In this document: positions 1 to 64,000 of the stretch, piece after piece
How positions within the stretch are numbered: the stretch's first letter is position 1
How the letters are laid out: every line of letters begins with the position of its first letter
NCBI RefSeq assembly: GCF_018524365.1
Contig: NZ_JAEKFT010000004.1
Coordinates: 1-64,000 of the forward strand
Reading direction: 5' to 3'
DNA: 64,000 nt
Source: Denitromonas iodatirespirans
GTDB taxonomy: Bacteria; Pseudomonadota; Gammaproteobacteria; Burkholderiales; Rhodocyclaceae
Notes under the pieces: generated by a model
Databases searched by the model: none
The model's input: only the letters and a program-made list of their open reading frames with translations
What the model was told of the DNA's origin: nothing
Made by a program: the position numbers and the translations under genes

Positions 1-3000
1 CATTGGTGACCGTCACCGCGATGGCCTGGGTGTCGGTGGTGGTGCCGTCGCTCACCTGCACGGTGACGTCGTAGATGTTGTCACCGCCGACATCGGTGGG
101 GGCTTCGAAGTTGGGCGCGGCGTTGAAGCTGAGCACGCCGGTGCTGCTGTCGATGCTGAACCGGGCCGCATCGGCGCCGCCTGCGATGCTGTAGCTCAGC
201 GTGTCGCCCACATCGGCGTCGGTGGCGGTGACGGTGGTCACGGCCGTCTGGTTCTCGGCCGCGTTGAGGTTGGCGCTGGCGCCGCCGCCGTCGCTGGTGA
301 TGGTCGGGGCGTCGTTGACCGCAGTGATGTTGATCGTCGCGGTATCCGAATCGGTCAGCGCGCCCCCCGAACCGCTGTTGCCCAGATCGTTGGCCTGCAG
401 TGTCAGGGTGTCGCTGGACGGCGGCGTATCGCTGTTGATGACATAGCTCAGCGTACCGCCCGAGGTGCCGGCAAGCAGCGTGTTGATCTGCGTGACGGTA
501 CCGGTGAGCGTGATGCTGTTGCTGCCCGAACCGGACACGCTCACCCCGGTGCTGCCGGCCGTCGCGCTCAACGTGCCCGAAACAACGGACACCGTTGCCT
601 GCACACCGACGCCGCCGTCGTCGACATCGGCAATGCTCAGACCGGTGCCGTGCAGCGTGAGCGTGGTCTGCTCGGTGGCGTTGTAGCTTGTGGGGACGAT
701 GGTGGCGGTCGGCGCATCATTGAGCGCATTGACGGTGATCGCGACGTTGTCGGTATCCCGCTGGCTCAGATCCGAGGCCAGTACCTCGATTTCACTGGTA
801 CCCAATGCACGGTTGTAGACGCGCGCTTCGTCGATCCGCCCAGTGAAGTCGTAGCCGGCCCCCCCTGCGCCATGCGTGCCGATGAAGCTATCGGGCCCGC
901 CACCCACGCCGCCCCAGTCGATGGCGGTGATGCTGTTGCTTGTCGCCACTGCGATGCCGTCGAGATACAGCACCTGCGTGTGGCTCCCCGAATCGATCGA
1001 GAACGCGACGTGATGCCATCCGCTGCCGGCGAGCGTCGTCGCATACACGGTGAAGTTGTAAGTGAAACCGTCGTTGTAGAAACCCTTGAGCTTGCCCCCC
1101 TGGTCGAGACGCAAGCCGACAATGTCGCCCAGCGAGATCACCTCCGCACCGTTCGTGTCCGCGCTCGTCAGGTCGACCCACGCCGACACGGTAATGCTGG
1201 CCGGCATGCCGTACAGACCGCTGACCTGCACGTAGCCGGTACCGGACAGACCCAGGACATCGCCCCGCGTGGCGTCGTCGACCGCGCTGACATTGACCGG
1301 CGTGCCCACATTGCCCGCGGCGGGACTGGTATCGTCGCCCAGAGCGCCGGTGTTGTCGAAAGCATAGCGCCCGATCAGGGCGGTATCGATATCAAGACTG
1401 AGCAGCGAGCTGCCGAGCGTGGTGAGCGTGAGCGTCGCGCCACCGTTGTAGTCGGCGGTTGGCGTATAGCTCAGCCCGTTCAAGGCGTTGTTGATATCCG
1501 TGACCGTTCCACGGAACGTCATGGTCGCGTCCGCCGTACCGTCGCCACTGATGAAACTCAGGCCGGTGGTGCCGGCGAGCGTCAACGCACCGTGGGTGAC
1601 CGACAGCGAGACCTCCACCGGATTGCCGCCCGCGTCGGGGTCGCTCACCGAAATGGCGTTGCCATTGCCCACGGAAAACACAAGCGCCGTGTCTTCGTTG
1701 GTGCTCTGCGCACCGGGCACGGTATTCACAGGCGCGGCAAGCCCGTACTCATATGCGCCGATATCAGCGCTGGCGTCGCGGGTGACACCGCGTTGATCGG
1801 TCGCGGGCGCGATTGCGTCGGCGGCGTTGTAGGCGATGCTCGACGAGGCAATCGCATGCACATACTGACCGCTACCGCTATCCACGGACACGGCCGCCAA
1901 ACCCGGATCGCTTGTCTGATCTGTACCATCGAGCGTGAAACCCGAGTAGCTCTCAACGATGTTGTGCCCGCCACTGGTGACGGCACCGGTGATATCACCG
2001 CCATTGAACTGCGAAGTATTGTCCGCCACGATCGAGTTGCTCAGCGTGGCCGAGCCACCGGACAGGTAAATCCCGCCGCCGCTGCCAGTGCTGGTCGTCG
2101 CATTGCCTGCGATGGTCACGAAGTCGAGCGTCGCGCTGCCCCCCGCAACCGTGAGACCGGCGCCATTGTACGGTGTCGTGTTGCCACTGACCGTCACGTT
2201 GATCATCGACAAGCTGCCGCTGGCCAGGTAAATCCCAACGTCCGAGTTGCCGTAGACCGAGACACGCTCCAGGGTTGCCGAACCGCTGTTGTAGAGGCCG
2301 CCACCAGCGTTGTTGACCACCGTGTTGTTGCTGAGCACCACGTCGGTCGCCGAGAACGTACCGGCGTTATTGACCGCTCCACCAAACTGGTTGGTGGTGT
2401 TGGCATCGGAGACTGTCAGGTCGTTCAAAGTCAGTGCCGCGCCGCTGTGGACGTCGAAAACGCGATCGCCCAGCCCGCTCGCGCTGATGGTCGTCTGCCC
2501 CGCACCGGCCCCCTGGATGGCGATGTCGCTGGTGATATCGAGATCGCCGGTAGCGGCAGCATCCTCGTAGAGCCCGGTGATCGACAGCGTATACGTCCCC
2601 GACGAAAGGGAAATGGTGTCGGCCCCTGCAGTGTTGTTGGCGGCGATGATCGCTTCGCGCAGCGAGATCTTGCCGTCCGCGCCCTTGTTGGCGACGAGGT
2701 TGGCGATGGACGAGGTATCGCCATCGGCAACGTCGTTCGTCGTATCGGCAGTGAGACTCCCGAGGGTCCCCTGCCACGACAGCGCCCCCCAATCGCTCAT
2801 GGCCGACACGCTACCGATCTGCCCGACTGCATATTCCAGCGTCCAATCGCCACCCAGCACGGCTGCGCCGGTCAGATCGTCACTGGCCGCCACATCAGCC
2901 CCGGTGAGCACCGCCAGATCGCGCACCAGCGCCTTGCCGGCGTCGTTGCCAGCCACATCGCAGCCGTAGAACAGCAGGTCGGCATCGGCGGTCAGCGCCT

Positions 3001-3406
3001 TCGACCACTGGGCGATCTCGTCGCTGCGCGCCAGCACACAGGCCTCGTCGAGCAGGAAGCTGCCGAACTGGATGGCGCCGGCCTCGCCGTGCGTCAGCAC
3101 GTGAATCGCGCTGACCGGGCCCGAAGCCTGCAGCGTGCGCGATATCTGCGTGATGCCGTCCTCGGCCGGATCGAGCCGCACGATCTCGAGCGGCCGTCCG
3201 GCCTCGATCTGTCGATTCAGGTCTTCGAGCAATACATCGACATCGTTGAGCGAGGCATCGACAAAAACGATTTCGTGCGCGGACTGATCCTGCTGCGTAT
3301 CGAGGCCATGGCTGAGCGTAGCGTCGCCAACCGGCACCAGATCCGCCGAATACAGAATCCGGGCCTCGAGCTGTTCGACCGTCGCAGTCGGCGTCGCCCT
3401 GCTCAT
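1..3406 (-). CDS. Giant LEPR-XLL / DUF4347 surface adhesin, 3' end beyond the window
   Basis: Open from an ATG at 3406 to the window edge (1135 codons seen, no stop). The N-terminus has no Sec signal peptide but carries LEARILYSAD (residues 13-22), a match to the LEPR-XLL motif of giant proteobacterial adhesins. A DUF4347 domain follows (about 46-205) with THGEAG and FYGCDVA motifs. Next come an ISLREAI motif (about 247-253) opening a right-handed beta-helix region, a LamG/jelly-roll domain (about 677-820), and Ig/cadherin-like repeats up to the edge. It starts 4 nt after the stop of an HlyD-type gene, so it is the last visible gene of the export operon and its probable cargo. The family is large, repetitive and cell-surface or secreted; the exact ligand is unknown. 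No RTX nonapeptides are visible, but the C-terminus is missing. Confidence 0.9.
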   Translation of the reverse strand, partial: MSRATPTATVEQLEARILYSADLVPVGDATLSHGLDTQQDQSAHEIVFVDASLNDVDVLLEDLNRQIEAGRPLEIVRLDPAEDGITQISRTLQASGPVSAIHVLTHGEAGAIQFGSFLLDEACVLARSDEIAQWSKALTADADLLFYGCDVAGNDAGKALVRDLAVLTGADVAASDDLTGAAVLGGDWTLEYAVGQIGSVSAMSDWGALSWQGTLGSLTADTTNDVADGDTSSIANLVANKGADGKISLREAIIAANNTAGADTISLSSGTYTLSITGLYEDAAATGDLDITSDIAIQGAGAGQTTISASGLGDRVFDVHSGAALTLNDLTVSDANTTNQFGGAVNNAGTFSATDVVLSNNTVVNNAGGGLYNSGSATLERVSVYGNSDVGIYLASGSLSMINVTVSGNTTPYNGAGLTVAGGSATLDFVTIAGNATTSTGSGGGIYLSGGSATLSNSIVADNTSQFNGGDITGAVTSGGHNIVESYSGFTLDGTDQTSDPGLAAVSVDSGSGQYVHAIASSSIAYNAADAIAPATDQRGVTRDASADIGAYEYGLAAPVNTVPGAQSTNEDTALVFSVGNGNAISVSDPDAGGNPVEVSLSVTHGALTLAGTTGLSFISGDGTADATMTFRGTVTDINNALNGLSYTPTADYNGGATLTLTTLGSSLLSLDIDTALIGRYAFDNTGALGDDTSPAAGNVGTPVNVSAVDDATRGDVLGLSGTGYVQVSGLYGMPASITVSAWVDLTSADTNGAEVISLGDIVGLRLDQGGKLKGFYNDGFTYNFTVYATTLAGSGWHHVAFSIDSGSHTQVLYLDGIAVATSNSITAIDWGGVGGGPDSFIGTHGAGGAGYDFTGRIDEARVYNRALGTSEIEVLASDLSQRDTDNVAITVNALNDAPTATIVPTSYNATEQTTLTLHGTGLSIADVDDGGVGVQATVSVVSGTLSATAGSTGVSVSGSGSNSITLTGTVTQINTLLAGTSGGTLSYVINSDTPPSSDTLTLQANDLGNSGSGGALTDSDTATINITAVNDAPTITSDGGGASANLNAAENQTAVTTVTATDADVGDTLSYSIAGGADAARFSIDSSTGVLSFNAAPNFEAPTDVGGDNIYDVTVQVSDGTTTDTQAIAVTVTN

Positions 3407-3410
3407 GAGG

Positions 3411-4346
3411 CTATCTCGCGGCCGGTAGGCGCGACAATCGTACGTCCAGCAAGAGTGGGCGTGCCGGTCGCGCTGCGGGCGGCTGCGCCTCGCCCGACGC
3501 GCTCGGCATCGGCGCGCCGACGGAAGCGTCAGCCGCAGGGCGCAGCACCGCGAAATCGACATGGCACCGCACGCCGGCGGGCACCGCACCATCGGCATTG
3601 TCGAGCGCCAGACGCACGCGGAAGGTGTTGCTGGCCGCGTCGACCATCGGGTCGACCAGGCTCACCTTGGCCTGCACGGCCGACACGCCTGGCACATCGG
3701 GCTGTACGGAGGCTAGGTCACCCGCGGCAATGGTGCCGAACTGGGCCGCCGGCACGACCACTTCGACCTGCAGTGCATCGAGCGCGGCCAGGTGCAGCAA
3801 GGGGCGATCCTCGACCCGCTCGCCCGGTTGCGTCATCCGGTCGACGACCACACCGTCGAACGGCGCCCTCAGAAAACGCTGGCTCAACTGTGCCTGCGCC
3901 AAGCGCGCCTCGCTGCCCGACACCCGCAGTTGTTCGCGACTCTGGGCCACGCGCTGGCGCGCCACCTCCCGCTCCGCCGCCGCCTGGTCGAGCGCCTGGC
4001 GGGAAATGAAGGCACGCCCATGCAGGTCCACGGCGCGCGCGTAGCGTTGATCGGCGAGCGTCATGTTGGCCCGGGCGGCCCGTAGTTCGGCCGCCACCCG
4101 CGCACGCAAGGTGGCGACGTCGACGTTGGCCGCCTCGACAGCCGATTGCAGCACCACCAGAACCTGGCCCTGTTTGACGCGGTCGCCCCGATCCACCGCC
4201 ACCGATTCGACGACGCCGACCACCGGCGTGCCGATGTCGGCCTCTCGTGCGGGCGTGATCAGACAGCCGAGCGGTATCGCCGATACGCCGAATGCCGCGC
4301 TGGTCAAGATCATGCCGAACAAGCAGTGAATGCGTCGTTGTGTCAT
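3411..4346 (-). CDS. HlyD-family periplasmic adaptor (membrane fusion protein)
   Basis: 311 aa. An N-terminal hydrophobic segment (about residues 8-30) acts as signal or anchor. It is followed by a split biotinyl-lipoyl barrel-sandwich domain (GVVESVAVDRGDRVKQGQVL and, after the hairpin, RAPFDGVVVDRMTQPGERV). A roughly 90-residue alpha-helical hairpin rich in Ala/Arg/Gln and a beta-barrel lie around and after it. The start at 4346 shares one base with the TGA of the SecA-like gene (TGATG), so translation is coupled. HlyD adaptors normally bridge an inner-membrane energiser to an outer-membrane channel. Here the partners appear to be the SecA-like ATPase and the M50-HlyD protein, because no ABC or RND pump is encoded nearby. 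Confidence 0.85.
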   Translation of the reverse strand: MTQRRIHCLFGMILTSAAFGVSAIPLGCLITPAREADIGTPVVGVVESVAVDRGDRVKQGQVLVVLQSAVEAANVDVATLRARVAAELRAARANMTLADQRYARAVDLHGRAFISRQALDQAAAEREVARQRVAQSREQLRVSGSEARLAQAQLSQRFLRAPFDGVVVDRMTQPGERVEDRPLLHLAALDALQVEVVVPAAQFGTIAAGDLASVQPDVPGVSAVQAKVSLVDPMVDAASNTFRVRLALDNADGAVPAGVRCHVDFAVLRPAADASVGAPMPSASGEAQPPAARPARPLLLDVRLSRLPAAR

Positions 4347-6241
4347 CAATCCACTTCTTCGTTGCGTACGGCCATACAAGCGTCCCAGTGGCGCGCGCTG
4401 GCCAGCAGCCGCGCACGCTGGCGCCGGGCCCGGCCCGCGCGCCGGTGCTGGTGGTGCCGCAGGCTCAGCGGAACGAGCTTGTCGGCCAAATCCCGGCAGC
4501 TGCACTTGAGCAGCCAACGGATCATCTTGGTTAACGGCATTGGGGCCGTTTCCATTAGGGGTAGCGTCAGCCAGTGCTCGACACTGCCCGGATCGCCCTG
4601 GCGGGCACATCGCCCGGCCAATTGGCGATCCTGCCGTCTGCAATCGTTCAACTGCAGGCTCAGGACATGCAGCCCACCGGCCGCCACCGCACGGGGACTG
4701 AGTCGAATGTCGGTACCTCGGCCGGCCATATTGGTCGCCACCGTCACCACGCCGGCCGCGCCGGCGGCAGCCACCACGCGGGCTTCGGTGGCGCTCTGGT
4801 CCGCGTTGAGCACCTGATGGACAATGCCCGCGCCTTCGAGCGCCTGCGCGACCCGGGTCGACTGCGTGACGGTGTCGGTGCCGATCAACACGGGCCGTCC
4901 GGCGGCGATCAGCACACGGACCCGAGCGACGAGCGCCTCGACGCAGGCGGCTTCATCGGCGAACACGCGATGCGGCAATTCGCGCCGAAGGCATTCGCGC
5001 CGCAGCGGCATCCGCAACACCGACAGCCCGTACACGCGGGACAGTTCTCGGCGAACTTCACGCAGACTGCCGCTCATCCCGCCGATGCGCGCATACCGCG
5101 GAAAAAAGCGTTGATAGCTCGTCTGCGCCACCGTCGCCAAGGCCGGCGGCGGTTCCAGCCCCTCCTTCAACGCGAGAAGACCGTGCAAACCCTGCCCCCA
5201 GATCCGCCCCTCGGCAATCCGTCCGGTGACCGCATCGACCACGCACACCTGAGCGTCGCGTACCACGTAGTCCCTGCCGGCGAGGTAGCAGTGTCGCGCC
5301 TTCAAGGCCATCACGAGCCACTCGTCGCGGTGCCGCGCGTTGATCCATGCGCCGCCCAGGTCGGGCAGCGACGGCGACTGCAATCGGACCGTCCGGTGCC
5401 GTTCGTCGAGGTGGTAGTCTCGCCCCGCCACCAGCGCGCTGGCCAATCGCCATGCCTGCCAGCAACGCACGCGTTCGGCCGGATCTGGCCGCAGCGCCGA
5501 CACCACCAGGGGCACGGAAGCCTCGTCGACGAGAATGCTGTCCGCTTCGTCGATGAATACGGTATCGAGGCGCGGCAACACCGGTGCGGCGTCCGTCCCT
5601 TCGACGAGCACGCGCGCGCCCACCATCAGCGCCCCGGTCGCGCCGTGCGCGCAGGCCTCGTCGCGCAGGGCGTCGAATACCACGGCCTTCGCGGTGGCAT
5701 ACACCACCTCGGCGCGATAGGCGACGCGCCGCCCCGCCAGCGCATCCGTTTCCGCCACGGTCGCGACTCGCAAGCCCAGCGCGTCGTAGAACGCGGCGAG
5801 CCAGGCCGCATCCCGCTCGACGAGGTAGGGGTTGGCGGTCAGCACATGCACCCGATGCCCGGCGAGCGCCGACACCGCCGCCGCCAGCGCCGTCGCGAGC
5901 GTCTTGCCCTCGCCGGTCGCCATTTCCACCAGACGCCCGTCCATCATCGCCAAGGCGGCCAGCCACTGCACCTCGTACGGGGTGATTCCCAAGTGTTCGC
6001 GACACGCGCGATCGACCCGCGCACAGGCCGCCAGCCACGGCGTGCTGCCGGCCCCGGCATGCATCAGGGATGCCCGCCAGGACATGCTCGGCATACCGCC
6101 CGCGTCGGGCATGTCGCGCAGGCGGGCATACTGGCGGCGATACCGCGCCAGGGCACCGCCGGAAAGCGGCGGCCATCCGAGCGGCCCAGCGCCGGTCGGA
6201 TCGTGCGGACGATCGAGCGCGCGCGCCGGGCTCATGTCCAT
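4346..6241 (-). CDS. Short SecA-like ATPase of the adhesin export operon
   Basis: 631 aa, against roughly 850-900 for housekeeping SecA. Motifs are clear: Walker A MATGEGKT (107-114), Walker B VFIDEADSILVDE (228-240), GLHGLLALKEGL (351-362), GGMSGS (387-392), NMAGRGTDI (504-512) and GRCARQGD (543-550, the arginine-finger motif). After the second ATPase lobe only about 80 residues remain, basic and His/Arg-rich. The helical scaffold/wing domains and the zinc-binding SecB site of normal SecA are therefore absent or strongly reduced. The start (MDMSPARA) shares one base with the stop of the M50 gene. It is probably a dedicated motor for the giant protein; involvement of SecYEG is unknown. It is not the genomic secA. 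Confidence 0.88.
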   Translation of the reverse strand: MDMSPARALDRPHDPTGAGPLGWPPLSGGALARYRRQYARLRDMPDAGGMPSMSWRASLMHAGAGSTPWLAACARVDRACREHLGITPYEVQWLAALAMMDGRLVEMATGEGKTLATALAAAVSALAGHRVHVLTANPYLVERDAAWLAAFYDALGLRVATVAETDALAGRRVAYRAEVVYATAKAVVFDALRDEACAHGATGALMVGARVLVEGTDAAPVLPRLDTVFIDEADSILVDEASVPLVVSALRPDPAERVRCWQAWRLASALVAGRDYHLDERHRTVRLQSPSLPDLGGAWINARHRDEWLVMALKARHCYLAGRDYVVRDAQVCVVDAVTGRIAEGRIWGQGLHGLLALKEGLEPPPALATVAQTSYQRFFPRYARIGGMSGSLREVRRELSRVYGLSVLRMPLRRECLRRELPHRVFADEAACVEALVARVRVLIAAGRPVLIGTDTVTQSTRVAQALEGAGIVHQVLNADQSATEARVVAAAGAAGVVTVATNMAGRGTDIRLSPRAVAAGGLHVLSLQLNDCRRQDRQLAGRCARQGDPGSVEHWLTLPLMETAPMPLTKMIRWLLKCSCRDLADKLVPLSLRHHQHRRAGRARRQRARLLASARHWDACMAVRNEEVD

Positions 6242-8388
6242 CACACCCCCTCCGGATCGAATCGTCCCAACAGCAATTGCCACCCGCGACGCCACAGCAG
6301 CGTCGCCAGCGAACTTCGTCCGTGCTCGAACCGCGCCTGGACACGACCGCCGCTGAAGGCCTGGGGCACGTCCGGCACGATCAGATCGACCCATACCACG
6401 GGCGTCGTCGTGCGCAGCCCTTCCTCGTCCTTCGGGTCGACCGCGAAAGGCCCCCCTGCGGGCATCCCCAACGCGGCCGCGGGCAACTGCCGGCGGGCTT
6501 CGGGCAGTTGCCCGATCAGCTGCGCCGGATGGAAAACGCCGGGCGACTCCGACAAGCGCACGCTCACGCTGCTCAGATCGACCAGGCCGGCCGCATCATC
6601 GTCGGGTACCGCGAGGCGCACCCGCGTGGCACTGCCGTCGCGGATGATGCCGATCTCCTTGCCACGAGGCACAAAGCGTCCGGGCAGATCGCCTTGCGCC
6701 GGCAGCACGAGGCGTCCGGCGATCGCGGCACGTACCGACAGGCCGTCGATCTGCTCCTCGGTGCGTCTCAGCGCACGCTGGACGCTTTCGACGCGCTGCG
6801 CGAACTGGCCAGCGGTCACCGGATCGTCTCTGAGGGCATTGAACAAGGCCGTCTGAAGACCATCGCGCTCACGCACGAGTTGCTCGCGCTCGGCCACCAG
6901 CTCGTCGTCTGCCAGCTGCAAGATGACGTCACCGGGTTCGACATGCTCGCCATGCTGCCGCACCACCGCCGCGACAAAACCGGCCGTTTCGTTCCGGATC
7001 CGTGCCGTGTCGGGCCACCAGGCCACGCCGTGCGCCAGCGTGACATCGGGAACCGGAACGGCGAAAAGGCCGACCGGGACGAGCCCGGCGAGCAGGATGG
7101 CGGCCATGCGGGAACGCAGTCGATTGGATTCGGCCACCCGCCCATCGAGCAGCGCACGAACGGCAGACACGATGGGCGAGAGGAACAACGACCAGACGAA
7201 CCAGAAGCCAGCCAGATAGCCGAGCACCGCGGCCAGATGGCCGAGCCAGAGCGTAATTGCCAGACTGAGCCCGAGCCGGTACAGCCATGACAAGGGCTGA
7301 TAGAGCCACAACCAGGGGGTCTCTCCCCGCAAGGGAATCAGCGGATCTCCCGATTCGTACCCCTGGATCCATCGCTGCAGGTGATCGAGCCACCAGCGAC
7401 GCGAGCGATCGGCCAGATTGGGCAGATCGAGCAGATCCGTGAGCACGAAGTAGCCATCGAAACGCAGCAAGGGGTTGCCGTTGGCAAGCAGGGTCGACAC
7501 CGAGCAGATCACCACCACGGTCAGGGCCACATCGCGCACCAAGCCCGGCTGGACGAGCAGCCAGATGCCCAGGGCGATGGAGGCCATCATCAGTTCGGCC
7601 ATGATGCCCGCGGCGGAAACCACGGCCCGTTGACGGGCCGACCTGAACGCGCTCGCCGCCGAGGCATCGACATAGGGCATGGGCATGAACACGAGCAAGG
7701 CCACACCCCACTCGCTCACTTCGCCATCCCAGCGCCGCACCGCCAGACCGTGCGCCAGTTCATGCACCAGCTTCACGACCGGATAGACCCCCCATAGCAA
7801 CCACAAGCGGCCGTTGCCGTGCAGCAATTGCGAGGCATGCGCGCTGAGGGCATCGGACTGGGTCAGGGCAACCAAGACCGCCAGCACCACGATCACCCAC
7901 CACACCCCCATGGCAATGGGCGTGATCAGCAGCTTCCCCAACGGCGCCAGGGCCTCGAGCACACGCGTGGGGTTGCCCAGCCTGACGCGAAAGGCCAGCG
8001 GGTTGAGCTTCTGGGTCTTGAGACCCTGTCGAGACACACGACGCGAAAACAGGCTGCCGATATCGGCATGGTGGTCGAAATACAACAACCCCGCCGCCTG
8101 CAGACGGACCATGAGCCTCAGCAACGCGCCTTGCGACGGCACGCCATCCCCGAGTTCGGCGCACACCACGTCCCATATGGCCTGTACCGTATGCGCCCCG
8201 GTACACCGCCCCACGAAGGCATAGGCGGCCGCATCGAGCCGAAACACGCGATCGGCCTTGGCCTCATCCGTCAGCACATACCAGACCTGTCCGCGCACCG
8301 TCTGACGACGCACACGCACGCTCGCACGCAAGCACGGGGTGCGCTGGGCCACCCGGAACCACTGATCACTGAAGAGTGACTCGCTCAC
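6241..8388 (-). CDS. PqqD-like / M50 site-2 protease-like / HlyD fusion membrane protein
   Basis: 715 aa from a GTG start 4 nt after the upstream stop; longer upstream starts would run deep into the preceding gene. Residues 1-110 resemble the PqqD-like N-terminus of putative peptide zinc metalloproteases. Several membrane helices follow, with the zinc motif HELAHG (209-214) and a second metal motif NPLLRFDGY (305-313), both typical of M50 site-2 proteases. From about 464 a biotinyl-lipoyl (HlyD) domain begins (GDVILQL), then a coiled coil and second half-barrel. Zn-binding residues are intact, so it could be proteolytically active. I infer an inner-membrane platform that may process or gate the exported protein; similar fusions occur beside peptide and bacteriocin export genes. 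Confidence 0.83.
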   Translation of the reverse strand: MSESLFSDQWFRVAQRTPCLRASVRVRRQTVRGQVWYVLTDEAKADRVFRLDAAAYAFVGRCTGAHTVQAIWDVVCAELGDGVPSQGALLRLMVRLQAAGLLYFDHHADIGSLFSRRVSRQGLKTQKLNPLAFRVRLGNPTRVLEALAPLGKLLITPIAMGVWWVIVVLAVLVALTQSDALSAHASQLLHGNGRLWLLWGVYPVVKLVHELAHGLAVRRWDGEVSEWGVALLVFMPMPYVDASAASAFRSARQRAVVSAAGIMAELMMASIALGIWLLVQPGLVRDVALTVVVICSVSTLLANGNPLLRFDGYFVLTDLLDLPNLADRSRRWWLDHLQRWIQGYESGDPLIPLRGETPWLWLYQPLSWLYRLGLSLAITLWLGHLAAVLGYLAGFWFVWSLFLSPIVSAVRALLDGRVAESNRLRSRMAAILLAGLVPVGLFAVPVPDVTLAHGVAWWPDTARIRNETAGFVAAVVRQHGEHVEPGDVILQLADDELVAEREQLVRERDGLQTALFNALRDDPVTAGQFAQRVESVQRALRRTEEQIDGLSVRAAIAGRLVLPAQGDLPGRFVPRGKEIGIIRDGSATRVRLAVPDDDAAGLVDLSSVSVRLSESPGVFHPAQLIGQLPEARRQLPAAALGMPAGGPFAVDPKDEEGLRTTTPVVWVDLIVPDVPQAFSGGRVQARFEHGRSSLATLLWRRGWQLLLGRFDPEGV

Positions 8389-8392
8389 CGGC

Positions 8393-9826
8393 CTATCCGC
8401 CCCAGCGCCACCAGGCCATGCGCGCGTTGTCCGCAATCCAGCGCCAGAGGACGCCGAACAGCGGCGCACTGCCGATGTCGATTTTGCCGACGCCTCGCAA
8501 GCCGGGGCGCAGCGAGGTTTCATCGCCGAGCAAGCGTGCCTCGACCCGATAGACGTTCTCGCCGTCCTCCACATGAGCCACGGGCGTCACCCGCGTCACC
8601 TCGAAAGGCAAGGTACGGCTGGCCATCGCGCCCAGCAGCAGCACGCCGTGCTGCCCCGCCTGGATGCGGCCCACATCGCGTTCGTGGACACTCAGCGCCA
8701 CGCGGTATCCCTGGGCGGGCGCAAGCGTCAGCAGTACGTCGCCTCGGGCCACGGGCGCACCTTGGAGCCGACCCATGTCGCCTGCGATCACCACCCCGTC
8801 GATGCCCGCGGCGATCTTCGTGCGCGCCAGGCTGCGCCGCGCCAGATCGAGACGCGCACGCGCCTCTTCCGCACGCGAGAGGCTCACCATCATGTCGCTG
8901 CGCTGCGCGCGCGCCAAGGCCGCCATGTAGGCGCTTTCGTGCTGCGACAGTTCGGATTCCCAGCGACGCGCTTCGAGTTCGAGATCCTGCGCGGCCAGTT
9001 CGATGAGCACCTGCCCGGTCTTGACCGCATCGCCCGGGCGCACCATCACGGTGTCGATGAACCCATCCACGGGCGCAACCACTGCGCGCTCGACCGCGCC
9101 TTCGAGCGACGCGCGCGCACTCAGCGCCTGCCCGACCGGCACGAACAGCCCCGCCATCGACACCAGCGTCGCGGCGACCAGCGCACGGCGGTACCAGCGC
9201 CCTTCCTCGCTCCTCAGGGTGCGTATCGTTTCGCCGAACCACTCGCGCACGCGCACCGACATCGGTCGGGTGTCCCGGTACATCAGGTAGAGCACCGGCC
9301 CGGCCAGGTCGACGATGTGGCCCAGTGGTTCTGGCGCCATGGGCGAAATCGAGGACGCACCGCGCCACTCGAAGCAAATGGCACCCACCCATGCGCCCAG
9401 GACCTTGAGCGGTACGGTCTGAACCTGCCCGCCGAGGCGCGAGCGCAACCGCTGGTTCGCCATCACGATGGCCGGACGCTCCTGATCGTTTTCGGGCACC
9501 TGCAGGCTGCGCCGCTGATCCAACGCCTCCTCCATCGCGTCGCCAATATCTCGATAGAGCTCGCCGCGAAAATGATTGTCGACATCGTGCGACATGGCCT
9601 TCACACGGAGCGTGCCGGACTCCACGATCCCGAAGCTCACCCGCGCGCACCCCAGGCCGGAGGCGATCTCGGAAAGAAAGGCCACCGCAGCGCCGTCGAA
9701 GCGACGCTGACTCAACGCTGCCGCGAGCGAACGCAGCGCAATTTCAGCGAACTGCGGCACCTCGTCCATCGTCGGCGCGGCCGTTTCCTCCTGCGCGGTC
9801 GAGAAGGGGTGAATTTTTGCTGGCAT
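8393..9826 (-). CDS. GAF-domain / HlyD-like membrane protein
   Basis: 477 aa, first gene of the five-gene operon. Residues about 25-190 look like a GAF sensory fold, followed by one transmembrane segment (about 212-232). A barrel-sandwich domain follows (VVAPVDGFIDTVMVRPGDAV, then a short helical hairpin and DGVVIAGDMGRL) with a C-terminal beta-barrel. It is therefore an HlyD-type adaptor with a cytoplasmic GAF module, which could couple export to a small ligand or protein signal; no ligand can be assigned. The ATG at 9826 has only a weak Shine-Dalgarno sequence. Its TAG stop lies 4 nt before the GTG of the M50 fusion gene. Confidence 0.8.
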   Translation of the reverse strand: MPAKIHPFSTAQEETAAPTMDEVPQFAEIALRSLAAALSQRRFDGAAVAFLSEIASGLGCARVSFGIVESGTLRVKAMSHDVDNHFRGELYRDIGDAMEEALDQRRSLQVPENDQERPAIVMANQRLRSRLGGQVQTVPLKVLGAWVGAICFEWRGASSISPMAPEPLGHIVDLAGPVLYLMYRDTRPMSVRVREWFGETIRTLRSEEGRWYRRALVAATLVSMAGLFVPVGQALSARASLEGAVERAVVAPVDGFIDTVMVRPGDAVKTGQVLIELAAQDLELEARRWESELSQHESAYMAALARAQRSDMMVSLSRAEEARARLDLARRSLARTKIAAGIDGVVIAGDMGRLQGAPVARGDVLLTLAPAQGYRVALSVHERDVGRIQAGQHGVLLLGAMASRTLPFEVTRVTPVAHVEDGENVYRVEARLLGDETSLRPGLRGVGKIDIGSAPLFGVLWRWIADNARMAWWRWGG

Positions 9827-9844
9827 CCGGGATCCGATTGAGCG

Positions 9845-9873
9845 CCAATACGACGCGGCGTTACCAGCATCAA
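9845..9873 (-). promoter_or_regulatory. Candidate sigma-70 promoter for the export operon
   Basis: On the minus strand, TTGATG (9873-9868) and TATTGG (9850-9845) are separated by 17 nt and lie about 20 nt before the first start codon. The -10 match is weak (3 of 6), so this is only a candidate. Confidence 0.3.
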
Positions 9874-10001
9874 CGGTTGGACTCCATGGGAGTTGAGGAG
9901 AACACGCACGCCAAGCGTGATGAACTGCGCAACTTCACCCCACCCGCCAGCCCAGCGGCACGACTTGGCCGGATGCAGCGAAGTGGCGTCCGGGCTACGG
10001 C

Positions 10002-10679
10002 CTACAAGCGCGAAATCACCCGCACCGGCACCTCGCTGTAATCTTCGAAGCCCATGCGCTGATACAGCCCGTGCGCGGTCGTGTTGTCGCACATCACATG
10101 CAAAAAAGGCGTCTCGCCGCGCTGCATCTGGCGGCGGATCAAGGCCAGCATCAGCCGCCGCGCCATGCCCCGGGCCTGGTAGTCCGGGTGGGTGCACACC
10201 CCGCTGATCTCGCGATACCGCCCGGCCTGCATGCGCTCGCCGGCCATCGCCACCAGCCGGCCGTCGGCGAAGCACCCCAGGTAATCGCCCAGTTCGATGG
10301 TGCGCGGGCCGAAGGGGCCGGGTTGCGTCAGCTTGGCCAGCGCCAGGGCCTGCTCCCCATGCTCGGCCGTGAGTGGCGCCATCCCGGCCGCATGCGCGTC
10401 CTCCGGCAGCTCGCCGGCCCACACCATGCGGAACATGCGCGATTCCGCTTCCAGCTGCCAGCCGGCCGATACCACGCCCGACCAATCCGCGCAGTACAAG
10501 TGCTCACCCGACTGGCAAAACGGCGCCAGGGCCGCCAGATCCGGTGCCTCGGTGTCGGCCGACGCCAAGATCGGCGAAAAGCCGGGGGCGTAGCGACGGA
10601 TGGTCGCGGTGCCGATGGAGAAATCGGCGTGCGGGCCTGACAGGGTGTGCCAGGTGATGTTGTCGAGAAGTTCGTTCAT
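10002..10679 (-). CDS. GNAT-family N-acetyltransferase
   Basis: 225 aa. The C-terminal half carries the acetyl-CoA-binding GNAT core: a beta strand REISGVCTHPDYQARGMARR (the V-x-x-x-x-Q/R-x-x-G-x-G/A loop) and then NTTAHGLYQRMGFEDY, the classic end of the fold. This resembles the FR47-like subgroup. The N-terminal half (about 1-110) is a degenerate partner domain. The substrate cannot be told from sequence. It lies alone, 33 nt downstream of the hydrolase gene on the same strand, so the two may be co-transcribed. Confidence 0.85.
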   Translation of the reverse strand: MNELLDNITWHTLSGPHADFSIGTATIRRYAPGFSPILASADTEAPDLAALAPFCQSGEHLYCADWSGVVSAGWQLEAESRMFRMVWAGELPEDAHAAGMAPLTAEHGEQALALAKLTQPGPFGPRTIELGDYLGCFADGRLVAMAGERMQAGRYREISGVCTHPDYQARGMARRLMLALIRRQMQRGETPFLHVMCDNTTAHGLYQRMGFEDYSEVPVRVISRL

Positions 10680-10712
10680 CGCGATTCCAAAGCGACTGCG
10701 CCGTCGAAACGG

Positions 10713-11588
10713 TCAGTCGCGCAACCAGCCCAGCGCTCCGAGGAAGGCCAGCACACGCGCGTTGGTCACGTCGAAATACTGCCGGTCATCCCCGCGCAGG
10801 TTGAAAAAACCATGGCGCGCGCCTTCATACAAGGCCAGCTCGCAGTGTCCGCCCTGCGCACTGGCCGCCTCGCAAAACGCCTGCGCCGTCGCCACCGGCA
10901 CCTCGCGATCCTCGGTGCCGAGCAGGATCAGGCTCGGCGGCAGCGCCGCATCCACCTGTTGCAAGGGCGACACCGCCTGCCAGAACGCCGCCACCAGATG
11001 GTGGTCCGGCGTACATGGCGACAGGTCGAGCATGGGGTTGTACAGCACCAGCGCCGCCGGCCGGCCCCGTGCCGCCGCATCGCCGCCCGTTTCCTCGGCC
11101 AAGGGCAAGGGCACACCCAGCGCCGCGGCCAGATGCCCACCCGACGATCCGCCGCCCGCGGCGATCCGCGACGGATCGATGTCCAGGTCATCGGCCTGAG
11201 CGCGCAGATAGGCCAGCGCCGCCCGGGCGTCCTGCACCGCGGCCCGCGGATCGGTGCCGTGGCGCGCGGCGATGCGGTACTCCGCACTCACGCAGGTGAG
11301 CCCGTGTTGGGCGAAATGGCGGCACTGCGGAAAAAACGCGTCCGGGCTTCCGTACTGCCACGCCCCGCCATGAAACAGCAAGAGCGCCGGATGCCCCGCC
11401 GCCGGCCTTGGCCCCTTGGCCTCGAACACATGCAGATGCAGATCATGGCCGTCGATGGAACGGTAGACCATCACCCGGTCCGGCCCGTTCAGCCAGGCGG
11501 CCAGCCGCTTCACCACGGCCGGCCCGAGGGCGAGCGACAGCCCGAGCGCCAGCCCGGCCAGGAAATAGAGCAGTTTGTGGTCGGACAT
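10713..11588 (-). CDS. Alpha/beta hydrolase (HSL-like esterase/lipase)
   Basis: 291 aa from ATG 11588; an in-frame start at 11699 exists but would cross the palindromic operator-free spacer and adds low-complexity sequence. An N-terminal hydrophobic segment (about 7-25) suggests membrane anchoring or export. The oxyanion motif HGGAWQYG, nucleophile motif GGGSSGGH, acid GTEDREVP and base ARHGFF give the full Ser-Asp-His set of the hormone-sensitive-lipase/carboxylesterase group. Substrate unknown. It is divergent from the GbsR-type regulator, with a long palindrome between them, so it may share that control. Confidence 0.85.
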   Translation of the reverse strand: MSDHKLLYFLAGLALGLSLALGPAVVKRLAAWLNGPDRVMVYRSIDGHDLHLHVFEAKGPRPAAGHPALLLFHGGAWQYGSPDAFFPQCRHFAQHGLTCVSAEYRIAARHGTDPRAAVQDARAALAYLRAQADDLDIDPSRIAAGGGSSGGHLAAALGVPLPLAEETGGDAAARGRPAALVLYNPMLDLSPCTPDHHLVAAFWQAVSPLQQVDAALPPSLILLGTEDREVPVATAQAFCEAASAQGGHCELALYEGARHGFFNLRGDDRQYFDVTNARVLAFLGALGWLRD

Positions 11589-11716
11589 GAAAGCAAGCCA
11601 GACGGACGTTGAACACAGCGCCAGGGGAATCGCTGCCGTCGACGGGGGCGCGCGATCTCGAATGCCGTCGAGTCTAGTGGATGCGGGCGTTTTGCGCATG
11701 GCCGGGCGGGCGCATG

Positions 11717-11754
11717 GGTTCCGTAATTTCTGTCTTGACAGAAATTACGGAACC
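11717..11754. promoter_or_regulatory. Perfect palindromic operator 1 (17-bp arms)
   Basis: GGTTCCGTAATTTCTGT (11717-11733), spacer CTTG, then its exact reverse complement (11738-11754). It sits between the hydrolase and the GbsR/MarR-type regulator. A second site at 12755 shares the core GTAATTTCTGT-N4-ACAGAAATTAC. The candidate -35 (TTGACA) starts inside the spacer, so a bound regulator would cover it. I infer autoregulation. Confidence 0.75.
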
Positions 11755-11763
11755 GCGCAGCAT
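11735..11763 (+). promoter_or_regulatory. Candidate promoter of the GbsR-type regulator, near-leaderless
   Basis: Consensus -35 TTGACA (11735-11740), 17-nt spacer, weak -10 CAGCAT (11758-11763). Transcription would begin at or just before the ATG at 11771, which has no Shine-Dalgarno sequence. This fits a leaderless mRNA. Confidence 0.4.
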
Positions 11764-11770
11764 CACGCCC

Positions 11771-12295
11771 ATGGAACTCAAACCCGTCGCTCAACGCTTC
11801 GTCCTGCACTGGGGCGAGATGGGCTCCCGCTGGGGGGTCAATCGCTCCGTCGCGCAGATCCACGCCCTGCTCTACCTCGTCGGACGCCCCATGCATGCCG
11901 AGGAGATCCAGGAAACCCTGGGCATCGCCCGCTCCAATGTCAGCAACAGCCTCAAGGAGTTGCAGAGCTGGGAGCTGGTGCGGCTGTGTCATGTGCTGGG
12001 CGACCGGCGCGATCATTTCGACACCTCGGCCGATGTGTGGGAGCTGTTCCGCACCATCGTGCTCGGCCGCAAGCGCCGCGAGATCGACCCGACGCTCGAA
12101 GTGCTGCGCGACTGCTTGGCCAGCCCGGATCTGGCCCTGGAAGATGCCGCCGCCCGCAAACGCATCGAAGACACCCTGGTGCTGATGCAGACGCTGACCG
12201 GCTGGAGCGAGGAGATGCTGCGCCTCAAACCCGACACGCTGATGAAGATCATGAAACTCGGCGCCAAGATCCAGAACCTGGTGCGCAAGGGCTGA
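11771..12295 (+). CDS. GbsR/MarR-family transcriptional regulator
   Basis: 174 aa. A winged helix-turn-helix spans about residues 25-90, with recognition region ARSNVSNSLKELQSWELV followed by the wing (GDRRDHF). The C-terminal half is helical, as in GbsR-type MarR relatives that dimerise through terminal helices. ATG 11771 was chosen because upstream in-frame codons fall within the palindrome. It is the first gene of a unit with the PLA2-like gene (1 nt apart). Two related palindromes, one before this gene and one before the DCC-SDR-DUF2269 operon, are its likely binding sites. The effector is unknown. Confidence 0.85.
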   Translation: MELKPVAQRFVLHWGEMGSRWGVNRSVAQIHALLYLVGRPMHAEEIQETLGIARSNVSNSLKELQSWELVRLCHVLGDRRDHFDTSADVWELFRTIVLGRKRREIDPTLEVLRDCLASPDLALEDAAARKRIEDTLVLMQTLTGWSEEMLRLKPDTLMKIMKLGAKIQNLVRKG

Positions 12296-12296
12296 C

Positions 12297-12710
12297 ATGC
12301 GCAAGCGCGCCTTCATGCTCCTGCTCGCAGTGGCGATGGCACCGGCCATGGCCGGCCAGCTTCGCCCCTTTGCCAGCGACGGCTGCAGTGCCTTCCCCGA
12401 CGGCACCCCGGCGCAACGCGAGCGATGGCTGGGCTGCTGCCGGGCGCACGATCTGGCCTATTGGCAAGGTGGCACGGCCGAGCAGCGAGGCGCCGCAGAC
12501 GAGGCGCTGCGCCAGTGCGTGGCCGATGTCGGCGAACCCGCGGTGGCGGCGCTGATGCTCGCTGGCGTGCGCGTGGGCGGCACGCCGTTCGCGCCAACGC
12601 CGTTCCGCTGGGGCTATGGCTGGCCGTTCGGCCGCGGCTACCAGGCCTTGAACGAATCGGAGAAAGCGCAGGTGCAGGCCTTGCTGCCGGCCAACGCACC
12701 GGCGCATTGA
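12297..12710 (+). CDS. Small secreted phospholipase A2-like protein
   Basis: 137 aa with a signal peptide (residues 1-19, cleavage after AMA). The mature part has DGCSAFPDG, then CCRAHD (47-52) and a later Cys (74). The Cys-Cys-x-x-His-Asp arrangement is the active-site helix pattern of phospholipase A2 folds, with H51/D52 as the potential catalytic pair and paired cysteines for disulfides. There is no obvious calcium loop of the animal type, so activity is not assured. It follows the regulator by 1 nt and is followed by a Rho-independent terminator. Confidence 0.6.
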   Translation: MRKRAFMLLLAVAMAPAMAGQLRPFASDGCSAFPDGTPAQRERWLGCCRAHDLAYWQGGTAEQRGAADEALRQCVADVGEPAVAALMLAGVRVGGTPFAPTPFRWGYGWPFGRGYQALNESEKAQVQALLPANAPAH

Positions 12711-12728
12711 GCATCGAAGCGCTACGCG

Positions 12729-12751
12729 GAGGGTCATGCCCTCATTTTTTT
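12729..12751 (+). terminator. Rho-independent terminator after the PLA2-like gene
   Basis: Stem GAGGG (12729-12733), loop TCATG, stem CCCTC (12739-12743), then A and seven T. The stem is short but the T-run is good. It separates the regulator unit from the next operator and operon. Confidence 0.6.
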
Positions 12752-12754
12752 AAG

Positions 12755-12786
12755 GCAGTAATTTCTGTTTATACAGAAATTACTGC
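12755..12786. promoter_or_regulatory. Palindromic operator 2 (14-bp arms)
   Basis: GCAGTAATTTCTGT (12755-12768), spacer TTAT, exact reverse complement (12773-12786). It shares an 11-bp half-site core and 4-nt spacer with the palindrome at 11717-11754. A possible -10 (TATACA, 12770-12775) lies inside it, and the DCC gene follows 30 nt downstream. I infer regulation by the GbsR-type protein. Confidence 0.72.
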
Positions 12787-12815
12787 AACACAAGCCACAA
12801 CAAGGAGTCCCGATC

Positions 12816-13247
12816 ATGCCTCAGCCACACCCCGAACTCACCCTCCTCTATGACGGCTCCTGCCCGATCTGCCTGGGCGAAATGGAAGCCCTGCGCCAGC
12901 GCGACACGCACGGCCGCCTGGCCGGCATCGATGTCTCGGCGCTGCCTGCCGGCGCGTCCGTGCTCGGCGTCACCCGCGAAGCGGCCATGCAAGCCATGAC
13001 CGGGGTCCATGCCGACGGCCGCATCATCCGCGGCGTCGAGGTGTTCCGCCGAAGCTATGCCCTCGTCGGCGTGCCCTGGGTCGCCACGATCACCCGCCTG
13101 CCACTCATCGCGCCCGTGCTCGAAGGCCTCTATCCGGTGTTTGCCCGGCATCGTCAGCGCCTGCCGAACTGGCTGGTCCGCTGCCTGTTTGGCCGGGCAC
13201 TCGAACGTGCTCGCCGCCACTGCCGCGGCACCTGCCCGCGCCCCTGA
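12816..13247 (+). CDS. DCC-family thiol-disulfide oxidoreductase (DUF393)
   Basis: 143 aa. LLYDGSCPICLGEM near the N-terminus is the DGxCxxC motif (C16, C19) that defines the DCC/YuxK family, a thioredoxin-like redox fold. The remainder (RIIRGVEVFRRSYALVGVPW, then hydrophobic helices) matches the family's usual layout and length. A strong AAGGAG lies 8 nt upstream of ATG 12816. It is first in an operon with the SDR-fusion and DUF2269 genes, under the second palindrome. Redox partner unknown. Confidence 0.85.
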   Translation: MPQPHPELTLLYDGSCPICLGEMEALRQRDTHGRLAGIDVSALPAGASVLGVTREAAMQAMTGVHADGRIIRGVEVFRRSYALVGVPWVATITRLPLIAPVLEGLYPVFARHRQRLPNWLVRCLFGRALERARRHCRGTCPRP

Positions 13248-13259
13248 GGAGAACGCAAG

Positions 13260-14522
13260 ATGCACATTCTGCTATGTGGCGCGGACGGCTTCATCGGTCG
13301 CGCTCTCGAACAAGCCTTGCGCGCCGCGGGGCATACCGTGCGCCGCGGCGTGCGCCGGGCGGCCCGGCCGGACGATGTGGCGGTGGATTTTCAGCATGAC
13401 ATCACGGCCGACCGCTGGCACCCCCGCCTGGCCGGCATCGACGCGGTCATCAACGCCGTCGGCATCCTCAATCCACGACACGACGCCACCTTCGAGGCCG
13501 TGCATCATGCCGCACCGGCGGCCTTGTTCGCGGCCTGTGCCGACGCCGGCGTGACACGGGTGATCCAGATCTCCGCCCTGGGCGCCGCGCCGGGCGCAGC
13601 CACGGCGTATCTCGCCAGCAAGGGCAGCGCCGACGCGGTCCTGGCCAGCTTGCCTGTGCGCGCCACGGTCGTGCGCCCATCGCTGGTCTTCGGGCCGGGC
13701 GGCACCAGCAGCCGCTTCTTTCTCGCCCTGGCCAGCCTGCCGGTCGTGGCGCTGCCCGGGCGCGGCCAGCAGCGGGTGCAGCCGGTGCATGTGACGGATC
13801 TGGCCGAAGCCGTGGTGCGCCTGCTCGCCGACCCGGCCCCGCCCGCAACGCTGGACGTGGTCGGGCCTCGCCCGGTCAGCTACGCCGACATGCTGCGCCA
13901 CTACCGACGCGGCCTCGGGCTGCCGCCGGCGATATCGCTCCCGGTACCGATGCCGCTGATCCGCGCACTGGCCCCGCTCGGCCGCCATCTGCCCGGCGCC
14001 GTGTTCAGCCCCGACACGGTGCATATGCTCCAACAAGGCAGCACCGCCAGCGCCGCGCCGCTCACCGCGCTGCTCGGACGCCCACCGCGCGACATCGATC
14101 AGTTCGTGACTACCGACGATCCGGACGCGCGCCGCATTCGCCAGCGACTGGAGACATGGGCGATCCGCGTGGTTCTCGCAGCCGTCTGGCTGGGCAGTGC
14201 CCTGGCCTCCGTGGCACTGGTCGGGCCGCCCGACGGCTTCGCCCTCGCCGCCCGCGCCGGCATCCCGGCCGCGTTGCTGGCACCGGCGCTGTATGGCGGC
14301 GCCGCGCTCGACGCCGTGCTCGGTGTGCTCACCCTGTGGCGCCCCACCCAAGGCCTGTGGCGCACCCAACTGATCGTCGTGCTCGGCTACAGCGCCTTCC
14401 TCAGCGTGCAGTGGCCGGCCCTGTGGCTGCACCCCTTCGGTCCGCTGCTCAAGAACCTGCCTGTCGTGTTGCTGCTGCTGGCCCTGCTCAACCGGCCGGG
14501 CGAACAAGGAGAACGCGCATGA
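13260..14522 (+). CDS. NAD(P)-binding SDR / membrane (DoxX-like) fusion protein
   Basis: 420 aa. The Rossmann motif GADGFIG (7-13) opens an atypical extended SDR domain (about 1-295), in which the usual YxxxK appears as YLASK near residue 120. The C-terminal part (about 300-415) has four hydrophobic helices like DoxX-like proteins. This architecture is common for NAD(P)-binding oxidoreductases in betaproteobacteria. The gene follows the DCC gene by 12 nt and overlaps the DUF2269 gene by 4 nt (ATGA). The reaction is unknown; association with a DCC protein and a membrane partner suggests a membrane redox role. Confidence 0.8.
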   Translation: MHILLCGADGFIGRALEQALRAAGHTVRRGVRRAARPDDVAVDFQHDITADRWHPRLAGIDAVINAVGILNPRHDATFEAVHHAAPAALFAACADAGVTRVIQISALGAAPGAATAYLASKGSADAVLASLPVRATVVRPSLVFGPGGTSSRFFLALASLPVVALPGRGQQRVQPVHVTDLAEAVVRLLADPAPPATLDVVGPRPVSYADMLRHYRRGLGLPPAISLPVPMPLIRALAPLGRHLPGAVFSPDTVHMLQQGSTASAAPLTALLGRPPRDIDQFVTTDDPDARRIRQRLETWAIRVVLAAVWLGSALASVALVGPPDGFALAARAGIPAALLAPALYGGAALDAVLGVLTLWRPTQGLWRTQLIVVLGYSAFLSVQWPALWLHPFGPLLKNLPVVLLLLALLNRPGEQGERA

Positions 14523-14989
14523 ACACCTACTTGCTGATCAAGCTCGTGCACATCCTGTCGTCGGTGGCCCTGGTCGGCACCGGCTTCGGCACAGCCTTCT
14601 ACCTGTACCGCGCCAATCGCAGCACGAGCCTTGAGGCGCGCGTGGTGGTGGCGCGCAACGTGGTGCTGGCCGACTGGCTGTTCACCACCCCGGCGGTGAT
14701 CCTCCAGCCCGCCACCGGCCTCTGGCTGGCCCACCTCGCGGGCTGGCCGCTGAGCACCCCGTGGATCGCACTCAGTATCGGTCTGTACCTGTTTGCCGGC
14801 CTGTGCTGGCTCCCCGTGGTGTGGCTGCAGATCCGCATGCACCGACTCGCCGAGGCCGCGCTCGATGCCGGCCGGCCGCTGCCCGCGCAATACCGCGCGA
14901 TGGCGCGCTGGTGGGAGGGGCTGGGCTACCCGGCCTTCGCCGCCATGGCCGGCGTGTTCGCGCTGATGGTGCTCAAGCCCGCGCTCTGA
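14519..14989 (+). CDS. DUF2269 family integral membrane protein
   Basis: 156 aa with four predicted membrane helices (about 5-25, 50-70, 80-105, 135-153). The N-terminal KLVHILSSVALVGTGFGTAF carries the His and Gly pattern of the DUF2269 family. Its ATG overlaps the stop of the SDR fusion (ATGA), so translation is probably coupled. The family has no established function; it often sits with the DCC and SDR genes seen here. Confidence 0.8.
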   Translation: MNTYLLIKLVHILSSVALVGTGFGTAFYLYRANRSTSLEARVVVARNVVLADWLFTTPAVILQPATGLWLAHLAGWPLSTPWIALSIGLYLFAGLCWLPVVWLQIRMHRLAEAALDAGRPLPAQYRAMARWWEGLGYPAFAAMAGVFALMVLKPAL

Positions 14990-15001
14990 GGCGCCACCCC
15001 C

Positions 15002-15490
15002 TCACCCCGCCTGCCGGACATCGCTCCACGCGACGCCGGTCAGGCGCCGGAGCTGCTCGGGGCTGAGGGCAAACACCGAAAACGGCGTCCCGGCCGCAGC
15101 CCAGACGGTGTCGAAGCGCTGCAGATCTTCGTCGAGCAGCAGCTTGACCGGCTGCGCATGACCGATCGGCGCCACCCCGCCGATGGCGTAGCCCGTGGCC
15201 GCGCGCACGAAATCGGCATCCGCCCGCGCCAACGCCTCGCCCACCGCCGCGGCCACCTTGGCTTCGCAAACCCGGTTGTCGCCGCTGGCCACCACGACCA
15301 CCGCCTGACCGCTGGTCTTGCCGCGGAACACGATGGACTTGGCGATCTCGGCCACCGAGCACCCGATGGCCGCCGCCGCTTCGGCGCTGGTACGAGTCGG
15401 TTGCTCGAACTCGACAACCTGGGTGTCGATGCCGGCATCGCTAAGCCGTTGCGCGGTGCGCAGCGCGGTGGGGTGTTGGGCGGGTTTCAT
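15002..15490 (-). CDS. YbaK/EbsC-family aminoacyl-tRNA deacylase
   Basis: 162 aa from ATG 15490. The protein matches the YbaK/ProX fold throughout: KSIVFRGKTSGQAVVVVASGD with the conserved Lys, then GYAIGGVAPIGHAQPVKLLLDEDL, where the GG-x-x-P-x-G loop lines the active site. Family members hydrolyse mischarged tRNAs (for example Cys-tRNA(Pro)). The exact specificity here is not readable from sequence. It is convergent with the DUF2269 gene and lies downstream of the VOC gene with a 169-nt gap. Confidence 0.87.
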   Translation of the reverse strand: MKPAQHPTALRTAQRLSDAGIDTQVVEFEQPTRTSAEAAAAIGCSVAEIAKSIVFRGKTSGQAVVVVASGDNRVCEAKVAAAVGEALARADADFVRAATGYAIGGVAPIGHAQPVKLLLDEDLQRFDTVWAAAGTPFSVFALSPEQLRRLTGVAWSDVRQAG

Positions 15491-15659
15491 GGATGCATCT
15501 CTGGGTGGGAGCCTTTGCCGGACGGTATTGCATCGCTTTGCTGCAAGGTCGCGCAACACCGATGGCGGACCGATGACGAGAATGAGTGCCGCCGTTGCCG
15601 GCAGGCACCCCATCCCCCTCTGTCGTGTCGCGGTGTCGAAACCGCCCCGCCCCTCGCAA

Positions 15660-16082
15660 TCACTGCTTGGCAAACAAGCGGCCGATATCGGCAAACGCCT
15701 TGAACTCCAGCGCATTGCCCGACGGATCGAGAAAGAACATGGTGGCCTGCTCGCCGGGCAGGCCGGCGAAGCGGATGTGCGGCTCGATGATGAAGCACAC
15801 GCCGGCCGCCTTGAGCCGCGCGGCCAGGGCGTTGAAATCGGCCATGTCGAGCACCACACCGAAATGCGGCACCGGCACGTCGTCACCGTCGACCGCGTTG
15901 CTCGCCTGCCGGCCACTTCGGCCAGGGGCGAGATGGGCAACGATCTGGTGACCGTAGAGGTCAAAATCGATCCAGTGATCGGAGCTGCGCCCCTCGGGGC
16001 AGCCGAGCACCTCGCCATAGAAATGGCGCGAGGCGTCGAGATCGTCGACGGGAAAGGCAAGGTGAAAGGGTTGGATGGCCAT
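15660..16082 (-). CDS. VOC-family (glyoxalase/dioxygenase fold) protein
   Basis: 140 aa. ATG 16082 follows a GGAG Shine-Dalgarno sequence; a longer in-frame start at 16130 lacks one. Two beta-alpha-beta-beta-beta modules are visible: [20 protein letters not shown] with GHQIVAHL, then [19 protein letters not shown] with [15 protein letters not shown]. The metal ligand positions (His in HLAF, Glu in LEFK) are present. Proteins of this subgroup are usually annotated as dioxygenase-like or glyoxalase-like; the substrate is unknown. Confidence 0.83.
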
Positions 16083-16151
16083 GAGGAATCTCCGCGTGGG
16101 GGCTTCATTGTGCGCCTGTGGCGGCGGCAATTTGAAGCGCCGGCGGAATCC

Positions 16152-16931
16152 CTAAGCGACGACCAGATGCCGCCGCAACCAACCGCTGATGGCATCCACC
16201 ACCAGCGACAGCCCCAGCATGGCGACGATCAGGGTGGCGGCCTGGGCCTCCTGGAACAGCGACAGCGCGTAGTAGAGCTGCGCGCCGAGGCCGCCGGCGC
16301 CAACGAAGCCGAGAATGGCGGCCATACGGATGTTCATCTCCCAGCGATACAGCCCGTAGGCCACCCACTGCGGCGACACCGCCGGCAAGGTGCCGTAGAG
16401 GAAGGCGGCCACCGCGCCGCTGCCCGCGCCACGCAGGGCCGCCTCGGGCGCGGCCGGGGCGTTCTCCAGCGCTTCGGCATAAAGCCGGCCGAGCACGCCG
16501 GTGGTGTGCAGGGCCAGCGCCAGCGTGCCGGCAAACGGGCCGAGGCCGGCGGCGAGGACGGTGAGCGTGGCCCACACCAGTTCGGGCACCGAACGCAGCA
16601 GGTTGAGGCAGAAGCGCGCCGCCGCCTGGCCGGGCCGCCCGAGGCGGCCGCTGGCCGGCAACGCGAGCAGCACGCCGCCGATCACGGCCAGCAAGGTGCC
16701 GATGAGCGAGATGGCCAGGGTCTCGATGGCGCCCTGCCCCACCTTGGCGAGAAAGGCCGGCGAGGTATCGGGGGCGGCGAAGCGGCGTAGAAAACCGAGC
16801 AACTCGCCGAGGCTGTCCGAGCCTTCGGCAAAGGCGGTCACCAGATCGAGCCGCGACACGCTGGCGAGCACCGCCACCAGCACGCCGGCCGAGATGAGCA
16901 AACCGCGGCGCGGCATGCGCTCGCTGGCCAT
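16152..16931 (-). CDS. phnE2: PhnE-type ABC transporter permease (second subunit)
   Basis: 259 aa, about six membrane helices, with the binding-protein-dependent transport signature around EALENAPAAPEAALRGAGSG and the PhnE-typical [17 protein letters not shown]. It is last in the four-gene importer operon; its ATG shares a base with the stop of the preceding permease gene (TGATG). It probably forms a heterodimeric channel with that permease. Substrate is discussed under the binding protein. Confidence 0.83.
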   Translation of the reverse strand: MASERMPRRGLLISAGVLVAVLASVSRLDLVTAFAEGSDSLGELLGFLRRFAAPDTSPAFLAKVGQGAIETLAISLIGTLLAVIGGVLLALPASGRLGRPGQAAARFCLNLLRSVPELVWATLTVLAAGLGPFAGTLALALHTTGVLGRLYAEALENAPAAPEAALRGAGSGAVAAFLYGTLPAVSPQWVAYGLYRWEMNIRMAAILGFVGAGGLGAQLYYALSLFQEAQAATLIVAMLGLSLVVDAISGWLRRHLVVA

Positions 16932-17749
16932 CAGCGCACCTGCCGGCGCAGCCAGGCGCTCAGGGCATCGGCCGCCATCACCAGCAGCAAAAAGGTGATC
17001 AGGATGCTGCAGGCTTCGCCGCCGTTGAGCATCTTCATCGACTGGTCCATCAGCTGCCCGAGCCCGCCGGCGCCGACGAAGCCCATCACCACCGAGGCAC
17101 GCACCGCGCATTCCCAACGATAGACGGTGTAGGACATCAGCTCGTCCGAGGCCACTGGCAGCAGGCCGTAGCCCAGCGCGCCGAGCCGGCCGCTGCCGGC
17201 GGCGAGCAAGGCGCGGGCGGGGGTCAGATCGGTGGATTCGAGAATTTCGGCATACACCTTGGCGAGCATGCCGCCGTAGGTGATGGCCAGCGCGGCCACG
17301 CCGGCGGCTGGGCCAAGCCCGAAAATGCGCACGAACACCAGCGCCCACACCAGCTCCGGCACGCCGCGCAGCACCAGCGTGAGGCCGCGGGCGCACAGGC
17401 GGAGAGCTTCGGAGAGGGGCCGCAATCGGCCGTCGAGCCGACCGATCGACAGGCTGCGCGTGGCCAGCAGCGCCAGCGGCACGGCGATCAGCAGCGCCAG
17501 AGCGATGCCGACGGTGGCGATGGCCAGGGTGTCGAGCGTGGCGGCGGCCAGCAGGCCGAGGAAATCGGCGTCGGTGGCCGGCGGCAGAAAGGTGGCGAGA
17601 AAGCCGCCGAGCGTGGCGAGGTTGCCCGGCGCGAACAGCACGGCCGGATTGAATTCGGCGATCTGCAGCAAGGGCCACAGCACACACAGGCCGAGCACCA
17701 GCGCCGTGGCCCGACCGCGCGCGGCCGGATCGCGCACCACGGCATTCAT
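16931..17749 (-). CDS. phnE1: PhnE-type ABC transporter permease (first subunit)
   Basis: 272 aa with about six hydrophobic helices and the conserved loop [21 protein letters not shown], then [17 protein letters not shown], typical of phosphonate/oxyanion permeases. Its ATG overlaps the ATPase gene's stop by 4 nt (ATGA), and its own stop overlaps the second permease start. Two homologous permeases of similar size in tandem point to a heterodimeric inner-membrane channel. Confidence 0.83.
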
Positions 17750-18546
17750 GCGCAGCGCGTCAGCCGTGTGCGGGGGGCGGGCTCGGCGGCCTCGGCCGCG
17801 TCGCCGACGGGGGCGCCGGCATACAAGGCGTCGACCTCCGCCTGGCCGACCTGTGCCGCGGGCCGATCGAAGGCCACGCGGCCGTCGCGCAGGCCGATCA
17901 CTCGGGCAAACTCCGACAGCGCCAGATCGACCGCATGCAGGCTGGCGATGAGCGTCACGCCGCGGCGCCGGGCGTCATCGTTGAGCGCCACCGCCACCGA
18001 GCGGGCCAGCGCCGGGTCGAGGGCGGACACCGGCTCGTCGGCCAGCACGAGCTTCGGTTGCTGATACAGCAAGCGGGCCAGGGCGATGCGCTGCAACTGG
18101 CCGCCGGAGAGCTGGTCGCAGCGGTCGAACAGGCGCTCGGTCAGACCCAGCGGTTCGAGCGCGGCGCGGGCACCGGCGATATCCAGCGGGTAGACCAACG
18201 AGGCCATGGCGCGCCACAGCGGCCATTGCCCCAGCCGCCCGGCCAGCACGGCGGTGACGACACGCTGGCGCGGCGGGATTGGCGGGGCCTGGTGCATCTT
18301 GCCGATGCGCGCGCGCAGGCTTTGCAGCGCACGGCCGCTCAAGGCCCAGGGATCGACGCCGTCGACCCGCACGTGCCCCGCCGTCGGCCGCAGGCTGGCG
18401 CCGATCACGCGCAGCAAGGTGGTCTTGCCGGCGCCGGAGGGGCCGATCAGCGCCACCCGCTCGCCGGGCGCGATCGACAGGTCCACCCCGTCGAGCGCGC
18501 GCCGGCCGTCGGCATAGGCCACGCCAAGTGCGGCGAGCGAGATCAT
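17746..18546 (-). CDS. phnC: PhnC-type ABC transporter ATPase
   Basis: 266 aa. Walker A GPSGAGKT (35-42), signature [15 protein letters not shown], Walker [13 protein letters not shown] and H-loop [10 protein letters not shown] are all intact. The C-terminal tail is short and Ala/Glu/Pro-rich. It lies 4 nt after the binding-protein gene and overlaps the first permease gene. It energises import by this system. Confidence 0.87.
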
Positions 18547-18550
18547 CCGC

Positions 18551-19426
18551 TTACTTGAGCAGGCCGGCGGCGCGAGCAGCCGATTCGATACCGTCGTAGT
18601 TGGCCGGCTCGGTCGGGATGAAGCGTGCCGCGCGTTGCAGCTCGAGAATCGCCTTGTGCTCGGGCTTGGCCGGGTCGAGCGCCAGGAAGGCCGCCCGGAT
18701 CTTGGCCTGCAGGCCGACGTCGAGATCGCCGCGCACCGTCCAGTTGTAGTCGAAGTACGGCGGCGTGGTGGCGAACACGCGCACCTTGGCGGTATCGACC
18801 TTGCCGCTGGCCACCAGCTTGTCCCACACCGAGGCATTGAGCGCGCCGGCGTCGACCTTGCCGGCGGCGACGAAGGCGGCGGTGGCGTCATGCGCGCCGG
18901 AGAAGGCGATGTTGGCGAAGTCGGTATCGGGCGCGATGCCTTCCTTGCCGAGGAAGAAGCGCGGCATCAGGTGGCCGGAGGTGGACGACGGCGAACCGAA
19001 GGCGAAGCGCTTGCCTTTGAGGTCGGCAAAGCTTTTGATGTCGTCGCGGGCCGTGATGAACTTGGAGGTGAAGCGGGCATCCTCCTCGCGCTGCACCAGC
19101 GGCACGGCCGTGCCGTTGGTGCGCAACTTGGCTTGCACATAGGTGAAGCCGCCGAGCCAGGCCAGGTCGACCTTGCCGGCGCCAAGGGCTTCGACCACAG
19201 CGGCATAGTCTGTGACCGGCACGAACTTGACCGGCATGCCGAGCTGCTGCTCGAGGTATTTGCCGAGCGGCTCGAACTTGCGCTGCAACTCGGTGGGCGA
19301 TTCGTCGGGGATGGCGGACACGCGCAGGGTGTCGGCGGCGAAGGCGGAGCTTGCCGGCAGCGCAAAGGCGACGCCGGCAGCGGTGAGCGCGCGCAGCAGG
19401 GCGCGACGCATCGACAACTGCATCAT
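18551..19426 (-). CDS. PhnD-like periplasmic binding protein, putative selenate-type group
   Basis: 291 aa with a signal peptide (cleavage near [10 protein letters not shown]). ATG 19426 follows AAGGA with good spacing. The type II periplasmic binding fold of the PhnD/SsuA2 superfamily is clear: [49 protein letters not shown] and [20 protein letters not shown]. From memory, this pattern agrees better with proteins annotated as putative selenate ABC transporter binding proteins than with E. coli PhnD. No C-P lyase genes accompany it. The true ligand (phosphonate, phosphite, selenate or another oxyanion) is unproven. Confidence 0.8.
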
Positions 19427-19574
19427 GGTGGATTCCTTGTTTTCAACCGTCGGGGCGCGATCCGTCACACCTCGACTTACATCGGCACCGTAGTGCCCGG
19501 GCAGCAAAAGCGGTATCTCAGACCGCGGCCGGACTATAGCTGCCGCTGCGTGTCAAAACAAGGAAGGCGCTGCG

Positions 19575-20027
19575 TCAAGCCGCCATTTTCTGCCCGGCTG
19601 GCAGGAGGATGATCGCCGTGCCGGCCAAGCGGTCGTGGGCGAACTGGCGGTCGCGGTCGATCAGCGCCCACCACAGGCCGGCGCCGAACAGCCACACCGA
19701 CGGCCAGGCCAGCACATAACGCAGCAGGCCCTGGCGCCACGGCACCGGCTTGCCCTCGTCGGCCGTCACGACACGCAGGCGCCAGGTCTGCATGGCCAGG
19801 GTCTGCCCGCTGCGGCACCAGTAGTACAAAAAGTAGGCACCGAGCACCACGGCGATATGCAACCAGCTGAACCAGCCCGGTGCCGCACGTTCGGCCACGA
19901 TGCCGTAGACCAGGTGCGGGATGAGGTAGAGCAAGGCCAGCACGCCGAGCAGCAGCAGGGCTTCGTACACCAGCGCGGCCAGGCGGCGGCGCAGGCCGGC
20001 GAGTTCGACTTGGGGGCGATCGGTCAC
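19575..20027 (-). CDS. RDD-family membrane protein
   Basis: 150 aa from a GTG that overlaps the DUF3106 stop (GTGA). The RDD pattern LRRRLAALVYEALLLL near the N-terminus is followed by two more membrane segments and SGQTLAMQTWRLRVV, the conserved central motif. C-terminal DRQFAHDRLAGT completes the family signature. The function of RDD proteins is poorly known (membrane transport or stress roles in some species). It ends the sigma-factor cluster. Confidence 0.82.
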   Translation of the reverse strand: MTDRPQVELAGLRRRLAALVYEALLLLGVLALLYLIPHLVYGIVAERAAPGWFSWLHIAVVLGAYFLYYWCRSGQTLAMQTWRLRVVTADEGKPVPWRQGLLRYVLAWPSVWLFGAGLWWALIDRDRQFAHDRLAGTAIILLPAGQKMAA

Positions 20028-20455
20028 TTGCGGTCCTTGTTTCTCTTCGATTTGCCGGACTTGCGCTCGTCGTTGCGGGCGCGGTCGCGCTCTTCGGGCG
20101 ACAGTTGCTGGTATTCCTGCCAGCGTTGCTGCAGGGCCTCGCGCTGCTCGGGCGGGATGCGCCGCAGCGCCCGGTACTGGTCGACCGCCTGTGCCCGTTC
20201 CCGCGGCGAGAGGTTCGACCAGTTGCGCATGCGCCCCTGCACGCGCGATTGCTCTTCGGGGGTGAGCTGGTCGAAACGCTCGGTCATGCGTAGCCAACGC
20301 TCGCGCGAGGCGGCGTCGAGTTCATTCCAGCGCTCGGCCAGCGGCGACAAGGCGCGCTGCTGCTCACGGCTCAAGGCGCGCCATTCGGTGTCGGCCCAGG
20401 CTTGCGCGGCGAACAGGCTCAGGAGCGCGAGGCAGACGAGTCGGCGAGCAGCCAT
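20024..20455 (-). CDS. DUF3106 periplasmic protein
   Basis: 143 aa with a signal peptide (residues 1-21, cleavage after AWA). The mature protein is made of repeated short helices with W-x(2)-L-x(6)-R patterns (REQQRALSPLAERWNEL, EQREALQQRWQEYQQL) and a highly basic C-terminal tail (KSGKSKRNKDRK). DUF3106 proteins recur beside this sigma factor in betaproteobacteria and resemble Spy/CpxP-like periplasmic helical proteins. Its start overlaps the DUF3619 gene by 37 nt. Confidence 0.78.
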   Translation of the reverse strand: MAARRLVCLALLSLFAAQAWADTEWRALSREQQRALSPLAERWNELDAASRERWLRMTERFDQLTPEEQSRVQGRMRNWSNLSPRERAQAVDQYRALRRIPPEQREALQQRWQEYQQLSPEERDRARNDERKSGKSKRNKDRK

Positions 20456-20793
20456 GCACGGAATCCTTGATCGAGGTAGGCGTCGATGGGCAGGTCATCG
20501 GCCAGCAGCGCGGTTTCGACCTCGCCCTGCATGGCCTGTGTCCGCAGCGTATTGACATAGTCTCCGCCAAACAGCACCACCAGCACCAGCGCGGCCGCCA
20601 TGGCCGGCTTGAGCGCCGGCCACCACGAGCGGCCGAGATGCGGGCGAAACACGCCGGCATGCCGCTCGCGGGCAGCCGTCACCGCCTGCCGGCGCGCAGC
20701 CGCCAGGGCGTCGCGCAGCGCCGGGTCGAGCTGCCTGTTGCGCTCGCTGAGCAAGCCGGCCAGGCGTCGGCCGAAGCGGGCCTCGTCTTTCAT
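20419..20793 (-). CDS. DUF3619 single-pass membrane protein, probable anti-sigma partner
   Basis: 124 aa. A cytoplasmic N-terminal half (about 1-55) precedes one membrane helix (PAMAAALVLVVLFGGDYV, about 62-79) and a short outer segment ending DQGFRAWLLADSS. ATG 20793 overlaps the sigma factor stop (ATGA). Position and topology resemble an anti-sigma factor; that role is inferred, not demonstrated. Confidence 0.75.
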   Translation of the reverse strand: MKDEARFGRRLAGLLSERNRQLDPALRDALAAARRQAVTAARERHAGVFRPHLGRSWWPALKPAMAAALVLVVLFGGDYVNTLRTQAMQGEVETALLADDLPIDAYLDQGFRAWLLADSSASRS

Positions 20794-21407
20794 AACGTGA
20801 TTCCTTTTGCACTGAGGGCGGCCGCCAGGGTGTGGGTGGCGCGCGAGCAATGCGTTTTCACGCTGCCCTCGGAGCATCCCATGGCGGCAGCGGTCTCTGC
20901 CGTACTCATGTCTTCCCAGTAACGCAGCAGGAAGGCCTCGCGTTGACGTGCCGGCAAGCGCGCCAGCTCGGCCTCGATGGCGGCCAGCACCTGCTCGCGT
21001 CCGACCAGCTTTTCGGGCGACAGGTCGAAATTGCTGCCGTCGGCGGCCTCGAGCGTGTCGAGCGGGTCGTCGGCCTCGTCGCCGTCCTTGTTGCCGAAGC
21101 CGGACCACATCGACACCCACAAATGACGCACCTTCTGCCGGCGCAACATGTCGCGGATCACATTTTGCAGGATGCGCTGGAACAGGGGCGGCCATTCGTC
21201 CGCGCCGCGATCGCCGTACTTGGTCGCCAGACGCATCATCGCCTCCTGCACCGCATCGAGCGCCGCCGCTTCGTTGCGCAATGCGAGCATCGCGTGCCGG
21301 AAGGCATGACGCTCCGCACCGGCCAGAAAAACGTTCAGTTGGGTGGCTGAATCCAGGGGGGAATCCTCGCGGCGCAGGGGCTGTTCAGCGCTTTGTGCTG
21401 CGCACAA
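20790..21407 (-). CDS. ECF-like RNA polymerase sigma factor
   Basis: 205 aa. Region 2 (ALRNEAAALDAVQEAMMRLATKYGD, PLFQRILQNVIRDMLRR) and region 4 (LPARQREAFLLRYWEDMSTAETAAAMGCSEGSVKTHCSRA) are clear. No ATG precedes region 2, so TTG at 21407 is the best available start. The linker (about 100-135) is acidic. It heads the DUF3619-DUF3106-RDD cluster and diverges from ilvI. Target promoters are unknown; co-transcribed partners suggest envelope stress sensing. Confidence 0.82.
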   Translation of the reverse strand: MCAAQSAEQPLRREDSPLDSATQLNVFLAGAERHAFRHAMLALRNEAAALDAVQEAMMRLATKYGDRGADEWPPLFQRILQNVIRDMLRRQKVRHLWVSMWSGFGNKDGDEADDPLDTLEAADGSNFDLSPEKLVGREQVLAAIEAELARLPARQREAFLLRYWEDMSTAETAAAMGCSEGSVKTHCSRATHTLAAALSAKGITL

Positions 21408-21415
21408 GATAGGTC

Positions 21416-21444
21416 TTGACCTGCCTTGACCCGATGCGTACTGT
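21416..21444 (+). promoter_or_regulatory. Candidate sigma-70 promoter of ilvI
   Basis: TTGACC (21416-21421), 17-nt spacer, TACTGT (21439-21444), about 40 nt before the ilvI ATG. Confidence 0.5.
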
Positions 21445-21484
21445 TACGGGTTTCCCACGCAAATACAGAGAATTAGGGGCAGTA

Positions 21485-23194
21485 ATGGTCTTGACTGGGG
21501 CGGAAATTGTAATCAGGTGCCTGCAGGAAGAAAAGGTCGATTATGTATTCGGCTATCCTGGCGGCGCGGTGCTGTTCATTTACGACGCGCTGTTCCAGCA
21601 AGAAAAGGTCCGCCATGTGCTGGTGCGTCATGAGCAGGCCGCCGTCCATGCCGCCGACGCCTACGCCCGCTCGACCGAGTCCGTCGGCGTCGCGCTGGTG
21701 ACCTCCGGCCCCGGCGCCACCAATGCCGTCACCGGCATCGCCACCGCCTTCTGCGACTCGATCCCGATGGTCATCATCAGCGGCCAGGTGCCGACCGCAG
21801 CGATCGGCCAGGATGCCTTCCAGGAAGTGGACACGGTGGGCATCACCCGCCCCTGTGTGAAGCACAACTTCCTGGTCAAGGATGTCAAGGACATCGCCGC
21901 GACCATCAAGAAGGCCTTCTTCCTGGCCAAGACCGGTCGCCCGGGCCCCGTGCTGGTCGACATCCCCAAGGATGTGACCGCTCAGAGCGCCGAGTACAGC
22001 TATCCGAAAACCATCGACATGCGCTCCTACAACCCGGTGGTCAAGGGTCATCAGGGGCAGATCAAGAAAGCGCTCAAGCTGCTGCTCGAAGCCAAACGGC
22101 CGATGATCTACACCGGCGGCGGCGTGATCCTCTCCAACGCGGCCGATCCGCTGACCCGCCTGGTGCGCAAGCTGGGCATGCCGGTCACCAACACCCTGAT
22201 GGGTCTGGGCGGCTATCCGGCCACCGACAAGCAATACCTGGGCATGCCGGGCATGCACGGCACCTATGAAGCCAACATGTCGATGCATTTCTCCGACGTG
22301 CTGCTGGCCATCGGTGCGCGCTTCGACGACCGTGTGATCGGCGATCCGAACCACTTCGCCGCCGAGCCGCGCAAGATCATCCACATCGACATCGACCCCT
22401 CCTCCATCTCCAAGCGGGTGAAGGTGGACGTGCCCATCGTCGGCGACGTCAAGGAAGTGCTCGAAGACCTGATCCGCCTGCTCGACGAGAGCACGCAGAA
22501 GCAGGACACCGATTCGCTCGCCACCTGGTGGCGCCAGATCGACGAGTGGCGCAGCCGCGACTGCATGAAATACAAGAACTCGGACGAGATCATCAAGCCG
22601 CAGTTCGTCATCGAAAAGCTGTGGGAAGTCACCGGCGGCGACGCCTTTGTGACCTCCGACGTCGGCCAGCACCAGATGTGGGCCGCCCAGTACTACAAGT
22701 TCGACAAGCCGCGCCGCTGGCTCAACTCCGGCGGCCTGGGCACCATGGGCGTGGGCATGCCCTATGCCATGGGCGCGCAGCTGGCCCATCCCGAGGCGCA
22801 GGTCGCCTGCGTGACCGGCGAGGCGTCGATCCAGATGAACATCCAGGAGCTGTCGACCTGCAAGCAGTTCCGCCTGCCGATCAAGATCTGCAACCTGAAC
22901 AACCGCTACCTGGGCATGGTGCGCCAGTGGCAGGAGCTGTTCCACGGCGGCCGCTACTCCGAGTCCTACATGGATTCGCTGCCCGACTTCGCCAAGCTGG
23001 CCGAGTCCTACGGCCATATCGGCATCCGGGTAGACCGGCCGGCCGACGTGGAAGGCGCGCTGCGCGAGGCCTTCTCCCGCAAGAACGATCTCGTGTTCCT
23101 GGATTTCCAGATCGACCAGACGGAAAACGTCTATCCGATGGTCCAGGGCGGCAAGGGTCTGACTGAAATGATCCTCTCCGCCGAGGATCTGTAA
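21485..23194 (+). CDS. ilvI: Acetolactate synthase large (catalytic) subunit
   Basis: 569 aa, normal length. It condenses pyruvate with pyruvate or 2-oxobutyrate (TPP, Mg, FAD), the first committed step of valine, leucine and isoleucine synthesis. The catalytic glutamate lies in VRHEQAAVHAADAYAR (E50). The TPP-Mg motif reads GEASIQMN where E. coli has GDGS; a Glu at this place is, as I recall, usual in betaproteobacteria. ATG 21485 (MVLTGAEIV) matches the family's start. The ilvH gene follows after 147 nt. Confidence 0.95.
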   Translation: MVLTGAEIVIRCLQEEKVDYVFGYPGGAVLFIYDALFQQEKVRHVLVRHEQAAVHAADAYARSTESVGVALVTSGPGATNAVTGIATAFCDSIPMVIISGQVPTAAIGQDAFQEVDTVGITRPCVKHNFLVKDVKDIAATIKKAFFLAKTGRPGPVLVDIPKDVTAQSAEYSYPKTIDMRSYNPVVKGHQGQIKKALKLLLEAKRPMIYTGGGVILSNAADPLTRLVRKLGMPVTNTLMGLGGYPATDKQYLGMPGMHGTYEANMSMHFSDVLLAIGARFDDRVIGDPNHFAAEPRKIIHIDIDPSSISKRVKVDVPIVGDVKEVLEDLIRLLDESTQKQDTDSLATWWRQIDEWRSRDCMKYKNSDEIIKPQFVIEKLWEVTGGDAFVTSDVGQHQMWAAQYYKFDKPRRWLNSGGLGTMGVGMPYAMGAQLAHPEAQVACVTGEASIQMNIQELSTCKQFRLPIKICNLNNRYLGMVRQWQELFHGGRYSESYMDSLPDFAKLAESYGHIGIRVDRPADVEGALREAFSRKNDLVFLDFQIDQTENVYPMVQGGKGLTEMILSAEDL

Positions 23195-23341
23195 CGCGGC
23201 TTGACCGATGCGGGGCCCGGCGTCCACCGATGCCGGGTCGTCGCCAGCCCTCACCGGGGCGGGCGACAGCGGATGCCGGCCACCGGCAGTCCGTACGGCA
23301 ACGCAAGCGGCTCTTCAACACTCTCCCACCGAGGGAACACC

Positions 23342-23833
23342 ATGCGTCACGTCATCGCACTGTTGATCGAGAACGAATCGGGCGCCCTGTCACGGGTCTC
23401 CGGCCTGTTCTCCGCACGCGGCTACAACATCGAGTCGCTCACCGTTGCGCCCACCGAGGATGCCTCGCTGTCGCGCATGACCATCGTCACCACCGGCTCG
23501 GACGACATCATCGAGCAGATCACCAAGCAGCTGAACAAGCTGGTGGACGTGGTCAAGGTGGTGGATATTTCCGAGTCCGCGCACATCGAGCGCGAACTCA
23601 TGCTGATCAAGGTCCGTGCCACCGGCAAGGACCGCGAAGAGATGAAGCGCATGGCGGACATCTTCCGCGGGCGCATCATCGACGCCACCGATTCGAGCTA
23701 TGTCATCGAGCTGACCGGCGCTCAGAGCAAGCTCGATTCGTTCATCGGCGCCATCGACAACGCCCTGATTCTCGAAACGGTGCGCTCCGGTATCGTCGGC
23801 ATCGGCCGCGGCGACCGCATCCTGAAGCTCTGA
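23342..23833 (+). CDS. ilvH: Acetolactate synthase small (regulatory) subunit
   Basis: 163 aa. An N-terminal ACT domain (MRHVIALLIENESGALSRV, LFSARGYNIESLTV) is the valine feedback site, and the C-terminal domain (about 80-160) contacts the catalytic subunit. Length and sequence are typical of IlvH. It lies between ilvI and ilvC and is probably in the same transcript, with a possible extra promoter before ilvC. Confidence 0.95.
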   Translation: MRHVIALLIENESGALSRVSGLFSARGYNIESLTVAPTEDASLSRMTIVTTGSDDIIEQITKQLNKLVDVVKVVDISESAHIERELMLIKVRATGKDREEMKRMADIFRGRIIDATDSSYVIELTGAQSKLDSFIGAIDNALILETVRSGIVGIGRGDRILKL

Positions 23834-24931
<1,098 letters not shown>

Positions 24932-24949
24932 GCCTGACCGTCGCTTGAC

Positions 24950-24989
24950 CGGGCCGGAGTCCTCCCCATGGTGGATTCCGGCCCGTTTT
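24950..24989 (+). terminator. Rho-independent terminator of ilvC
   Basis: CGGGCCGGA (24950-24958) pairs with TCCGGCCCG (24977-24985), followed by TTTT. The loop is long (18 nt), but stem and T-run are convincing. Confidence 0.65.
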
Positions 24990-25005
24990 CATTGGAGCGC
25001 CGCCG

Positions 25006-25671
25006 ATGTCCTCACCGTCGTCCCCTCTGCCGTCCTATCCGCATCCGATCATCGCCCGCGAAGGCTGGCCGTTCATCGGCATCGCCCTGGCGCTGGCACT
25101 GCTGGTCAACAGCGCAGCCGGCTGGTTCCTGGCCCTGCCGTTCTGGCTTGTGTTCCTGCTGTTGCTGTCGTTCTTCCGCGACCCGCCGCGCGCCATCCCG
25201 AGCGACGAGCGCTCGATACTCTCGCCCGCCGACGGCCGTGTCATCGCCATCGAGCGCGCACACGACCCCTACCTGGACCGCGACAGCCTGAAAATCAGCA
25301 TCTCGCTGAACCTCTTCAACGCGCATTCCATCCGCAGCCCGGCCGACGGCGAGGTCAAGCAGCTGTGGCACCACCCCGGGCGCGGTCTCAAAGCGGCGCT
25401 CGACAAGGCCTCGAGCGAGAACGAGCGCAACGCGATGTGGCTGCGCACTACCGATGGCACCGACATCACCTGCGTGCAGATCGCCGGCCTCTCGGCACGA
25501 CGCATCCTGTGCGATCCCCGGGCAGGGGCCTCCTTGCAACGCGGCGAGCGCTACGGTTTCATCCGCTTCGACGCCCGGGTGGACCTGTATCTGCCGGTCG
25601 GCAGCAAAGCCCGCATCACCCTTGGAGACAAGGTGTTGGCCTCGGCCAGCATCATTGCCGAACTTCCCTGA
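25006..25671 (+). CDS. psd: Phosphatidylserine decarboxylase, short archaeal-type form
   Basis: 221 aa. It makes phosphatidylethanolamine from phosphatidylserine. Two hydrophobic segments (about 22-57) anchor it. SPADGRVI (73-80), [12 protein letters not shown] (101-112) and the autocleavage site LPVGSK (196-201, Gly199-Ser200, generating the pyruvoyl group) are present. It is followed directly by pssA, so both steps of PE synthesis are adjacent. Confidence 0.93.
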
Positions 25672-25761
25672 CGCCCCCGGCTGCGCCCCGCACGGGGCCG
25701 CCAGCTGGGGTAAAATTGGGCCCATTGTCCCGCTCGGCGGGCGTTTTCAAAGGTCTTCCTC

Positions 25762-26535
25762 ATGGCCGACGTGCCTCCGCGCAAACCCCTCTTCGACCCT
25801 GACAAGCGTCGGCGCGGCATCTACATCCTGCCCAACCTGTTCACCACCGCGGCCCTGTTCGCCGGCTTCTACGCCATCGTGCAGGCCATGAACCAGCGCT
25901 TCGAACATGCCGCCGTGGCCATCTTCATCGCCATGATCCTGGACGGGCTCGATGGCCGCATCGCCCGGCTCACGCACACCCAGAGCGCCTTCGGCGCCGA
26001 GTACGATTCGCTCTCCGACATGGTGTCCTTCGGTGCCGCGCCGGCCCTCGTCGCCTACGAATGGGCGCTACGGGGGATGGGCAAGCTGGGCTGGATCGCC
26101 GCCTTCATCTACTGCGCCGGCGCCGCCCTGCGCCTGGCGCGCTTCAACACCAACATCGACGTGGTCGACAAGCGCTACTTCCAGGGCCTGCCCAGCCCGG
26201 CCGCCGCCGCACTGATCGCCGGCCTGGTGTGGGTGGGTATCGACAACGGCTTCAGCGGTCCCGACCTGCGCTGGGCGGTCTGCTTCATCACCGTCTTCGC
26301 CGGCCTGACCATGGTCAGCAACGTGCTCTACTTCAGCGGCAAGGAGTTCAACCTGCGCCGCCGCGTGCCCTTCTTCGCCGTGCTGGCGATCATGCTCGGC
26401 TTCGCGCTGGTCTCGCTCGACCCGGCCTCGGTGCTGTTCCTGCTGTTCCTGCTCTACGCCGCCTCGGGCTATGTCCTGCTGGTCATGCACCGCCTCGGCA
26501 AGAAGATCCCGGGCCACGAACCGCCGGCCTCATGA
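25762..26535 (+). CDS. pssA: CDP-diacylglycerol-serine O-phosphatidyltransferase
   Basis: 257 aa integral membrane enzyme. The CDP-alcohol phosphatidyltransferase motif DGLDGRIAR (61-69) with GAEYDSLSD (78-86) supplies the catalytic aspartates. About seven to eight hydrophobic helices are visible. It makes phosphatidylserine for the neighbouring psd product. The spacer to psd (90 nt) contains a short GC hairpin and TAAAAT, so a separate promoter is possible. Confidence 0.93.
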   Translation: MADVPPRKPLFDPDKRRRGIYILPNLFTTAALFAGFYAIVQAMNQRFEHAAVAIFIAMILDGLDGRIARLTHTQSAFGAEYDSLSDMVSFGAAPALVAYEWALRGMGKLGWIAAFIYCAGAALRLARFNTNIDVVDKRYFQGLPSPAAAALIAGLVWVGIDNGFSGPDLRWAVCFITVFAGLTMVSNVLYFSGKEFNLRRRVPFFAVLAIMLGFALVSLDPASVLFLLFLLYAASGYVLLVMHRLGKKIPGHEPPAS

Positions 26536-26577
26536 GCCGGTTGTCAGGCGCTCGACGATTGGCCTATATTCAACGAC

Positions 26578-26673
26578 ATGCCTGCCATCGAGCCGCCTCA
26601 CAGCCCCCTCCCGCGCGACACCGCCCTGGGCGCGCGGCGGCCGCTCGGCCCGCGACTGCGGCGCACGCGATAA
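26578..26673 (+). other. Possible short leader ORF before leuA
   Basis: ATG to TAA, 31 codons, ending in an Arg-rich stretch (RRPLGPRLRRTR) about 80 nt upstream of leuA. A GC hairpin (around 26698-26712) lies between them. It has only four Leu codons and no clear Shine-Dalgarno sequence, so a role in attenuation is speculative. Confidence 0.2.
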
Positions 26674-26756
26674 CCCAACACGACGATCTCGCGTCCCGCC
26701 CTTCGCGGCGGGCGACGTCCTGACCCCCAGACTTCGGAACCCGACAGGAGCCGACC

Positions 26757-28292
26757 ATGAGTGACCAACTGATCATTTTCGACACCACCATGCGCGATGG
26801 TGAGCAAAGCCCCGGCGCCTCGATGACACGCGATGAAAAGCTGCGCATCGCCCGGCAGCTCGAGCGCATGCGGGTCGACGTGATCGAAGCCGGCTTCGCC
26901 GCCGCCTCCAACGGCGACTTCGAAGCCGTTCGTGCCGTCGCCGAGGTCATCAAGGAATCGACCGTCTGTTCGCTGGCGCGCGCCAACGAGAGCGACATTC
27001 GCCGTTCCGGCGAGGCCATCGCGCCGGCGGCCAGGGGGCGCATCCACACCTTCATCGCCACCAGCCCGATCCACATGGAGAAGAAGCTGCGCATGAGCGC
27101 CGACCAGGTGCTCGAACAGGCGGTCAAGGCCATCGGCTGGGCGCGCGAGTACACCGACGACATCGAGTTCTCCGCCGAAGACGCCGGGCGCTCGGAAATC
27201 GACTACCTGTGCCGGATCTTCGAAGCGGTCATCAATGCCGGCGCCACCACCATCAACGTGCCCGACACCGTCGGCTACAACGTGCCCGAGCAGTTCGCGG
27301 CGACCATCCGCACCCTGATCGAGCGCGTGCCCAATTCCGACAAGGTGGTTTGGTCGGTGCATTGCCACAACGACCTCGGCCTCGCCGTGGCCAACTCGCT
27401 GGCGGCGGTACGCGCTGGTGCACGCCAGATCGAATGCACCGTCAACGGCCTCGGCGAGCGGGCCGGCAACGCCTCGCTCGAAGAGGTGGTGATGGCCGTG
27501 CGCACCCGCCGCGACATCTACCAGTGCGACACGCATATCGACACCACCCAGATCGTGCCCGCCTCCAAGCTGGTGTCGGGCATCACCGGCTTCCCGGTGC
27601 AGCCGAACAAGGCCATCGTCGGCGCCAACGCCTTCTCGCACGAATCGGGCATCCACCAGGATGGCGTGCTCAAGCACCGCGAAACCTACGAGATCATGCG
27701 TGCCGAGGACGTGGGCTGGGGCGCCAACAAGCTGGTGCTGGGCAAGCACAGCGGCCGCAACGCCTTCCGCAGCCGCCTGATCGAACTGGGCGCGGCAATC
27801 GAGTCCGAAGCGCATCTCAACCACGCCTTTGCGCGCTTCAAGGAACTGGCCGACAAGAAACACGAGATCTTCGACGAAGACCTGCAGGCGCTGATCTCCG
27901 ACGAAGCCGTCACGCCGGAACTGGAGCATTACCGCCTGGTGGCCTCATGCTTCCATTCCGAGACCGGCGAAACCCCGGCCGCCCGCCTGACGCTGAACGT
28001 GGGCGAAGCCGAGGTCCAGGCCGAGGCCAACGGCTCCGGGCCGGTGGATGCCGCCTTCAAGGCCATCGAGACCGTCGCCAAGAGCGGCACCGAATTGCTG
28101 CTGTACTCGGTCAACGCCATCACCACCGGCACCGATGCGCAGGGCGAAGTGACCGTGCGCCTGTCACGCGATGGCAAGGTGGTCAATGGCCAGGGGGCAG
28201 ACACCGACATCATCGTCGCCTCGGCCAAGGCCTACCTCAATGCGCTGAACAAGCTGCACGGCAAGTTCGAAAAGCTCAACCCGCAGATCTGA
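26757..28292 (+). CDS. leuA: 2-isopropylmalate synthase
   Basis: 511 aa, the usual LeuA type 1 length. It condenses acetyl-CoA with 2-oxoisovalerate, the first leucine-specific step. The N-terminal TIM barrel begins [16 protein letters not shown] (metal-binding Asp in the TxRDG motif), and [18 protein letters not shown] gives the His ligands. The C-terminal regulatory domain (about 390-505) is the leucine allosteric site. It sits close to the ilv operon, as in related genomes. Confidence 0.95.
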
Positions 28293-28301
28293 CGCCACAC
28301 C

Positions 28302-28328
28302 GATCGCCGCCGCATTCCGCGGCGGCGA

Positions 28329-28330
<2 letters not shown>
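28302..28330. terminator. Bidirectional hairpin between leuA and the DUF2069 gene
   Basis: A perfect 12-bp stem GATCGCCGCCGC (28302-28313), 5-nt loop and its complement (28319-28330), between convergent genes. It has no T-run, so terminator function is inferred from stem strength and place. Confidence 0.5.
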
Positions 28331-30553
<2,223 letters not shown>

Positions 30554-30566
<13 letters not shown>

Positions 30567-32083
30567 GGATCGTATTCGAACTGGAACAGCTCGACGCTGG
30601 AGGTTTGCATGTCGAGGCTGAGCAGCCGCCCCTGGGCGACATACAGGCGCTCAGCCTCGTGCACCAGCACGAAGCGGCGCGAACGATAGGCCCCGGCCGG
30701 CGCCAGAATCGCCTGATGCCGGCGCACCGCAGCCACCGGCGGCAGCACCAGTGCCGGCACCATTTCGCCCGGGCCGTCGCCGCCGCGAAAACCGATGCGC
30801 ACCGGGGTCGCCGCAGAACTGATGGTCTGCAGCCCCAGCTCCACCTGCGTCGGCGAATCCGAGCGCACCCAGCGCACCACGCAGATCGACCAGGCGCTGT
30901 CGGCGGCGCGCCGCACGGCCATCGCCATGCCGGCCGACAACGAGCCGGTATTTGCCGCCACGCTCATGATCGCGTAGCCGCCGGGGCTTTCATTGAGCAC
31001 GCGCCAGCGGACGATCTCGGCCGCCGCCTCGCCCGCATGCTTGAGCCGCCAGATACTGCGCAGGCCGACGCACACTTCGACGTCGTACTGGCAGCGCCGG
31101 CGCAACTGCTCGCGCCGCGGCGGCATCGCCCAACGCTCGCGCAGGCATCGCAGCAACTTCGAAATCTCGCCCGGCGGCAGCCCGGCCGGCAGCTCGGGCA
31201 GGTCGGCGCCGGGAATCACTTCGCCACCGGCATCCAGCGCCGCTTCCAGCCGCTCCAGATGCGTGGTGGCGCTGCGCGCCAATTCGGCCGCCGAGAAATA
31301 CAGCATGCCATCGACCGGCGGAGGCGCCCGCCGCACCATGGCGATCGGCCCGACATCCTGTGCCGGATCGATCCAGTAGTCCCAGGTTTCGATGTCGGTG
31401 CGCGGGTCGGGCGACAGCTCCGAGCGCCACGCACACTGTTCGAGATAGCGCACGGTCCAGTCCAGCTCGCGCGCCGTCAATGCTTCGGGCTGCGCCGCAG
31501 CCAGCGCCAGCAGCCGCTTGTAGGCGGCCTGCACCGTGCCTCGGGGAAGTTCGGCGGGCAAGGCGGGCGAGCCGGCATCCACCGTCGCGCCACCAAAAAT
31601 GCGATGCGCCTCCTGCCACAGGCCGGCCCGCGGCGTGGCGCCCTTCATGCCGGCCAACCACAGCACGTCGCCCAGCAGCATCAATGCCTGGGTGGCGAGC
31701 ACTTCGGGCCGCCGCCGCTGCGTGACCACGCCGGTCCCCGGATCGTTGAGCACCTTCACGTAGCCCCGGGCCAGGGTCAGGCAGATGGCTTCGAGGCGGC
31801 TGATGGCATTGAAGAGATTGGACGGCAGCGGCAAGGCGCGTTCGACCAGGCGCGGCACCAGCACCTCGCGCACATCGCGTATGCGCACGAAAAACAGCTC
31901 GACGCCGCGGTGCAGCTGCACCGGCGTCAGCGCCGAGCGCATCAGCTCGTCGAGCTTTTCGGACAGCTCGGGCAGGCTGTCGACGGGGTCGTCCGCCGGT
32001 TCGCCGGCCAACCAGGCAAGGACTGATGCTGCCGGTCCGGCATCCTGCATAAGAGGGTCTGACATGGGGTGCGGGCTCGCCAT
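30554..32083 (-). CDS. Conserved betaproteobacterial protein with a PilZ-like C-terminal region
   Basis: 509 aa, soluble, with no signal peptide or membrane segment. The N-terminal two thirds are helical and unrecognised. Residues about 355-440 carry RWRVLNESPGGYAI, then a hydrophobic stretch and ICVVRWVRSDSPTQVELGLQ, which resembles the NxSxGG...VRW...GL strand pattern of PilZ domains. A clear RxxxR c-di-GMP motif was not seen, so binding is uncertain. Homologues exist in related genomes as hypothetical proteins, sometimes called molecular chaperones. ATG 32065 is an alternative start. Confidence 0.7.
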
Positions 32084-32177
32084 TGATCCGGTCCAACAGC
32101 CATTCTAATGAAGAATCGGGCAATTCTGGCACAATGCCAGCCGCCCGGCTCGACCCGATCGCCAAAGAGGCGGGATA

Positions 32178-32948
32178 ATGGTCACTACTTTCCCATCGAC
32201 TGCCCCCAAAATGCAAACATCAACTCCGGATTTCCGCTCCGCCAAGGCCATCGCGCCCGCCGATCGCCTGATCATGGCGCTCGATGTCGCCGATGCCGCC
32301 ACCGCCCGCGATCTCGTCGAACGGCTGGAAGACAGTGTCAGCTTCTACAAGATCGGCCTCGAGCTGTTCATGACACACGGCTACTTCGACCTGCTCGACT
32401 GGCTGGTGGCGCGCAACAAGAAGGTCTTTGTCGATCTGAAATTCTTCGACGTGCCGGAAACCGTGCGCGCGGCGGTGCGTGCGCTGTCGGGCAGCGGCGC
32501 CACGCTGGCCACCATCCACGGCAACCAATCGATCATGGAAGCCGCGGTCAAGGACAAGGGCGAACTCAAGGTGCTCGCCGTCACCGCGCTGACCAGCCTC
32601 GACCAGGGCGACCTGGACGACCTCGGCTTCCAGTGCAAGGTCGAAGAACTGGTGCTGTCGCGCGCCCGCCGCGCGCTCGAGACCGGCATCGACGGCATCG
32701 TCTCCTCCGGCCTCGAAGCGCCGATGATCCGCCGCGAGCTGGGCGATCGCCTGCTGGTGGTCACGCCGGGCATCCGCCCGGTCGAGAACCGCCCGGTCGA
32801 CGATCAGAAACGCACCGTCGACGTGGCGCAGGCCTTCCGCAACGGCGCCGACTACATCGTCGTCGGTCGGCCGATCCGCCAAGCTGCCGATCCCTTGGCC
32901 GCAGCGCGCAGCATTCAGCAGACCATCGCCGAAGTGTTTCCCGGCTGA
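32178..32948 (+). CDS. pyrF: Orotidine 5'-phosphate decarboxylase
   Basis: 256 aa, last step of UMP synthesis. LIMALDVADAATARDLVERL opens the TIM barrel. The catalytic set is in FVDLKFFDVPETV (Asp-x-Lys-x-x-Asp), and VTPGIRP is the phosphate loop. ATG 32178 follows GAGGCGGG closely; the family core begins about 30 residues later, so ATG 32211 is also possible. It is transcribed separately from the following ribosomal operon, which has its own promoter. Confidence 0.92.
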   Translation: MVTTFPSTAPKMQTSTPDFRSAKAIAPADRLIMALDVADAATARDLVERLEDSVSFYKIGLELFMTHGYFDLLDWLVARNKKVFVDLKFFDVPETVRAAVRALSGSGATLATIHGNQSIMEAAVKDKGELKVLAVTALTSLDQGDLDDLGFQCKVEELVLSRARRALETGIDGIVSSGLEAPMIRRELGDRLLVVTPGIRPVENRPVDDQKRTVDVAQAFRNGADYIVVGRPIRQAADPLAAARSIQQTIAEVFPG

Positions 32949-32960
32949 ATCCCAAAGAGA

Positions 32961-32989
32961 TTGTTTTCCCTGAGGAAATCGCTTAAAAT
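32961..32989 (+). promoter_or_regulatory. Sigma-70 promoter of the rpsP operon
   Basis: TTGTTT (32961-32966), 17-nt spacer, TAAAAT (32984-32989), 41 nt before rpsP. This is one of the best promoter matches in the window. Confidence 0.7.
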
Positions 32990-33029
32990 CTCGCCCTTTT
33001 CTCGAATCATTAGTCAGGACGAACACAAC

Positions 33030-33272
33030 ATGGTGGTTATTCGCCTTGCCCGTAGCGGCGCCAAGAAGCGCCCGTTTTACAACATCGTTGCCGCCGACTC
33101 GCGCAATCGTCGTGACGGCCGCTTCATCGAGCGCGTCGGTTTCTACAACCCGATGGCGCCGGAAGCCGGTCTGGTGATCAACACCGAGCGCCTGGCCCAC
33201 TGGCAGCAGCACGGCGCCCAGCTGTCCCCGACGGTCGCCCGTCTGGTCAAGCAGGCCGCCAAAGCCGCCTGA
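33030..33272 (+). CDS. rpsP: 30S ribosomal protein S16
   Basis: 80 aa. [20 protein letters not shown] and [15 protein letters not shown] are the S16 signatures. It is part of the 30S body. First gene of the conserved rpsP-rimM-trmD-rplS operon. Confidence 0.97.
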
Positions 33273-33295
33273 ACGGCTGCATCGGGAGCCGTCCG

Positions 33296-33802
33296 GTGAT
33301 CGTCATGGGGCGCATTGTCGCCCCTTTTGGCGTCCAGGGCTGGGTCAAGATCCATCCTTTCGGGGACGATCCGCTGTCATGGAAGTCGATGCCGCAATGG
33401 TGGCTCTCGCCTGACGACACGGCAGAGCCCGCGGCCTGGAAAGCCTTCAAGCTGACCGGTTGCCGGGCCCACGGCAAGGGCTGGATCGCCGCCTTCGACG
33501 GCGTGACGGACCGGACCGCCGCCGAAGCGCTCACCCGGCAGTTCATCGCCGCGCCGCGCGAGGCGATGCCCGACACCGGGGCCGACGAGTACTACTGGGG
33601 CGATCTGATCGGCCTCAGGGTGGAGAACGAAGCAGGCGAGGCGCTGGGCACGGTCACTTCCCTGCTCTCCGCCGGCGCCCATGACGTCCTTCAGGTCACC
33701 GATGGTGACGACGAGCATCTGATTCCCTTCGTCGCCGCCTATGTGCTGGATGTCGACGTCGCCGCAGGATGCATCCGCGTCGTGTGGCAGAAGGATTGGT
33801 AG
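33296..33802 (+). CDS. rimM: 16S rRNA processing protein RimM
   Basis: 168 aa from GTG 33296. The N-terminal RimM domain begins [16 protein letters not shown], and the PRC-barrel domain contains [22 protein letters not shown] and [17 protein letters not shown]. It assists maturation of the 30S head and binds S19. It sits between rpsP and trmD, with 4 nt to trmD. Confidence 0.95.
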
Positions 33803-33806
33803 ACGG

Positions 33807-34595
33807 GTGCGTCGCTACGATGTCGTCACGCTGTTCCCGGAGATGTTTTCCGCGCTGACCGGCAGTGGCATCAGCCGACGCGCCCAGGAACGCGGCCTGT
33901 ATCGGCTGCAGTGCTGGAACCCGCGCGATTTCGCGCATGATGTGCATCGCACGGTGGACGACCGGCCCTATGGCGGCGGACCCGGCATGGTGATGCAGGC
34001 ACCGCCGCTGGAAGCGGCCATTGCCGCCGCCGGCGAGGCGCAGCGCGAGGCGCTTGGCGTGGCCGGACGCGTGATCTACCTGTCGCCCCAGGGGCGGCCG
34101 CTGGACCACGACATGGTGATGTCACTGGCGCAGGCACCGGCGATGACGCTGTTGTGCGGGCGCTACGAAGGGGTCGATCAACGGCTGATCGACCGTTGTG
34201 TGGATGAAGAAATTTCGCTGGGCGACTTCGTGTTGTCTGGCGGCGAACTGCCGGCGATGGTGCTGCTCGATGCCATCATCCGCCAGTTGCCCGGGGCGCT
34301 GAACGATGCGGACTCGGCGGTCGAAGACTCCTTTGTCGACGGCTTGCTCGACTGCCCGCACTACACCCGCCCCGAGGTGGACGCCCACGGCCAGGCCGTG
34401 CCGCCCGTGCTGCTCTCCGGCAACCATGCCGAGATCCGGCGCTGGCGCCTGAAGATGGCGCTGGGGCGCACCTGGCAGCGGCGCCCGGAATTGCTGGCTC
34501 AGCGCAGGCTGAGCCGTGAAGAGATGAAACTGCTTGACGCGTTCAGGCAGGATCATGAGGCGGCCTCGCCGACACCGTCGGACGGAGCCGAATGA
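33807..34595 (+). CDS. trmD: tRNA (guanine37-N1)-methyltransferase
   Basis: 262 aa from GTG 33807 ([14 protein letters not shown]). SPOUT-class knot enzyme: [27 protein letters not shown] and [20 protein letters not shown] are the S-adenosylmethionine knot and substrate motifs. It methylates G37 of tRNAs for Leu, Pro and Arg to prevent frameshifting. The start is 4 nt after the rimM stop; an in-frame ATG at 33741 would overlap rimM by 62 nt and is rejected. Confidence 0.96.
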
Positions 34596-34674
34596 AGAAA
34601 CGCATGCATCAGGTGGCGACCTGCTCTGCCTGCAAGGCCAACGGCCATCGCGAACTGACCAAGGAGTCACGCAC

Positions 34675-35046
34675 ATGAATCTGATTGAACAACTCGAGCA
34701 GGAAGAAATTGCTCGTCTGACCGAAAACAAGACCATCCCCGAGTTCGCCCCGGGCGACACCGTGGTGGTCCAGGTGAAGGTCAAGGAAGGTAACCGTGAG
34801 CGTCTTCAGGCATACGAAGGCGTGGTTATCGCCAAACGCAACCGTGGTCTCAACTCCAACTTCATCGTGCGCAAGATCTCGTCCGGTGAAGGCGTTGAGC
34901 GCACCTTCCAGACCTACTCCCCGCTGGTGGCCAGCATCGAGGTGAAGCGCCGTGGTGACGTGCGCCGCGCCAAGCTGTACTACCTGCGCGGCCGTACCGG
35001 CAAGTCGGCACGGATCAAGGAAAAGCTCACGCGCAAGCAAGGCTGA
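34675..35046 (+). CDS. rplS: 50S ribosomal protein L19
   Basis: 123 aa. [15 protein letters not shown] start, [20 protein letters not shown] and [24 protein letters not shown] are L19 signatures. L19 lies at the 30S-50S interface. AAGGAG lies upstream of the ATG at 34675. A strong terminator follows the gene. Confidence 0.97.
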
Positions 35047-35065
35047 TCCTGGCAGGCTGGAAAGA

Positions 35066-35094
35066 AAACGGGACCTTCGCGGTCCCGTTTTTTT
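35066..35094 (+). terminator. Rho-independent terminator of the rpsP-rplS operon
   Basis: AAACGGGACC (35066-35075), loop TTCGC, GGTCCCGTTT (35081-35090), continuing into TTTT. Textbook form. Confidence 0.9.
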
Positions 35095-35122
35095 ATGCCA
35101 GGCTCCTCGCAGCGCAACCGCG

Positions 35123-36196
35123 TCAGCGCCGCTCCACCGCATACAGCATGCCGGCCGCGGCGATCAGGAACATCACGCTGGGCGCCAACGCGGCCACCGG
35201 CGCGGGCCAGGCGTTGATCACGCCGAGGTTGGAGAACAGGCCGTTGAGCAGGTGGAAGGCCACCCCCAGCATGATGCCGGCGAACACCTTGACGCTGACC
35301 CCGCCCATGCGGTCATGGGTGTAGGCGAAAGGCAGCGCAAGCGCCATCATCACCAGCACCGCAAAGGGGTAGACGATCTTTTTCCACAAGGCGATGGCGT
35401 AGCGGTCGGTCTTCTGGTTGTTCTCGGTCAGGTGGCGCAGATAGGTCACCAGCGTGGACACCGACATGCGCTCCGGCGTCACCATCAACACGCTGAGCAC
35501 GTCGGGAGTCAGTTCCGACTGCCACTCCATCGCATCGAAACGGGCCACGCGGGTGCGATCTTCTTCGAAAATCGTCTGGGCGATATCGGTCAGGTGCCAG
35601 CCGCCGTTCTCGTCATACACGCCGGATCTGGCATCGCTGATGGTCCGCAGCACGAGCTGATCGTCGAACTCATAGATGCGCACGCCCTCCAGCGTACGCT
35701 CCGGCGTCAGCACCTGCACATTGATGAAACGCCGCCCGTCGCGCACCCACAGGCCGGAGCGCAGCTCGTTGGCGACCGTCGACCCGGTCGCCGTCAGGCG
35801 CCACTGCTGCGCCGCCTTCTCGGCCGGCGGCGCCACATACTCGCCGAAGACGAAGGTCAGCACCACGAACAAACCGCCGATCAAGGTCAACTCGCGCAGC
35901 AGCCGGCGGGTGGACAGGCCGGAGGCGCGCATCACGGTGATTTCGGAATGCCGCGCCAGGGTGGTCAACGCGTAGAGGGAGCCGATCAACACCGCGATCG
36001 GCATCAGCTCATACACCCGCCCCGGCAGGATCAGCGCGACATAGATCAACGCATGGTGGACCTGATAGCCGTCCTTGCCGATCTCGTCGAGTTCGTTGAT
36101 GAAGTCGAAGAAGGCGAACAGCCCGAGAAAGGCCAGCAGCACCATGAAGGTGGCACCGATGATTTCACGTGCCAGATAGCGTCGCAGAATGCGCAT
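35123..36196 (-). CDS. lptG: LPS export ABC transporter permease LptG
   Basis: 357 aa. Three N-terminal helices, a periplasmic beta-jellyroll domain (about 135-265) and three C-terminal helices, as in LptF/LptG. RYLAREIIGATFMVLLAFLGLF and the cytoplasmic loop TVMRASGLSTRRLL are typical. With LptF and LptB it extracts LPS from the inner membrane and feeds it to the periplasmic bridge. Its ATG shares a base with the lptF stop. Confidence 0.93.
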   Translation of the reverse strand: MRILRRYLAREIIGATFMVLLAFLGLFAFFDFINELDEIGKDGYQVHHALIYVALILPGRVYELMPIAVLIGSLYALTTLARHSEITVMRASGLSTRRLLRELTLIGGLFVVLTFVFGEYVAPPAEKAAQQWRLTATGSTVANELRSGLWVRDGRRFINVQVLTPERTLEGVRIYEFDDQLVLRTISDARSGVYDENGGWHLTDIAQTIFEEDRTRVARFDAMEWQSELTPDVLSVLMVTPERMSVSTLVTYLRHLTENNQKTDRYAIALWKKIVYPFAVLVMMALALPFAYTHDRMGGVSVKVFAGIMLGVAFHLLNGLFSNLGVINAWPAPVAALAPSVMFLIAAAGMLYAVERR

Positions 36197-37275
36197 CAGG
36201 CCCGCCTCCGCCAGATCGAGTACACCGACAGGCGCCGGTAGAACAAGGCCGCCAGCACCGTCACCATGACCACATGCGGCGCCAGCGCGCCGACCACGAA
36301 GCCGACCTTGCCTTGCGAGATCCAGGCCTGACTCACGCTGATCGCGTTGCTGTAGATCAGATAGGTGAGGATGGCGATGATGAGGTTATTGGTGCGCCCG
36401 GCACGCGGATTGACGAAAGACAGCGGAATCGCCAACAAAGCCAGGATCAGCGCCGCCACCGGCAGGCCGATGCGTGAGGCCAGTTCGCCCAGGTTGGCGC
36501 GGTTCGGCTCGTCGATCAGGGTCTTGAGCGGCAACATGCGCGTCTTGACCGGCAGGTCGGCCGCCGCCTGCGCGGCCATCTGCAAGGTGTAGCGTTCGAA
36601 GTGCATGATGCGGTAGTCGGGCGTGCCGGGCGTGCCGTCGTAGCGCCGCCCGCGCTCGAGCACCACGAAGCGCTCGCCGTTCTGGCCGGTACGCAGGTAG
36701 CCCTCCTCGGCCACCATCACGCCGAGCTTGCCGTCCTGCACCGAACTGACGAACACATTGCGCACCCGCCCGTCCTCACCGGCCCCGACCTCGACGAAGA
36801 ACACCCGTCGCGCCCCGGCCGACTCGCGGAACACCCCGGGCGCCACACGCGCGGCATCGTCCTGGTTGTTCAAGCGTTCCTTGTATTCCACGCTCTTGAA
36901 CTGCGCCCACGGCGCCAGCACCAGCGTCACCCCAGCGATCACCAGCGACACCGGCACGGCGAAGCGCAGCACCGGACTGATCCAGCGCGTCAGCGGCACG
37001 CCGGCGGCGAACCACACCACCATTTCGGAATCGCGGTAGCTGCGCGACAGGCTCATCAGGATGGCGATGAACACCGTCAGCGACAGCACGATCGGCAGTT
37101 GCGCCAGCGCGCCGAAGCCGATCAGCGCCAGCACGGCATCCGAGGGCACACGGCCGCCGGCCGCCTGACCGAGCAGGCGGATCAGCACCGTGGTCACCAA
37201 AATGGCGAACAAGGCAACGAACACCGCCATGGCGGTGTTGGCGAATTCACGCTGGGCGGCGCGCAGAAAGATCAT
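36196..37275 (-). CDS. lptF: LPS export ABC transporter permease LptF
   Basis: 359 aa from ATG 37275 (MIFLRAAQREFANTAM). Same six-helix/jellyroll layout as LptG; SEMVVWFAAGVPLTRW is the coupling helix, and NPRAGRTNNLIIAILTYLIY is the conserved C-terminal helix region. First gene of lptFG, divergent from pepA, a conserved arrangement in proteobacteria. Confidence 0.93.
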   Translation of the reverse strand: MIFLRAAQREFANTAMAVFVALFAILVTTVLIRLLGQAAGGRVPSDAVLALIGFGALAQLPIVLSLTVFIAILMSLSRSYRDSEMVVWFAAGVPLTRWISPVLRFAVPVSLVIAGVTLVLAPWAQFKSVEYKERLNNQDDAARVAPGVFRESAGARRVFFVEVGAGEDGRVRNVFVSSVQDGKLGVMVAEEGYLRTGQNGERFVVLERGRRYDGTPGTPDYRIMHFERYTLQMAAQAAADLPVKTRMLPLKTLIDEPNRANLGELASRIGLPVAALILALLAIPLSFVNPRAGRTNNLIIAILTYLIYSNAISVSQAWISQGKVGFVVGALAPHVVMVTVLAALFYRRLSVYSIWRRRA

Positions 37276-37308
37276 CGCGCTAATGACAGTTGAATGATCG
37301 GGGGCATT

Positions 37309-37337
37309 TTGACGGCGTATTGCGGACGGGCCATAAT
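37309..37337 (+). promoter_or_regulatory. Sigma-70 promoter of pepA
   Basis: TTGACG (37309-37314), 17-nt spacer, CATAAT (37332-37337), about 40 nt before the GTG start. Divergent lptF starts only 34 nt away on the other strand, so its promoter must overlap this region. Confidence 0.65.
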
Positions 37338-37378
37338 CGTTGCCACCCTGACCGAGACGTCGTCTTAAAGGAATAGCC

Positions 37379-38872
37379 GTGGAATTTACCATAAAGACCG
37401 GATCCCCTGAGAAACTCAAACGCGCCTGCATCGTAGTCGGCGCCTATGCCGAGGGGCGTCTGACGCCGTCGGCCGAGGCCGTCGATCACGCCAGCGGCGG
37501 CGCGCTCGGCGCGCTGCTCAAGCGCGGCGATCTGGACGACAAGGCCGGCGCCACCCTGACCCTCCCCCTGCTGCCGGGGGTCGAGGCCGATCGGGTCGTG
37601 GTGGTCAGCCTCGGCGCGGTGGACGAACTCAACGACAAGGCCTACCGCGACGCCTTGAGCGCCGCCGGCAAGGCGCTGGCCGGCCTGCGCGGCAAGGACG
37701 CCAGCGTGAGCCTGGCCGAAGTCGAGGTGCCCAATCGCGACCTGGCATGGCGCCTGCGGCAGGCGGCCCGGCTGGTGGCGGCGGCCGGCTACCGTTTCGA
37801 TGCCCCGAAGAAGTCGGCCGACGACAACGGCAAGCGCGGCATCAAGAAGATCCAGTTCCTGATCCCGGGCAAGAGCACCAAAACCCTCACCACCGCCGTC
37901 GACCAAGGCCTGGCGATTGCCGAGGGCATGGCACTGGCCCGCAACCTGGGCAACCTGCCGCCCAACGTCTGCTCGCCGACCTACCTGGCCGACACCGCCA
38001 AGAAGCTGGGCAAGGAATACAAGCTCAAGGTCACGGTGCTCGAAAAGGCCGAGATGAGCAAGCTGGGCATGGGCGCCCTGCTCGCCGTGGCCCAGGGTGC
38101 CGAGCAGCCACCCAAGTTCATCATCATGGAACACGCCGGCGGCAAGGCAGGCGATGCGCCGATCGTGCTGGTCGGCAAGGGCATCACCTTCGACACCGGC
38201 GGCATTTCGCTCAAGCCGGCCGCCGAAATGGACGAGATGAAGTACGACATGTGCGGTGCCGCCAGCGTGTTCGGCACGCTCAAGGCCGCCGCGCAGCTCA
38301 ACCTGCCGATCAACGTGGTCGGCATCGTCCCGAGCACCGAGAACATGCCCGGCGGCAACGCCACGCGGCCGGGTGACGTGGTCACCTCCATGTCCGGCCA
38401 GACCATCGAAATCCTCAACACCGACGCCGAAGGCCGCCTGATCCTGTGCGATGCGCTGACCTACGCCGAGCGCTTCAAACCCGCCTGCGTGATCGACATC
38501 GCCACCCTCACCGGCGCTTGCGTGGTGGCCCTGGGCAAGATCCCCAGCGGTCTGCTGACGACCGACGACGCCCTCGCCCGCGAGCTGACCGAGCTTGGTC
38601 AGAGCAGCGGCGACCGCGTGTGGCAACTGCCGCTGTGGGACGACTACCAGGAGCTGCTCAAGAGCAACTTCGCCGACATGGCCAACATCGGCGGGCGCTA
38701 CGGCGGCACCATCACCGCCGCGGCCTTCCTGGCGCGCTTCACCAAGGCCTATCCGTGGGCGCACCTGGACATCGCCGGCACCGCCTGGATCTCGGGCGAG
38801 GCCAAGGGCGCCACCGGCCGCCCGGTGCCGCTGCTCACCGAGTTCCTGATCGCCCGGGCCGGGCTGGCCTGA
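37379..38872 (+). CDS. pepA: Leucyl aminopeptidase (M17)
   Basis: 497 aa from GTG 37379 after AAAGGAAT. C-terminal catalytic domain: VGKGITFDTGGISLKP supplies the Lys and Asp metal ligands, NTDAEGRLILCDAL is the M17 signature, and MCGAASVFGT lies between. The N-terminal domain (about 1-165) is the divergent macro-like regulatory domain. It removes N-terminal residues from peptides using two metals and can also bind DNA in some bacteria. holC follows within 8 nt. Confidence 0.95.
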   Translation: MEFTIKTGSPEKLKRACIVVGAYAEGRLTPSAEAVDHASGGALGALLKRGDLDDKAGATLTLPLLPGVEADRVVVVSLGAVDELNDKAYRDALSAAGKALAGLRGKDASVSLAEVEVPNRDLAWRLRQAARLVAAAGYRFDAPKKSADDNGKRGIKKIQFLIPGKSTKTLTTAVDQGLAIAEGMALARNLGNLPPNVCSPTYLADTAKKLGKEYKLKVTVLEKAEMSKLGMGALLAVAQGAEQPPKFIIMEHAGGKAGDAPIVLVGKGITFDTGGISLKPAAEMDEMKYDMCGAASVFGTLKAAAQLNLPINVVGIVPSTENMPGGNATRPGDVVTSMSGQTIEILNTDAEGRLILCDALTYAERFKPACVIDIATLTGACVVALGKIPSGLLTTDDALARELTELGQSSGDRVWQLPLWDDYQELLKSNFADMANIGGRYGGTITAAAFLARFTKAYPWAHLDIAGTAWISGEAKGATGRPVPLLTEFLIARAGLA

Positions 38873-38879
38873 GACCCGC

Positions 38880-39308
38880 GTGACGGACATCCACTTCTAC
38901 CACAACGCCGACGACCTGCTCGGCGTCACCTGCCACCTCGCCGTCCGCGCCTTCCGCTCGGGCCGCAAGGTGGCGGTGCTGCTGCCGGACGCGGCCGTGG
39001 TGCGGCAGCTCGATCAGTTGTTGTGGACCCGTCCGCCGATGGACTTTCTGCCGCATGCCCTGTTCGGCTCGCCGCTGGCGGCCGAGTCGCCGATCACGCT
39101 CGGCGACATGCCGCCCGACGGCGGCTGGCCGCATGACGACGTGCTGATCAACCTGGCCGCCGACGTGCCGCCCGGGTTCGAGCGCTTCAAGATGCTGGTC
39201 GAAGTGGTCGGCACCGACGAAGCGCACAAGATGCCGGCGCGCGACCGCTGGCGCCACTATGCCGGCCAGGGCCTGAGCCCGACCGCGCACAACACGGCGA
39301 GCCGCTGA
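38880..39308 (+). CDS. holC: DNA polymerase III chi subunit
   Basis: 142 aa from GTG 38880. IHFYHNADDLLGVTCHLAVRAF and RVHNN-like WTRPPMDFLPHALFGSP match the chi fold, which links the clamp loader to SSB. Its place between pepA and valS is the conserved one in proteobacteria. Confidence 0.9.
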   Translation: MTDIHFYHNADDLLGVTCHLAVRAFRSGRKVAVLLPDAAVVRQLDQLLWTRPPMDFLPHALFGSPLAAESPITLGDMPPDGGWPHDDVLINLAADVPPGFERFKMLVEVVGTDEAHKMPARDRWRHYAGQGLSPTAHNTASR

Positions 39309-39309
39309 C

Positions 39310-39744
39310 ATGGCCGAGCCGCACGAGCCCTTCATCATCCTGCCCGAAACCGAGGCGGCCGACCGCCTGCTCGACAAGGCCGACGCGCTGCTCCAGCGCC
39401 ATCGCGCGCCCGGGCCGGACACCGACGTGCCGCTGCTCACCGAGCAGGTCGAGGACGACGACATCCCGGTGCTCACCGGCGCCGTCCCCGAGGTCGCACC
39501 CTCGCCCCCCACGCCGGCGCCCGCCAGCTTCGTCGAACAGTTGATCGAGCTCGACGCCATCCTCAACCGGCGCATCGACGAATGGATGAGCCAGGAGCTG
39601 CCCCAGGTGCTGGCCGAAGAAATCGAGCAGGCGCGCATGCGCATCCTGCAACAGGTGCGCGCCCGCGCCCGCGCCACCCTGCTCGCCGACATCTCGCAGG
39701 AAATCTCGCAGCTGCTCGACGCCAACGATCCGCGCAATCGCTAG
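39310..39744 (+). CDS. Conserved acidic hypothetical protein between holC and valS
   Basis: 144 aa, not recognised as a named family. It has an acidic, Pro-rich N-terminal half (about 1-80), then a predicted helical C-terminal half (EQLIELDAILNRRIDEWM, EEIEQARMRILQQVRARARA). It starts 1 nt after the holC stop and is probably co-translated with it. Its position suggests a replication-related or simply co-inherited role; no evidence decides. Confidence 0.7.
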   Translation: MAEPHEPFIILPETEAADRLLDKADALLQRHRAPGPDTDVPLLTEQVEDDDIPVLTGAVPEVAPSPPTPAPASFVEQLIELDAILNRRIDEWMSQELPQVLAEEIEQARMRILQQVRARARATLLADISQEISQLLDANDPRNR

Positions 39745-39788
39745 CGATCGTTGTGGTGCCGGCACCGGTCAGCACGGCTGCCATCCGT

Positions 39789-39794
39789 TATAAT
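39789..39794 (+). promoter_or_regulatory. Candidate -10 element for valS
   Basis: Perfect TATAAT, 37 nt before the valS ATG. The expected -35 position (39766-39771, CGGTCA) is poor. Confidence 0.45.
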
Positions 39795-39831
39795 CGCGGA
39801 TTCGCCCCCACAGCCATGCTTACGGAACCCC

Positions 39832-42783
39832 ATGGAACTGGCCAAGAGTTTTGAGCCGGCGGACATCGAACGCCGCTGGTACCCCGAATGGGAGTCGCGC
39901 GGCTACTTCGACGCCGGCCTCGACACCTCCAATAAAAACGCCTTCTGCATCCTGCTGCCGCCGCCGAACGTCACCGGCACGCTGCACATGGGGCATGGTT
40001 TCAACCAGACCATCATGGATGCGCTCACCCGCTACCACCGCATGCGCGGCGACAACACGTTGTGGCAGCCGGGCACCGACCATGCCGGCATCGCGACGCA
40101 GATCGTCGTCGAACGCCAGCTCGACGCGCAGGGCGTGAGCCGCCACGACCTCGGCCGCGAGAAGTTCCTCGAAAAAGTGTGGGAGTGGAAGGAATACTCC
40201 GGCGGCACCATCACCGGCCAGATGCGCCGCCTCGGCACCAGCCCCGACTGGAAGCGCGAGCGCTTCACCATGGACGCCGGCCTGTCCGCCACCGTCACCG
40301 AAACCTTCGTGCGCCTGTTCGACGAAGGCCTGATCTACCGCGGCAAGCGGCTGGTGAACTGGGACCCGAAGCTCGGCACCGCGGTGTCCGACCTCGAAGT
40401 GGTGCAGGAAGAAGAAGACGGCAAGCTGTGGCACATCCGCTACCCCTTCACCGACGGCCCGATCGGCGATCTGGCCGGCCTCACGGTCGCCACCACCCGC
40501 CCCGAGACCATGCTCGGCGACGTCGCCGTGATGGTGCACCCGGACGATGAGCGCTACGCCCACCTGATCGGCAAGACGGTGCGCCTGCCGCTCACCGAGC
40601 GCGACATCCCGATCATTGCCGACGACTATGTCGACCGCGAGTTCGGTACCGGCTGCGTCAAGGTCACGCCAGCGCACGACTTCAACGACTATGCGGTCGC
40701 GCAACGTCACAACTTGCCAATCGTTTCGATTCTCACACTTGAAGCAAAGATCGAAACCAACTTTTGGAATCGCGCGCGCCAAGTCGGCGACGCTTTCGGC
40801 CCCGCTCCGATCAGAGCAGGCGAAGCACGAGTTGCTCGGCAACTCGACGGGTTCGGCATTCGCGAAGTGCTTGAAGCGATTCCCGATAGATATGTCGGCC
40901 TTGATCGCTTCGACGCACGTGAGAGAATCGTCGTCGACCTTGAAGCCGCTGGCGCGCTGGTGGCGGTGGAAGCACACAAACTCAAGGTGCCGCGCGGCGA
41001 TCGCACCAATGTGGTCATCGAGCCGATGCTCACCGACCAGTGGTTCGTCGCCATGAGCAAGCCGGGCAAGGACGGCAAAAGCATCACCGAGAAGGCGCTC
41101 GAGTGCGTCGCCTCGGGCGAGATCACCTTTTACCCCGAGAACTGGGTCAACACCTACAACCAGTGGCTCAACAACATCCAGGACTGGTGCATCTCGCGCC
41201 AGCTGTGGTGGGGCCATCAGATCCCTGCCTGGTACAGCGACGATGGCCGCGTATGGGTGGCGCGCAACGAAGCCGACGCTGTCGCGCTGGCTGCGGCCGA
41301 CGGCTACACCGGCACGCTCACGCGTGACGAAGACGTGCTCGACACCTGGTACTCCTCCGCCCTGTGGCCATTCTCCACGCTGGACTGGACCGCCGAGTGG
41401 CCGGCCAAATCCAACGACGCGCTCGACCTCTACCTGCCCTCGACGGTGCTGGTCACCGGCTTCGACATCATCTTCTTCTGGGTCGCCCGGATGGTGATGA
41501 TGACGAAACAGATCACCGGCAAGATCCCCTTCAAGCATGTGTATGTGCACGGCCTGATCCGCGACGCGGAAGGCCAGAAGATGAGCAAGTCGAAGGGCAA
41601 CGTGCTCGACCCGATCGACCTGATCGACGGCATCTCGCTCGACAAGCTGGTCGAGAAGCGCACCTTCGGCCTGATGAACCCCAAGCAGGCTGCGAGCATC
41701 GAAAAGAAGACCCGCAAGGAATTCCCCGAAGGCATCCCCGCCTTCGGCACCGACGCCCTGCGCTTCACCTTCGCCTCGCTCGCCAGCCCGGGTCGCGACA
41801 TCAAGTTCGACCTGGCCCGCTGCGAGGGCTACCGCAACTTCTGCAACAAGCTGTGGAACGCCACCCGCTTCGTGCTGATGAACACCCAGGATCAGGACTG
41901 CGGACTGGAAGACCATGACGCCGCCGCCTGCGAAGGCAGCTATCTCGACTTCTCCTTCGCCGACCGCTGGATCGTCTCCAAGCTGCAGCGCACCGAAGCC
42001 GAGGTGGCGCAGCATTTTGCCGACTACCGCTTCGACCTGCTCTCCAAGGCCATCTACGAATTCGTCTGGGACGAGTACTGCGACTGGTACCTGGAGCTGG
42101 CCAAGGTGCAGATCCAGGGTGGCACGGAGGCCCAACAGCGCGCCACCCGCCGCACCCTGCTGCGCGTGCTCGAAACCGTGCTGCGCCTGGCGCACCCGGT
42201 CATGCCCTTCATCACCGAAGCGCTGTGGCAGACCGTGGCGCCGATGGCCAAGCGCCAGGACACCGCGTCGCTGATGCTCGCCCGCTACCCGCAGGCCGAC
42301 ACCAGCCGCATCGACGAAGCTGCCGAAGCGAAAGTGGCCGAGCTCAAGGGCATGATCTACGCCTGCCGCAACCTGCGCGGCGAAATGAACATCTCCCCGG
42401 CGCAGCGCCTGCCGCTGGTCGCCGCCGGCGACCAGGCAACGCTGGACGCCTACGCGCCCTACCTCGCCGGGCTGGCCAAGCTGTCGGAAGTGAGCGTGGT
42501 CGACGACATCGGCGCCGATGCCCTGGCACCGATCGCCGTGGCCGGCGAGTTCAAGCTGATGCTCAAGGTCGAGATCGACATCGCCGCCGAGCGCGAGCGC
42601 CTGGGCAAGGAAATCGCCCGCCTCGAAGGCGAGATCGCCAAGGCCGAGGGCAAGCTGGCCAACGAGAGCTTCGTGGCCCGCGCGCCGGCCGCCGTGGTCG
42701 AGCAGGAACGCACCCGCCTCGCCGGCTTCCGCGACACCGTGGCCAAGCTCAAGCCGCAGCTCGACAAGCTCAACGCCGCCTGA
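39832..42783 (+). CDS. valS: Valyl-tRNA synthetase
   Basis: 983 aa. Class I synthetase charging tRNA(Val) with editing of threonyl products. HIGH-type motif LHMGHG (about 50-55), KMSKSKG (about 583-589), CP1 editing domain ([18 protein letters not shown]) and a C-terminal coiled coil ([20 protein letters not shown]) are intact. Between about 40717 and 40953 the codons change character (AGA, CTT, ACA, GCA, TAT in place of CGC, CTG, GCC) and the protein departs from the usual sequence after the editing domain. The frame stays open. ATG 39832 was chosen as it matches the family start. Confidence 0.95.
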
Positions 42784-42787
42784 ATTT

Positions 42788-43053
42788 GGGCGTGTTCACA
42801 GTAGATCCGTCAGTCCCGCTCGCCTGCCTTGGCACCCAGTGCAAGGCGCGCCGACGCGGCCTGGGTGGCCCCCAGGCGAGGAGGCGCAACGCAGCAATGG
42901 GTGCCAAGGCAGGCGAGCCCTTCGGGTTGGGCCCGAATGCGCCCGCTACCGCGTTGCGCTCCTTGCTCAGGGGGCCCACTGAGCGGCGTCGCGCGCCTTG
43001 TGTCGGACGCATTCGGGCCCAACGGGACTGACGGATCTACTGTGAACACGCCC
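42788..43053. repeat. Nested palindromic element with 31-bp terminal inverted repeats
   Basis: The first 31 bp (42788-42818, starting GGGCGTGTTCACAGTAG) are repeated exactly in inverse at 43023-43053. Inside are further perfect inverted repeats: 20 bp (42819-42838 with 42898-42917), 16 bp (42926-42941 with 43008-43023) and 7 bp (42859-42865 with 42871-42877). It starts 4 nt after the valS stop. No transposase and no clear target duplication were seen. Its open frames are by-products of the palindromes. I recall similar sequence recurring in Rhodocyclales genomes, but cannot check. The remaining spacer, 43054-43135, shows nothing. Confidence 0.8.
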
Positions 43054-43135
43054 TAGTCCCCGGCGCCCGCCCTGCGACGGAACCCGGGGACGCGTTCGAC
43101 GGTCGCACAGGCATCGACGCCACCGAGCACACCGC

Positions 43136-43495
43136 ATGCCGATCCCCTGGCTCACCGCCGCCAAGATGATCCCCTGGACCGACGTCATCGCTGCCGCCCC
43201 GGGCATTGCCCGTGGCGCGCGCGAATTGTGGAAGCGGGTCCAGGCCCGGGACGACGCGCAGGCTGCGCCCGACACCGTGGTCGACGATCCGGTCGCCCGG
43301 CTGGCGGTGCTGGAGCGCAGCGTGGCCGATCTCAACCAGGAAGCGGCGCAGCGCTCGGAGCTGATCGCCCAGCTCGCCGAACAGAACGAACGCCTCATCG
43401 CCGCACTCGACCGCCAGCAGCGCAGCACCCGCTGGGCGCTCGGGCTGGCCATCGCCGCCGTGATCGGCCTGGCGATCGTGCTGCTGACCACCTGA
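43136..43495 (+). CDS. Small coiled-coil tail-anchored membrane protein
   Basis: 119 aa. The middle (about 50-95) has heptad-like hydrophobics (VARLAVLERSVADLNQEAAQ, LIAQLAEQNERLIAAL), followed by one C-terminal membrane helix (WALGLAIAAVIGLAIVLL). No signal peptide, so it is likely inserted by its C-terminal helix. No named family recognised. It converges on the MaoC gene. Confidence 0.65.
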   Translation: MPIPWLTAAKMIPWTDVIAAAPGIARGARELWKRVQARDDAQAAPDTVVDDPVARLAVLERSVADLNQEAAQRSELIAQLAEQNERLIAALDRQQRSTRWALGLAIAAVIGLAIVLLTT

Positions 43496-43501
43496 AGCCC
43501 G

Positions 43502-43954
43502 CTATTCGGCCCGTCGCTTGACGAGGTGATTCACCACGTAGCTCAGCACGGTATCGCCGTGCTGGTTCACCGCCAGATACTTCAGCTTGAGGATGCCGCG
43601 ATCGGGTTTGGAGCGCGAGGGCGTCACCTCGACCACCTCCACCTCGGTATGCAGTGTGTCGCCCGGGCGCACCGGCGCCAGCCAGCGCAACTCGTCGATG
43701 CCCGGCGAGCCCATGCTGCAGGCGGCCAGCACACCGCTCTGGATGAACAGGCGGAAGGACAGCGACAGCGTCTGGAAGCCGCTGGCGATCAACCCGCCGT
43801 AGAGCGATTCGGCCGCCGCATTCACGTCCAGGTGAAAGGCCTGCGGATCGTACTGGCTGGCAAAGTCGATGATCGCCGCCTCGGTCAGCGTGAAACCGGG
43901 CGAGACGAAGCGCTCGCCGAGCGCAAAGTCATCCAGATAGCGTGCAGTTGTCAT
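43502..43954 (-). CDS. MaoC-family hot-dog dehydratase
   Basis: 150 aa. The hot-dog fold with YDPQAFHLD (Asp and His of the hydratase motif) and YGGLIASGFQTLSLSFRL is the MaoC/R-hydratase signature. WLAPVRPGDTLHTEVEVVEV is the conserved second strand set. It probably hydrates enoyl-CoA in (R)-specific fashion; its pathway cannot be told as neighbours are unrelated. Confidence 0.85.
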   Translation of the reverse strand: MTTARYLDDFALGERFVSPGFTLTEAAIIDFASQYDPQAFHLDVNAAAESLYGGLIASGFQTLSLSFRLFIQSGVLAACSMGSPGIDELRWLAPVRPGDTLHTEVEVVEVTPSRSKPDRGILKLKYLAVNQHGDTVLSYVVNHLVKRRAE

Positions 43955-43998
43955 CAGGCAAGCTCCAACGAGCGCCACCGCCCTCCGGTGGCAGGGCG

Positions 43999-44910
43999 CT
44001 ACAACAGAACGTGATCGACCGGTGCCAGCGGCGCCGGCACCGGCTCGTCGAGCGCCTCGGCGATCGAAATATCGACACTGCGGCAGATCGCATCGAGCGA
44101 CAGGGCATTGGCCGTCTCGCCGAACGGCTGCTCGAGCTCCTCGGCCAGGGCGTCGAGACCGAAAAACGTGTAGGCCACGATGGCGGTGAACACCGGCGTA
44201 AACCAGCCCATCGACCCCACCAGGCCAAAGGGCAACAGGTAGCAGTACAGATAGGCCGTGCGATGGACCAGCAAGGTGTAGGCGAAGGGCAACGGCGTGC
44301 GGCGAATCCGCTCCGACGCCGCCTGCACCTCGGCCAGGCCGGTCAGCCGTTCATCGAGGATCCGCAGCCCCTGGCTGTCGATCCGCCCCGCCGCCAGGCA
44401 TCGGCCCAGCGACCGGCCGGCCTCGCGCAGGCAGCGGTCCGCGGGGTTCTGCGCCGCCAGCGCCCGGGCCGCACGCGCTGCGCCCAGCACCGCGGTCAAC
44501 GCGTCGCGGACATCCTGCTCACGCAGATTGCCTTTGAGCGCATGCGCAAAGGCCGACACCCAGGCCAGCAGTTGGCGCCGCTCGGGATGCGTCGCGCCCA
44601 GCAGCGCCTCGCTCGCCCGCGCCAGGCTGCGCACTTCAAAGACCATGCGGCCCCATTGCTTGCGCGCCTCCCACCAGCGGTCGTAGGCCGCGTTGTTGCG
44701 AAAGCCGAGGAACAGCGACAACGCAATGCCGAGCAGGGTGAAGGGGCTGGTGGTGTACTGCGCAACATTGGCGAAATGGCTGCTGTGCACGGCGGCGACC
44801 ACCAGGCCGAACAGCCCGGCACACAACACCTGCGGAAAAATGCGCGGCAACACCGAGCCTTGCAGGGCAAACAGCAAGGCCAGCGCGTTCAGCCGCTTTC
44901 GAACGATCAT
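43999..44910 (-). CDS. Bestrophin-family (UPF0187) channel protein
   Basis: 303 aa. Four hydrophobic regions and LFLGFRNNAAYDRWWEARKQWG (about 67-88), the hallmark of bacterial bestrophins, are present. LLPFGLVGSMGWFTPVFTAIVAYTFFGLDALAEELEQPFG gives the pore and acidic cluster. Family members are pentameric ion channels. It diverges from marC with about 130 nt between. Confidence 0.88.
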   Translation of the reverse strand: MIVRKRLNALALLFALQGSVLPRIFPQVLCAGLFGLVVAAVHSSHFANVAQYTTSPFTLLGIALSLFLGFRNNAAYDRWWEARKQWGRMVFEVRSLARASEALLGATHPERRQLLAWVSAFAHALKGNLREQDVRDALTAVLGAARAARALAAQNPADRCLREAGRSLGRCLAAGRIDSQGLRILDERLTGLAEVQAASERIRRTPLPFAYTLLVHRTAYLYCYLLPFGLVGSMGWFTPVFTAIVAYTFFGLDALAEELEQPFGETANALSLDAICRSVDISIAEALDEPVPAPLAPVDHVLL

Positions 44911-45039
44911 GACGAGAACTCGATCCGGGGCAACCGTCAGAGAAGCAGATACTGTCACAACTGCTCGCAAAAAACCCACCACCACCGCCGCACGGGCCGC
45001 TTGCCCCCGCACCGGTTCAATGCCACCATCCGCCCCCAC

Positions 45040-45672
45040 ATGGAATCGCTCATCAAACCCTTCATCACGCTGCTGGCCATCGTCAATCCGATCGGCGTGG
45101 TGCCCTTCTTCATCCACTTCACGCGCACGTTTTCGGCCGTGGATCGTGCCCGCACGGCACGAGTCGCGGCGTTCTCGGCATTTCTGGTGATCTCGCTGAG
45201 CGCGCTGATCGGCATCCGCATCATCGAATTCTTCGGCATCTCGCTGGCTTCCTTCCAGGTCGGCGGCGGCCTGTTGCTGCTGATGAGCGCCATCCAGATG
45301 CTGCAGGCCGAGCCGGCCGAGTCGAAGGCGCAGGACATCGACGAAGGCGCCCAACGCGCCGACACCGGCGCCAGCATCGCCGTGGTGCCGCTCACCATCC
45401 CCCTGCTCACCGGCCCGGCGACCATCTCGACCATGGTCATCTATGCCGAAAAAACCACCCACCTGTGGGAGCTCGGCGTGCTGGTGCTCTACGGCGTGGT
45501 GATCGGCCTCGCCGCCTGGCTGGTGCTGTCGGCCGCCGAGCGCATCGGCCGCTTCCTCGGCCAGACCGGCATCAACGTCATGACGCGCCTGATGGGCCTG
45601 ATCCTGGCGGCGATCGCCGTCGAAGTCATGGCCGACGGCCTCGGCACGCTCTTCCCCGGCCTGCTCGGCTAA
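45040..45672 (+). CDS. MarC-family integral membrane protein
   Basis: 210 aa, six hydrophobic helices. FITLLAIVNPIGVVPFFIHFT and TIPLLTGPATISTMV are the MarC (UPF0056) motifs with the conserved Pro and Asn. An acidic cytoplasmic loop (EPAESKAQDIDEGAQ) sits mid-protein. Long called a multidrug-resistance protein, but no transport function is established. Confidence 0.87.
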   Translation: MESLIKPFITLLAIVNPIGVVPFFIHFTRTFSAVDRARTARVAAFSAFLVISLSALIGIRIIEFFGISLASFQVGGGLLLLMSAIQMLQAEPAESKAQDIDEGAQRADTGASIAVVPLTIPLLTGPATISTMVIYAEKTTHLWELGVLVLYGVVIGLAAWLVLSAAERIGRFLGQTGINVMTRLMGLILAAIAVEVMADGLGTLFPGLLG

Positions 45673-45774
45673 ATCGCCTCGCTCGACTATCCTCCAAACA
45701 GCGCATTGCCCATGACGCAGTCGTAGGCGATACGCATGGCACGCGTCGCATGGGGCGACGCACGGAGGATGCCG

Positions 45775-47112
45775 ATGAGAAAGTTCGTTTCGATCCTGCT
45801 GATCGTACTGCCGCTCGGCCTGTTCGCCGCCGTGCTGATCGATCACCTGACCCTGGACACCACGCTGCACCGGATCAACGCCGGCCAGCTCGCCGACGCC
45901 GACCTGCGACGCATCGACTACCTGTCGATCCGCGGCGGCAACATCGCCGCCGACGGCCCCTACCTGCCGCAGCGCATCGGCAACTACGACTACGTGCCGG
46001 TGTTCGCCGCCACGGCGCCGGTCGGCAGCGAAGCGACGCCTCGCTTCATCGCCATCCTCCCCGCCGGCGCGCTCGGCGACCGGCTCAATCCCCCGGCCTC
46101 CGCCGACGAAGCGCCCAGCCTCGACATCACCGGGCAGCGCTCCGCCGGCTGCCACGATCTGGCCAAGGCCGGTTTCCCGGCGGCAACGGCCAAGCTGCCC
46201 TGCATCGTGCACGATCGCCACCCCGCGCCGCTGGGCACCCTGCTGCTCGGCGCCGCAGTCATACTCCTGCCGATCATCGGCGTCGGCCTGTGGCTATGGC
46301 CGCGTCGCACCCCGACAGGCGCCCGCAGGGCTGCCAGCGGCTGCCTCGTCAAACTGGCCAAACCGCTGATCGCCATGCTGATCGTCGCCGCCATCGCCTT
46401 CGGCAAGGTCGGCGACGAGCTGTGGCCGGCTGCCGGCAAACTGGCTCCCCATGGTGCCGGTGCTGTGCCGGACGTGGTCAAGGTTGTGGACGGATTGGCC
46501 GCACCGCATGGCGGCGAGCGCTTCGTGCTCGAGGCCATGAACTACGGCAACAAACTGGCCTCATGGAAGAAAAACCTCGACGCACTGGCGCTCGGCGCCG
46601 ACGACACGGTCGAGGTGCAGCTGATCCAGCTCGATGCGCGCACCACCTACCACCGCGACCCGCTCGGCGCCTACCGCCGCAGCGCCGCCAGCGCGCTGGT
46701 GGAGCACCAGTTGCGCCGCAACGGCGAGGTGGTCGGCGGGCAGTTCTTCGCCACCGACGCGAGCGATCACTGGGAGGCTGTCGCCCTGCAGCAGTTGGTC
46801 AAGGACGGTCCGGTCGACGCGGTGGCGGAGCTATCCGTCCACACCGACAAGGGCGTTCGCCGCATCCGCCTGCGCGGCGAGATCGAGTTCCTCGAAGGCG
46901 ACGCGGCCGCCTATCTGGCCGACCGGAAGGTGGTCTTCCGCTACCGCGCGCCGGCCCTCGCGCAGATCGCCGACAAGCGCGAAAAACTCGCCCAGGCAGT
47001 GGCGCGCAATCCCCGCCAGCAATTCCACATGGCCAACCTGTTGTTCGAAGCCGAAGGCGACACCCTGATCATCCGCTCGATCGGGCCGAGCCGGCGGATC
47101 TTCAAACCCTGA
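45775..47112 (+). CDS. Unrecognised inner-membrane protein
   Basis: 445 aa. ATG 45775 was chosen because GGAGG lies 6 nt upstream. A signal-anchor helix (residues 3-22) is followed by an extracytoplasmic domain (about 25-150) with two cysteines. Two more helices follow (about 165-185 and 210-230, after a Cys), then a large soluble domain (about 235-445) with mixed beta character. I recognise no family. The layout suggests a membrane protein with two non-cytoplasmic domains; it stands alone between marC and the EF-hand gene. Confidence 0.65.
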   Translation: MRKFVSILLIVLPLGLFAAVLIDHLTLDTTLHRINAGQLADADLRRIDYLSIRGGNIAADGPYLPQRIGNYDYVPVFAATAPVGSEATPRFIAILPAGALGDRLNPPASADEAPSLDITGQRSAGCHDLAKAGFPAATAKLPCIVHDRHPAPLGTLLLGAAVILLPIIGVGLWLWPRRTPTGARRAASGCLVKLAKPLIAMLIVAAIAFGKVGDELWPAAGKLAPHGAGAVPDVVKVVDGLAAPHGGERFVLEAMNYGNKLASWKKNLDALALGADDTVEVQLIQLDARTTYHRDPLGAYRRSAASALVEHQLRRNGEVVGGQFFATDASDHWEAVALQQLVKDGPVDAVAELSVHTDKGVRRIRLRGEIEFLEGDAAAYLADRKVVFRYRAPALAQIADKREKLAQAVARNPRQQFHMANLLFEAEGDTLIIRSIGPSRRIFKP

Positions 47113-47298
47113 CCGCACCGCACCAGCCACCGCCATCGGTCGGTTTTACCCGTCCGGTTGATCCAGCGCAACGTACGCCAACGCCATGGCGCGAAGATAT
47201 GACCGAGAGATCGCCGCGGCGCAACACGGTGGCCGACGGAGAAGGCGTCTACCCGGGCACGCTATCGCGGACCCGAACGCGTTGAATGGAGGTGCATC

Positions 47299-47973
47299 AT
47301 GAAACGACTGAACCGGATACTTTCGATGAGCGCGATGGCTGCAGCGCTGACGCTGGCCGCGGCGCTCCCCGCCCAGGCCCAGAGCGCGCCGCCGCGCGGG
47401 CCGGCACCGTTCTCGGCCTATGACCGGGACGGCGATGGCGCCGTGACCGAGGCGGAATTCAACGCCTTCCGCACCGAGCGCCAGGCAGAGGCCGCGGCCG
47501 CCGGACGGCCGATGCGCGGCGCCGTCAATGCGCCGCCCTTCGCCAGCTTCGACACCAATGGCGACGGCCGGCTGAGCCCCGAGGAGCTGGCCGCCGGCCA
47601 GGCCATCCAGTTCCAGAATCGCCCGGGGGCCGGGATGGGACCCGGTGCCGGACGCGGGGGTGCTGGGATGGGCCCGGGTGCTGGAATGGGTCCGGGCGCA
47701 GGAATGGGCCCCGGTGCCGGCACGGGCATGGGCCGCAATCAGCCGGCCTTCGCGGACTACGACCTGAACGGCGACGGTCGGATCGATGCCGACGAATTCA
47801 CCCGTGCGCGCAACGCGCGCATCGGCGAGCGGGCTCAGCAGGGCTACCAGATGCGCGGCCTGGCCAATGCCCCCGCCTTCGGCGAGCTCGACGCCAATGG
47901 CGACGGCACCGTCAGCCCTGAGGAATTCGCTGCGCACCAGCAAAGCCGCCGCGGCCCCGTCCCGGCGCAATGA
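47299..47973 (+). CDS. Secreted four-EF-hand protein with Gly-Met-Pro repeat
   Basis: 224 aa with signal peptide (1-28, cleavage after AQA). Four canonical EF-hand loops: DRDGDGAVTEAE (42-53), DTNGDGRLSPEE (85-96), DLNGDGRIDADE (155-166), DANGDGTVSPEE (198-209). Between pairs lies a low-complexity repeat of GAGMGP units (about 109-145), encoded by an imperfect 18-bp tandem repeat near 47633-47730. It likely binds calcium in the periplasm or outside the cell. Strong GGAGG-type site precedes the ATG. Confidence 0.83.
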   Translation: MKRLNRILSMSAMAAALTLAAALPAQAQSAPPRGPAPFSAYDRDGDGAVTEAEFNAFRTERQAEAAAAGRPMRGAVNAPPFASFDTNGDGRLSPEELAAGQAIQFQNRPGAGMGPGAGRGGAGMGPGAGMGPGAGMGPGAGTGMGRNQPAFADYDLNGDGRIDADEFTRARNARIGERAQQGYQMRGLANAPAFGELDANGDGTVSPEEFAAHQQSRRGPVPAQ

Positions 47974-48030
47974 GCCGCAGCGCGCCGGGCCCGGCCGCCC
48001 GCGGGTGGCCGGGCACCCGGGGCGATCGGC

Positions 48031-48687
48031 TCAGTCCGACCGGAAGCCTTGCGCCACATGGCTGCCGTCGCAAAACGGCTTGTTCTTCGAGCCGCCGCAG
48101 CGGCACAGTGCCACCGTCGTGCCGAACCAGGCCGCCCGCCCGGCGGCGCTGTAGATGCGCAGATGGCCCTTGCACACCAGCGGGCCGTTAAGGGTCGGGG
48201 TGATGCGCAGCTCACCGTCGCCGGCAACCTGCAAGCTGCCGGACTCGCCCACCGCGCCATAGTCCTTGAAGCCGATGGCCTCGTGGCTGTTGTCGCAGAA
48301 GGGCTTGTTCTTCGACGCCCCGCAACGGCACAGCGCGGCGCGAAAGCGCAGCCCCGGCGGCATCTCGGCCAGACCTTCGACATGCAGATTGCCGCGAAAG
48401 AACAGCGGCCCATTACAGGCCACGACCATCGTGTTGTCGACCGCGGCCATCTCCACCGGCCCCCCGGTCTTGTCGGCATAGCTGAGCGCGCCGCTCGGGC
48501 AGCGCTCGACCACCTCGCGCACCCGCGCCACTTCCGCCGCATCCGGTTGGCACCACGGATCGCGCCCATCGACAAACAGCTCGCCGGTCGCGCGTCCGCA
48601 CTCGGCGGCGTGAATGCACAGGCGACTGTCCCAGGTCACGTCGACGGTCTTGCCCGGGTAGGTGAAGCGCACTTTTTTCCCGCTCAT
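48031..48687 (-). CDS. Ferredoxin-like / double CDGSH iron-sulfur protein
   Basis: 218 aa. N-terminal Fer4_19-type domain (about 1-75) with C24, C30, C46 and C63 as candidate ligands. Two CDGSH domains follow, each with CRCGxSKNKPFCDxSH: C120, C122, C131, H135 and C195, C197, C206, H210, the 3Cys-1His ligand set of [2Fe-2S] clusters. It could thus hold three clusters in one chain. Cytoplasmic (no signal). Redox or cluster-transfer role inferred. Confidence 0.87.
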   Translation of the reverse strand: MSGKKVRFTYPGKTVDVTWDSRLCIHAAECGRATGELFVDGRDPWCQPDAAEVARVREVVERCPSGALSYADKTGGPVEMAAVDNTMVVACNGPLFFRGNLHVEGLAEMPPGLRFRAALCRCGASKNKPFCDNSHEAIGFKDYGAVGESGSLQVAGDGELRITPTLNGPLVCKGHLRIYSAAGRAAWFGTTVALCRCGGSKNKPFCDGSHVAQGFRSD

Positions 48688-48764
48688 GGGAGGCCTCCTG
48701 TCCGGTCCGCTGTTCTTCCTCTATAGACCAGCGGATACGCCTTCGACAGCGCGGCGGGTCCGCC

Positions 48765-49514
48765 TCAGGTCGTCAAGGCCTGCCAGATCAGCCGGGCCGC
48801 GAGCAGGGTCAGGACGATATTGAAGAGCAAGGAGAAGTGCGTGTCCTGCATACGCTTGAGCAGATGCAGGCCGATCCAGGTGCCGGCCACGCCAGCCAGG
48901 ATCATCGCGCCGATCAGCGGCAGCCAGTGCAGGAGATCAAAACCGGCCCCCTGAAAAACCACCGCCTTGAGGCTGTGCTGCACCGACATGGCGGCGGCGA
49001 AGGTGGCAATCGTCTTGAAGCGCTCGGTGTGGATCTGCTTGATGAACGCCGCCACCAACGGGCCGGTGGCGCCGACGAACAGGGTAATGAAGGTCGTCAC
49101 CCCGCCGGCGACGAAGATCCCCGCCGGGCGCAGCGCCAGGCGCGGCAAGGCCGGCCCCCAGCACAGGTAGAGGGTGAAGGCGGCGATGGTCAGGTAGATG
49201 ACGTTGGGCGGCAGGCTCACCAGCACCGCACTACCGATCAGCGCGCCGAGCACCGCGCCAGGCGCGAAGGTGCCGACCGCGCGCCAGTCGATATGCCGCC
49301 AGCTCATCGCCGCCCGGCCGACGTTGGAGCCCATCTGCACCACCCCGTGCACCGGGATGATGATCTGCGGCGGCAGCACCTGCGCCATGATCGCCAGCAG
49401 CATCACCCCGCCGCCAGCGCCGAGGCTGGCGGTGAGCAGCGAGGCCAGGCAGGCGCTGGCCAGCAGCAAGGCCAGCACGCCGGCCGACAGATCGCCGAAC
49501 AGGGACAGGGTCAT
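48765..49514 (-). CDS. TSUP-family (TauE/SafE) membrane transporter
   Basis: 249 aa with about eight hydrophobic helices. TASLGAGGGVMLLAIMAQVLPP and HGVVQMGSNVGRA in the first half, and GGVTTFITLFVGATGPLVAAF in the second, are the duplicated TSUP motifs. The family exports or imports sulfite, sulfoacetate and other organosulfur anions; substrate unknown. It lies downstream of the tripartite efflux operon with 64 nt between. Confidence 0.85.
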   Translation of the reverse strand: MTLSLFGDLSAGVLALLLASACLASLLTASLGAGGGVMLLAIMAQVLPPQIIIPVHGVVQMGSNVGRAAMSWRHIDWRAVGTFAPGAVLGALIGSAVLVSLPPNVIYLTIAAFTLYLCWGPALPRLALRPAGIFVAGGVTTFITLFVGATGPLVAAFIKQIHTERFKTIATFAAAMSVQHSLKAVVFQGAGFDLLHWLPLIGAMILAGVAGTWIGLHLLKRMQDTHFSLLFNIVLTLLAARLIWQALTT

Positions 49515-49578
49515 GCGTATCGCCCGGGGGAGAAAGCGGCCATTCTACGGGCCCGCCCTCCCCCGCGGCCAGCGGCGC

Positions 49579-50780
49579 TCACTCGTGGCGCAAGGCGTCG
49601 ATCGGATCGAGCCGCGCGGCCCGGCGCGCCGGGAAGAAGCCGAACACCACACCGATCAGCGCCGAGATGCCGAAGGACAGCAGGTTGATGCCCGGGTCGA
49701 ACAGGTAGGGGATGCTCATCAACGACGACAGCCCGATCGACGCGCCGGTGGCCAGCGCCACGCCGATCAGCCCACCCAGGCTGGAGAGCACCACCGCCTC
49801 GATCAGGAACTGCAGCAACACCTCGTGTTCGAGCGCGCCGATGGCCAGGCGGATGCCGATCTCGCGGGTGCGCTCGGTGACCGACACCAGCATGATGTTC
49901 ATGATGCCGATGCCGCCCACCAGCAGGCTGACCGCCGCCACCGCGCCGAGCAGGGTGGTCATGATGCGGGTGGTGGTCGACAGCGTCTGGGCGATCTGCT
50001 TGGTGTCGAGCACGTTGAAATTGTCGTCCTCGTTGGCGCCGATCTTGCGCCGCTCGCGCAGCAGCGTCTCGACCCGCACCTTGACCGCCTCGGTCGCGTT
50101 GCTGTCGTTGGCCGAGACGAGAATCGTGCGCACATCCGGGTCGCCGGTCAGGCGGCGTTGCACGGTGCGGATCGGCATCACGATCGTGTCGTCCTGATCC
50201 GAGCCGAAGGCCGACTGCCCTTTGGCGGCGAGCACGCCGATCACCTGGCAGGAGAAGTCCGCCACCCGCATCGACTCGCCGAGCGGGTCGCCACCGCCAA
50301 ACAGCTCGCGCTGCAAGGTGGCGCCGATCACGCACACCGCCTGGCCGCCGCGTGCCTCGGCCTCGGTGAAGATGCGCCCGGCGGAAAGCGTCCAGCCGGC
50401 GGCGGTGAAATAGTCGCGCGTGCTGCCGGTGGCCACGCTCGACCAGTTGCGCGCGCCCACCACCACCGACACCGCCTTGCGCGTCTCCGGCGCCACGGCC
50501 TTGATGCCCGACACCTGGGTGGCGATGGCCTGCACGTCAGCCAGCTTGAACATCGGCGCCCCGGCGCTACCGCCCGGGCCCATGCGCTGGCCCGGGCGCA
50601 CCATCAGCAGGTTGCTGCCCAGGCTGGACACCTGGTCGGAGATCGACTGGGTCGCGCCGTTGCCGAGCGTCACCATGGTGATGACCGCCGCCACGCCGAT
50701 GACGATGCCGAGAATCGTCAGGAAGGAGCGCAGCAGGTTGCGGCGGATCTCGCGCAGCGCGAGCAGCAAGGTATTCCAGA

Positions 50781-50784
<4 letters not shown>
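49579..50784 (-). CDS. MacB-type ABC permease
   Basis: 401 aa. N-terminal helix after ALREIRRNLLRSFLTILGIVIGVAAVITMV, a large MacB periplasmic core domain (about 45-270), and three C-terminal FtsX helices (GGIGIMNIMLVSVTERTREIGIRLAIGA, then PARRAARLDPIDALRHE). ATPase and permease are on separate genes, unlike E. coli MacB. It is last in the TolC-MacA-ATPase-permease operon; the ATG overlaps the ATPase stop (ATGA). Confidence 0.9.
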
Positions 50785-51505
<721 letters not shown>

Positions 51506-51509
<4 letters not shown>

Positions 51510-52795
51510 CGTGCGCCGCTCACGGCATCGGTGATCACCGCCGTACCGGCGGCCAGATCGCCCGCCACGATCTCGGTCATGCGGCCATTGGTGGCGCCGG
51601 TTTTCACCGTCACCGCCACCGGCTGGCCGTCGCGCAGCACCCACAGCTGGCGCTCGCCGGCGGCCGGGTCCTGGAGCTTGACGGTCTTGGCCTGGCGCGG
51701 CGGGCGCGGCATCAGGCTGGCGACCAGGCTCTGCTTGCGCTCGCCGCGGGCCGCCGCGGGCGTGTAGCGCAGCGCGGCGTTTGGCACCAGCAGCACGTCC
51801 GCCTTCTCCAGGGTGGTGATTTCGGCCGTGGCCGTCATGCCTGGGCGCAGGCTGAGGTCTTCGTTGGCCACTTCCAGCGTGGTCAGGTAAGTGACCACGT
51901 TGTCGGTGGTGGTGGCGCCGTAGCTCACACGGGTGATGTGCGCCGGGTAGCGCCGGTCGGGGTAGGCATCGACGGTGAAGTTCGCCTGTTGCCCCTCCTT
52001 CACCTGGCCGACATCGGCCTCGTCGACCTTCACCTGCAACTCCATCTTGGCCAGATCCTCGGCCAGCACGAACAGCGTGGCCACCTGCAGCGAGGCCGCC
52101 ACCGTCTGCCCCGGCTCGACCGCGCGCGACAGCACCACGCCGTCGATCGGCGAGCGGATCGAGGCCTTGGCCAGATTGGTTTCGTTGGTGCGCAGCGTGG
52201 CGCGCGCCTGCAGCACGCCGGCCCGGGCGCTGGCGAGGTTGGCCTGCGCCCGGGCCACGCTGGCTTCGGCCGCTTCGATCTCGGTCTTCGAGGGCACCTT
52301 GCCGCCGGAGAGCTTGAACACCTCGTTGAGCCGCGCGAGGCTGCTGCGCGACTCCTCCACCGTGGCCTCGGCCTGCTGCACCGAGGCCTCGGCCACCTTC
52401 ACCGCAGCGCGCGCATTGGCCACCTGGTCCTCGAGCTTGGACACATCCAGCCGGGCCAGCACCAGCCCCTTGCTGACACGGCTGTTGTCATCGACGAACA
52501 CCTGCTGGACGGTGCCGGACAATTCACTGCCGACATTCACCTGGTTGGTCGGTTGCAAGGTGCCGGTGGCCGACACGGTCACCACCAGCGCCCCGCGCTC
52601 GGCCGGGCTGGTCTGGTAGCGCACGGCGGCCGCCGTGTCCTTGCCGCCCCACATCGCATAGGCGCCGGCACCGAGCAGCAGCACCACGCCGGCCGCCAGC
52701 CACCCGCGCCCGCGGCGGGGCTTGCGCGTGGTCACATCGAGGATGGCCGCGGGCGCGATGGCGGCCGGCGCGCCGATTTTTTCGGGTGAGTTCAT
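51506..52795 (-). CDS. MacA-type periplasmic adaptor
   Basis: 429 aa. One N-terminal membrane helix (about 31-48), barrel-sandwich halves (GTVQQVFVDDNSRVSKGLVL and ASIRSPIDGVVLSRAVEPGQ), a long alpha hairpin with coiled coil between, then beta-barrel and membrane-proximal domains. It links the ABC permease to the outer-membrane channel encoded just upstream. Start and stop overlap neighbours by 4 nt. Confidence 0.9.
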
Positions 52796-54234
52796 GAGTG
52801 CTTGTCCTGCGGGTTGTCTGCGGGTTCGGTGAGATCGGCGCGCGACCAGCCGCCGCCCAGCGCCTTGTAGAGCTGGATCAGCGCGCTCAGGCGCTCGCCT
52901 TCGGCGCTGGCCAGGCTGTCTTCGGTGCTGAGCAGGCTGCGCTCGGTGTCGAGCATCGTCTGGAAGTCGATCAGGCCGCTGCGATAGCGGTCGGCGGCCA
53001 GCAGCTTGGCGTTGCGCGCGGCGGCGCTGGCGGCGGCCAGCGCATCGCGCCGGCGGGCGGTGTTGTCGAGTGCCGTCAGGGCGTTCTCGACATCTTCCAG
53101 CGCGGCCAGCACCGTGCTGCGATAGCTGTGCAGGCGTTGCTCGCGCACCGCGCCCTGCTGCTCGACCCGCGCGGCCAGCGCGCCACCATCGAACAGCACG
53201 CCGCCGATGCCCGCGGCCAGCGTGCGCAGCACCGAGGCGCCGTTGCCCAGCGCACCGAAAGTGACCGCCTCCAGCCCGATCGACCCGCTCAGCGTAAAGC
53301 CCGGCCAGCGCGCCGCCTCGGCCACGCCGATGCGCGCCGTTTCCGCCGCCAGGGCGCGCTCGGCGGCCTGCACGTCGGGGCGCTGGCGCAGCACCTCGGC
53401 CGGAATGCCGACGGCGATGGCGGTCGGCACCGCCGGCAGGCCGCCGTCGGCGAGCGTCGTCTGCAGCGCGCCGGGTGCCTGTCCGGTCAGCACGGCGAGC
53501 CGGTTGGCGGCGCTGGCGATGCCGGTCTGCAGGCTGGGGATCTGGGCGCGCGTCTGCTCGGTGTTGGTGCGTGCCTGCTCGACCTCCACCGAACTGGCCA
53601 GCCCGGCCTGGGCGCGCCAGTCGGTCAGCTGCAGGGTCTCCTGCTGCGCGGCGAGGTTGCGCCGGGCAATGGCGAGGCGCGCCTGGCCGGTGCGCAGCGT
53701 CACATAGTTGAGCGCCACCTCGGCGGCCAGCGAGGCATGCGTGTTGGCCAGGTTCGCACTGGCCGCCTCGCGGTCGGCGCGCGCCGCCTCGACGCCGCGG
53801 CGCACGCCGCCGAAAATGTCGATCTCCCAGCCGGCATCGAAACCGGCCGTCCAGCGCTCGCTCACCGCGGCATCGCCGCGGCCACTGGCGCTGGCGTTGC
53901 CCGAAGCGCCGACGCTCGGCATCTGCCCGGCCCGCGCCACGCGCTCCTGCGCACGCGAGGCCTGCACCGCCGCACGGGCGGCCTGCAGATCCGGATTGGC
54001 GCGCAGCGCCTGGTCGATCAACTCGCTCAAGGACGCATCGCCCAATTGCTGCCACCAGCGCTCGATCGAGGCGCTACCGGTGGCACTGCCCGAAGCCGGT
54101 GCGGCATGCCAGGCCTCGGGCACGGCCGCGACCGGTGCCTGGTAGTCGGGGCCCAGCGTGGCACAGCCGGCCATGAACACGGCCAGCGCCCCGACGCCGA
54201 GGCGGGTTGAGCAGCTACGGAGTGAGGTTTTCAT
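52792..54234 (-). CDS. TolC-like outer-membrane efflux lipoprotein (NodT family)
   Basis: 480 aa. Lipobox MAGC near residue 20 in this numbering, so a lipid-anchored NodT/OprM-type channel. Two OEP repeats are visible (DLQAARAAVQASRAQERVARAGQ and later RPDVQAAERALAAETARIGVAEAARWP). ATG 54234 gives a normal signal peptide; the longer frame does not. First gene of the efflux operon, giving it its own outer-membrane channel. Confidence 0.9.
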   Translation of the reverse strand: MKTSLRSCSTRLGVGALAVFMAGCATLGPDYQAPVAAVPEAWHAAPASGSATGSASIERWWQQLGDASLSELIDQALRANPDLQAARAAVQASRAQERVARAGQMPSVGASGNASASGRGDAAVSERWTAGFDAGWEIDIFGGVRRGVEAARADREAASANLANTHASLAAEVALNYVTLRTGQARLAIARRNLAAQQETLQLTDWRAQAGLASSVEVEQARTNTEQTRAQIPSLQTGIASAANRLAVLTGQAPGALQTTLADGGLPAVPTAIAVGIPAEVLRQRPDVQAAERALAAETARIGVAEAARWPGFTLSGSIGLEAVTFGALGNGASVLRTLAAGIGGVLFDGGALAARVEQQGAVREQRLHSYRSTVLAALEDVENALTALDNTARRRDALAAASAAARNAKLLAADRYRSGLIDFQTMLDTERSLLSTEDSLASAEGERLSALIQLYKALGGGWSRADLTEPADNPQDKHS

Positions 54235-54524
54235 CGCATTCACAAAGACATGGAAGGATCGGCCGACGAGGCGCATCGCCCCTTGGGCAAGCAGATGGTC
54301 GGATGGTGCTACCGCGCCGGGTTAACCACCGTTAGTGCGATGTAAAAACGGGTAAAGCCCCACCCGACCGCTTGCTGCCGGCCTGCGGGAACCGCTGCGA
54401 TGCGGCTTGAAAAATTTTATGTCGTATGCCCCTCACGACGCAGCGAGGCTATGATGTTGGGGCACCCTGGCCCACCAGAGCGCCACGGAGCCCAACCTCA
54501 CAACCTACTCACCGGAGCGACTAT
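54235..54524. other. Divergent intergenic region, 290 bp
   Basis: It must hold promoters for the efflux operon (minus) and carbonic anhydrase (plus). It is less GC-rich than its surroundings, with an AT stretch around 54405-54425. I could not fix a convincing -35/-10 pair on either strand, and no long palindrome was seen. Confidence 0.4.
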
Positions 54525-55367
54525 ATGCACCCTGCCTATCGCACCCTTGGCCTCGTCATCACCGTCGGCCTACTTTCTTCGCCCGCCCTGGCCGCCGAAC
54601 AATCCCACGGCCACGCCGACGGCGGCGCGGCCTGTGTCGGCTTCGGCCCGCAAACCCCTCGTGACATCAACAGCCTGGCCGGCGAGAACAAGCGCAGGAT
54701 CGCGCTCGCGCCGCCAGCCAGCCAAATGAACCTCTGCAACATCCACTTCCACAAGAACGCCGAGCACAAGGCCGCCGCCTTTTCCATCTACGCCGGCGAA
54801 GGCGATGGCCATGGCTACCAGAGCGGCTACCAGTGCACCATCAGCAAGACGCTGACACCCGCCGAGCTGGCGCCGACCAAGGAGAGCATCTGCGACAGCG
54901 AACATGGCAACCTGAAGCCCGGCGACACCATCGAGGTGCACTGGGTGCACTCATCATGCGACGTCCAGCCAGGCGCCGGCCTGGGCGCCTGCCTGTCCGA
55001 GAAGTGCGCCAATCCCGACCTGCGGGTCGAATCGCAGGTCTTCACCCTGGTCAACGACCCGCAAGCCCTCAACATCAACGACATGGACTACGACGGCAAC
55101 ATGGTGAACGGCCTGCATCAGGCCAAGAGGCTGCCGACCGACACCGGCAAGCCGGTCGAGTTTCTCGGCTCGACCACAGGCCCGAAGTACACCGACCAGA
55201 CTTGCTCGCCGCTGCAGGTCACCTGGAGCGTGCGTCCGCAATGCGCCAAGCTCGACATCAACAGCGTCGGCGAATGGTGCAAGAACAACGCCTTCAAGGA
55301 AGACCACGCCCATGGCGTGCGCAAGCTGGTGACCAACCCCAAACTGTTGGCACCGATCACGAAGTAA
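54525..55367 (+). CDS. Delta-class carbonic anhydrase
   Basis: 280 aa with signal peptide (1-23). CGGAG-type site precedes ATG 54525. MNLCNIHFHKNAEHKA (H74, H76) and IEVHWVHSSC (H139) supply three candidate zinc histidines in the pattern of delta-class enzymes, first known from marine algae; bacterial homologues are usually annotated by similarity. Six or more cysteines suggest disulfides. It would interconvert CO2 and bicarbonate in the periplasm. Activity of bacterial members is, to my knowledge, little tested. Confidence 0.75.
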   Translation: MHPAYRTLGLVITVGLLSSPALAAEQSHGHADGGAACVGFGPQTPRDINSLAGENKRRIALAPPASQMNLCNIHFHKNAEHKAAAFSIYAGEGDGHGYQSGYQCTISKTLTPAELAPTKESICDSEHGNLKPGDTIEVHWVHSSCDVQPGAGLGACLSEKCANPDLRVESQVFTLVNDPQALNINDMDYDGNMVNGLHQAKRLPTDTGKPVEFLGSTTGPKYTDQTCSPLQVTWSVRPQCAKLDINSVGEWCKNNAFKEDHAHGVRKLVTNPKLLAPITK

Positions 55368-55627
55368 GCACCGCACTCCGGCCGTCCGGCCTGCAACACG
55401 CCGGACGGCGGACCGCTGAAACCCGCCCGGAGGCGCAACATCCCCTCGAGGGTCGCGGGCGTGCGTCGGGTGATGCGTGCATTTGCCCTCGCATCCGGCA
55501 AGTCACCAGATGCGCCGTCTGGGCGGCCAGACTCAGATCCGGGCCACGCGAAGGGCCACGGCATTGGCCGCTCCCTACACCTTTTCACCGCCCTTGCCAG
55601 CGTCCGACATCAAACCCCGGGTATGCG

Positions 55628-57271
55628 ATGATCGGCCTCATGAATTCCCCAGACACCGATTCGCTGGACGTGGTGCGCCACTACCACACGCGCACCAAGC
55701 ACCATCCCCAGCGCTATGCCGCCTCGCTCGGCTATCTCGACTGGGCCACCCAGCCCGACCCGTTCCGCCGTTTCGACGGCGCACCCACGATCGCCCTGCC
55801 GCACCCGCCGCTGCGCGCGGCGCCGAGCTACGACAGCCTGTTCGCCGCGCCGCCCGTACCCGCCCCGCTCGATGCCGACACCGTCGGCCGCCTGCTCTAC
55901 CACAGCCTGGCGCTGTCGGCCTGGAAGCAGGTGGCGCCCGGCCAAGCCTGGTCGCTGCGCATCAACCCCTCCAGCGGCGCGCTGCATCCGACCGAGGGCT
56001 ATGTGATCAGCGGCCCGGTGCCCGGCCTGATCGATGCGCCCGGCGTCTTCCACTACGCGCCCTACACCCACACGCTGGAGCGGCGCGCCGCGCTCACCGA
56101 GGCGCAATGGGCGGTGCTCACGGCCGGCCTGCCGCACCCCTGCCTGTTGATGGGGCTCAGCTCGATCCACTGGCGCGAAGCCTGGAAGTACGGCGAGCGC
56201 GCTTACCGCTACTGCCAGCACGATGTCGGCCACGCCATCGGCGCCATCGCCTTCGCCGCGCGCACGCTCGGCTGGCAAGCGCGGGTGATCGACACGATCG
56301 CCGACGCCGACCTCGCCCGCCTGCTCGGTACCGACCGTCAAGCCGGCCCCGAGGCCGAGCAGGCCGACTGCCTGATCCTGCTCACGCCGGCCGGCATGCC
56401 TGTCATCGATCCAGACGCCAAGGCCTGGCAGGCACGCATCCCCGCCCTCGACCTGCTCGGCTCGCCCAGTCGTCTGAGCCACGATCACCACCCCTGGCCG
56501 ATCATCGACACCGTGGCAGCCGCCGCCGCAACCCCCGGCCCTGCCCCGGACACGCCCTCGGCCGAACCTTGCCTCGACACCGGCCCCGACCGCGGCCACA
56601 GCGCCGAGCAGCTCATCCGCCAGCGGCGCAGCGCGGTGGATATGGACGGCGAGAGCCCGCTGGCGCGCGCCGACTTCTACCGCCTGCTGGCACGCACCCT
56701 GCCCGGCGCCTTCCCCGCCGCCGCGCTCCCCGGCCCGCCGCGGGTGTCGCTGGCGCTGATGGTGCACCGGGTCACGGACCTCACGCCCGGCTTCTACCTG
56801 CTGGTGCGCGACCCGGCGCACGAAGCCAGTCTGCGCGCATCGCTCTCGGGGGAATTCGTGTGGGAGACGCCCGAGGGCTGCCCGGCGGATCTGCCGCTGT
56901 TCCGCCTGATCGCCGACGACACGCGCCGCGCGGCGCAAACGGTGAGCTGCCAGCAGGCGATTGCTTCTGACGGCGCCTTCGCCGTCGGCCTGCTGGCCGA
57001 GTTCGATGCCGCGCTGGCGGCCGGTGGTGCGCGCGCCTATCCGCGCCTGTTCCGCGAGACCGGCCTGGTCGGCCAAGTGCTGTATCTGGAAGCCGAGGCC
57101 ACCGGCCTGCGCGGCACCGGCATCGGCTGCTTCTTCGACGATCTGATGCACACCTTGATGGGCATCACCGACACCACCTGGCAAAGCCTCTATCACTTCA
57201 CCCTCGGCGGCCCGGTCGACGACGACCGCCTGCAGACCCTGCCGCCCTACGCCCATCTCGACCGCGAGTAG
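55628..57271 (+). CDS. SagB-family nitroreductase-like oxidoreductase, two-domain
   Basis: 547 aa. Two nitroreductase-fold halves: residues about 75-270 (LYHSLALSAWKQV, SLRINPSSGALHPTEGYVI, the SagB/ThcOx FMN motif) and about 330-545 (RQRRSAVDMDGESPLARADFYRLLARTL, GIGCFFDDLMHTLMGI). SagB/ThcOx proteins oxidise azolines in ribosomal peptide synthesis, but no cyclodehydratase or precursor gene is nearby. It is probably a stand-alone FMN oxidoreductase. ATG 55640 is an alternative start. Confidence 0.82.
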   Translation: MIGLMNSPDTDSLDVVRHYHTRTKHHPQRYAASLGYLDWATQPDPFRRFDGAPTIALPHPPLRAAPSYDSLFAAPPVPAPLDADTVGRLLYHSLALSAWKQVAPGQAWSLRINPSSGALHPTEGYVISGPVPGLIDAPGVFHYAPYTHTLERRAALTEAQWAVLTAGLPHPCLLMGLSSIHWREAWKYGERAYRYCQHDVGHAIGAIAFAARTLGWQARVIDTIADADLARLLGTDRQAGPEAEQADCLILLTPAGMPVIDPDAKAWQARIPALDLLGSPSRLSHDHHPWPIIDTVAAAAATPGPAPDTPSAEPCLDTGPDRGHSAEQLIRQRRSAVDMDGESPLARADFYRLLARTLPGAFPAAALPGPPRVSLALMVHRVTDLTPGFYLLVRDPAHEASLRASLSGEFVWETPEGCPADLPLFRLIADDTRRAAQTVSCQQAIASDGAFAVGLLAEFDAALAAGGARAYPRLFRETGLVGQVLYLEAEATGLRGTGIGCFFDDLMHTLMGITDTTWQSLYHFTLGGPVDDDRLQTLPPYAHLDRE

Positions 57272-57281
57272 CCTGCCCACC

Positions 57282-57791
57282 ATGTCCTACGTTCAGAGTT
57301 TCCCGCCGCTGGCCGGTCCCGACGCCCGACTGCTGATTCTCGGCAGCATGCCGAGTAGACGCTCGCTCGCCGAGCAGCAGTACTACGCCCATCCGCACAA
57401 CGCTTTCTGGCCGATCATGGCCGAGCTGTTCGACATCGAGGTCACCGCGCCCTATGCCGAGCGCTGCGCCGCGCTGACCGCCGCCGGCGTGGCGGTGTGG
57501 GACGTGCTGGCCGCCTGCACGCGCGAGTCCAGCCTGGATTCGGACATCGTCGAGTCGAGCATCGTGCCGAACGATTTCGCCGGCTTTCTCGACACGCACC
57601 CGCACATCCAGGCCATCTACTTCAACGGCGCCAAGGCCGAGACCAGCTTTCTCAAGCATGTGCTGCCGTCGCTGAGCGACCCGCACCTGGCCATTCCCCG
57701 CCATCGCCGCCTGCCCTCGACCAGCCCGGCCCACGCCGGCCTGCGCTTCGACGCCAAGCTGGCCGCCTGGCAGCGCGCCATCGCGCCCTGA
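57282..57791 (+). CDS. DNA-deoxyinosine glycosylase (UDG superfamily)
   Basis: 169 aa. LGSMPS (20-25) with YYAHPHNAFWP (34-44) and C-terminal STSPAHA match the hypoxanthine-DNA glycosylase branch (UDG family 6) rather than Ung. These remove deaminated adenine (hypoxanthine) from DNA for base-excision repair. It follows the SagB-like gene by 10 nt and may be co-transcribed; its stop is 10 nt from that of the convergent EamA gene. Confidence 0.82.
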   Translation: MSYVQSFPPLAGPDARLLILGSMPSRRSLAEQQYYAHPHNAFWPIMAELFDIEVTAPYAERCAALTAAGVAVWDVLAACTRESSLDSDIVESSIVPNDFAGFLDTHPHIQAIYFNGAKAETSFLKHVLPSLSDPHLAIPRHRRLPSTSPAHAGLRFDAKLAAWQRAIAP

Positions 57792-57801
57792 AGCGCGTCG
57801 C

Positions 57802-58734
57802 CTAGACCGGGTTGCGCACCACGCCGTCGGCCGCGGACGGCGCCGCGTCGATGACCGGTGTGCGACGCGGCGGCGACATCGCCCACTGCACCGCCAGCAC
57901 GCTGCCGAGCACCATCACCAGCCCCAGCAACGACAGCCCGCGCATGCTCTGGCCGAGCAGCAGCCAGCCGAGCAGCACCGCGGTCAGCGGGCTGAGCAGA
58001 CCGAGCGAGGACACCGCCACCGGCGACAGGCGCGCCACGCCGCGAAACCACAAGCCGTAAGACACCAGCGCGCCGAACACCGCCAGATAAGCATAGCCGG
58101 CCACATTCAGCAGGCTCAGCGCGGGTAGCGGCGGGTCGATGATCCACGCCACCGGCGCCAACATGGCGCCGCCCAGCAGCAGCTGCCAGCCGGTGAAGGC
58201 CAGCACCGGCAGATCCGGCCGCCAGCGCCGCGCCAGAAACGTGCCGGCGGCCATGCAGGCCGCGCCGGCCAGCGCCGCCGCAATGCCCACCGGCTCCCAC
58301 ACCGTGTCTGGCGACAGCAAGAGCGCCCCCATGCCGAACACCCCCGCCACGCTCGCCCACACCGCCAGGCGCACCGGCCGTTGCTGGTCCACCGCCCAGG
58401 CCAGCGCCATCACCAGCAGGGGTTGGATGGCGCCGACCACCGCCGCCAGCCCGCCCGGCAAGCGGTAGGCGGCAACGAACAGCAAGGCCTGGAAGACGCC
58501 GATGTTGAGCGCCGAGAGCAGCGCCATCCGCCCCCAGAAGCCGGCGGCCGGCAGGCGCCGGCACCACAGCACCAGGGCCAGGCCGGCCGGCAGCGTGCGC
58601 AGCAAGGCGGCGGTGAACGGCCGGTCCGGCGGCAGCAGCTCGGTGGTGACGATGTAGGTGGTGCCCCAGATGATGGGCGCCAGCGCGGTGAGGAGCCCAT
58701 CGCGCCAAACGGAAGTGGAGGGTGTCGTGCTCAT
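57802..58734 (-). CDS. EamA-family (DMT) transporter
   Basis: 310 aa, ten hydrophobic helices in two EamA repeats (APIIWGTTYIVTTELLPPDRP; LAFTGWQLLLGGAMLAPVAW). Members export amino acids and metabolites across the inner membrane; substrate unknown. It diverges from a MarR-type gene, with palindromic sites just upstream of its ATG, so it is likely under MarR control. Confidence 0.87.
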   Translation of the reverse strand: MSTTPSTSVWRDGLLTALAPIIWGTTYIVTTELLPPDRPFTAALLRTLPAGLALVLWCRRLPAAGFWGRMALLSALNIGVFQALLFVAAYRLPGGLAAVVGAIQPLLVMALAWAVDQQRPVRLAVWASVAGVFGMGALLLSPDTVWEPVGIAAALAGAACMAAGTFLARRWRPDLPVLAFTGWQLLLGGAMLAPVAWIIDPPLPALSLLNVAGYAYLAVFGALVSYGLWFRGVARLSPVAVSSLGLLSPLTAVLLGWLLLGQSMRGLSLLGLVMVLGSVLAVQWAMSPPRRTPVIDAAPSAADGVVRNPV

Positions 58735-58737
58735 GGC

Positions 58738-58759
58738 TTTATCTTCATATCAAGATAAA
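58738..58759. promoter_or_regulatory. MarR-type operator 1
   Basis: TTTATCTT (58738-58745), N6, AAGATAAA (58752-58759): perfect inverted repeat between eamA and marR-type genes, starting 3 nt upstream of the eamA ATG. Confidence 0.6.
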
Positions 58760-58777
58760 ATGGAGCCTGACACGGAT

Positions 58778-58797
58778 TTATCTTGAACTCAAGACAA
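58778..58797. promoter_or_regulatory. MarR-type operator 2 (imperfect)
   Basis: TTATCTTGA...TCAAGACAA, an imperfect inverted repeat sharing TTATCTT with the neighbouring site, 16 nt before the MarR-type ATG. Confidence 0.5.
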
Positions 58798-58813
58798 TAG
58801 CCGGGAGCAAGCG

Positions 58814-59320
58814 ATGAACGGACCGACACATGGCGACGCAGTGGACACCATCCTGGCGCAATGGCGCCGCGAACGGCCGGACCTCGATCTGGCGCCGATG
58901 AGCATGATCGGCCGTCTGGCCCGCTGCGCCTCGCTGATGCGGCGCGAGCTGGACACCGTGTTCAGTGCCTTCGGCATCGGCCGCGGCGAGTTCGACGTGC
59001 TGGCCACGCTGCGCCGCGCCGGTGCGCCCTACGCCCTGACGCCGACCGCGCTGTTCTCCTCGCTGATGATCACCTCGGGCACCATGACCCATCGCCTGCA
59101 AGGGCTCGAAGCGCGCGGCTGGATCGAGCGCCAGCCCGACCCGAAGGATGCGCGCAGCAAACTGGTGACGCTGACCGCCGACGGTCTCGCGCTGATCGAC
59201 CGCGCCGTCGAAGCGCACCTGGAGAACGAGCGGCGCATCCTGGCGCCACTCGCAGCGGCGGATGTCGCCGCGCTGGACGCGCGGCTGGCGCAGCTGCTGG
59301 CGGTGCTGGAGCCGCGTTAG
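58814..59320 (+). CDS. MarR-family transcriptional regulator
   Basis: 168 aa. Winged helix about 50-115: GRGEFDVLATLRRAGAPYALTPTAL, then MITSGTMTHRLQGLEARGWIERQPDPKDARSKLVTLT with the conserved DxRxxxVxLT wing. GGGAG lies upstream of the ATG. It probably represses the divergent EamA exporter and itself through the two palindromic sites. The ligand is unknown. It ends in a 4-nt overlap with the convergent GST gene. Confidence 0.88.
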   Translation: MNGPTHGDAVDTILAQWRRERPDLDLAPMSMIGRLARCASLMRRELDTVFSAFGIGRGEFDVLATLRRAGAPYALTPTALFSSLMITSGTMTHRLQGLEARGWIERQPDPKDARSKLVTLTADGLALIDRAVEAHLENERRILAPLAAADVAALDARLAQLLAVLEPR

Positions 59321-59949
59321 GCGCAGCCGTCTGCCGCGCGCCAAGGCGGCTGTTTTTTCATCACCGCGGCGAACAGATCCGACCCCAGCCAGCCGGCCAA
59401 CCACCTCCGCAGCGCCGGCAGCGGCGCCATGTCGAACCATGCCGGATCGACACCGGCGAACTGGCGCACGAAGGGAAACAGCGCCGCATCGGCGAGCGCG
59501 GGCGTGGCGCCGAAGAGGTAGGGGGCGTGCGCGAGGCGCCCATCGAGATCGGCCAGATGCACGGCGACTGCTTCGTCGCGCCAAGCGGCTGCCGGCTTTT
59601 CGGGGAAGCGTTCGGCGTATTTGTAGCGGTCGAGCAGCGGTTTGAAGCCGATGTCGTTGCGGGCGATGAGCGCGGCCTGCGTGTCGGCGTCGCCAATCGT
59701 CAGCCAGTTTTCGGGGTCATGCCGGCCGAGCGCCCAGCGCATGATGTCGAGGCTCTCGTCGATCACCCGGCCGTCGGGCAGCTGCAGCACCGGCACCGTG
59801 CCCTTGGGCGAGATCGCCAGCATCGCGGCGGGTTTGTCGCGCAGCACCACTTCGCGCAACTCGACCGCCACCCCGGCCTGCCCCAACGCCAGCCGCGCAC
59901 GGATCGCGTAGGGGCAGCGGCGGAAGGAATACAGGACGGGCCGGCTCAC
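59317..59949 (-). CDS. Glutathione S-transferase family protein
   Basis: 210 aa from a GTG that overlaps the upstream permease stop (GTGA). Thioredoxin-like N-terminal domain with [13 protein letters not shown] (Cys-Pro catalytic pair) and [20 protein letters not shown] (cis-Pro and glutathione Glu-Ser site). The C-terminal helical domain (about 85-205) is divergent. It is translationally coupled to an ABC-2 exporter, so export of glutathione conjugates is possible, though unproven. Confidence 0.83.
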
Positions 59950-60703
59950 GGCTTGAGGCGATACCCCGTGCGGAAGATCCACGCCACGACGCCGATGCAC
60001 ACCACCAGGAACAGCAACGTCATGCCCAGGCTGAGCGCCGGGCTGACGTCGGCCAGGCCGTAGAAGCTCCAGCGGAAGCCGCTGACCAGGTACACCACCG
60101 GGTTGAACAGCGTCACCGTCTGCCAGAACGGCGGCAGCATGTGGATGGAGTAGAAGCTGCCGCCGAGGAAGGTCAGCGGCGTGACGATCAGCATCGGCAC
60201 CAGCTGCAGCTTCTCGAAGCCGTCGGCCCAGATGCCGATGATGAAGCCGAGCAGGCTGAAGGTGAAGGCGGTGAGCACGAAGAACAGCAGCATCCACAGC
60301 GGATGCTCGATGCGGATATCCACGAACAGCCCCGCCGTGGCGAGGATGATGCTGCCCAGGATCAGCGACTTGGTGGCCGCCGCGCCCACATAGGCGATGA
60401 CGATCTCGAGGTAGGACACCGGCGCCGAGAGCACCTCGTAGATGGTACCGGTGAAGCGCGGAAAGTAGATGCCGAAGGAGGCGTTCGACACGCTCTGGGT
60501 GAGCAGCGCCAGCATGATCAGGCCGGGCACGATGAAGCTGCCGTAGCTGACCCCGTCCACTTCCGGAATGCGCGAGCCGATGGCGGCGCCGAAGACCACG
60601 AAGTAGAGCGAGGTGGAGATCACCGGCGAGATGATGCTTTGCGTGAGCGTGCGCCAGGCGCGCGCCATTTCGAAGCGGTAGATGGCTTTGATGGCGTAGA
60701 GGT

Positions 60704-60707
<4 letters not shown>
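59946..60707 (-). CDS. ABC-2 type permease
   Basis: 253 aa, six hydrophobic helices. [18 protein letters not shown] and [16 protein letters not shown] are typical of ABC-2 exporters of the NodJ/DrrB group. Its ATG overlaps the ATPase stop by 4 nt (ATGA) and its stop overlaps the GST GTG start. Confidence 0.88.
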
Positions 60708-61624
<917 letters not shown>

Positions 61625-61706
61625 GGGCGGTGACGATACCAGAGGCGGGCCGCCTGCGTCCCGGAACAATCGGCGAGCGCCGGACGGTACGCGTCCCGCC
61701 CCATTG

Positions 61707-62360
61707 TCATGCCGCCTGGCCGAGCAGGCTGAAGCCGTGCGTCCAGTGGCCGCGGCGCACGCCGTAGTCGATCCACAGCATGGCCAGCGGCTCGAGCAGG
61801 CGCGAGGCGTCGATCGCCCCGACGTCGATCGCGCCGCGCCAGCCGAAATCGCGCAGGATCGCCGCCACCTCATCCTTGGCCGCCGAATCATTGCCGGCGA
61901 TGAACATGTCCGGCGCACCGCCGGTGAAGGCCGGGCGGACGAACAGGCCGGCACCGATGCTGTTGAAGGCCTTGACCACCCGGGCCGCCGGCAGCCGGCG
62001 CTGCACCGCCTCGCCCGCCGAATCGGAAAAGCCCAGCGCCAGGCGCGGGGCGCCCTGCGAAAAATCGAGCGGATTGGTGGCATCGATGACCAGCGTACCC
62101 ACCGGTACCACCGGCGCGATCTCGGCCAGCACCGCCTCCAGCGCGCTGCCAGGCACCGCCAGGCAGACGATGTCGGCCGCGGTCAGCGTCTCGGCCAGCG
62201 TGCCCGCTGCGCTGCCGGGCACGGCGTCCAGCGCCTGGCGTGCCGCCTCGCCCTGCGGAGCGCGGGAGGCGAACACCACCCGGTCGCCGCGCGCCGAAAA
62301 CCCCCGGGCCAGTGCCGTGCCGACATTGCCCGTACCGATGATGACCACATGCTTGTTCAT
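61707..62360 (-). CDS. NADP-binding oxidoreductase of the F420-reductase-like group
   Basis: 217 aa. N-terminal Rossmann motif GTGNVG (9-14) with FASR after the second strand, favouring [16 protein letters not shown] and [10 protein letters not shown] match the NADPH-dependent F420 reductase/NAD(P)-binding family. F420 is not expected in this group of organisms, so the hydride acceptor is likely another compound. Divergent from a LysR-type gene. Confidence 0.82.
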
Positions 62361-62474
62361 GTTGGGTGCTCCTGTTGTGAAAAGGTGCGCCCAGTGTGCC
62401 GCGGTCGATTACCATCGATAAGCCATAAACTCATCGAATCGCTATCAACCAAAAGTTATCAATCAAGGCCTGCC

Positions 62475-63434
62475 ATGACCATCACCCCGCACCTGAGCGG
62501 CATCCAGTCCTTCGTCCGCGCGGCCGAACTCGGCAGCTTCTCGGCCGCCGCCCGCCATCTGGGCATTTCCGCCGCCGCCGTCAGCAAGAACATCGCCCGG
62601 CTCGAAGCGAAGCTCGGCATCCGTCTGATGAACCGCAGCACCCGTTCGCTGAACCTGACGGCCGAGGGCGCCGCCTTTTTCGACCAGGTGCGCGGCGCGC
62701 TGCAGGCGCTCGACGGCGCGGTGGACGATCTGGCCACCCGGCGCACCGGGCCGAGCGGCCGGGTGCGGATGTCCGCCGGCGGCAGCATGGTGCGTCACTT
62801 CCTGGTGCCGCTGCTGCCGGCCTTTCGCCGCCTCTACCCGGGCATCGCGCTGGAGATCGATTCGGACGACCGCTTCGTCGACATCGTCAGCGGCGGCTAC
62901 GACTGCGTCCTGCGCGGCGGCGTGATCAAGGACAACAACCTTGCCGCGCGGCAGGTCTGCCGTTTCTTCTCGGTGCTGGTCGCCTCGCCCGACTATCTCG
63001 CCCGCAAGGGCGTGCCGACGGTGCCGCGCGAGCTGGTGGCGCACGACCTGCTGGCCGCCCGCTTCCTGTCGAGCGGCGAATGGATCTGGCTGTTCGATAC
63101 CGACGGCGATGCGCAGCCCCATGCCTACCCGGCCGCCTTCACCTTCTCGGACCCGGACGCCCTGCTCGCCGGCGCCCTGGCCGGCCTGGGCATCGCCCAG
63201 CTGGGCACCCAGCATGTGTGGCCGCACCTGCAGGCCGGCGGGCTCAAGATCGTGCTGTTCGACGCACTGCGCAGTCCGGACATGAGCCTCAGCCTGCAAT
63301 ACCCGCACCGCGCGCTGATCGCGCCGCGGGTGCGCCACACCATCGATTTCTTCGTCGACCAACTGCGCGCCGATGCCCGCCTGACCGTCAGTCGCGCCGA
63401 CCTGGCGCCCTTCGTGGCCAGCGCTGGCGACTGA
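62475..63434 (+). CDS. LysR-family transcriptional regulator
   Basis: 319 aa. N-terminal HTH (about 8-65: FVRAAELGSFSAAARHLGISAAAVSKNIARLE) and a C-terminal substrate-binding domain with LRGGVIKDNNLAARQV, typical of the LTTR group with CrgA/PA-type specificity. It diverges from the NADP-binding oxidoreductase gene across a 114-bp, AT-richer spacer, so it probably controls that gene. Confidence 0.9.
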   Translation: MTITPHLSGIQSFVRAAELGSFSAAARHLGISAAAVSKNIARLEAKLGIRLMNRSTRSLNLTAEGAAFFDQVRGALQALDGAVDDLATRRTGPSGRVRMSAGGSMVRHFLVPLLPAFRRLYPGIALEIDSDDRFVDIVSGGYDCVLRGGVIKDNNLAARQVCRFFSVLVASPDYLARKGVPTVPRELVAHDLLAARFLSSGEWIWLFDTDGDAQPHAYPAAFTFSDPDALLAGALAGLGIAQLGTQHVWPHLQAGGLKIVLFDALRSPDMSLSLQYPHRALIAPRVRHTIDFFVDQLRADARLTVSRADLAPFVASAGD

Positions 63435-63610
63435 GGCCGGGGGCGGCGTCGGCCGGATCAAGTGCGCGGGATCGCGTGGCGCGGGCATGTCTGACGTAAG
63501 AACTTTTTCTGCGCGGCGGCGGTCATCGGAACAAGTCGCACGCGCCTGCTCGCCCCTGCCCCGGAATGCAACACGCCCCTTTGAACTCCGCGCTTTGCCT
63601 TGAGGTGCCC

Positions 63611-64000
63611 ATGAAAATCCTCCGCCCCGTACTCGTCTCGCTGGCCATCTCCACCACCTCTGGCCTTGCCGTTGCCCAGCCCCCTTCAGGGCACGGCACG
63701 CATGAAGCATCCCGGCATCCCGGCACCACAACCGCGCCCTATGCCGGCATGCAGCAACGTGAAATCAAGGCGTTGTCCGAGCAGCAGATGGCCGATCTGA
63801 GAGCGGGCAAGGGGCTGGCGATGGCCTTGCCTGCCGAGCTGAACGGCTACCCGGGCCCGGCCCATGTGCTCGATCTCGCCGCCGAGCTGAAGCTCAGTGC
63901 GGATCAGCACCACAAGACACAAATGCTATTTACCCGCATGCAGGAGGAGGCCCGGACCCTGGGCGAGCAGCTCATTGCCGCCGAGCGCCAGCTCGACACC
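63611..64000 (+). CDS. Spy/CpxP-like periplasmic protein, 3' end beyond the window
   Basis: 130 codons seen, no stop before the edge. Signal peptide (1-22, cleavage after AVA). His-rich stretch (GHGTHEASRHPG) near the mature N-terminus suggests metal contact. LSADQHHKTQMLFTRMQEEARTLG begins a helical hairpin like Spy/CpxP/ZraP. A periplasmic chaperone or metal-stress role is inferred. Confidence 0.65.
   Translation, partial: MKILRPVLVSLAISTTSGLAVAQPPSGHGTHEASRHPGTTTAPYAGMQQREIKALSEQQMADLRAGKGLAMALPAELNGYPGPAHVLDLAAELKLSADQHHKTQMLFTRMQEEARTLGEQLIAAERQLDT

What the first reader, a model, noticed from the sequence alone, without database searches (positions are those of the whole stretch)
1..9826. 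Five-gene operon that looks like a dedicated SecA-driven export system for a giant adhesin
Five minus-strand genes are joined by 4-nt gaps or 1-nt overlaps: GAF-HlyD protein, PqqD-like/M50/HlyD fusion, short SecA-like ATPase, HlyD adaptor, LEPR-XLL/DUF4347 adhesin. No ABC or RND pump is present, so the SecA-like protein is the only energiser. The cargo has no Sec signal peptide but a LEPR-XLL N-terminus. This combines type-1-like adaptors with a Sec-like motor and an intramembrane protease; I know of no characterised system of this kind. Function is inferred from content and order.
Basis: partly seen in the sequence, partly recalled or inferred. Interest (0 to 1): 0.92.

Follow-up and report, generated by a model that had tools for sequence, protein, structure and literature searches.

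The report
SecA-linked exporter for giant adhesins
This operon belongs to a widespread but experimentally untested bacterial export system that seems to send giant sticky surface proteins out of the cell by reading a short tag at their front end; a SecA-like motor accompanies one branch but is missing from a sister branch, so the motor may not be the essential part.

Summary
The five-gene operon is real. Its core (GAF-HlyD, M50-HlyD, truncated SecA, HlyD) was published in 2015 as a T1SS-like module of unknown role (PMC4452313), so the machine is not new. I did not find the cargo rule in print.

LEPR-XLL proteins track this module. Among 41 genomes, the 10 with a second SecA are exactly the 10 with LEPR-XLL at E 0.01. 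Among 398 Pseudomonadota: 32 of 35 against 22 of 363; 52 of 54 LEPR genomes hold an M50-HlyD protein. A second phylum agrees more weakly.

A sister system (GAF-HlyD, M50-HlyD, HlyD, TolC) has no second SecA. The residue four after LE(P)R fits the system: all 29 genomes with S there have a type A M50, all 28 with D a type B. The window's genome carries both.

The adhesin probably continues on contig C3, ends in a transmembrane-like tail and is followed by a diguanylate cyclase; no ABC gene was seen there.

Best reading: an N-terminal tag is recognised by the PqqD-M50-HlyD protein and cargo leaves through an HlyD/TolC conduit. No step is shown by experiment.

The parts
8393..9826 (-). GAF-like + transmembrane + HlyD adaptor (477 aa)
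   Evidence: HlyD_3 4.4e-16; GAF by homology only
6241..8388 (-). PqqD-like + M50 + HlyD protein (715 aa), the most constant partner of LEPR cargo
8083..8343 (-). PqqD-like (RRE-like) N-terminal domain, proposed tag reader
   Evidence: profile match to 3g2b PqqD, 7.7e-6, residues 16-102
7750..7764 (-). HELAH zinc-protease motif
   Evidence: H209, E210, H213 invariant in 53 sequences
4346..6241 (-). truncated SecA-like ATPase (631 aa): both motor domains and preprotein-binding domain, ends in the first scaffold helix
3411..4346 (-). HlyD-type adaptor with a hydrophobic N-terminus, probably periplasmic
   Evidence: HlyD_D23 4.4e-20, RND_mfp 1.7e-38
2..3406 (-). giant adhesin, N-terminal 1135 aa, cut by the contig edge
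   Evidence: DUF4347, Laminin_G_3, cadherin; probable continuation on contig C3
3341..3370 (-). LEARILYSAD, the LEPR-XLL tag, residues 13-22
   Evidence: LEPR-8K 19.6 bits, 24.1 bits
2762..3271 (-). DUF4347 domain of the adhesin
   Evidence: 4.8e-48

Best explanation
A dedicated, ABC-free export system for giant proteins. The cargo's front end (basic stretch, then LE(P)R-hydrophobic-L-(Y/F/L)-S-A-D) is read in the cytosol, most likely by the PqqD-like domain of the PqqD-M50-HlyD protein. The truncated SecA, with two motor domains and clamp domain but no two-helix finger or wing, feeds the chain N-terminus first to the M50-HlyD/GAF-HlyD inner-membrane assembly. The three HlyD parts form a periplasmic tube to a TolC-type pore. 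In adhesins like this one a conserved C-terminal hydrophobic segment plus charged tail stops transfer and keeps the protein tethered in the inner membrane beside a diguanylate cyclase; the M50 site could cleave it for release. Shown by sequence: gene set, co-occurrence, tag/system match, conserved ATPase and protease motifs, tail and neighbouring cyclase. Inferred: recognition, direction, conduit, tether, release.
For: LEPR-XLL with the second SecA: 10 of 10 against 0 of 31 genomes; 32 of 35 against 22 of 363, in 15 families. With any M50-HlyD protein: 52 of 93 against 2 of 305. Second phylum: 5 of 11 against 3 of 137. Tag: of all 82 LEPR places, S at R+4 occurs in 29 genomes, all with type A M50, and D in 28, all with type B; genomes with only type A: S 12, A 1 of 13; only type B: D 22, A 1 of 23; both types: S 27, D 14, other 3 of 44. 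An S tag is in 25 of 35 second-SecA genomes and 4 of 363 others, those four all with type A M50. Gene sets in 80 named loci: SecA in 64 of 69 and GAF-HlyD in 67 of 67 with enough flank. Operon with its own TolC on a Methylosinus plasmid.
Against: No experiment. LEPR without M50: G317 (64-aa frame) and G250; 3 of 8 in the second phylum (G519, G527, G572). 3 of 35 second-SecA genomes lack a LEPR hit, and 5 (G160, G164, G180, G208, G309) have D tags only, so part of the LEPR/SecA association comes from type B. 41 of 93 M50-HlyD genomes lack a LEPR hit at E 0.01; some type B loci read (G039, G197, G228) carry tags the model misses. G309 has its D tag 12 kb from a type A M50. Genomes are related, so p-values only describe. 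No TolC seen next to the window operon. SecA is absent from some type A genomes and from type B.
Confidence: 0.62

Rival explanations
1. The SecA-like protein is a SecA2 that works with the housekeeping SecYEG channel, and the HlyD proteins act after periplasmic arrival.
For: Strong homology to SecA and SecA2; Kamneva et al. place it beside actinobacterial SecA2 (section 15).
Against: It ends at about B. subtilis residue 613-627, losing wing, most of the scaffold and the two-helix finger (residue limits of those parts recalled); cargo has no strongly hydrophobic front end in 38 of 40; related sets exist without it.
Confidence: 0.15
2. The PqqD-M50-HlyD protein is a maturation protease, as in daptide biosynthesis: it reads and cuts the leader, while export runs through another exporter elsewhere.
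For: Best named relatives are peptide-maturation proteases, NF041824 up to 3e-50 in homologues; PqqD-like domain; catalytic residues invariant.
Against: Three HlyD adaptors and often TolC are co-encoded. ABC ATPases are rare nearby: with a strict motif none co-oriented within 6 kb in 114 loci; with a looser one, one co-oriented case, L056, of branched-chain amino acid type.
Confidence: 0.15
3. The adhesin is a type I cargo carried by an unlinked ABC exporter, and its place in this operon is incidental.
For: TolC and HlyD parts are T1SS-like; the genomes were not searched for ABC exporters, and an ABC ATPase lies 7.9 kb from the operon.
Against: Genome-level co-occurrence in 15 families and the tag/system match are hard to explain.
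Confidence: 0.08

Closest known systems
Secondary SecA_DEAD / T1SS-related locus of Kamneva, Poudel and Ward 2015 (PMC4452313)
   Same: Same four genes and order as M. extorquens AM1 META1p2402-2399: GAF, M50, SecA_DEAD, HlyD; same loss of the wing-scaffold domain; same suggestion that M50 is the membrane part and SecA the ATPase.
   Different: The main text does not hold adhesin, LEPR, DUF4347, cadherin or PqqD; no cargo, SecA-less sister, tag rule, tail or cyclase in the sections I read. Supplements not seen.
Type I secretion system (ABC + HlyD + TolC)
   Same: HlyD adaptors and TolC-type pore; giant repeat adhesins as cargo.
   Different: No ABC protein in the operon; M50 and truncated SecA instead; cargo tag at the N-terminus.
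Daptide intramembrane metalloprotease (NF041824) and PqqD/RRE leader readers
   Same: N-terminal PqqD-like domain fused to M50; profile match 4.8e-37.
   Different: Below the equivalog cut-off (128 of 300 bits); fused to an HlyD part; cargo is a giant protein, not a peptide.
LapA-type retained adhesins with c-di-GMP control (recalled)
   Same: Giant adhesin, proposed retention at the envelope, c-di-GMP gene next door.
   Different: Retention proposed by a C-terminal transmembrane segment; a cyclase rather than LapD/LapG; no LapG-type protease was looked for.

Membership tests
Kamneva 2015 secondary SecA_DEAD locus | SecA_DEAD protein lacking most of the wing-scaffold region | tested here: met
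   Ends in the first scaffold helix; aligns to B. subtilis SecA up to residue 613-627
Kamneva 2015 secondary SecA_DEAD locus | Operon order GAF-HlyD, M50, SecA_DEAD, HlyD | tested here: met
   order given in section 17 of the paper; GAF by homology only
Type I secretion system | ABC transporter encoded with adaptor and pore | tested here: not met
   No ABC motif within 6 kb in the window or in 18.3 kb of C3. Unlinked ABC genes not searched
Type I secretion system | C-terminal secretion signal, usually with RTX repeats | tested here: inconclusive
   No RTX hit in the two ends scanned; C-terminus is a conserved tail; the middle of the adhesin is not in hand
Type I secretion system | HlyD-type adaptor and outer-membrane TolC | tested here: inconclusive
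   HlyD met; TolC in type B loci and in a Methylosinus type A operon, not seen beside the window operon
Accessory SecA2 system | Full second SecA with scaffold, wing and two-helix finger | tested here: not met
   SecA2 models far below cut-off (346.6 of 725, 307.7 of 930 bits); C-terminal parts absent
LEPR-XLL proteins (NF012209) | LEPR-8K score over 17 bits | tested here: met
   19.6 bits, 24.1 bits
M50 site-2 protease | HExxH and second Asp motif | tested here: met
   H209, E210, H213, N303, P306, D311 invariant in 53 sequences; Pfam 24.0 bits is below its 27.2 cut-off
PqqD / RRE leader-binding domain | PqqD-like domain at the N-terminus | tested here: met
   Profile match to 3g2b 7.7e-6. 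Peptide binding not tested; Pfam PqqD not hit

The most novel reading that the evidence does not exclude
A separate secretion pathway of Gram-negative bacteria, ABC-free, defined by an N-terminal LE(P)R tag that a PqqD-M50-HlyD protein reads and passes N-terminus first into an HlyD/TolC tube. It exists in two sub-types with matched tags (SAD with a truncated SecA motor; D(G/A)A without any dedicated ATPase), often side by side in one cell. Adhesins of the operon kind stay tethered in the inner membrane, spanning the whole envelope beside a diguanylate cyclase, so that surface contact could signal to c-di-GMP.
Probability: 0.35. Interest if true: 0.93.

Novelty: new variant of a known kind. Interest (0 to 1): 0.72.

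Why it matters
The 2015 module had no known cargo and no known purpose. The tag rule offers both, names a one-residue exchange that tests recognition, and raises an open question: how are proteins of thousands of residues pushed out where no dedicated ATPase is encoded? It also suggests that many giant adhesins of unknown export route share one path.

Tried and rejected
M50-SecA gene fusion in G012 (L032): looked like one 1419-aa frame, but the M50 part is in another frame. Viral contigs: no relative of the SecA-like protein. C-terminal tail as a general mark of the system: rejected; strong hits in 4 of 398 genomes, ten more weak ones (at most 13 places scored per genome), and 7 of 15 complete cargo. 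TolC beside type A loci: 5 of 80 by a single-sequence probe; an earlier probe missed the Methylosinus one, so a lower bound. S2P fold: not among the listed fold matches, which the HlyD part fills; not evidence against M50. Of five type A genomes without a second SecA, three (G042, G050, G109) had divergent SecA frames when read; G224 and G369 had none.

A first tag count on chosen cargo (S 50 of 55 type A, D 34 of 36) was biased: for second-SecA genomes other than the window's own I had read 20 of 53 LEPR places, mostly the best scoring. I then read the other 33: S 15, D 15, A 2, one unclear. A whole-genome search of 17 second-SecA genomes found a type B M50 in ten. The full count over 82 places replaces the first one.

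Papers: searches. Read: PMC4452313 abstract, sections 14-18, part 1 of 19, passages; single passages of PMC10868602, PMC12322963, PMC8262886; others as listings only. That the cargo rule is not in print rests on these eight searches of one open-access library.

Dropped rows: the cargo lists come from an ad hoc pattern that missed some (L028, L030, L034, L205). Limits: searches scored two places per genome, and the list was cut; the type B class of genomes outside rests. The class borders (type A 370 bits or more, type B about 190-310) are mine.

Full report
Observation. Domains are as described, with three notes: M50 scores just under Pfam's cut-off in the window protein; GAF is called only in homologues; the PqqD-like domain is a profile match to solved PqqD. 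The window begins at base 1 of contig C137, so the adhesin is cut.

Beyond position 1. A profile of adhesin C-termini hit the end of contig C3 in the same genome. The frame there is 380 aa, open at the contig end, with cadherin-like and Ig-like repeats and 53% identity over 373 residues to the end of the G008 adhesin. A PAS-GGDEF gene overlaps its end by 4 nt. Of the next five frames scanned, two had Pfam hits (a VWA match just under cut-off; 4Fe-4S) and three none. No ABC motif was found in the 18.3 kb taken. The join of the two contigs is inferred, not read.

What was known. Kamneva et al. 2015 (PMC4452313; abstract, sections 14-18, part 1 of 19 and passages seen) described the GAF, M50, SecA_DEAD, HlyD locus, its spread over phyla, the truncation of SecA and the absence of an ABC gene, and proposed M50 as the membrane part. 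They call its broader role completely unknown. The main text does not hold the words adhesin, LEPR, cadherin, DUF4347 or PqqD.

Cargo link. In 41 genomes (own plus 40 relatives) a second, short SecA is in 10, and LEPR-XLL at E 0.01 is in the same 10 and no other; weaker LEPR hits up to E 0.1 lie in five more. In 398 genomes drawn over the phylum, I count 35 with a clear second SecA, 54 with LEPR-XLL and 93 with an M50-HlyD protein. LEPR is in 32 of 35 with, and 22 of 363 without, the second SecA; 52 of 54 LEPR genomes have M50-HlyD, and 41 of 93 M50-HlyD genomes lack LEPR at that threshold. Searches scored two places per genome, so those counts are lower bounds. In 148 genomes of a second phylum: LEPR in 8, M50-HlyD in 11, both in 5; without the centre genome 4 of 10 against 3 of 137. 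Genomes are related, so p-values only describe. The 32 lie in 15 families.

Two systems. M50-HlyD scores fall in two groups. Type A goes with the truncated SecA: in the 80 named loci (best 80 of 511 relatives), adjacent in 64 of 69 with enough flank, with GAF-HlyD in 67 of 67 and the third HlyD in 59 of 65. Type B is a GAF-HlyD, M50-HlyD, HlyD and TolC set without SecA. Of 11 genomes searched whole for SecA, eight show only canonical SecA: G224, G369, G435, G437 (type A M50) and G039, G122, G197, G260 (type B); G040, G434 and G436, whose type A locus lacks SecA, have one elsewhere. Of 20 type B loci read, 18 have a giant cargo frame with an LE-x-R-x-x-x-D tag beside them (in G142 adjacency follows from the frame length); G181 has one on another contig and G063 showed none. 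The window's genome has both systems (L134).

Tag match. All 82 LEPR places were classed by the residue four after LE(P)R. Genomes with only a type A M50 (11): S 12, A 1. Genomes with only type B (17): D 22, A 1. Genomes with both (24): S 27, D 14, A 1, N 1, one unclear. No M50 seen (G250, G317): Y and one unclear. Every genome with an S tag has type A (29 of 29) and every genome with a D tag type B (28 of 28). G208 counts as type B only because its type A M50 was not seen, although it has a second SecA. An S tag is in 25 of 35 second-SecA genomes and in 4 of 363 others; those four (G050, G109, G224, G369) have type A M50. Besides, of 34 cargo of type A loci and their genomes, 32 have S and 2 A; the 18 type B neighbours above all have D. 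The exception is G309, D 12 kb from a type A M50, though it also has a type B one. G029 and G040 hold several LEPR proteins far from the SecA genes, so cargo can be supplied in trans. 38 of 40 cargo lack a strongly hydrophobic N-terminal stretch (hydropathy, not a signal-peptide predictor).

ABC transporters. With a strict motif, two ABC ATPases lie within 6 kb of system genes in 114 loci, both on the opposite strand. A looser motif found six in four loci; one, in L056, is co-oriented 1.7 kb upstream and resembles branched-chain amino acid importers. In the window the nearest, 17748-18966, is 7.9 kb from the operon.

C-terminal tail. Ten adhesins share a hydrophobic segment with PAWR-x-x-DPLPIL and a charged tail. 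In 8 of 8 cases examined (own, G008, G020, G005, G001, G006, G039, G325) a homologue of the cyclase follows directly; in G001 and G006 only its sensor part matched next door, so the GGDEF part is seen in 6 of 8. L032, L045, L061, L079 were not examined and L135 is cut there. The tail is rare.

Mechanism. Shown: gene content, co-occurrence, tag/system match, conserved motifs. Inferred: the PqqD-like domain reads the tag; the SecA-like motor feeds the chain; HlyD parts and TolC form the tube; the tail tethers; M50 cuts. The energy source in type B is unknown.

Taxon. The relative G005 has a contig of the same length (547,710) as one of Denitromonas halophila SFB-3 and is in the window's genus, so the window is probably from that genus; inference.

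Noticed in passing
L198 and L201 (E. coli plasmid NZ_CP081687.1, 44829-64580): A complete type B set (giant Ig-like protein with LESRQLFDGA, TolC, HlyD, GAF-type HlyD, M50-HlyD) on an E. coli plasmid; 24 of 5426 E. coli genomes hold the M50 gene, 22 of them most of it.
   Followed up: partly
L154:15668-17203 (contig C3 of the window's genome): PAS-GGDEF diguanylate cyclase directly after the probable adhesin end; homologues follow tail-bearing adhesins in seven other genomes, in two of them only the sensor part matched.
   Followed up: partly
L200:16222-18138 (Methylosinus plasmid NZ_AP022333.1): The SecA-like gene is annotated 'prepilin peptidase' in the record; the operon there also holds a TolC gene and a 26.5-kb LamG cargo gene tagged LEPRVLLNAD.
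   Followed up: yes
L134 (G000:C127:5001-25000): Second, SecA-less system in the window's own genome, with an 872-aa cargo frame tagged LEPRLVFDGA.
   Followed up: partly
G309:C10:57867: A giant frame tagged RVLLDGT, type B-like, lies about 12 kb from a type A M50 gene; the genome also has a type B M50.
   Followed up: no
L206:2499-3659: In G342 an HlyD-type frame lies upstream of the type B TolC gene, beyond the usual set.
   Followed up: no
window 17748-18966: An ABC ATPase gene 7.9 kb upstream of the operon, same strand; its role was not examined.
   Followed up: no
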